This document shows positions 1 through 22,116 of a DNA stretch of 22,116 bases, one piece after another. The position numbers and the translations under genes are program-made. Source of the stretch: a virus; the IMG/VR virus record IMGVR_UViG_3300020213_000513, positions 1-22,116 of that record. One strand, 5' to 3'. Below the pieces are notes generated by a model. That model did no database searches and was not told where the DNA came from. It worked only from the letters and a program-made list of their open reading frames with translations. Each line of letters opens with the position of its first letter. Position 1 is the stretch's first letter.

Positions 1-473
1 GCGCGCAACAGTTGCGTTTTCGGTGCCAGACCAAGCGCCTTTGCGCGGCCAGCGCTGAACGCCTCGGACGATTCGGTTGCCGCTATTCGCTGGATGGCGC
101 CTGCGGTTTTCTTGACCGCGGTTGCCGAGTCGGCAGCGACCGCAGCGCGGTATCGAGTAGCGAAGCTCTTGGCCACTCGGCTGGCTCTTGCCCAGTCGCG
201 GACGGCCTCGCCGGCCAACGCCGCGTAGTCCGGCAACAGAAAGAAACCGACCGAGTTGGATTCCGCCACGAGTCTGGCCACGCCAATGGCGCGCGCGTTC
301 TGTCGGGCCGCAATCACTCGCGGCTGAAGGAACGCCGCGACGCTACTGGGCGCCGGAGGGTTTCTTGTGAGCCGGAGCGCTACCAGCGCCGCGGCTTCCG
401 CCGTCAGGAGCGCCTGGCGGTTTTGCTCCGCCTGGTTTTCCAACTGCTCCCGCGTTCGCGCTTGCAATCGCAT
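1..473 (-). CDS. Minor head protein (Mu gpF / SPP1 gp7-like), partial, runs off the left edge
   Basis: This frame is open from about position 473 to base 1 with no stop, so the 3' end of the gene lies outside the window. The reading is rich in helices and ends with IQRIAATESSEAFSAGRAKAL, which fits the 'RIAxTE...A...GR' signature of phage head morphogenesis proteins of the Mu gpF/SPP1 gp7 kind. Those proteins sit inside the capsid near the portal, and portal followed by minor head gene is the usual order. The start is uncertain: ATG at 473 gives MRLQARTREQLENQ, but no strong ribosome-binding site precedes it, and it lies about 130 bases inside the upstream reading frame. A start nearer 345 is possible. 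The function is inferred from motif and position; the open frame is seen directly. Confidence 0.6.
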   Translation of the reverse strand, partial: MRLQARTREQLENQAEQNRQALLTAEAAALVALRLTRNPPAPSSVAAFLQPRVIAARQNARAIGVARLVAESNSVGFFLLPDYAALAGEAVRDWARASRVAKSFATRYRAAVAADSATAVKKTAGAIQRIAATESSEAFSAGRAKALGLAPKTQLLR

Positions 474-741
474 GTAGCTCAGCTGTTGATTTCTCGAGTT
501 CGGCGTCGGACCTTTCGGCCTCTTCCTTCTCGATTTCTTCGAGCGCCGCGGCCACGTTTTCGATATCGAATACCGCCGCGAGTTTCTGCACGCCGATTCG
601 CTTAGTGATCAGTCGCTCGCCACCACCGGTGCCGCCGCCAAGCGCGGCTTGAACCAGGGCAACGACCTGCTGCTGCTCCGCCGGGTCTGGTTTGAAGTAC
701 GTGCCCCAAATGACCGTCAGTGACGGCGCCATCCAAGTCAC
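343..741 (-). CDS. Portal C-terminal segment in a separate frame (132 aa)
   Basis: This ORF starts with GTG at 741 and overlaps the portal stop as GTGA. Its first part (SLTVIWGTYFKPDPAEQQQ, then ITKRIGVQKLAAVFDIENV, then EEIEKEEAE) looks like the C-terminal region of SPP1 gp6-like portals, where a 'WGPYFPPTPAD'-type strand is followed by a helix pair and an acidic tail. The last 45 residues are Gly/Pro/Ala-rich and probably disordered. The simplest reading is that it continues the portal protein in the -1 frame, either through a real split, a programmed frameshift or a sequence error. It could also be a separate coupled gene. The tail overlaps the start of the minor head frame. Confidence 0.6.
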   Translation of the reverse strand: MTWMAPSLTVIWGTYFKPDPAEQQQVVALVQAALGGGTGGGERLITKRIGVQKLAAVFDIENVAAALEEIEKEEAERSDAELEKSTAELHAIASANAGAVGKPGGAKPPGAPDGGSRGAGSAPAHKKPSGAQ

Positions 742-2156
742 TGCGCGGCCTCAGCGAACGCGTCGGCCTGATCAAACTTGGCAAGCATCGCCTTCACCTT
801 GTCGATGCCAGGGACACGCAGACCGGCGCCCAGCTTGTGAGCGATCCTGAGCTGCATATCGAGCGTAGGCAGCAGGAAGTTGTCGGTTAGATCGTCGCGG
901 TACTGGTCGCACCGATCGATCTGCTTTTGCTTGATTGCCTCGAGCGCCTTGCCCGAAGTCGTGGCCGCGAACTTGATGTTCTCGGGGTCGAGGAACACCA
1001 CGCCGAGCGCTTCCTGAAGCTTGATCCGAAGGTCGCGAGCGTTTTCGTCGAGCACCTTGAGCGCCGTGGCCGGGACCGTGAGGTACTCGACCCTGGTCTC
1101 TGTATTCGGATAGCGCCAGACGTAACCCGGCCCTTTTTTGCGCACGGGGCCGCCTGAGCTGCCGCCTGTGTCGTAGTTGCCCTTGCTCGGGTTGTTCGAG
1201 ACGATCTTCCCACCCAGCTCGCTCGCCTGCACAGATACGGGGCGGCCCAGCTCGGTCGGGTTGTGCTCTGGGTCAACGCCGATTTCAACCGGCTGCGGCT
1301 CGCTCAGTAGCGCGCAACGGTGGCGCTGACTGAGCGAAAGGTCGTGACCGTGGATCTCGTGCGTGAGCAGTGCATGGATTGCCTGCCCGTCGATCACGTT
1401 GATCGGCGCGCAGCCCCGCAGCAGCGGATACCAGACAACCGGGCAAGCGCCGAGATTGTGAGGGAAAGTCTTGGATGGGTCGGCGCGCCAATCTGGCTCT
1501 GCGCCGTTCTCTTTGGCGTCGGCCGGGAAAAATGTCGTGTCGCTCTGCGCGTCGATTACTCGACGGTAGAGCCTGGCGCGAACCGCCCACACGCCCGAGA
1601 TGGGATTCCTGAACTCCTCGAAATACGGGTATCGAATCTCGAGCTCGGTCACGACACCGAGAGCGTCGAACTTCGGCGTCCCCCACTTGGCAGGGATCAG
1701 ATCCGCAAACGGCTTACCGGCGCGCGCGCCGTGAATTCCAACGGCAGTGCCGCATCCCTGAGCTGCCGAGAATGCGTCGCGCGAGTGCGCGCGGAAGCGG
1801 CAGATCCTGTGGTGCTCGACCAGAAATCGGTCTAGCAGCTGGCTGTCGTCCTCGCCTAGCCCATTGTCTTCGGACTCCTCGGCCTCGCCTGGCTTGGCCG
1901 AAAACACCGGAGCGCGGCCTTCACCGAGCACCAGATCCACGTTGGACTGGATAGCGATCTGAACGATCGGATAAACGATGCAGGGCTCACGATCCCACAG
2001 CGGAACGCCGTCAGCCCACCAGTTGGGCTTGCCCTCGTACTGCCTGCCTTGCACCCAACGCTCGAGTGATTCGAGGCGCCGGTAGCGTGGCGACATGTTC
2101 GCGAGCGCGGCCCGATTGGCCTCGTCGGCGCCTTGGAACTGGATTGAGTCGTGCAT
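738..2156 (-). CDS. Phage portal protein (SPP1 gp6-like), main part
   Basis: A 472-residue protein directly downstream of the large terminase gene; the ATG at 2156 shares one base with the terL stop (TGATG). Portals form the dodecameric ring at the capsid vertex through which DNA enters and leaves. The family call rests on position and on the pattern of an N-terminal helical region (RRLESLERWVQGRQYEGKPNWW), a middle domain with CPVVWYPLL and HALLTHEI, and a late segment (VFLDPENIKFAATTSGKALE, then KQKQIDRCDQYRDDLTDNFL) typical of the clip/stem/crown part. The product stops at EAAQ just where such portals usually continue, and the continuation is found in the -1 frame in the next ORF. The N-terminal domains look intact. 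Confidence 0.8.
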   Translation of the reverse strand: MHDSIQFQGADEANRAALANMSPRYRRLESLERWVQGRQYEGKPNWWADGVPLWDREPCIVYPIVQIAIQSNVDLVLGEGRAPVFSAKPGEAEESEDNGLGEDDSQLLDRFLVEHHRICRFRAHSRDAFSAAQGCGTAVGIHGARAGKPFADLIPAKWGTPKFDALGVVTELEIRYPYFEEFRNPISGVWAVRARLYRRVIDAQSDTTFFPADAKENGAEPDWRADPSKTFPHNLGACPVVWYPLLRGCAPINVIDGQAIHALLTHEIHGHDLSLSQRHRCALLSEPQPVEIGVDPEHNPTELGRPVSVQASELGGKIVSNNPSKGNYDTGGSSGGPVRKKGPGYVWRYPNTETRVEYLTVPATALKVLDENARDLRIKLQEALGVVFLDPENIKFAATTSGKALEAIKQKQIDRCDQYRDDLTDNFLLPTLDMQLRIAHKLGAGLRVPGIDKVKAMLAKFDQADAFAEAAQ

Positions 2157-4570
2157 CAGCGGCCCGATACGGTCGTGCGGTAGTTAGGGCCACGACCGAA
2201 GCGACCGACGGCCATGTACCGGATCGCATCCATCGAGTTGTGAACCAACACGCCGTTGGCGAAAAACTCATGGTCGCTATCGACGGTCAGATCAAATACC
2301 GCTTCGCTTCGTCCTGCTGCACAGCTTTCCACCACATACGCGGGAACAAGTGTGTGTTGAGCTGTACTTGTTGGAAACGAATCCGGTTCCGCAAATTGCG
2401 CAAGTTCTAGACTCGTCGTCAACGCCGCTCGCCCTGCGCCAGGATGATTTACAGGTGTTAGAACAGAAGCGGCCTGAATCGCCGAGACCGAAACAGTCAA
2501 AGGGCGTCTTGCACTGATCGCAGTCCTTGGACACGGGCTGGCGTTTTGCGCAAACGTCTCGCCCGTGCTCAACATGCCAAGCTCGTCCCTCTGCGGAACG
2601 ATGCCACTCTTTTGTGAGTGGCCTAATCCTAGCGGCATGCTCCGACTGTTGGCGCCTCTGCTCGGGCGTTCTGTCTCTGCCGTGATCGGCGATGTGATCT
2701 CTGCCGAGTTTGCTCTCGAGATTATCGATGGAGTTATTGAGCGGGTCAGAGTCTCGATGGTGGACGTGGTGTCCGCTCGGGATGGGGCCATTGTGGTGCT
2801 CCCAGATTGCCCGATGCAGATAGCGACCATGCGGCTCACCGGGGCGAGCGCTTGATCGGAAGTAACCGGCAACGTTTGTAACGGTTGAGTCCGGGTACCT
2901 TCGGAACCATTCCCCGCCGAACCTGATTCGTTCAGACTTGCCGTGTTTTCCCATGCGACAAGCATATCACCATATCGCAGTGCGTCCAGACGGACCCAGC
3001 CTCTGTTCGCAACGAACACTCGGTGATCCGCCGTGCCCTCAAGCAAGCCGACCGATGTCTTGATACGCCAGATCGGGGCCGACTCAAATGTCTTGCCGCT
3101 CCACGACACAGCGCGCCAGCCGCCTCGCGTTAGCACCAAGTCGGAGCAGGTGACCTCTTCAATCGGGACCTCACCGTGGCTCGTTAGGACCCGGGTCCCT
3201 GCTACTAGGCAGTGATTGTCTTTGTCCTGCGGGTCTTCGTCGAAGGTTCCGTCTGGGCGTTTCTTGCGACGATAGAGACCGAATTCACGAATGGAGTTTT
3301 TGCACTTCGGCGAAACGTACATGCGCGCGAAGCGCTCGCCGTCCTCGCGTTCGCGAATGAACAGCAGGTCCGCGACTCGCGCCAGCCCGCCGTGAATGTC
3401 GTTGTCCGTCTCGCCGACCTTGAGACCAGCGCTGCGCAGATCGTTGATTCGATCGGGGCGCGACGGGTCAGGCCAGAACTTGGCGAAGTTCCACGCTTTC
3501 GCGCGTTCGTTCCAAACGTGGTTCGGGCACTCTGACTCGTACCACTCATCGAGCAGCCAGAGCTCGGCGTCGTTGCCGTGCCCGAGCACGCCGGACAGAA
3601 CGAGCACGCCCGCGTCGGTCCAACCGTGATCCATGCCGACGTGAAACTCACGAAAGCTCGAAAGCGGCGGAGGTTCCTGGACGTGGAAAGCCTCGTCGAA
3701 CGGGTAAACGAGACCTTCGCCCGCGTCGGGATTGGCCTCCCATTCGCGCTCGAACGTCGCTTTCGGTGTCGTCGCCTTCGCTCGAGCTACAGCGAGCGCG
3801 CCCACCGTCTCCGGAGAGTCGCGGTAAGTGGCGTGAAAGCCGTAGTAGCTTCGCAGCACAGCGAGTGCAGCTTGGTCCGGATCGCGAGGAAGGTGTTCGG
3901 GCCAGTCACGTTCCCGGAGGCTGGAAAACACTTCGCGGATCGCTTGCGCCACCGGCAGGGCCAGCGCGGTCGCGTCGTCGATTTGGCCCGTGCGGAGCTT
4001 GCCACCAAGTGCGCCGGCCTCGCGTGAGCGATACCAGAGCCCGTGTCGGCCCTTCGTCGGTGTGCCGCCTAGCAGCTCTATGCCAAGCGAAAAAGGCTCA
4101 GACAGCCAAGGCACACCAACGCCGTCGTAGACGTCGGCGTCGATGTCATCGACTTCGTCACACACCAGCACGTCACATCGCATGCCGCGCGCGGTGCGCG
4201 AATTGTACGAGCTGGCTGGGAAAACTTTGATTCGTGAGCCACCGGGGAAGTCCACCTGGAAGCTCTGCCGGTCGATTCGCGTCGGCCTGAGATGCGCCCA
4301 CTCGCCCGCAAGCTCAGTCTCGACGCCCTCGAGGTGGACGTCCTTCGCCTGTTTCAGCGTCGGCATCAGCAGATTGATGCGGACGCCTTTCAGTTCGCGC
4401 CGCGCGCCTGGTCGCTGCCTGTGCTCCCACTCGGAGACCAAGAGCCACCAGGCGGTGCGCGTAAACCAGGACTTCCCAACGCCGCGGCCCCAACCGTAAA
4501 ACACGGTCTGCCTCGGCTTGATCGCCTGGTAGGCCAGCCACTGCGGATGGTTGAATCGAACCTCAGTCAC
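2156..4570 (-). CDS. terL: Terminase large subunit interrupted by an intein
   Basis: The ATPase/nuclease of the DNA-packaging motor. The precursor is 804 residues: 479 residues of terminase and a 325-residue intein (residues 454-778). Seen directly: Walker A GWGRGVGKSW (residues 26-35), Walker B VLVCDEVDD (134-142), a nuclease-domain acidic motif GMDHGWTDAG (312-321, likely metal ligand D314), and a late motif that becomes KDNH-SMDAIRYM after splicing, matching the terminase 'H..DA.RY' nuclease motif. The start is GTG at 4570, overlapping the terS stop by 8 bases (GTGACTGA). The intein breaks the late nuclease motif, so unspliced protein should lack nuclease function. Recognition of terL is confident; splicing activity is inferred. 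Confidence 0.92.
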   Translation of the reverse strand: MTEVRFNHPQWLAYQAIKPRQTVFYGWGRGVGKSWFTRTAWWLLVSEWEHRQRPGARRELKGVRINLLMPTLKQAKDVHLEGVETELAGEWAHLRPTRIDRQSFQVDFPGGSRIKVFPASSYNSRTARGMRCDVLVCDEVDDIDADVYDGVGVPWLSEPFSLGIELLGGTPTKGRHGLWYRSREAGALGGKLRTGQIDDATALALPVAQAIREVFSSLRERDWPEHLPRDPDQAALAVLRSYYGFHATYRDSPETVGALAVARAKATTPKATFEREWEANPDAGEGLVYPFDEAFHVQEPPPLSSFREFHVGMDHGWTDAGVLVLSGVLGHGNDAELWLLDEWYESECPNHVWNERAKAWNFAKFWPDPSRPDRINDLRSAGLKVGETDNDIHGGLARVADLLFIREREDGERFARMYVSPKCKNSIREFGLYRRKKRPDGTFDEDPQDKDNHCLVAGTRVLTSHGEVPIEEVTCSDLVLTRGGWRAVSWSGKTFESAPIWRIKTSVGLLEGTADHRVFVANRGWVRLDALRYGDMLVAWENTASLNESGSAGNGSEGTRTQPLQTLPVTSDQALAPVSRMVAICIGQSGSTTMAPSRADTTSTIETLTRSITPSIISRANSAEITSPITAETERPSRGANSRSMPLGLGHSQKSGIVPQRDELGMLSTGETFAQNASPCPRTAISARRPLTVSVSAIQAASVLTPVNHPGAGRAALTTSLELAQFAEPDSFPTSTAQHTLVPAYVVESCAAGRSEAVFDLTVDSDHEFFANGVLVHNSMDAIRYMAVGRFGRGPNYRTTVSGR
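2237..3211 (-). mobile_element. Intein within terL (325 aa), containing an out-of-frame HNH gene
   Basis: The insert starts with Cys (CLVAGTRVLTSHGEVPIEEV, block A) right after KDNH. It carries a block B TADH motif (GTADHRVFVANRGWVRL) and ends with a block F/G-type segment (VFDLTVDSDHEFFANGVLVHN) followed by Ser as the +1 residue. The Cys1, block B Thr/His, penultimate His and terminal Asn needed for splicing are all present. Between the splicing halves is a stretch of about 200 residues, rich in Ser, Thr and Pro, with no LAGLIDADG or HNH motif in the terL frame. Instead a complete HNH endonuclease is encoded there in another frame. The splicing domain is therefore a near-minimal intein with a dual-coded linker. 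The insertion point at a catalytic motif is typical for inteins. Confidence 0.9.
2292..2954 (-). CDS. HNH homing endonuclease nested out of frame inside the terL intein
   Basis: A 220-residue ORF lying wholly inside the intein, on the same strand but in a frame different from terL. Residues 44-80 (LHRAIWEHHNGPIPSGHHVH, then HRDSDPLNNSIDNLE) form a clear HNH_3-type motif with the His-Asn-His elements. The N-terminus (FGGEWFRRYPDSTVTNVAGYF) resembles the module that precedes HNH_3 in phage nucleases. The C-terminus has two zinc modules: C145/C148 with C164/C168 and C185/C188 with C203/C207. HNH enzymes of this class cut DNA to spread themselves and their host element, so this is probably the homing nuclease of the intein. 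The ATG at 2954 has only a weak ribosome-binding site, so it may be translated at a low level. It could instead be an independent homing gene that entered the intein linker. Confidence 0.88.
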   Translation of the reverse strand: MGKHGKSERIRFGGEWFRRYPDSTVTNVAGYFRSSARPGEPHGRYLHRAIWEHHNGPIPSGHHVHHRDSDPLNNSIDNLESKLGRDHIADHGRDRTPEQRRQQSEHAARIRPLTKEWHRSAEGRAWHVEHGRDVCAKRQPVSKDCDQCKTPFDCFGLGDSGRFCSNTCKSSWRRASGVDDESRTCAICGTGFVSNKYSSTHTCSRVCGGKLCSRTKRSGI

Positions 4571-5048
4571 CGGGTTTGCCGGCGGCTTCTTCGGCGAGCC
4601 GCTCGGTAGCTTCCGGCGTCGGGCTCACGTTGATCGTGACCGTGCCTTGCGCTGGCATCGCTCCCGACCTCTCGGCATCGAACCGCGCCAAGTTGTGCGC
4701 GTTCTTTTCCGCGTCGAGCACCAGTCGGCCGTAGTCGGCTCGCTTGTCAATGATCACGACCGGGACGCCGTCGGCACTTGGGGCAGTCTCAGGCAGGTCG
4801 TTCTCGAAGCGCTCAGAGGCAACCTCGGCCACCCGGAGACGCATCGCCACGTGCCGCTCTAGCGCGCTCTCGCGTAGTTTGCGGCGCTCTTCGGCGAAAC
4901 TTGGATCCTCTTCGAGCCGCACGGCGATCTCTCGCCCCGTGCGCTCTTTGAGCTTCAGCTGGCGGGAAACCGCGCTGGCATTGCCCGAATAAAGGAACCG
5001 AGCTCGGAACTCGGCCACCACGTCGTCAGGCGTCGGAACACCGTTCAT
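4563..5048 (-). CDS. terS: Terminase small subunit
   Basis: A 161-residue protein immediately upstream of terL, with an 8-base overlap. Small terminase subunits bind the packaging site and load the large subunit. The N-terminal 60 residues (PDDVVAEFRARFLYSGNASA, then VSRQLKLKERTGREIAVRLEE) look like a helix-turn-helix DNA-binding segment. The middle is helical and charged (ERHVAMRLRVAEVASERFEN), suiting an oligomerisation region, and the tail includes TVTINVSPTPEATERL. The ATG at 5048 is preceded by GGGAG at proper spacing. The call rests mainly on gene order, size and the HTH-like start. Confidence 0.8.
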   Translation of the reverse strand: MNGVPTPDDVVAEFRARFLYSGNASAVSRQLKLKERTGREIAVRLEEDPSFAEERRKLRESALERHVAMRLRVAEVASERFENDLPETAPSADGVPVVIIDKRADYGRLVLDAEKNAHNLARFDAERSGAMPAQGTVTINVSPTPEATERLAEEAAGKPGD

Positions 5049-5106
5049 GTCTGCTCCCGTTCGCCCGTTACCGTCGGCGTCACGTAGTTGGGGGCCAGCC
5101 CGTTGG

Positions 5107-5268
5107 CTAGCGGTTACCCCAGCTGGCCACGCTCTGAGCCTCGGCGAAGTCGTCGCGGATCTCGCGTCGGCGTCGAGCGTCTCGGATATTGGCTAGTCGG
5201 GGCTGTCGTCGTTGTTGTTGCTTGGCTCGCGGGATTAGCCGCGGCCTGAGGGGTATCAATTCGCCCAT
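5107..5268 (-). CDS. Small basic protein (53 aa), unknown
   Basis: A short ORF in the gap between terS and the 141-residue gene. It starts MGELIPLRPRLIPRAKQQQR and ends FAEAQSVASWGNR. It is strongly basic, with an RDARRRREIRDD helix-like stretch, so nucleic-acid binding is possible. AGGAG directly abuts the ATG, which is too close to be ideal. It follows the 40-codon ORF by three bases. Its support is a protein-like composition and its fit in an otherwise empty gap; I do not recognise a family. Confidence 0.4.
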   Translation of the reverse strand: MGELIPLRPRLIPRAKQQQRRQPRLANIRDARRRREIRDDFAEAQSVASWGNR

Positions 5269-5271
5269 CTC

Positions 5272-5394
5272 CTATCGGGCCCATCCTGGCAGGCGCTCAG
5301 TTTTGCCGCCGGTGAGTCGGGCTGCGGCCTCTTGGGGCTCGTGCGCCTCCGATCCGGGATGCTGGGATCCCGCGCGGGGCGCTCTATAGCTCAT
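5272..5394 (-). CDS. Small ORF (40 aa), unknown
   Basis: The ATG at 5394 opens a 40-codon frame (MSYRAPRAGSQHPGSEAHEP..., ending LTGGKTERLPGWAR) between the 141-residue gene and the 53-residue ORF. There is no clear ribosome-binding site and no recognisable domain. The composition is polar and Pro/Gly-rich. It is retained because all neighbours are packed tightly and this gap would otherwise be the only long untranslated stretch in the window. It may be noncoding leader for the packaging genes instead. Confidence 0.25.
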   Translation of the reverse strand: MSYRAPRAGSQHPGSEAHEPQEAAARLTGGKTERLPGWAR

Positions 5395-5431
5395 GGCTAG
5401 CCGTGGCGCTTGTCTGGCGCCTGACTGACTC

Positions 5432-5857
5432 CTAATCCGCCATATCAATGGCGGCCAGCTCTGCCTGTAATTTGGCGATTAGCTCGGTCTTTCTCTCAAC
5501 TTTGGTGAGGCGCTTAGCGTGGTCGCGGAGTTGCGTTCCGTGGCCACCGACGTGCCTCCAAATCTGCCGATTGTCGGCCGCAACTCTGACTACATCCACC
5601 TCCAATTTAGTGACGGTTGCGGAGTCCACGGGAAGCAGGTTTTCGAGCGCATCGAACCGAACGTAGATGTCCCCGCCGTGCCGTTTGGTGAGCTTCACCT
5701 CGTCGCGTCGCTCGGCCCTGAGTACCAGCCGGCGGACGTGCTGAACCTGGTAGCGGCGGGGGAGCTTTTTGAGTCGTTCGGCGACCTTGTTGGACCGGGC
5801 TAGCACCAGGTCGGTGACGTCTGGGATACTGAGCCAGCGGTGTGGGCGGGGCTTCAT
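5432..5857 (-). CDS. Putative DNA-binding/coiled-coil protein (141 aa)
   Basis: The start is set at ATG 5857 because it overlaps the upstream stop as ATGA; the longer frame runs into the upstream gene. The N-terminal half (WLSIPDVTDLVLARSNKVAE, then YIYVRF-like DIYVRFDALENLLP) resembles a small winged or MerR/excisionase-like helix-turn-helix fold followed by a strand. The C-terminal half has long heptad-like helices (KLEVDVVRVAADNRQIWRHV, then KVERKTELIAKLQAELAAID). It lies just before the packaging genes, so a regulatory or packaging-related role is possible. No family is recognised with certainty. Confidence 0.7.
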   Translation of the reverse strand: MKPRPHRWLSIPDVTDLVLARSNKVAERLKKLPRRYQVQHVRRLVLRAERRDEVKLTKRHGGDIYVRFDALENLLPVDSATVTKLEVDVVRVAADNRQIWRHVGGHGTQLRDHAKRLTKVERKTELIAKLQAELAAIDMAD

Positions 5858-6036
5858 TGTGCGCGCCGCGGGTCTTCCCACGCCTCGCCCGGATCGCACG
5901 GGTCGATCGTGTTGTCAGAATCTTGGCTGCATTCATCGCCGACGGAGTGCGCACGATACGGGCGATCGCAATACGTGCAGCACTCCAGCCGAAACGCGAG
6001 CCATTTGGATCGTTTGATGTCCGCCCATTTGATCAT
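5854..6036 (-). CDS. Small cysteine-containing protein (60 aa), unknown
   Basis: It overlaps both neighbours by four bases (ATGA at 6033-6036 and at 5854-5857), which strongly supports translation. It begins MIKWADIKRSKW and has CCTYCDRPYRAHSVGDEC around residues 19-36, a plausible single zinc site (C-x2-C with a later His/Cys). The tail is acidic (CDPGEAWEDP). The fold would resemble the many zinc miniproteins encoded in this phage. The function is unknown. Confidence 0.65.
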   Translation of the reverse strand: MIKWADIKRSKWLAFRLECCTYCDRPYRAHSVGDECSQDSDNTIDPCDPGEAWEDPRRAQ

Positions 6037-6725
6037 TCCGATGCCCCCGAGCTCGTGACCGCCGGCAGAATGCTCCGCCGCTCCCGAGGCAGCCGCATCG
6101 GGTCCGCCCCGGCCTTGCTCTCAAACCATTCCCGCCAGGCCTCGGTCAGCGACGCCTCAGCAACTCTCCGGGCCCGCCGGATAGTTCGCCCGTAGCCGGC
6201 CTGTTTGCCCGTCACGGTCGAGCTGGGCGCGCCGGCGTCGCCTGAGTACTCGTGGCAGGCCACCAATAGCTCGCCCGGGTGCTCGTAGACCTGAAGCGCC
6301 ACGTTGGCCAGGTCTCCTAGTTGCGGCTCGACCCCGGTCCGCCTGGCCTCGTGCTGACCTGGCTTGCTATCTGAGCCCTTGACATGCCGGTCCCGGGCGC
6401 CGTAGCCACGATCGCTCCTGAAAGCGGCTCTAGGGGCCTGGTGGCGCAGCAGGAGCAGACCGCGAGACCGCTCCGAGCAGGCGAACCAGGCCGAACTCAG
6501 CCATCGGTGCCGCTCGATGTCGCCCCGGACGCATGTCCCCGTGCCCAGCTGCTGGTCGGTGAAGGGGTGAATGTAGCTCCCCGCCATATCGAGATTCCCA
6601 CCCTCGGATGGCCCGCCACACTCCAGCTGATTGACCACGCCGGCTAACGTGCCGCGCTCCCTCATGGCGACGGCGCCCTGTAGGAGTAGCCAGCTCAAGT
6701 CCTCGTCATTGTCGGTTGCTCGCAT
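6033..6725 (-). CDS. Hypothetical protein (230 aa)
   Basis: A strong ribosome-binding site (GGAAGGAG about 7 bases upstream) supports ATG 6725. Residues 1-40 (DEDLSWLLLQGAVAMRERGT) look helical. The central region is Arg- and Gly-rich with scattered Cys and His (FACSERSRG...). The last third (GDLANVALQVYEHPGELLVA, then RAEASL-like VAEASLTEAWREWFESKAG) is again helical. I do not recognise a family. It is the first gene of a tight three-gene set (230, 60 and 141 residues) leading to the packaging genes, so a late-gene regulator is conceivable but unproven. Confidence 0.6.
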   Translation of the reverse strand: MRATDNDEDLSWLLLQGAVAMRERGTLAGVVNQLECGGPSEGGNLDMAGSYIHPFTDQQLGTGTCVRGDIERHRWLSSAWFACSERSRGLLLLRHQAPRAAFRSDRGYGARDRHVKGSDSKPGQHEARRTGVEPQLGDLANVALQVYEHPGELLVACHEYSGDAGAPSSTVTGKQAGYGRTIRRARRVAEASLTEAWREWFESKAGADPMRLPRERRSILPAVTSSGASE

Positions 6726-6840
6726 CGCTTGCTCCTTCCGGGGCCTGCCCGGGAGTGATAGGGTTCCACGGTCGGCGGCAATCGACCCGGAGCCCTGCAG
6801 CGAGCAATCGTTTCAGGGCTTTGCTGTTTGCGCCTCCCAA
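6706..6840 (-). CDS. Possible small protein (44 aa), TTG start
   Basis: This frame reads MGGANSKALKRLLAAGLRV, then DCRRPWNPITPGQAPEG..., ending DASNRQ. The composition is very protein-like and it fills the gap between the 40-residue Cys protein and the 230-residue gene, overlapping each by about 20-28 bases. TTG at 6840 is the only start in the frame and has no convincing ribosome-binding site, so expression is doubtful. No family recognised. Confidence 0.35.
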   Translation of the reverse strand: MGGANSKALKRLLAAGLRVDCRRPWNPITPGQAPEGASDASNRQ

Positions 6841-6935
6841 AGCGCTGTCAGGCGCTCACACGTACACTTGTTCCGCTCGCCACCTGGAGGGCTTGCCCAG
6901 TGCTCGCAATCCTTGCAGTGGCCACTCGGACTCAA
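6813..6935 (-). CDS. Cys-rich miniprotein (40 aa), TTG start, zinc-knuckle-like
   Basis: The TTG at 6935 overlaps the preceding stop as TTGA and follows a GGTGAGG ribosome-binding sequence, so coupled translation is likely. The product begins MSPSGHCKDCEHWASPP and contains C-x2-C (residues 7 and 10), His12 and a later C-x-C (KCTCERL), enough for one zinc site. It is one of a series of such miniproteins here. The function is unknown; it could be missed by gene callers because of its size and start codon. Confidence 0.5.
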   Translation of the reverse strand: MSPSGHCKDCEHWASPPGGERNKCTCERLTALWEAQTAKP

Positions 6936-7138
6936 GGCCTCACCAGCTCAATCAAGCTCGTCCTAATGCCGTCAATCTCGACACGCTTCCAATTGTACTC
7001 CTCGGCTGAAAGCCACCGAAACGTGAAAGCCTCGAAGGAGCGAAGCAAGTCCGTAGCGTCGTAGATTCGATCGTTACGCTTGACCGCCTCGGTAGCGGCC
7101 TCGATTTCTTCGACTGTCCGGAGGTCAGGCTGTGCCAT
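6932..7138 (-). CDS. Hypothetical protein (68 aa)
   Basis: The ATG at 7138 shares a base with the upstream stop (TGATG), which selects this start over a long upstream extension that lies in the shadow of the 240-residue gene. The product (MAQPDLRTVEEIEAATEAVK, then TDLLRSFEAFTFRWLSAEEY...) is small, acidic and mostly helical. No family is recognised. Confidence 0.65.
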   Translation of the reverse strand: MAQPDLRTVEEIEAATEAVKRNDRIYDATDLLRSFEAFTFRWLSAEEYNWKRVEIDGIRTSLIELVRP

Positions 7139-7860
7139 CACCGCGCCCCGTTCTTGCTCGGCAAAGCCCGCTCGCTGCGTCCCTCTGGCGGATGCGGCAC
7201 CGGCCGATCCATCTCCTGTCGCAACTGTGCAACCTTGCGAGCCCTGACGTTGGCGGGGTGGTCGTAAGTCTGGGCTGCCACGAGCTTGTCGCAGGCGATA
7301 TTGTGGGGGTAGTAGGGATCGCGGTAAGGGTTCGGATCGGGATTGATCACAATCGGGCTGGGGCGATTGATTCCATTGATCGAGATCGTCATTTGGGCCG
7401 CGACAAAGTCTACCTCGCGCCGCATCGCCACGCACCGCCCCGAGCAATACGGCCCATTCCAGTCCCGATCGCATAGAGCCGTCGCCACATCGAACTTTCG
7501 CGCGCACTGAATGCAGGCCGCCTGTAGAGGCTTTGGTGCCACCGGATCGTCGTGCCACTCCTCGTCTATGGCCACGAAGTTACAGATCTCTTGCTCGGTG
7601 CAGCGCATCTTGACGCCTCTCAAGTCAAGCGCCGCATTTATCTCCCGCACCCGTTGAACTTCTTCGGCTGAAACTTGGCTGCTCATTGCTCGATTCCCTT
7701 CGTTCTTCTCGACCAGCACGTGACACGCCTCATGCCGCACAAGCCGGCCGCCACTTGACTCAAAGAAGCACCGTTCACCGTTCGCAGTCTCGAGCCCGCA
7801 CGTCTCGCAGCTCAGGGTGAAGGACGAATAGAACGGGCGCCAGTCACGATCGGTTTTCAT
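7138..7860 (-). CDS. Zinc-binding hypothetical protein (240 aa)
   Basis: It overlaps the upstream gene as ATGA at 7857-7860. The N-terminus has CETCGLETANGERC with a nearby HEACH, a possible zinc site. A second site is CIQC...C...CSGRC around residues 118-146, the same C-x2-C...C-x3-C layout as the finger repeats at 8772-10108. The segment from MSSQVSAEEVQRV to CTEQEICNFV is helical. The C-terminal region is proline-rich (PNPYRDPYYPHN) and then basic. An internal ATG at residue 59 could make a shorter form. The function is unknown. Confidence 0.65.
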   Translation of the reverse strand: MKTDRDWRPFYSSFTLSCETCGLETANGERCFFESSGGRLVRHEACHVLVEKNEGNRAMSSQVSAEEVQRVREINAALDLRGVKMRCTEQEICNFVAIDEEWHDDPVAPKPLQAACIQCARKFDVATALCDRDWNGPYCSGRCVAMRREVDFVAAQMTISINGINRPSPIVINPDPNPYRDPYYPHNIACDKLVAAQTYDHPANVRARKVAQLRQEMDRPVPHPPEGRSERALPSKNGAR

Positions 7861-8081
7861 CCTTGCTCTCCCTGCGCGTCAACCGCGCTCATCTTCATCC
7901 TCAACAGTACGCCATCGCAATGATAGCAAGGGCTCCAAAGCGGACGGGCATTGTCGTGTGTAACTTCGCAAGTGCGACAGTAATCGCTGCCGTAGAAACG
8001 AGGCGCGCAGCAATGCCGGCACCCTTCATAATCAGTTCCTACTTCGTAACCAAACTTAGAGCCGTCTTCGTAGAGAGTCAT
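7857..8081 (-). CDS. Small zinc-ribbon-like protein (74 aa)
   Basis: It is bounded by ATGA overlaps on both sides. Seen: CRHCC at about residue 21, CRTCEVTHDN at 36 and CYHCDG at 52, giving three closely spaced C-x2-C pairs that could bind one or two zinc ions. It begins MTLYEDGSKFGYEVGTDYEG. No named family; probably a phage accessory protein made with its neighbours. Confidence 0.65.
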   Translation of the reverse strand: MTLYEDGSKFGYEVGTDYEGCRHCCAPRFYGSDYCRTCEVTHDNARPLWSPCYHCDGVLLRMKMSAVDAQGEQG

Positions 8082-8467
8082 GTTGATTCAATCTCCTTAG
8101 TTGCCGCGCTCGATTTGTAAAGCCTCAGTCTTCCGACCCACTTCTTCGCCAGCGACTTGCGCATCGGCACGAAGGCCAGGACTGTCATGCTCCCGGCCGG
8201 GACCTCGGTGCGCCCGTTGTCGAACACGGAAACCATCAAGCCGTCGAGCGCTCGATCGCGACTCAGCTTTTCGAAGTCTCGGATGGTTCCACCGAGAATC
8301 ACCTTCGGATAATCGTTCGATTCCCAGGCGGCGAGCGGTGAGCTTCCCTCTTTTTCTGCCTTGCGCATCGCCAGCTGAACGCCGTGACCGACCTGCGCCG
8401 CTAGCTTGCCGGGCGACATGGTGAGTTCAGTGCGCGCCACGATGTACATCACTAATTCATCAGTCAT
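8078..8467 (-). CDS. pth2: Peptidyl-tRNA hydrolase, Pth2 type
   Basis: Pth2 enzymes release the peptide from peptidyl-tRNA that falls off stalled ribosomes. The N-terminus (MYIVARTELTMSPGKLAAQV, then GHGVQLAMRKA) matches the Pth2 signature 'R.DL.M..GK.AAQ..HA', with likely catalytic K21 and H28. A later VILGG...DFEKLSRDRALDG also fits. At 129 residues it has the family's usual size. Pth2 is the archaeal and eukaryotic type, while bacteria normally use the unrelated Pth1, so a phage copy is notable. It may rescue ribosomes during infection. It sits between a zinc protein and a 103-residue unknown with ATGA overlaps. Confidence 0.85.
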   Translation of the reverse strand: MTDELVMYIVARTELTMSPGKLAAQVGHGVQLAMRKAEKEGSSPLAAWESNDYPKVILGGTIRDFEKLSRDRALDGLMVSVFDNGRTEVPAGSMTVLAFVPMRKSLAKKWVGRLRLYKSSAATKEIEST

Positions 8468-8775
8468 ATTGACTCAATCTCCAGCGTTGCCGCCTCTAAC
8501 TCGTGACTGCTTTTCCTGCTCCAGACAACTGCGTCATCTTTCCGCCTAACTATCCGGACGTCCCCGCCGACCGCCTCCGCGGTCCGTATCAGCCGGTCAA
8601 GGCCGCCGTCAGCATCGTTACCGTTGGCCATCGCGACCCATTGCGGGGAGTCGGCGAACGGGCGAAGGAGCGATTTCTCAACTACGTACCGACCGGTGAG
8701 CTTGGCCTCGTAGGGGGAGACGGTTGAGCCGTTGAGCGGACGGCCGAGGCCTGATGTTTGATAGTAGGATCTCAT
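8464..8775 (-). CDS. Hypothetical protein (103 aa)
   Basis: The ATG at 8775 overlaps the stop of the finger protein upstream (ATGA), and the stop overlaps pth2 in the same way. The frame extends further upstream, but that part is only the shadow of the finger gene. The product (MRSYYQTSGLGRPLNGSTVS, then RYVVEKSLLRPFADSPQW, then RTAEAVGGDVRIVRRKDDAV) looks like a small alpha/beta domain. I do not recognise the family. Confidence 0.65.
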   Translation of the reverse strand: MRSYYQTSGLGRPLNGSTVSPYEAKLTGRYVVEKSLLRPFADSPQWVAMANGNDADGGLDRLIRTAEAVGGDVRIVRRKDDAVVWSRKSSHELEAATLEIESI

Positions 8776-9320
8776 GCCGACTTCTTTCCGGTAAGTGGGC
8801 TTAGGCCCTTTTGAACACGGCTCCACACCGACATGGGCTGGATCCCTGTCACCCGAGCGATCTCGGCACAGGTCAGCGGCACTCCGTGAATGGCCAGACG
8901 CGTGGTTACGCACGCCCGACTACACAACTCCGCCCTGTCGAAGGCGCCCCACCCGTAGCACCCATCACCTCCGCGCTTCGGCTTCGGGCCAAACATCTTC
9001 CCGCAGGCGGTGCACTTCTTCTCCTCGTACGGTCTAGCGAGACTTGCGCCGTGACACGCCCGACCACACCACTTCGCCATGTCAAAGGCGGGCCACTTGT
9101 AGTGCCCGTTACCTCCGCGCTTCGGGCCAAACATCTTCCCGCAGTTGAGACACGGCTTCTCTTCGTACGGTCTAGTGGCACTTGCGTAGCTACACGCCCG
9201 ACTACACGGCTTCTGCTTGTCAAAGCGACGCCACATGTAGTCCCCGCGACCGTCGCGCTTCGGGCCAAACATCTTTCCACAGGCGGGGCACTTCTTCTCC
9301 TCGTACGGCCTCGCTTTCAT
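8772..9320 (-). CDS. Multi-zinc-finger/HTH protein, paralogue B (3 fingers)
   Basis: The start is ATG 9320, overlapping the upstream paralogue's stop (ATGA). The protein is 182 residues: three near-identical modules of 41-46 residues (RPYEEKKCPACGKMFGPKR..., then F-D-x5-C-x3-C), separated by the spacers SYASAT and HGASLA. They are followed by a C-terminal HTH (LTCAEIARVTGIQPMSVWSR, then VQKGLSPLTGKKSA). Each module offers four Cys for one zinc. The HTH matches that of the upstream paralogue except in the recognition-helix part. Such proteins probably bind DNA. This copy looks like the upstream gene with two modules fewer. The exact function is unknown. Confidence 0.82.
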   Translation of the reverse strand: MKARPYEEKKCPACGKMFGPKRDGRGDYMWRRFDKQKPCSRACSYASATRPYEEKPCLNCGKMFGPKRGGNGHYKWPAFDMAKWCGRACHGASLARPYEEKKCTACGKMFGPKPKRGGDGCYGWGAFDRAELCSRACVTTRLAIHGVPLTCAEIARVTGIQPMSVWSRVQKGLSPLTGKKSA

Positions 9321-10108
9321 GCCGACTTCTTTCCGGTAAGTGGGTTTAGGCCATCTCGAACACGGCGCCTCACCGAATCGTAATGGACCCCTGTCACCCG
9401 AGCGATCTCGGCACAGGTCAGCAGCACTCCGTGAATGGCCAGATGCGTGGTTATGCACGCATAACTACAAGACTTCTGCCTGTCAAAGCTACGCCACGTG
9501 TAGCACCCATCACCTCCGCGCTTAGGGCCAAACATCTTCCCGCAGGCGGCGCACTTCTTCTCTTCGTACGGGCGAACGCTACACGCCCGACCACACAACT
9601 TCCCCTCGTTAAAGTCGCCCCACTGGTAGCACCCGTTACCTCTGCGCTTCGGGCCAAACATCTTTCCACAGGCGGGGCACTTCTTCTCTTCGTACGGTCT
9701 AGCGAGACTTGCGCCGTGACACGCATGACTACACCACTTCGCCCTGTCAAAGCTACGCCACATGTAGTTCCCGCGACCGTCGCGCTTCGGGCCAAACATC
9801 TTCCCGCAGTTGAGACACGGCTTCTCTTCGTACGGTCTAGTGGCACTTGCGTAGCTACACGCATGACTACACCACTTCGCCCTGTCAAAGCTACGCCACA
9901 TGTAGTTCCCGCGACCGTCGCGCTTCGGGCCAAACATCTTTCCACAGGCGGGGCACTTCTTCTCCTCGTACGGTCTAACGAGACACGCCTGACCACACAA
10001 CTCCGCCCTGTCGAAGGCGCCCCACCCGTAGCGCCCGTCACCGTTGCGCTTCGGGCCAAACATCTTGCCGCAGGCGGTGCACTTCTTCTCTTCGTACAGG
10101 CGTTTCAC
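9317..10108 (-). CDS. Multi-zinc-finger/HTH protein, paralogue A (5 fingers)
   Basis: A 263-residue protein starting with GTG 10108, overlapping the helicase stop (GTGA). Five modules have Cys ligands at about 10/13/38/42, 52/55/80/84, 98/101/126/130, 144/147/172/176 and 186/189/214/218. Each has the shape C-x2-C-GKMFGPKR-(n)-C-x3-C. The modules are followed by a C-terminal HTH (LTCAEIARVTGVHYDSVRRR, then VRDGLNPLTGKKSA). Modules 2 and 3 are encoded by almost identical DNA. The finger shape resembles the C-terminal zinc modules of phage HNH nucleases, including the one in the terL intein, but no nuclease motif is present here. A DNA-binding regulator or a decoy are possible roles. Confidence 0.82.
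   Translation of the reverse strand: MKRLYEEKKCTACGKMFGPKRNGDGRYGWGAFDRAELCGQACLVRPYEEKKCPACGKMFGPKRDGRGNYMWRSFDRAKWCSHACSYASATRPYEEKPCLNCGKMFGPKRDGRGNYMWRSFDRAKWCSHACHGASLARPYEEKKCPACGKMFGPKRRGNGCYQWGDFNEGKLCGRACSVRPYEEKKCAACGKMFGPKRGGDGCYTWRSFDRQKSCSYACITTHLAIHGVLLTCAEIARVTGVHYDSVRRRVRDGLNPLTGKKSA
9719..9940 (-). repeat. Tandem coding repeat, 138-bp period, with an 84-bp identical core
   Basis: The segment 9719-9802 is repeated base for base at 9857-9940, exactly 138 bp (46 codons) apart, encoding fingers 2 and 3 of paralogue A. Other finger-encoding units of both paralogues, across about 8900-10100, share long near-identical tracts such as CTTCGGGCCAAACATCTT. The identity at DNA level, with in-frame spacing, indicates recent expansion by unequal recombination or slippage. 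Confidence 0.9.
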
Positions 10109-11433
10109 CCGAACATCTCCCGCATCACACTCTCAACGAATCCACGCGGAGCTTTCTTCTGCTTGGCCAGCGCCTCAATTCGCCGCCGCGCCGCTTTCTT
10201 TTCGCTCTCAAGCGCCTGCATCTCCTCCAGCTCCGCACGTCTCTTAGCCACCACTTCCTCAGGCTCCGGCTGCTCCGCCCCGCACTCCGGACAGACCATG
10301 ACTGCGATAGGCATAGCGCACCGGCACCCTTCGCCGGCGCACACTTTCATCGGCTCGGGCCCCTTGATCTTCGGCGGCGCCTCCAGCGACCACTCAACGA
10401 TCGCTTCCGGTGAGCCATGCCTCCAAGCGTTACCAACCTCGTCGAGCACGACGTAGCGTTTCGAACTTGGCCGCGCGCCACGGCCGCACATCTGCCGATA
10501 GAGGGTCAAGCTCTTGGTAGGACGGGCGAGCACGATGCATTCAACGTCCGGGCAATCCACGCCCTCAGTCAACACCTGAACGTTCACGATGACCTTGGTC
10601 GCGCCGCTACGTAACCGCTCCATGATCGCGTCACGGTCCGCCGCTGACGTCTCCCATGACAGCATCTCGGCCTTCACGTGGGCCGCGAGGAAGCGCCGAC
10701 AGAGCTGCTTCGCATGCTTAACCGAGACCGCGAAAGCGATTGTGGACGCGCCTGGGCAGATGCGCCGCCACTCGGCAACGATGCTCTTCGTGAGCTTATG
10801 CCGACCCATCGCGCGCTCTAGCGTTCGCTCCGACCAGTCACCACCACCGGGCGGCAAACCCTTCACCAGCTCGCGCGCCTTGTCCTTCGGTATCCAATAG
10901 ACGCGCGAGCGCGCAAGGTAGCCACCTGCAATCAGGTCAACCGCTTCGGCCATGATCAGTAGCTTTTCGAACACGTCACCGAGCGGCTGCCCGTCAAGCC
11001 GCGCTGGCGTCGCGGTGAGTCCCAACACCTGAGCCCTTGGCAGAGCCTTCAAGACGGCGCGGTAGCCCGCTGCCATCGCGTGGTGGGCCTCGTCAACGAC
11101 GACCAGATCACGTTTGCCCACGTCGTGCCCGCGGAACATGAAGATCGAAGCCACGAGCACGCGCGCGTTTACGTTGTACGAATCCTTACCGCTCAGCAGC
11201 CCAATGTCGGCACGCGGCACGCCGGCTTTCACAAGCTGTTCAATTGCCTGCTCGAGTAGCTCCCAGCGGTGGGCCAGCCACAGCACACGAAGCTTGGGGC
11301 GCGACTGAATGAGCGCGGCGCCGATGACGGTTTTTCCGGCTCCCGTTGGAGCAACGGCGAGCAGCCTTTTCACGCTACGGAAGGCTCGGACGATCTGGGC
11401 TACCGCACGGGTTTCATAGGTTCTTAGTTTCAT
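10105..11433 (-). CDS. SF2 DEAH-box helicase with C-terminal zinc ribbon
   Basis: A 442-residue ATP-dependent helicase. Motif I is APTGAGKT (residues 28-35), motif II is VVVDEAHH (DEAH at 114-117), motif III is GLTATPAR, and the C-terminal RecA lobe carries QMCGRGAR (motif VI). A Cys-rich patch (CAGEGCRCAMPIAVMVCPEC) follows, then a charged helical tail. Phages often carry such Ssl2/RadD-like helicases with replication genes. Here it is the first gene after the csf/cysH cassette, and its ribosome-binding site (AGGGCGGA) lies within the 27-bp repeat that also ends the DnaB-type gene. It could serve replication or repair. A link with the cassette, taking the place of the absent dinG, is possible but unproven. 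Confidence 0.9.
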   Translation of the reverse strand: MKLRTYETRAVAQIVRAFRSVKRLLAVAPTGAGKTVIGAALIQSRPKLRVLWLAHRWELLEQAIEQLVKAGVPRADIGLLSGKDSYNVNARVLVASIFMFRGHDVGKRDLVVVDEAHHAMAAGYRAVLKALPRAQVLGLTATPARLDGQPLGDVFEKLLIMAEAVDLIAGGYLARSRVYWIPKDKARELVKGLPPGGGDWSERTLERAMGRHKLTKSIVAEWRRICPGASTIAFAVSVKHAKQLCRRFLAAHVKAEMLSWETSAADRDAIMERLRSGATKVIVNVQVLTEGVDCPDVECIVLARPTKSLTLYRQMCGRGARPSSKRYVVLDEVGNAWRHGSPEAIVEWSLEAPPKIKGPEPMKVCAGEGCRCAMPIAVMVCPECGAEQPEPEEVVAKRRAELEEMQALESEKKAARRRIEALAKQKKAPRGFVESVMREMFG

Positions 11434-11455
11434 GATAAATCCGCCCTGTTGTCGA
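11429..11455 (-). repeat. 27-bp direct repeat, copy at the cysH end of the cassette
   Basis: It is identical base for base to 15613-15639. On the minus strand it contains codons for DNRADLS, the stop, and an ATG overlapping that stop, preceded by the AGGGCGGA ribosome-binding sequence. In this copy the ATG is that of the SF2 helicase. The two copies are 4184 bp apart, in the same orientation, and enclose the csf/cysH cassette. Confidence 0.95.
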
Positions 11456-11459
11456 TCAC
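11430..11459 (-). other. Micro-ORF scar: GTG-IDNRADLS-stop, copy of the DnaB-type C-terminus
   Basis: GTG at 11459 overlaps the stop of the PRWW micro-ORF (GTGA), and the nine-codon frame MIDNRADLS ends in TGA overlapping the helicase ATG (ATGA). Its last seven residues are identical, in DNA and protein, to the C-terminus of the DnaB-type helicase 4.2 kb upstream. It is best read as a leftover of that gene's end that keeps the helicase coupled, not as a functional peptide. Confidence 0.6.
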
Positions 11460-11515
11460 TTTTCCCACCATCGCGGCTCGTCTCTGCCGTCGCATGGTTC
11501 TTTTCGGTTAGTCAT
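11456..11515 (-). CDS. PRWW micro-ORF 2 (19 aa)
   Basis: The ATG at 11515 overlaps the cysH stop (ATGA), and the stop overlaps the next GTG (GTGA). The peptide is MTNRKEPCDGRDEPRWWEK. Its tail (PRWW plus an acidic residue) matches that of the 27-residue micro-ORF at the other end of the cassette, where the DNA CGATGGTGGGA is shared. That DNA also places a GGTGGGA ribosome-binding-like sequence just before the next start, so conservation may come from coupling and not from the peptide. Role unknown. Confidence 0.45.
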   Translation of the reverse strand: MTNRKEPCDGRDEPRWWEK

Positions 11516-12321
11516 GATGTCAGACCTATTTGTGGAAACTCAACAACAAGACGCCGCCAAACGTCGGGGTCCACGAGGCGAAGCTGGCCATGACGCCCCC
11601 AGCCCGATCCGCGCTCTCCCAGCGCTCCTGATACACGCTGGCCCTCTCGTGGCACACCAGACTCGCTCAACAAATCGTAAGCTCGGTGGTACCGAAGACC
11701 TCGCGTCGCGATGTATGCCCAGACGTCTGCGAGCGACCAGCGGGCTAGCGGCATACAATACCACGTCCCGTCTCGCCCTCGGTACAACTCACCACGCGAC
11801 CCCGTGTGCATTGCGCGGGCGTGGCTCTCTTGCGCGCGAACGCCGTGGGTGATCACACGTAGTCTCTCCCTCACTACGAATGTTTCGCTTGGCTCGTCGA
11901 TTAGCACGCGCTTAGCGTCAAATTGGCAGTCAGAATCTACGGGCCGCGCATAGCCCCACCAGCCGGCATAGCGCGCCATGTCCAGCATGGTCAGTCGTGG
12001 CGCGATCGTCAGCGCGCCGACGTGGCGCACCATCTCGTATGTCTCCGACAGCTCGGCGCCAGAATCGAAGAACGCGATCGGCGCAATAGACAGGACATCG
12101 CGCACGAGGGCGACGCAAACGGTGGAGTCCTTACCGCCCGAGAACGAAACGCCTACCGCTCCAACCTCGGAAGCGCGGCGTATTACGTCAAGCGAGGCGT
12201 CCACGCGTCGCTTGAATGCAGCGCTTTGCGCGTGAACGAAGTCCTCTCGCCGGACCGCGCTACCGGCCGCCTCCTGTTCCGCCGTCTCCAGCAGCTCCGC
12301 CACCCTTGCCTTTAGTTCCAC
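11512..12321 (-). CDS. cysH-like: CysH-like PAPS reductase-family protein
   Basis: A 269-residue protein with the PP-loop VSFSGGKDSTVCVALVRD (SGGKDS at 61-66), followed by IAFFDSGAELSETYEMVRHV, RVITHGVRAQESHARAM and the W-x-L-ADVWAYI segment typical of the PAPS reductase/DndC/CysH group. These fold like N-type ATP pyrophosphatases and bind adenylated substrates. The C-terminal ECG-type motif of true sulfate-assimilation reductases is not seen. A CysH-like gene next to csf1-cas11-csf2-csf3 is the known hallmark of type IV-B CRISPR-Cas loci, where its role is unresolved. It starts with GTG at 12321 with AGGGG upstream and a 10-base overlap with the preceding gene. Stand-alone phage PAPS reductases also exist, so the link rests on context. 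Confidence 0.85.
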   Translation of the reverse strand: MELKARVAELLETAEQEAAGSAVRREDFVHAQSAAFKRRVDASLDVIRRASEVGAVGVSFSGGKDSTVCVALVRDVLSIAPIAFFDSGAELSETYEMVRHVGALTIAPRLTMLDMARYAGWWGYARPVDSDCQFDAKRVLIDEPSETFVVRERLRVITHGVRAQESHARAMHTGSRGELYRGRDGTWYCMPLARWSLADVWAYIATRGLRYHRAYDLLSESGVPREGQRVSGALGERGSGWGRHGQLRLVDPDVWRRLVVEFPQIGLTS

Positions 12322-12782
12322 CCTTGCCGCCCCTCGTGCCTTTGATTTTTTTTGCCATGGCTAACTCTATCGCAGCCAGCGAGCACCGTCACCAGTTGCG
12401 GCAACCCTGGCACTGAGCGGGACACGCGGAACCGTAGCCGCCACGGTTTGCCGCCGCGCCAAAGCTCGAGGCCGCTTTCTAGCAACTTGACGAAGTGCGC
12501 TTTGACAGACAGCTCTGTCAGCTCCGAAACGGCCTGAGCGAGGCTCACGGCGCGCTTGCCGGGGCATCGTTGCCGGTAGCGAGCGACGGCGTGATCAGTG
12601 ATTTCCCATCGCGCCGGGCTTGATACCAGCGCGCAAACCTCGCCCGGCTTCGGGCCAGCGCTTCTGGACGCGAGGCGCAAGCCGCCTTTATTCGCCGTCG
12701 ATTTTTTGTCAGGCACACTGGCGCCGCGCATGTTGTCCGGCGCTCGCGCTTGTGGTTGAACGGATGATCGCAAATTACGCAT
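12312..12782 (-). CDS. Hypothetical protein with an ITDHAVARYRQR motif (156 aa or shorter)
   Basis: The C-terminal two thirds (WEITDHAVARYRQRCPGKRA, then LTELSVKAHFVKLLESGLEL, then RFRVSRSV...LVTVLAG) is a well-formed small domain of a kind common in phage and plasmid hypothetical proteins; the 'ITDHAV.RY..R' start is recognisable. ATG 12782 has AGGACGAG upstream, but the first 55 residues look unstructured and overlap the finger gene in another frame for about 240 bases, so the true start may lie further in. It lies between csf3 and cysH in the cassette. No biochemical role is known to me. Confidence 0.65.
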   Translation of the reverse strand: MRNLRSSVQPQARAPDNMRGASVPDKKSTANKGGLRLASRSAGPKPGEVCALVSSPARWEITDHAVARYRQRCPGKRAVSLAQAVSELTELSVKAHFVKLLESGLELWRGGKPWRLRFRVSRSVPGLPQLVTVLAGCDRVSHGKKNQRHEGRQGWN

Positions 12783-12820
12783 CGACTCGTCCTAACCAGG
12801 GATGGCGCACAGGTTTTCAT
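12545..12820 (-). CDS. Zinc-finger protein (91 aa) within the csf cassette
   Basis: ATG 12820 lies 29 bases inside the end of the csf3-like gene. The product has CVICDHPFNHKRERRTTCAAPVC (residues about 15-37), a C-x2-C...C-x4-C zinc module like those of phage HNH and finger proteins, followed by a basic helical region (KNRRRIKAACASRPEALARS, then RARFARWYQARRDGK). It may bind nucleic acid. It overlaps the following gene in a different frame for more than 200 bases. Its position in the cassette suggests an accessory role, which is unproven. Confidence 0.7.
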   Translation of the reverse strand: MKTCAPSLVRTSRCVICDHPFNHKRERRTTCAAPVCLTKNRRRIKAACASRPEALARSRARFARWYQARRDGKSLITPSLATGNDAPASAP

Positions 12821-13439
12821 TTGCGTGATTCCAATAGGGCGGGGCGAGGCAACGGAAGCCCTGCCGCGGAGACATGAGGCCGGGGTAATCAAGCGGTAGA
12901 GGTCGGAGCGGTTTACCTTCCCGGAGCACAGGGAAACCCTCCCACGGCTCGCAGGTCGTAACGACCCACGGGCCCGCCAGTTTGCCCTTGCCGCTGCCAC
13001 GATAGCGGCCGAGATAGCGCACGTCGCTCAGCAAATCGCGGATCGCCTCCGCCTCGCCGAGGCAGTACCAACGCATCTCGTCCCCCAGCATCAACATGAC
13101 GGCATAGGGCAATCGATAGCCCTTATTCGGTCCAGCAGAAATTTTGACTCGCCTGATCTTGTCAGTGCCGAGTCGCGCGAATTCCTGCACTGGCGCACGC
13201 CGCTGTTTGTGGCGCCCCTCGTTTTCTTCTACAACAAACTGCGCCTCAGAACACAAATGAAACCTTCCGCCTGGCTCGCGCTTGATTGGGATCTCGATCG
13301 GCTCCGCGTCGCCCGGGTTGTGCGGAGCCAGAAGGCCGCGACGGTTCGCTACCACGGACATCAGCAACGCATCGAGCATGATCGGCGTGTGAAAAACCAC
13401 GCCGCCCTCCAGCTGCGCAGACACGATCAAAGGGATCAT
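12792..13439 (-). CDS. csf3: Csf3-like (Cas5-group) subunit of a type IV CRISPR-Cas complex
   Basis: A 215-residue protein whose ATG overlaps the csf2-like stop (ATGA). The N-terminus has a strand and then TPIMLDALLMSVVANRRGLL, the 'LDALL' helix of Csf3-type RAMP proteins. GGRFHLCSEAQFVVEENEGR follows (the conserved 'CS' segment), then a charged region, LGRYRGSGKGKLAGPWVV (Gly-rich RAMP loop) and a C-terminal RCLAPPYW. In type IV complexes Csf3 plays the Cas5 part, holding the 5' handle of the guide RNA. The gene order csf1-cas11-csf2-csf3 supports the call. Recognition is from motifs only; a diverged RAMP protein of another kind is the main alternative. Confidence 0.75.
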   Translation of the reverse strand: MIPLIVSAQLEGGVVFHTPIMLDALLMSVVANRRGLLAPHNPGDAEPIEIPIKREPGGRFHLCSEAQFVVEENEGRHKQRRAPVQEFARLGTDKIRRVKISAGPNKGYRLPYAVMLMLGDEMRWYCLGEAEAIRDLLSDVRYLGRYRGSGKGKLAGPWVVTTCEPWEGFPVLREGKPLRPLPLDYPGLMSPRQGFRCLAPPYWNHANENLCAIPG

Positions 13440-14428
13440 GAATTTACGGCCCCACGGATCCAGGCCGCCAGCTCGTCCTTGCGCGCAACGACGTGCGCTT
13501 TGTAAAGCTCGCCGACCTTGGGTGCCAGCTCGGCGCCGATCTGCTCCAGACTGCCAGCACTAGGCGCGAACGCGATCCGTGCGCCCGCCACGAACCTCAA
13601 TCGACCGTGACCAGTGGCGCCCCGTCCGCCCACACGAAAGTTGTTGAGCAAGCACGCCAGCGTGAACGCGAAAGCATCGAACTCAACGTCCGAGTAGGTA
13701 CGCGCCTCGACCCCACACCAGAGCAGCGATCCCTGCACGATTCGCTCATGCGTGCGAGGTAACATCGCCGACTTGCTCTCTTGCTTCGCCTTAGCATCCC
13801 CAGTTTCGTGCGCACGTTCGCTTGTTAGCAGTCGAGCCTCAACGTTGGCGCGCGCCACGTCGCTGAGCAAATGTCGCTTCTCTGGCAGCAGAGACGGATC
13901 CATGCGAACCCGCGTAACCTCCTCCACTGCCGAGCGGCACGACTCAACGTGATATTTCTGAGCATCGAGCCAACCATGGATCCATTGTGGTGCATGGTGA
14001 ATCGTCTCCGTGCAAACAAGGTTACCTTCGTCCACGATGATCTGCCCTGGCAGCGGGCGATTGTCGGTGCAACCACCGAAGAGCGCGAGAGGCGGGAAAA
14101 GCGCTGCTAGCTTGCGATAGCTGTCCAGGTTTATAACCGCGGCGTCACCTTTGCCCGTCACCATGCCGCCCGCAAAGAGCAACCTGAGTGCGCCTTCGCT
14201 CAGCTGCGGATCATCGAGTAGACCTGCTGCGTGGAGCGTCGCGTAAGCCGCCGCCTCGCGGAGCTGGTGGCGAATCGAGTCACCGGAGATATAGGCGACC
14301 ATTACGCGTTGACCGTTCGGTTGAGTGACCTTCTTGCGGCAGAAAATCGAGGCGTTGCCTAAGCTCTCCTGCTGGTGACTTATCGGATCGATGGCCTCGA
14401 CGAGAAACTCGTACCTAGACGTTTGCAT
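13436..14428 (-). CDS. csf2: Csf2-like (Cas7-group) backbone subunit of a type IV CRISPR-Cas complex
   Basis: The start is ATG 14428, preceded by AAGGAG with 7-base spacing; a longer frame from 14452 is less likely. The product is 330 residues. Seen: YISGDSIRHQLREAAAYATL (residues 47-66), equivalent to the 'G.s.RG.LR.aa' element of Csf2/Cas7 proteins; ALRLLFAGGMVTGKGD; LFPPLALFGGCTDNR (about 110-124), the typical 'lf.p..lfGg' motif; and a Gly-rich loop LNNFRVGGRGATGHGRLRF near residue 280. Cas7-type subunits polymerise along the guide RNA. It is the most recognisable member of the cassette. No catalytic role is implied. Confidence 0.8.
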   Translation of the reverse strand: MQTSRYEFLVEAIDPISHQQESLGNASIFCRKKVTQPNGQRVMVAYISGDSIRHQLREAAAYATLHAAGLLDDPQLSEGALRLLFAGGMVTGKGDAAVINLDSYRKLAALFPPLALFGGCTDNRPLPGQIIVDEGNLVCTETIHHAPQWIHGWLDAQKYHVESCRSAVEEVTRVRMDPSLLPEKRHLLSDVARANVEARLLTSERAHETGDAKAKQESKSAMLPRTHERIVQGSLLWCGVEARTYSDVEFDAFAFTLACLLNNFRVGGRGATGHGRLRFVAGARIAFAPSAGSLEQIGAELAPKVGELYKAHVVARKDELAAWIRGAVNS

Positions 14429-14792
14429 TGGCTGACTCCTTGCGCTCTTCAACGATTTGACGAGTCAGCGCCACGAGTAAGCCATGGTCGCGCTCGACTA
14501 GATCCAAAAACTCCGTGTGGGCCTGGTGCTCATCACAAAACCGCACGAGATCAATCAACGCCGAAGAGGCGCCCTTGGGCAGGTTTCCGATCTGGAGGCG
14601 CCGCTGCATCAGGCTTGCCCACTCGCTTGCGCTCGCTGTCTGGCGAGCGGCCGCGCGCATGCGGTTCTCCATTTGCTCCCAATAATTCATTGGCGGGCGG
14701 CCCCCCTGCTCGCTCAGGTATGCGCTTCGCAGCGCGAGCGCCAATTCCACGGCTAGAGTCTCGAGCCTCTTTTTCTGATTGTCTTCGAGCAT
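14415..14792 (-). CDS. cas11: Small helical protein, likely Cas11-like small subunit
   Basis: It lies between the csf1-like and csf2-like genes, where type IV-B loci carry cas11. ATG 14792 follows AGGAGG at short spacing; ATG 14804 (four codons earlier) is the alternative. The product is about 125 residues, all helical by eye (KKRLETLAVELALALRSAYL, then WEQMENRMRAAARQTASASE, LIDLVRFCDEHQAHTEFLDL), with a W/M/R-rich middle. Cas11 subunits line the inner face of the effector and are known for weak sequence conservation, so the call rests on position, size and helicity. Its first 240 bases overlap the C-terminal part of the csf1 frame. Confidence 0.6.
   Translation of the reverse strand: MLEDNQKKRLETLAVELALALRSAYLSEQGGRPPMNYWEQMENRMRAAARQTASASEWASLMQRRLQIGNLPKGASSALIDLVRFCDEHQAHTEFLDLVERDHGLLVALTRQIVEERKESANANV
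14436..14441 (-). promoter_or_regulatory. Ribosome-binding site for the csf2-like gene
   Basis: AAGGAG lies seven bases before ATG 14428, inside the last codons of the cas11-like gene. It selects this start over the upstream in-frame ATG at 14452. Confidence 0.75.
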
Positions 14793-15537
14793 GTTCCTCC
14801 TCATCTCTCTGCGCTAACCAAAGCGCCAACGTAAACCATCCGCCACCGCGACCGGCGCCGTGCTGGGTCTCGAACGCCTCCACCTCAGTGCGCCGCTCCA
14901 TCCACGATCGCTGATAGTAATTTCGCGTAGATATCTCGTCTTTGGTGACACCGGACGTGAGCAGCGTTGTCATCGCGTCCACCAGCGCCGACGACATCGG
15001 CACCTCGATCGTCTGCTCGTCCATGAGCACGAGGCCCGCACGACCTGGACCATTCAAGCGAACGAAAGGCAGGACGTGTTTTTGACCGCTGTCCGCCACT
15101 GCGCAGAACCACGGCGCCGAATGCTCTCGCCCGAGAAACGCCCGGAGCAGCGGCTTCTCGCCCTTACTCGCGTTGAAGTAGCCGCACTCGTCAAAACAGT
15201 GCGAGTAGTTTCGGAAATTACCGCCAAACTTTTTGCCCTCTTTCGCGTCGCGGGTCAGCACCGGAGAAACGCGCGACGTTACGTAGGCACACGCCTCGCA
15301 GATATGGTTGGCCCATGAGCAACGCGCCAATGTCTGAGACGTAAATCCGGGGCCCATCCAGTCCGTGACCAGCAGCCCGCGACCCATCACGCCAGCACAC
15401 AGGTAGCAGCCGCCGACGACTGGGCCGCAACCATCCACGACGGGTGAACCGTGAGCCACCCACGTGAGAATCGACGGCGTCACCATCGCGGATCTGGCCT
15501 CCGAGCGGTCGGCGAAGGCTTGTTTTGCGTTGCTCAT
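14551..15537 (-). CDS. csf1: Csf1-like (zinc-binding, Cas8-like) subunit of a type IV CRISPR-Cas complex
   Basis: The start is ATG 15537, overlapping the stop of the 27-residue micro-ORF (ATGA); the longer frame runs into the DnaB-type gene and is rejected. The product is 328 residues. The N-terminus matches the Csf1 plan: WVAHGSPVVDGCGPVVGGCY with C-x2-C (C44, C47), then FTSQTL...ANHICEACAYVTSRV with a second C-x2-C (C80, C83). The middle (VLPFVRLNGPGRAGLVLMDE) and NYYQRSWMERRTEVEAFET also look folded. The last 85 residues are Arg/Pro/Gly-rich and overlap the cas11-like gene in another frame, suggesting a read-on tail. Csf1 is thought to take the large-subunit place near Csf3. Motif-based call. 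Confidence 0.75.
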   Translation of the reverse strand: MSNAKQAFADRSEARSAMVTPSILTWVAHGSPVVDGCGPVVGGCYLCAGVMGRGLLVTDWMGPGFTSQTLARCSWANHICEACAYVTSRVSPVLTRDAKEGKKFGGNFRNYSHCFDECGYFNASKGEKPLLRAFLGREHSAPWFCAVADSGQKHVLPFVRLNGPGRAGLVLMDEQTIEVPMSSALVDAMTTLLTSGVTKDEISTRNYYQRSWMERRTEVEAFETQHGAGRGGGWFTLALWLAQRDEEEHARRQSEKEARDSSRGIGARAAKRIPERAGGPPANELLGANGEPHARGRSPDSERKRVGKPDAAAPPDRKPAQGRLFGVD

Positions 15538-15617
15538 TGGTCCCACCATCGAGGGTTGCCGCTGTCTTCGGTTTGGGTCGCTGGTCGGTCGTCCTGCGAC
15601 GGAGGCTGGCGCTTCAT
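15534..15617 (-). CDS. PRWW micro-ORF 1 (27 aa)
   Basis: ATG 15617 overlaps the DnaB-type stop (ATGA), and the stop overlaps the csf1 ATG (ATGA). The peptide starts MKRQPPSQDDRPATQTED and ends GNPRWWDQ. The tail resembles that of the 19-residue micro-ORF at 11456-11515. The perfect coupling at both ends is the main support. The CGATGGTGGGA stretch encoding PRWW also supplies a ribosome-binding-like GGTGGGA before csf1. Function unknown. Confidence 0.5.
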   Translation of the reverse strand: MKRQPPSQDDRPATQTEDSGNPRWWDQ

Positions 15618-15639
15618 GATAAATCCGCCCTGTTGTCGA
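15613..15639 (-). repeat. 27-bp direct repeat, copy at the csf1 end of the cassette
   Basis: It is identical to 11429-11455. Here it forms the true end of the DnaB-type gene (codons for DNRADLS and the stop) and the start of the PRWW micro-ORF 1. Recombination between the two copies would remove 4184 bp and join the DnaB-type stop directly to the SF2 helicase ATG in the same ATGA overlap. Confidence 0.95.
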
Positions 15640-16645
15640 AGTCGTCGAAGCTGCCGGCTTGGTCAACGAAAGATTGAAGGCGCTCGGTTTCGGGGTCTTT
15701 GGCCGTGTCAAAGCAGGCCGAGTGCTCGTCCCACGGCATCGGCAGGATGGCGCCGCGTGGCCCGTTCTTGCACTTGTCGATGAACAACGCTCTAGCCCCG
15801 GCCTCAACCAAAAGCTCCGCCCCGCCGCCGTTGCGACTAGCCGCCATCATGTCTTTCTCTGGCTTGAAGCCGAGCAAAACCACCTCGGCCGCGTTACTCA
15901 CGTCGCGACTCTCTCGGATCGAGTGCTTATCGGGAATCGGCTTTCCCTTTTCGATCGTGATCTGGCTGAAGATAATCCCGGTCTTGTCCGCGCTCTTCGT
16001 GATGTCCGTCAGCGTGCGCGCGATGTACGTGACCTGGTTGCGCCGATCCTGCTGGGGCTTCTCGTTGTCGAAGGCTTGCAAGTAATCGAACGCCACCAGA
16101 TCGATCGCTTGCTCGCGGATGATCTGTTTGACGTGGCGGGCTACCCATTCGACGCCTCGACCGCGCGCGTCTAGAAAGACCGGCGCGTCCTGCGCTTCGC
16201 TCTCGACGGTTAGCATCTTCTGCCGCTCCTCGGGGCTGACCTGCTTGCGGCGCAAAGCGTTGGCGCTAATTCGCGAGCGACGCAGCATGAGCCGGTCACC
16301 GTAGATTTTCTCGGAGTCCTCGGCAGACACGATGAGCACGCGGCGGCCGGCCTTGATGTTCTCGTCCGCCACCATCACCAGCCAAGAGCTTTTACCCCAG
16401 CTCGTGTCGGCGCCGAACACCCAGACGAAACCCGGCATCATGCCGCCCGTGATCTCGTCCAGCCTATGGTTGCCCGTCGTGACGGTTACGCGCGAGCGCT
16501 TGTCGTCGGCAGCAATGCGCGCGCCACGGAGCAAGTCTTGGACGGTGAGCACGCGCGGCGCGTCGCTCGGGATGGCTTTGGTGTCGGCGGCCGGGTCGCT
16601 CGGCAGCTTGCCGGCTTGATGCTTGTCGTTTTCGTCGAAGCTCAC
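15614..16645 (-). CDS. DnaB-type replicative helicase (RecA-like domain only)
   Basis: A 343-residue protein with a RecA-fold core: Walker A FGADTSWGKSSWL (residues 77-89), RVLIVSAEDSEKIYGDRLML (102-121), Walker B IDLVAFDYLQ (181-190) and GIIFSQITIEKGK, the order seen in DnaB C-terminal domains. It lacks the usual DnaB N-terminal domain and is shorter than cellular DnaB (about 450), as in several phage helicases. It starts with GTG 16645 overlapping the primase stop (GTGA). With the primase and loader upstream it forms the phage replication module. Its last codons are the 27-bp repeat. Confidence 0.85.
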   Translation of the reverse strand: MSFDENDKHQAGKLPSDPAADTKAIPSDAPRVLTVQDLLRGARIAADDKRSRVTVTTGNHRLDEITGGMMPGFVWVFGADTSWGKSSWLVMVADENIKAGRRVLIVSAEDSEKIYGDRLMLRRSRISANALRRKQVSPEERQKMLTVESEAQDAPVFLDARGRGVEWVARHVKQIIREQAIDLVAFDYLQAFDNEKPQQDRRNQVTYIARTLTDITKSADKTGIIFSQITIEKGKPIPDKHSIRESRDVSNAAEVVLLGFKPEKDMMAASRNGGGAELLVEAGARALFIDKCKNGPRGAILPMPWDEHSACFDTAKDPETERLQSFVDQAGSFDDFDNRADLS

Positions 16646-17652
16646 GCTGCCTCGCTTCTGCGCACCACGGCGCGTGTCTTCACGGTCTTGATCACGTCCG
16701 CCGCGTACTTGTCTCCGGCCTGATCGTTGTGCGTTCGAACGATGACTTCGGATCCCAATGGCACCCGGCGCGCGAAGTCTTCTGACCAGCTACCCGACAT
16801 GATGCCCAGTACAGCCAATGAAGGCCACGCGATCGCGCACGTCACGAAGTCAGGCTCTCCTTCGACGACCACGACGACACGAGGCGCCACGCGGTCGCCC
16901 GCCAGCATCTCCTGCGCTCGCTTGTTCGCCAGCACGAGCCCGTCGGCGCGATGCCCAGCCGGCGGCAGGCGCTTGGCCGGCGCGTCACCCTCGACCCTCC
17001 AAGACCGAACGCTTCGGCATGCGCCGGCAGCGTCGAACACCCGAGCAATCATGCGATGCCCGGACTGGGTCCAAGGCTTCCCGCGGTACCGAGCCCAGGC
17101 CGGCAACGTCGCCCCGTCCGGCAGGGCCCGCAGAAGCCCCAGGCTGGCCGCTAGGCGCGCGTCGAGCTTCCGGCCGACGAGATGCCCACCCGAGGCCGGG
17201 TCGTCGAGCACAGAGCCAGCCATGGCCCACAGCGCCGCCACCTCGGCCGCCGGCGGATAGTCCCGTTCCGGTCCGGGCTCTGGCAAGTCGGGCAACGGAC
17301 GCGGCGTGTAGGGCTTCCGGTCGTTGATCTCATCGACCACCTGGGTCAAGCCGGCGAGCTCAGCGGCAGCGAGCAGGACCTCCCGGAAGTCGGTCCGGAT
17401 GTCCAGGTCGTGGACGGTTGCCACGAGCGTGAGCACATCGCCGGTGGCCTGGCACCCGAAGCACCGGAAGCGCAAGGTCCCGTCCCGGCCGACGGTCACG
17501 CTGCAACTCGGGTTGCGTTCGGGCTGCGCCGGGCAGCAAATCGTCACGCCGGACGGCTGCCGCGTCGAGCCCTTGAGCAGGCCAAGCCGGTCGCAAACCC
17601 GGAGCGGGTCCACGAGTGTTCGACGGATCTCGGCGGCGTAGTCGGGCCTCAC
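16642..17652 (-). CDS. DnaG-type primase
   Basis: The start is GTG 17652, overlapping the stop of the loader gene (GTGA), giving 336 residues; a TTG at 17685 inside the upstream gene is less likely. The N-terminus has a CHC2-type zinc region (TICCPAQPERNPSCSV, then LRFRCFGCQATGDVLTLV), followed by a linker and a TOPRIM-like segment RVVVVVEGEPDFVTCAIAW with a later HNDQAGDKYA. Primases make RNA primers for lagging-strand synthesis. The position next to a DnaB-type helicase agrees. Confidence 0.85.
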   Translation of the reverse strand: MRPDYAAEIRRTLVDPLRVCDRLGLLKGSTRQPSGVTICCPAQPERNPSCSVTVGRDGTLRFRCFGCQATGDVLTLVATVHDLDIRTDFREVLLAAAELAGLTQVVDEINDRKPYTPRPLPDLPEPGPERDYPPAAEVAALWAMAGSVLDDPASGGHLVGRKLDARLAASLGLLRALPDGATLPAWARYRGKPWTQSGHRMIARVFDAAGACRSVRSWRVEGDAPAKRLPPAGHRADGLVLANKRAQEMLAGDRVAPRVVVVVEGEPDFVTCAIAWPSLAVLGIMSGSWSEDFARRVPLGSEVIVRTHNDQAGDKYAADVIKTVKTRAVVRRSEAA

Positions 17653-18410
17653 GCCGAAACCAGCTTTCCGGTCGTCGAGTCCCAAACCATCGGGCTCTGA
17701 CCATTACTCGGCGGCTTCGAGATGTCGGCCCGGCGAAGCCAAGTGCGCCAAGTCGCGTGCTCATCGGTTCGCCAATCCTTGAATTCCCAGTCCCGGATTT
17801 TTTCTTCTTCGAGCTTCAAGTCAACGCCACGCTCCGCGTGCTTCAGACCGTCCTCGGGATTCGGCACCCAGTCCGCGGGGATCCGTTTCCAACGTCTGGG
17901 GCGGGCGGTCGCGGCGCCAGCCTCTCTCTCTCTCCCTTCCTCTCCCTTCCTATCCCTAAGAGGCGTGGGAATGTCGCGAGCCCTCGCGAATGTCCCGCTT
18001 TCATTCTCAGAATCCCAGGAATTATTCTCGGAAACAATATCCTTTGGTCTCGCGGGCTTAGGCTTCCTCTGTTTTTTCTTATCTTCCGCAGGCGGAGCCG
18101 GGATAACGGCCCTGCTGGGCTTGTCTACGCGCTGATGTTTGCTCCAATTTCGAATTGAGAAGTACTGTTGACCCTCTACGTCGTAAAGTATGACGTATCG
18201 GAGTAGGCGGAGTTCTTCTAAGGCTTTCGCCGAAAGCTCGGGAATTATTCCTGGGAATACGCGAGACGCCAAAAGAGTAGGGTGAGCTCGGCCGTTTCCG
18301 TAGTCGTCGGCCATGACGATTAGGGCAACGGAAAGCACTCGCGCTTCGAGGGAGGCGAGGGCTAGCTCGTCCTCGAGCCATTCGGGTTTGATTGAGCGGA
18401 TGCGGCTCAC
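17649..18410 (-). CDS. DnaD-like replication initiator / helicase loader
   Basis: A 253-residue protein. The N-terminal 100 residues (MSRIRSIKPEWLEDELALAS, then LIVMADDYGNGRAHPTLLAS, then YFSIRNWSKHQRVDKPSRA) are the well-known winged-helix start of phage replication proteins. A Lys/Arg/Glu-rich linker follows, partly encoded by a GA-rich tract (17922-17957). The C-terminus (RIPADWVPNPEDGLKHAERG, then WRTDEHATWRTWLRRADISK) is the conserved tail of this group. It is followed by the primase with a GTGA overlap. A role at the phage origin or in loading the helicase is inferred from the family. Confidence 0.8.
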   Translation of the reverse strand: MSRIRSIKPEWLEDELALASLEARVLSVALIVMADDYGNGRAHPTLLASRVFPGIIPELSAKALEELRLLRYVILYDVEGQQYFSIRNWSKHQRVDKPSRAVIPAPPAEDKKKQRKPKPARPKDIVSENNSWDSENESGTFARARDIPTPLRDRKGEEGREREAGAATARPRRWKRIPADWVPNPEDGLKHAERGVDLKLEEEKIRDWEFKDWRTDEHATWRTWLRRADISKPPSNGQSPMVWDSTTGKLVSA

Positions 18411-18994
18411 TGAAATCTCCAGGTAACAGAGTGCCCAGTGGCCTCTTTTATGATCGGGTCATCGAACGAGTAGGACTTGTCGTCCGTCTCGCACCGCTCT
18501 TGTGGACACACGCGGCCACCGCGTCCGTCGAATTCGATCCCGAACCTTCCGCACATTGGGCACTTGCACCATAGATAGTGGTGATCGCCGGCCACGTATC
18601 CGCTTGGGTTCTCGTACCAGTTCCAATCATGACCGCTGTCTTGTTCGTCAGGTGATCCGGCGAAGATCACAAGACGATGAGTTTCTTGAAATTCAGAGCA
18701 GCGCTTTGCGTCGCGCGAGCCAGCGTCCTTGCCCCACGGATCAAAGCCAAGAGGCTTTATCTCTAACCACCTGTTTAGATCCGGAAGCCAGAAGTCGGGA
18801 ACGTATCGCCCGCTCTCAAGCTCGAAGCCTTCGTATTCGTAGTACCAGCGCACATCGAGCACATCCATGAAAACAGCCCAGCGCGCCTCGAGTCGGCTTC
18901 GGAAAGTTTGGGCACGATAGAAAGTAGGTATCGAAAAACCGTTGTACTTCCCGACCTGCGGGATGTCGCTTTTGGGCTGAATAATACGGCTCAT
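18407..18994 (-). CDS. PD-(D/E)xK-like nuclease-fold protein with zinc site
   Basis: A 195-residue protein overlapping the loader gene as ATGA. Residues 29-80 (QTFRSRLEARWAVFMDVLDV, then FELESGRYVPDFWLPDLNRW, then LEIKP) fit the phage PD-(D/E)xK layout, with E36, D67 and E78-x-K80. Other phage proteins with 'FRSRLEARWA.F...L' are annotated as endonuclease-like. The C-terminal part has CKCPMCG...CPQERC, a likely zinc ribbon. Possible roles are in recombination, host DNA breakdown or replication. Whether the catalytic set is complete is not tested. Confidence 0.72.
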   Translation of the reverse strand: MSRIIQPKSDIPQVGKYNGFSIPTFYRAQTFRSRLEARWAVFMDVLDVRWYYEYEGFELESGRYVPDFWLPDLNRWLEIKPLGFDPWGKDAGSRDAKRCSEFQETHRLVIFAGSPDEQDSGHDWNWYENPSGYVAGDHHYLWCKCPMCGRFGIEFDGRGGRVCPQERCETDDKSYSFDDPIIKEATGHSVTWRFQ

Positions 18995-19128
18995 CGAAAC
19001 CTCTCTTGCCGGCTCGCGCCGACGTGATTAAACTTGAGGCATCGCGCTGAAACGCGATCCGCGGCTCGTGCGTGTGGTAGCGCAGCGAGCCGCAATATTT
19101 CCCTACTACAGGCGTGGGCGGCAGTCAC
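18991..19128 (-). CDS. Small protein (45 aa), unknown
   Basis: GTG 19128 overlaps the upstream stop (GTGA) and the stop overlaps the next ATG (ATGA), so it fits its gap exactly. The product starts MTAAHACSREILRLAALPHA and ends HVGASRQERFR; it is basic and partly helical. The DNA holds two inverted repeats (listed separately). The fit between neighbours is the main support. Confidence 0.45.
   Translation of the reverse strand: MTAAHACSREILRLAALPHARAADRVSARCLKFNHVGASRQERFR
19041..19093. repeat. Two adjacent inverted repeats inside the 45-codon gene
   Basis: ATCGCG (19041-19046) pairs with CGCGAT (19053-19058) around a 6-base loop. GCGGCTCG (19061-19068) pairs with CGAGCCGC (19086-19093) around a 17-base loop. 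No T-run follows on either strand, so they are not typical terminators. They could be an RNA structure controlling coupling, or an operator. Chance is possible in GC-rich DNA. Confidence 0.5.
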
Positions 19129-19430
19129 GTTAAACCCGCCGCCCGCCCCTTGCATGCCGAACAAGTGACCGCTGTTCCATCGACCAGCGCCTTGCGTAGC
19201 GTCGTGCGCGACCGACAGAACTGCTCGCCACATGCGCAACGGCACGTCATTGCGTAGCGGCGCCAGACGGAGAGCACGACAGCCCCGCCAATGACCGAGC
19301 CCACGCCGACAGACGGAGCTCGCTGTTTGGGCTCCGGCTCGTGGTAACCGCCGTCACACGTCACGCATGCGACTGTTTTTCTATAAAATCCATGCTCGCA
19401 GCGCGGGGTTCCGTTCTCTCGAAGCGCCAT
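19125..19430 (-). CDS. Zinc-binding phage protein (101 aa)
   Basis: ATG 19430 overlaps the nuclease stop (TGATG) with GGGGGA upstream; a start at 19451 is the alternative. The N-terminal part has CEHGFYRKTVACVTC. The C-terminal part (TCRCACGEQFCRSRTTLRKA, then GTAVTCSACKG) is a zinc ribbon in which C-x-C-x-C is followed by a helix and C-x2-C. The 78-residue protein at 20064-20300 has the same ribbon plan. Function unknown, possibly nucleic-acid binding. Confidence 0.65.
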   Translation of the reverse strand: MALRENGTPRCEHGFYRKTVACVTCDGGYHEPEPKQRAPSVGVGSVIGGAVVLSVWRRYAMTCRCACGEQFCRSRTTLRKALVDGTAVTCSACKGRAAGLT

Positions 19431-19849
19431 CACTTTCCCCCAATCCGCCACCGCATAACGGCTGCTAGCGCTTCGGCGATTGACCGCACTACGTCGTAGC
19501 GGACTCCCTCGAGCTCGGCTTGTTCTTGCCAGGCCTTCTGACTCGGCAGTTGCTTACCGGTCTGGGATTTTACTTCCAGGCCTGCGAGCATCCCGATTCG
19601 TTCGGGGCACCCGGCTCCGATATCGGCGTAGATCGGGACCACTAGCAGGATGTCCGGGGTGCCTGCTGGTGCTCCACGAATGACTCGACGCGCGCTCGAG
19701 CCCGACGCGCCGATGACCTGGGTGCCTGAATTGGCACGCCAAGCGAACACGCCTTTGATGTGCAAGGCCTTCAGAATCGCCGTTACAAGTTGGCTTTCGC
19801 TGACTGCGCGGCGCGGCTTGCGAAGGGCGGTCACGGCTTCTCTTTCCAT
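19430..19849 (-). CDS. VRR-NUC domain nuclease
   Basis: The start at ATG 19849 gives 139 residues; the longer frame overlaps the upstream gene too far. The VRR-NUC pattern is clear: SESQLVTAILKAL (E18), a central RRVIRGAPAGTPDILLVVP (D66), and LAGLEVKSQTGKQLPSQKAW with E92-x-K94 and the following Q. VRR-NUC proteins are small PD-(D/E)xK nucleases, often resolving or trimming branched DNA, and are common in phage replication modules. The start overlaps the preceding gene by 19 bases. Confidence 0.85.
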   Translation of the reverse strand: MEREAVTALRKPRRAVSESQLVTAILKALHIKGVFAWRANSGTQVIGASGSSARRVIRGAPAGTPDILLVVPIYADIGAGCPERIGMLAGLEVKSQTGKQLPSQKAWQEQAELEGVRYDVVRSIAEALAAVMRWRIGGK

Positions 19850-20067
19850 TCGGTTACGCCGGACAGACGGATAAACTCGGACGCTATCAACGTTGCTACG
19901 TCTTGCTCTTTGGCCTGTCGCGAGCACGTTAGAATCAGTACGCAGTCCGGTCCGCTGGAGGAAAACTGCAGACGAAACACGTCGTGTCCGCACGCCTCAG
20001 ACAGAGCCTCGAGGCACTGTCGCAGACGTGCCGTGTCCTCGCGTTTGATGGGTCGCGCTTTTTTCAA
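19831..20067 (-). CDS. Hypothetical protein (78 aa), TTG start
   Basis: TTG 20067 overlaps the upstream stop (TTGA) and follows AGGGA, which selects it over the longer frame inside the upstream gene. The product (MKKARPIKREDTARLRQCLE, then HDVFRLQFSSSGPDCVLILT, then DVATLIASEFIRLSGV) has a helix-strand-strand-helix look. No family recognised. Confidence 0.6.
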   Translation of the reverse strand: MKKARPIKREDTARLRQCLEALSEACGHDVFRLQFSSSGPDCVLILTCSRQAKEQDVATLIASEFIRLSGVTEWKEKP

Positions 20068-20300
20068 AATTCCCTCGCCACCTGTCGCCCGCTCTTGAGC
20101 GCCTTGGCGCACGACTCGCACGCCGGTGTTCGGCCGAGCTTCACCGATTTGCGCACATCCTTGGCTTTTCGTGTCACCTGGACGCCGCAACGGCAGCTGA
20201 ACAGCCAGTGCGTAGCGTCGCCAGCGCACGCACGGATAGGCGTTAGCCAGCCCTGAATGCCGATTGGTGCCACCGCTTGTTTGCTAGGTAGACAAATCAC
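20064..20300 (-). CDS. Zinc-ribbon protein (78 aa), GTG start
   Basis: GTG 20300 overlaps the upstream stop (GTGA) with GGAGGGCGGA before it. The C-terminal half, FSCRCGVQVTRKAKDVRKSV, then TPACESCAKALKSGR, is a C-x-C...C-x2-C ribbon similar in plan to the 101-residue protein at 19125-19430. The N-terminal part starts MICLPSKQAVAPIGIQGWL. Function unknown. Confidence 0.62.
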   Translation of the reverse strand: MICLPSKQAVAPIGIQGWLTPIRACAGDATHWLFSCRCGVQVTRKAKDVRKSVKLGRTPACESCAKALKSGRQVAREF

Positions 20301-20668
20301 TCCGCCCTCCAATCAGTCGCGTTGCTCGCGCGCCAGTGCTCATAGAAGCTGATTATTGTGTACAGCTCCTCCGGAGAGCACTTCGAGCAAGTCTCGATCG
20401 CGTTGGTCTGGTTGCTTAAATAGGAGTAGAAGGCCCGGAACTCGCGCGCGTGTTCGTGCCGATCATTGTGCAGCCAAGAATCAGGACTGATCGGTGGCGC
20501 CACTACGAGGCGAAGCTGAATCAGCTCCGGATCTGTCCAATCAGTCGCATTGCTCGCCCTGGTGAGCACCCACAGGTAGACCGGATCGCCCTGGTTGACG
20601 CCGAGCCAGACGATGATGTCGAGGGCGAGTAGCCAGAAATGCAGGCGGAGGTTGTGAAGGGCGGTCAT
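20297..20668 (-). CDS. Hypothetical protein (123 aa) with N-terminal hydrophobic segment
   Basis: ATG 20668 overlaps the methyltransferase stop (ATGA). The N-terminus (LHFWLLALDIIVWLGV) could be a membrane segment or a buried helix. The motif ASNATDW occurs twice (LTRASNATDWTDPE and HWRASNATDWRAE), encoded by nearly identical 21-base stretches at 20310-20330 and 20538-20558. A CSKC motif is present near the C-terminus. No family recognised. Confidence 0.6.
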   Translation of the reverse strand: MTALHNLRLHFWLLALDIIVWLGVNQGDPVYLWVLTRASNATDWTDPELIQLRLVVAPPISPDSWLHNDRHEHAREFRAFYSYLSNQTNAIETCSKCSPEELYTIISFYEHWRASNATDWRAE

Positions 20669-21153
20669 GGCTTCCACCGCCAGTGAGACCGACCAGTCAA
20701 GCCGCCGTAGAACACGCTGAGAATCAGGTCTTTCGGAAAGCTATTCTTCCCGTCGAAGCTCAAGCGCGGCGACAGCTCAATCACGTGAGCATTCGGGACG
20801 ACGTGCTGCTGAAACCAGTTTGCTCCGACGCTCGCCGGAGTGAGCAGAAGGATGCGAGCGCCGAGCTTCATCTCCGTCGCGCACTTCTCGGCCCACGGCG
20901 CGATGCAGCCGAATTCGGGATTGAGCCAGCAGACGAGCCCGCCCGACTTGACGCGCCACTCTTGCTTGAGTGAGTCCTGCTCCTTTGTGAAGTAGTTTGG
21001 CGCCTTTGCGTTTTCAGGCGTAGCGGCCAAGTCCCACGACAAGAAACCGAAGCGGAGGGCAACGGCTTGCAAGAATTCTCCAGGCGTCTCGTACGCCTGG
21101 AAGCTCTTGCCTCGATTCATCGAAGCGCCCGTGATGATGTTTCCGTCAGCCAT
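20665..21153 (-). CDS. Dam-like DNA N6-adenine methyltransferase (phage type)
   Basis: ATG 21153 shares a base with the upstream stop (TGATG), with GGAGG 8 bases before; the longer frame is rejected. The 162-residue product matches the short phage Dam family: FQAYETPGEFLQAVALRFGF (residues 18-37), LSWDLAATPENAKAPNYFT, a DSLKQEW segment and LVCWLNPEFGCIAPWAEKC, where NPEF takes the place of the usual (D/N)PP(Y/F). SPRLSFDGKN follows. Such enzymes protect phage DNA from host restriction. The changed motif residue may reduce activity. Confidence 0.8.
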   Translation of the reverse strand: MADGNIITGASMNRGKSFQAYETPGEFLQAVALRFGFLSWDLAATPENAKAPNYFTKEQDSLKQEWRVKSGGLVCWLNPEFGCIAPWAEKCATEMKLGARILLLTPASVGANWFQQHVVPNAHVIELSPRLSFDGKNSFPKDLILSVFYGGLTGRSHWRWKP

Positions 21154-21410
21154 CAATGAATCCTCCATGCGACAAGCAACAAGAGCGCCGCAACAACCGC
21201 GAGCGCGCCCCAACCTCGGCGCAGTCGGCGGGATTGGTTGCGACAGGCGGGGCACTGTTGACCGCGCTGGCGCAGTTCTTGGGCAATCTGGACGCGCGCC
21301 TCAGCGGTCGCCGCGTACACGGCCCAAAATGACAACACGCTACCAGTCGGATCGTTAAACGATGACCACTCGGTGTCCTTGCGCGGATGCCCGCATGACC
21401 AAACAGCCAT
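21153..21410 (-). CDS. Small membrane-anchored zinc protein (85 aa)
   Basis: ATG 21410 shares a base with the preceding stop (TGATG). Residues 1-60 contain CGHPRKDTEW and CPACRNQSRR, a possible zinc site shared by Cys/His pairs. The C-terminus has a single hydrophobic segment, GALAVVAALLLLVAWRIH, likely a transmembrane helix with a very short tail. A membrane-associated phage accessory protein is plausible. No family recognised. Confidence 0.6.
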   Translation of the reverse strand: MAVWSCGHPRKDTEWSSFNDPTGSVLSFWAVYAATAEARVQIAQELRQRGQQCPACRNQSRRLRRGWGALAVVAALLLLVAWRIH

Positions 21411-21577
21411 CAGAATTGCCCCTTCGAGTTAGCCAATTGCAGCGCCTCAAGCCCGGCCTTGATGCGAATTGCCAAACAGTCAGGGCAAAGTAAAAGCAGG
21501 AAGCCCGCGCTGTCGTCAGTCGCGTGATCCCACTTTTTGCAAGATTGGCAGCTGTAGGCGCGGAGTGGCTTGCTCAC
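21410..21577 (-). CDS. Small zinc-binding protein (55 aa), GTG start
   Basis: GTG 21577 overlaps the preceding stop (GTGA). The product starts MSKPLRAYSCQSCKKWDHAT and has a second CPDC in LLLLCPDCLAIRIKAGLEAL, so two C-x2-C pairs form one likely zinc ribbon. A longer frame upstream is in the shadow of the preceding gene. Confidence 0.6.
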   Translation of the reverse strand: MSKPLRAYSCQSCKKWDHATDDSAGFLLLLCPDCLAIRIKAGLEALQLANSKGQF

Positions 21578-21783
21578 CGGTTGTCCTCGTGAGCTTCCCA
21601 TGCCGCCCAAGCTCGCTCGGCCTGCTTGACGTCCGCAGCCGTGCCCACCCAACCGACGCCACAAGCTGGGCAGAACAGCGTGGCGTCCCGTGGGCCGTCC
21701 CAGCGCTCCACCTCACGGGTAGGCGTCCCGAGCGTCATTCCGCAGTCGGGACACGCGGGGCAGTCGTGATGGGGCTCAGTCAC
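21574..21783 (-). CDS. Zinc-ribbon protein (69 aa; Lar/restriction-alleviation-like)
   Basis: GTG 21783 overlaps the preceding stop by 8 bases (GTGACTGA). The product, MTEPHHDCPACPDCGMTLGT, then DATLFCPACGVGWVGTAADV, then QAERAWAAWEA, has two C-x2-C pairs and an 'A.RAW..W' tail like that of Lar-type restriction-alleviation and related phage zinc ribbons. The similarity is in the pattern only. Confidence 0.62.
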   Translation of the reverse strand: MTEPHHDCPACPDCGMTLGTPTREVERWDGPRDATLFCPACGVGWVGTAADVKQAERAWAAWEAHEDNR

Positions 21784-21988
21784 AGTTGGCCCCGCGGCGT
21801 TTGGTCTGCCACCGAATCGCATCTTCGATTGCCAGCCGGTCAACGCCGTGACGCGAGGCCAGTGACGCGATGCTGTCACCGAGAAAAAACATCCTGGTGA
21901 TGGCGGCGCCGTTACGTCGTAGGCGTCGGCGATCATTGGCGCGTTGCTTGGCGACGTAGGCTGTCGCGTCGGGCTGAGGCTTGCTCAC
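21776..21988 (-). CDS. Helix-turn-helix protein (70 aa), GTG start
   Basis: GTG 21988 overlaps the stop of the partial gene upstream (GTGA). The first half is basic (YVAKQRANDRRRLRRNGAAI). The second half, LGDSIASLASRHGVDRLAIE, then DAIRWQTKRR, is a clear helix-turn-helix. It is probably a small DNA-binding regulator. Confidence 0.6.
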   Translation of the reverse strand: MSKPQPDATAYVAKQRANDRRRLRRNGAAITRMFFLGDSIASLASRHGVDRLAIEDAIRWQTKRRGANCD

Positions 21989-22116
21989 TGAGCCACCGCC
22001 AGCGACGTGCCGATTTCTCCCAGAGAAAACCCATATCTTAACGGCATCATTACCACCGTCCAGGTCGAACCAATGATGTGCACCGGCTCCAGCTGACCGC
22101 CGGTCCACACGTCGAT
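21985..22116 (-). CDS. C-terminal end of an unknown gene, partial at the right edge
   Basis: This frame is open from the last base of the window to TGA at 21985-21987, which overlaps the next GTG. The visible 42 residues (IDVWTGGQLEPVHIIGSTWT, then VVMMPLRYGFSLGEIG..., ending LAVAQ) are hydrophobic and protein-like. No family can be named from this fragment. Confidence 0.55.
   Translation of the reverse strand: MDVWTGGQLEPVHIIGSTWTVVMMPLRYGFSLGEIGTSLAVAQ

What the first reader, a model, noticed from the sequence alone, without database searches (positions are those of the whole stretch)
2237..3211. HNH homing endonuclease encoded out of frame inside a terL intein
The intein has complete splicing blocks but no endonuclease in the terL frame. 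A full 220-residue HNH protein with two zinc modules occupies its linker region in another frame of the same strand. About 660 bases are therefore open in two frames: the terL-frame reading is Ser/Thr/Pro-rich filler and the other is the structured enzyme. This is an unusual arrangement compared with in-frame LAGLIDADG or HNH inteins, and suggests invasion of a mini-intein by a free-standing homing gene.
Basis: partly seen in the sequence, partly recalled or inferred. Interest (0 to 1): 0.85.

Follow-up and report, generated by a model that had tools for sequence, protein, structure and literature searches.

The report
Intein hiding an out-of-frame homing nuclease
A self-removing protein insert in this virus's DNA-packaging gene carries a second, differently read gene for a DNA-cutting enzyme inside it, and more than a hundred related viral elements keep exactly this frame arrangement, so it is a recurring two-genes-in-one mobile element rather than an accident.

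Summary
On the minus strand terL (2156-4570) is one open frame holding an intein (2237-3211); a 220-residue HNH nuclease (2292-2954) is read in the -1 frame inside it. In this window alone the double-open stretch is unremarkable (19% by synonymous shuffling), but the arrangement is old and widespread: 147 diverse relatives in viruses of bacteria and archaea have this HNH in the -1 frame of an uninterrupted intein, never +1; only an unrelated HNH is in frame. The HNH frame is under purifying selection (dN/dS 0.07-0.24); the host frame is near neutral except that it stays stop-free (80 of 98 HNH-sampled loci, 10 expected; the rest are split inteins). The HNH models at pLDDT 95; the host frame is a Hint domain with disordered linker. 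Start sites carry Shine-Dalgarno-like signals. Acinetobacter phage Highwayman alone among close relatives has the element, and all 15 differences from an intein-free twin over 1,815 bases lie within -163 to +12 of the insertion: co-conversion, the mark of homing. Out-of-frame HNH insertions without splicing blocks are known (ShiLan); a 2025 preprint I could not read may describe related inteins. Splicing and cleavage are untested.

The parts
2156..4570 (-). terL (terminase large subunit) gene, one open frame including the intein; N-extein 3212-4570, C-extein 2156-2236
   Evidence: phrog_2 terminase large subunit E 3e-30
2237..3211 (-). intein (325 aa), inserted at DKDNH|SMDAIRY of the terL nuclease motif
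   Evidence: Pfam Intein_splicing E 5e-10; intein-free relative L066 reads DRDNH|ANDALRY at the same point
2948..3211 (-). intein N-terminal splicing block (residues 1-88)
   Evidence: pLDDT about 97; Hint fold matches solved inteins
2237..2350 (-). intein C-terminal splicing block (residues 288-325, ...VFDLTV...HEFFANGVLVHN)
   Evidence: TIGR01443 intein_Cterm; pLDDT 95-98
2351..2947 (-). host-frame linker (residues 89-287): no predicted structure, not conserved as protein, kept free of stops in relatives
   Evidence: pLDDT 41-57 over most of it with no secondary structure; host-frame dN/dS near 1 in relatives
2292..2954 (-). HNH homing endonuclease gene in the -1 frame relative to terL (220 aa)
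   Evidence: model pLDDT 95.3
2715..2825 (-). HNH_3 catalytic core (HNH residues 44-80)
   Evidence: Y31, H47, H65, H66 invariant over 81 sequences
2451..2522 (-). first zinc module (C145, C148, C164, C168)
2334..2402 (-). second zinc module (C185, C188, C203, C207)
2966..2971 (-). candidate internal Shine-Dalgarno GGTGAT, 11 nt before the HNH ATG (weak)
   Evidence: duplex energy -5.8, best 12% of same-phase sites in the gene; family-wide enrichment p 3e-7

Best explanation
A mobile intein whose endonuclease is encoded by an overlapping gene. The terL message is read in two ways. In the terL frame it gives a precursor from which the intein is expected to excise itself, with a disordered linker (inferred from conserved splicing blocks and the modelled Hint fold). 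In the -1 frame, ribosomes starting internally near the end of the intein N-block make a separate HNH zinc protein (the frame and the selection on it are shown in relatives; internal initiation is inferred). The HNH should nick or cut intein-less terL at the nuclease motif so that repair copies the intein in (homing: supported by co-conversion in a relative, inferred for this window). Selection keeps the HNH as a protein and keeps the host-frame linker merely free of stops. Where the host frame has stops, the element exists as a split intein with the HNH gene between the halves. The -1 frame is probably the only one seen because that frame of this HNH is by far the poorer in stops (inferred), besides common descent.
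For: Fixed arrangement: 106 nested inteins (90 under 90% identity) at offset 2, none at offset 1; the only 4 at offset 0 carry a different HNH. HNH-based scans not selected for inteins: 76 nested at 2/2, none in frame; 147 nested HNHs remain after pooling and thinning at 65% identity. Selection: HNH dN/dS 0.07-0.24, host frame 0.55-1.33, changes mostly at HNH third positions. Host frame held open: 80 of 98 with no stop, 10.3 expected; the other 18 (split or half-seen inteins) 152 stops against 148 expected; 13 free ones 91 against 88. Frame cost: 203 expected host-frame stops against 1,410 in the other frame. Structure: HNH pLDDT 95.3, best PDB match I-HmuI though weak, E 0.14; intein ends about 97 and matching Mtu RecA and Ssp DnaB inteins, linker disordered. 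Start signals: SD energy -4.58 against -2.34, p 3e-7. Homing: the Highwayman intein DNA is in no other phage record while 41 other Acinetobacter phages match its terL N-extein; against Acba_21 all 15 differences in 1,815 nt lie at -163 to +12, hypergeometric p 1e-12. Clean empty site for the window: L066.
Against: No expression, splicing or cleavage data. The window's own SD is weak and some relatives have none. Co-conversion was seen in a relative, not in this virus, whose nearest intein-free terL is only 47% identical. HNH proteins beside terminases can serve packaging instead. The set of 106 was selected for an uninterrupted host frame, so its zero stops are by construction; avoids that. 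The frame-cost figures come from nested HNHs whose codons are already shaped by the constraint; free-standing ones show a smaller difference (92 against 217 stops in 2,018 codons).
Confidence: 0.85

Rival explanations
1. The HNH is expressed but serves DNA packaging, like HNH proteins beside phage terminases, and is not mainly a homing enzyme.
For: Free-standing members of the family lie close to terL or terS. HNH proteins next to terminases are reported to assist packaging (cited in PMC12613952).
Against: Patchy presence: intein DNA in one phage only, while 41 close relatives share the flanking terL sequence. Co-conversion tract at the insertion point. Constant link to an intein at the terL site.
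Confidence: 0.1
2. The HNH domain is made as a fusion to the terL N-part by programmed -1 frameshifting rather than by internal initiation.
For: The HNH lies in the -1 frame in every continuous intein.
Against: Slippery heptamers near the entry to the HNH frame in only 10 of 90 loci (3.9 expected), not in the window. The -1 frame is closed a median 4.5 codons upstream of the chosen start. Starts are preceded by SD-like sites. In split forms the N-part is in any frame relative to the HNH.
Confidence: 0.04
3. The frame change is a recent indel or sequencing error in an ordinary in-frame HNH intein, or the HNH frame is a decaying relic.
For: Single metagenomic contig; in-frame HNH inteins exist (L033-L036).
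Against: The same offset in all continuous relatives, low dN/dS in the HNH frame, host-frame neutrality, and no in-frame member of this HNH family found.
Confidence: 0.01
4. The insert is an RNA intron carrying an HNH gene, and the host-frame openness is incidental.
For: HNH genes are common in phage group I introns.
Against: No Rfam match in the window. Conserved intein splicing residues and fold. Host frame open far beyond expectation.
Confidence: 0.01

Closest known systems
ShiLan domain and Pacc40 insertion in mycobacteriophage DNA methylases (Arsenault, Gosselin, Gogarten 2025, PMC11855218)
   Same: Out-of-frame HNH with zinc motifs, read in the third frame of a host gene that stays open; patchy distribution; translation from an internal start proposed.
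   Different: The authors found no intein or intron splicing blocks there and suggest the insert stays in the protein; here complete splicing blocks are present. No mycobacteriophage appears among the phage records found with the window HNH.
[quoted passage not shown]
   Same: Its title, and its citation for overlapping frames in PMC11855218, suggest that inteins with overlapping-frame endonucleases may be described.
   Different: Not held, so not compared. Of actinobacteriophages only Tetrasphaera phage TJE1 was seen among the records found with the window HNH.
Canonical inteins with an in-frame endonuclease (LAGLIDADG or HNH)
   Same: Hint splicing domain with an endonuclease region between the N- and C-blocks; homing into the intein-less allele.
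   Different: Here the endonuclease is a separate protein in another frame; the in-frame region is disordered filler.
Split inteins in 'fractured genes' with an endonuclease gene between the halves (Dassa et al. 2009, from memory; not read here)
   Same: Endonuclease gene between intein halves; relatives of this element in Lactobacillus CL2, Staphylococcus borealis, Leuconostoc and Vibrio phages have that layout.
   Different: In the window and most relatives the halves are still one continuous reading frame.
I-HmuI and other HNH homing endonucleases
   Same: HNH core; I-HmuI is the best fold match to the model.
   Different: Weak match (E 0.14); two zinc modules; intein-borne rather than intron-borne.
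Mycobacteriophage TerL inteins (Kelley et al. 2016, PMC5050341)
   Same: Inteins in terL.
   Different: Those sit in the ATPase domain; most of these sit in the nuclease motif (N/D)H|C...N|C.DALRY.

Membership tests
Intein (class 1) | Cys/Ser at intein position 1 | tested here: met
   Cys1 in the window, invariant in A4
Intein (class 1) | Block B T-x-x-H | tested here: met
   T60, H63; H63 invariant over 81 inteins
Intein (class 1) | C-terminal His-Asn and Cys/Ser/Thr at +1 | tested here: met
   VHN|S in the window
Intein (class 1) | Hint fold | tested here: met
   pLDDT about 97 for both ends; Mtu RecA intein 2in0 TM 0.82 by target length
Intein (class 1) | Host protein complete without the insert | tested here: met
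   Intein-free terL in L066 aligns across the junction
Intein (class 1) | Protein splicing activity | not testable with these tools
   needs expression of the precursor
HNH homing endonuclease | HNH catalytic core | tested here: met
   PF13392 E 4e-16; H65, H66 invariant
HNH homing endonuclease | Mobility into the cognate empty allele with co-conversion | tested here: inconclusive
   Seen for the relative Highwayman; no close intein-free allele of the window virus was found
HNH homing endonuclease | Site-specific cleavage of the empty allele | not testable with these tools
   needs purified enzyme
ShiLan-type out-of-frame HNH insertion | Out-of-frame HNH within a host frame that stays open | tested here: met
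ShiLan-type out-of-frame HNH insertion | No splicing domain | tested here: not met
   splicing blocks present
Fractured gene with split intein | Intein halves on separate ORFs | tested here: not met
   one continuous ORF in the window; met in relatives such as L148 and L063

The most novel reading that the evidence does not exclude
A large, not previously recognised class of inteins in viruses of bacteria and archaea in which the homing endonuclease is always an overlapping gene in the -1 frame of the intein. The intein's own blocks lend it start context and stop codons, the frame is fixed because it is the one that can stay free of stops, and breakdown of the host frame yields split inteins, giving a natural route to trans-splicing.
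Probability: 0.5. Interest if true: 0.85.

Novelty: new variant of a known kind. Interest (0 to 1): 0.72.

Why it matters
Searches in the host frame do not see the endonuclease: terL genes of cultured phages such as Tetrasphaera TJE1 and Acinetobacter Highwayman carry it unannotated. The arrangement separates splicing from homing into two proteins made from one stretch of DNA, gives a clean system for studying dual-coding selection (same DNA, one frame constrained as protein, the other only to avoid stops), and offers a natural series between nested and split inteins, a possible source of new trans-splicing tools. Highwayman and its intein-free near-twin Acba_21 make homing by such an element directly testable.

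Tried and rejected
Programmed -1 frameshifting: few slippery sites, none in the window. RNA intron: no Rfam match. An indel making an in-frame HNH look out of frame: contradicted by the family. My early idea that a conserved Trp codon supplies the HNH ATG was dropped: given an ATG there, the host codon must be Trp or Cys anyway (52 of 88 Trp). The idea that block F alone explains the -1 frame was also dropped: by inspection its codons can give stops in the +1 frame too. The HNH tree does not settle the direction between nested, split and free. Codon-position G+C in the window does not separate the frames clearly.

Full report
What is there. The window is an entire IMG/VR virus record of 22,116 bases, possibly a fragment of a genome. 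On its minus strand terL runs from 4570 to 2156 as one open frame. Within it lies an intein, 3211 to 2237, with Cys1, a T-x-x-H block, and His-Asn before Ser+1. Read one base back (offset +2, the -1 frame), the same DNA encodes a 220-residue protein, ATG at 2954 to the stop at 2292, that matches HNH_3 (E 4e-16) and phrog_15471 (E 1e-38). It overlaps the whole linker, the last bases of the N-block and about 59 bases of the C-block.

Is it more than chance? For this window alone, no: shuffling synonymous HNH codons leaves 1.25 expected stops in the terL frame and a 19% chance of none. The case rests on relatives. A scan with the intein alignment returned the best 80 of 508 relatives. With the earlier loci, profile searches gave 106 inteins (90 under 90% identity) with this HNH between the blocks of a continuous host frame: all at offset 2, none at offset 1; four at offset 0 carry a different HNH. 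Scans made with the HNH alone, so not selected for inteins, gave (together with a few fetched phage records) 76 nested loci at 2/2, about 20 split or half-seen inteins, 19 rows without recognised intein blocks, and none in frame. They include bacterial and archaeal genome contigs. Some contigs occur in both sets; pooled and thinned at 65% identity, 147 nested HNHs remain.

Which frame is the gene? In eight comparisons of related inteins dN/dS is 0.07-0.24 in the HNH frame and 0.55-1.33 in the host frame, with most changes at HNH third positions. The host frame is nevertheless held open: of 98 intein-associated HNHs found by HNH similarity, 80 have no host-frame stop (10.3 expected from their own codons); the other 18, split or half-seen inteins, have 152 stops against 148 expected, and 13 free-standing ones 91 against 88. 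The larger set (0 observed, 203 expected) was selected for an open frame, so its zero is by construction. The other frame would be costlier (1,410 expected stops against 203), which may explain why only the -1 frame is seen (inference).

Structure. The HNH models at mean pLDDT 95.3; its best PDB match is the homing endonuclease I-HmuI, weakly (E 0.14). In the terL frame, residues 1-88 and 288-325 model at about 97 and match solved inteins (Mtu RecA, Ssp DnaB), while the linker is mostly at 41-57 with no secondary structure.

Expression. Starts are ATG in 77 of 88, GTG in 10. Upstream sequences pair better with the anti-Shine-Dalgarno than same-phase sites in the same genes (-4.58 against -2.34, p 3e-7), though the start was chosen by me near the profile start. 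The window has a weak GGTGAT. Of 85 stops placed, 63 fall +2 to +26 bases from the block F Tyr/Phe codon, that is inside the intein's C-block; in the window the stop TGA is made from the Phe-Asp codons TTT GAT. Frameshifting is not supported.

Mobility. In Acinetobacter phage Highwayman the terL carries the same kind of element. A nucleotide search with its intein finds no other phage record, whereas its terL N-extein matches 41 other Acinetobacter phage records. Two of these, Acba_21 and Abp9, were fetched and have short terL genes. Against Acba_21 all 15 mismatches in 1,815 bases lie between -163 and +12 of the insertion point, 8 of them at or just after the junction; only two change an amino acid, one of them supplying Cys+1. 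This is what co-conversion during homing leaves. For the window itself, the nearest intein-free terL (L066) shows the clean site DRDNH|ANDALRY. HNH distances follow the extein (r 0.56) as well as the intein (r 0.53), compatible with a target in terL.

Relation to split inteins. Lactobacillus CL2, Staphylococcus borealis, Leuconostoc falkenbergense and Vibrio 1.238.A have terL-N plus intein-N, then the HNH, then intein-C plus terL-C on separate ORFs. There the C-part keeps offset 2 while the N-part is in any frame. Nested, split and free forms interleave on the HNH tree (19 changes), so direction and number of conversions are open.

Known or new. The closest precedent read is the ShiLan domain (PMC11855218): an out-of-frame HNH in a phage methylase, without splicing blocks. 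The same group's preprint on actinobacteriophage inteins with 'non-canonical architecture' is not held and may overlap; of actinobacteriophages only Tetrasphaera TJE1 was seen with the window HNH. I therefore call it a new variant of a known kind. Splicing, expression and cleavage are untested.

Noticed in passing
window 8078-8467 (-): A PTH2-type peptidyl-tRNA hydrolase gene (Pfam PTH2 E 3e-22) in a phage genome.
   Followed up: partly
window 8772-10108 (-): Two neighbouring ORFs made of repeated zinc-knuckle-like units (RPYEEKKCxACGKMFGPKR...), with a shared upstream segment also repeated near 8464-8913.
   Followed up: no
window 11512-12321 (-) and 20665-21255 (-): A PAPS-reductase-domain protein (E 6e-14) and a Dam-type adenine methyltransferase (E 9e-17).
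   Followed up: no
L007 1060-1875 and 2557-3348: Two separate inteins in one ORF, each with its own HNH in the -1 frame.
   Followed up: partly
L148 (Lactobacillus CL2), L165 (Staphylococcus borealis), L184 (Leuconostoc falkenbergense): terL is interrupted by a split intein with an HNH gene between the halves; CL2 is annotated simply as terL plus HNH.
   Followed up: partly
L063 (Vibrio phage 1.238.A) 227-3103: The terL N-part also holds a second Hint domain near the Walker A motif, besides the split intein.
   Followed up: no
L163 4495-4505: Host frame closed by a single stop just after the HNH end, perhaps a recent step to a split intein.
   Followed up: no
L173 3708-4688: Intein N- and C-blocks lie in different, overlapping frames; may be an indel or a frameshift site.
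   Followed up: no
L147 (Brochothrix phage BL3) 2195-2607: Only the C-terminal part of the HNH remains between terL-N with intein-N and a small ORF with intein-C.
   Followed up: no
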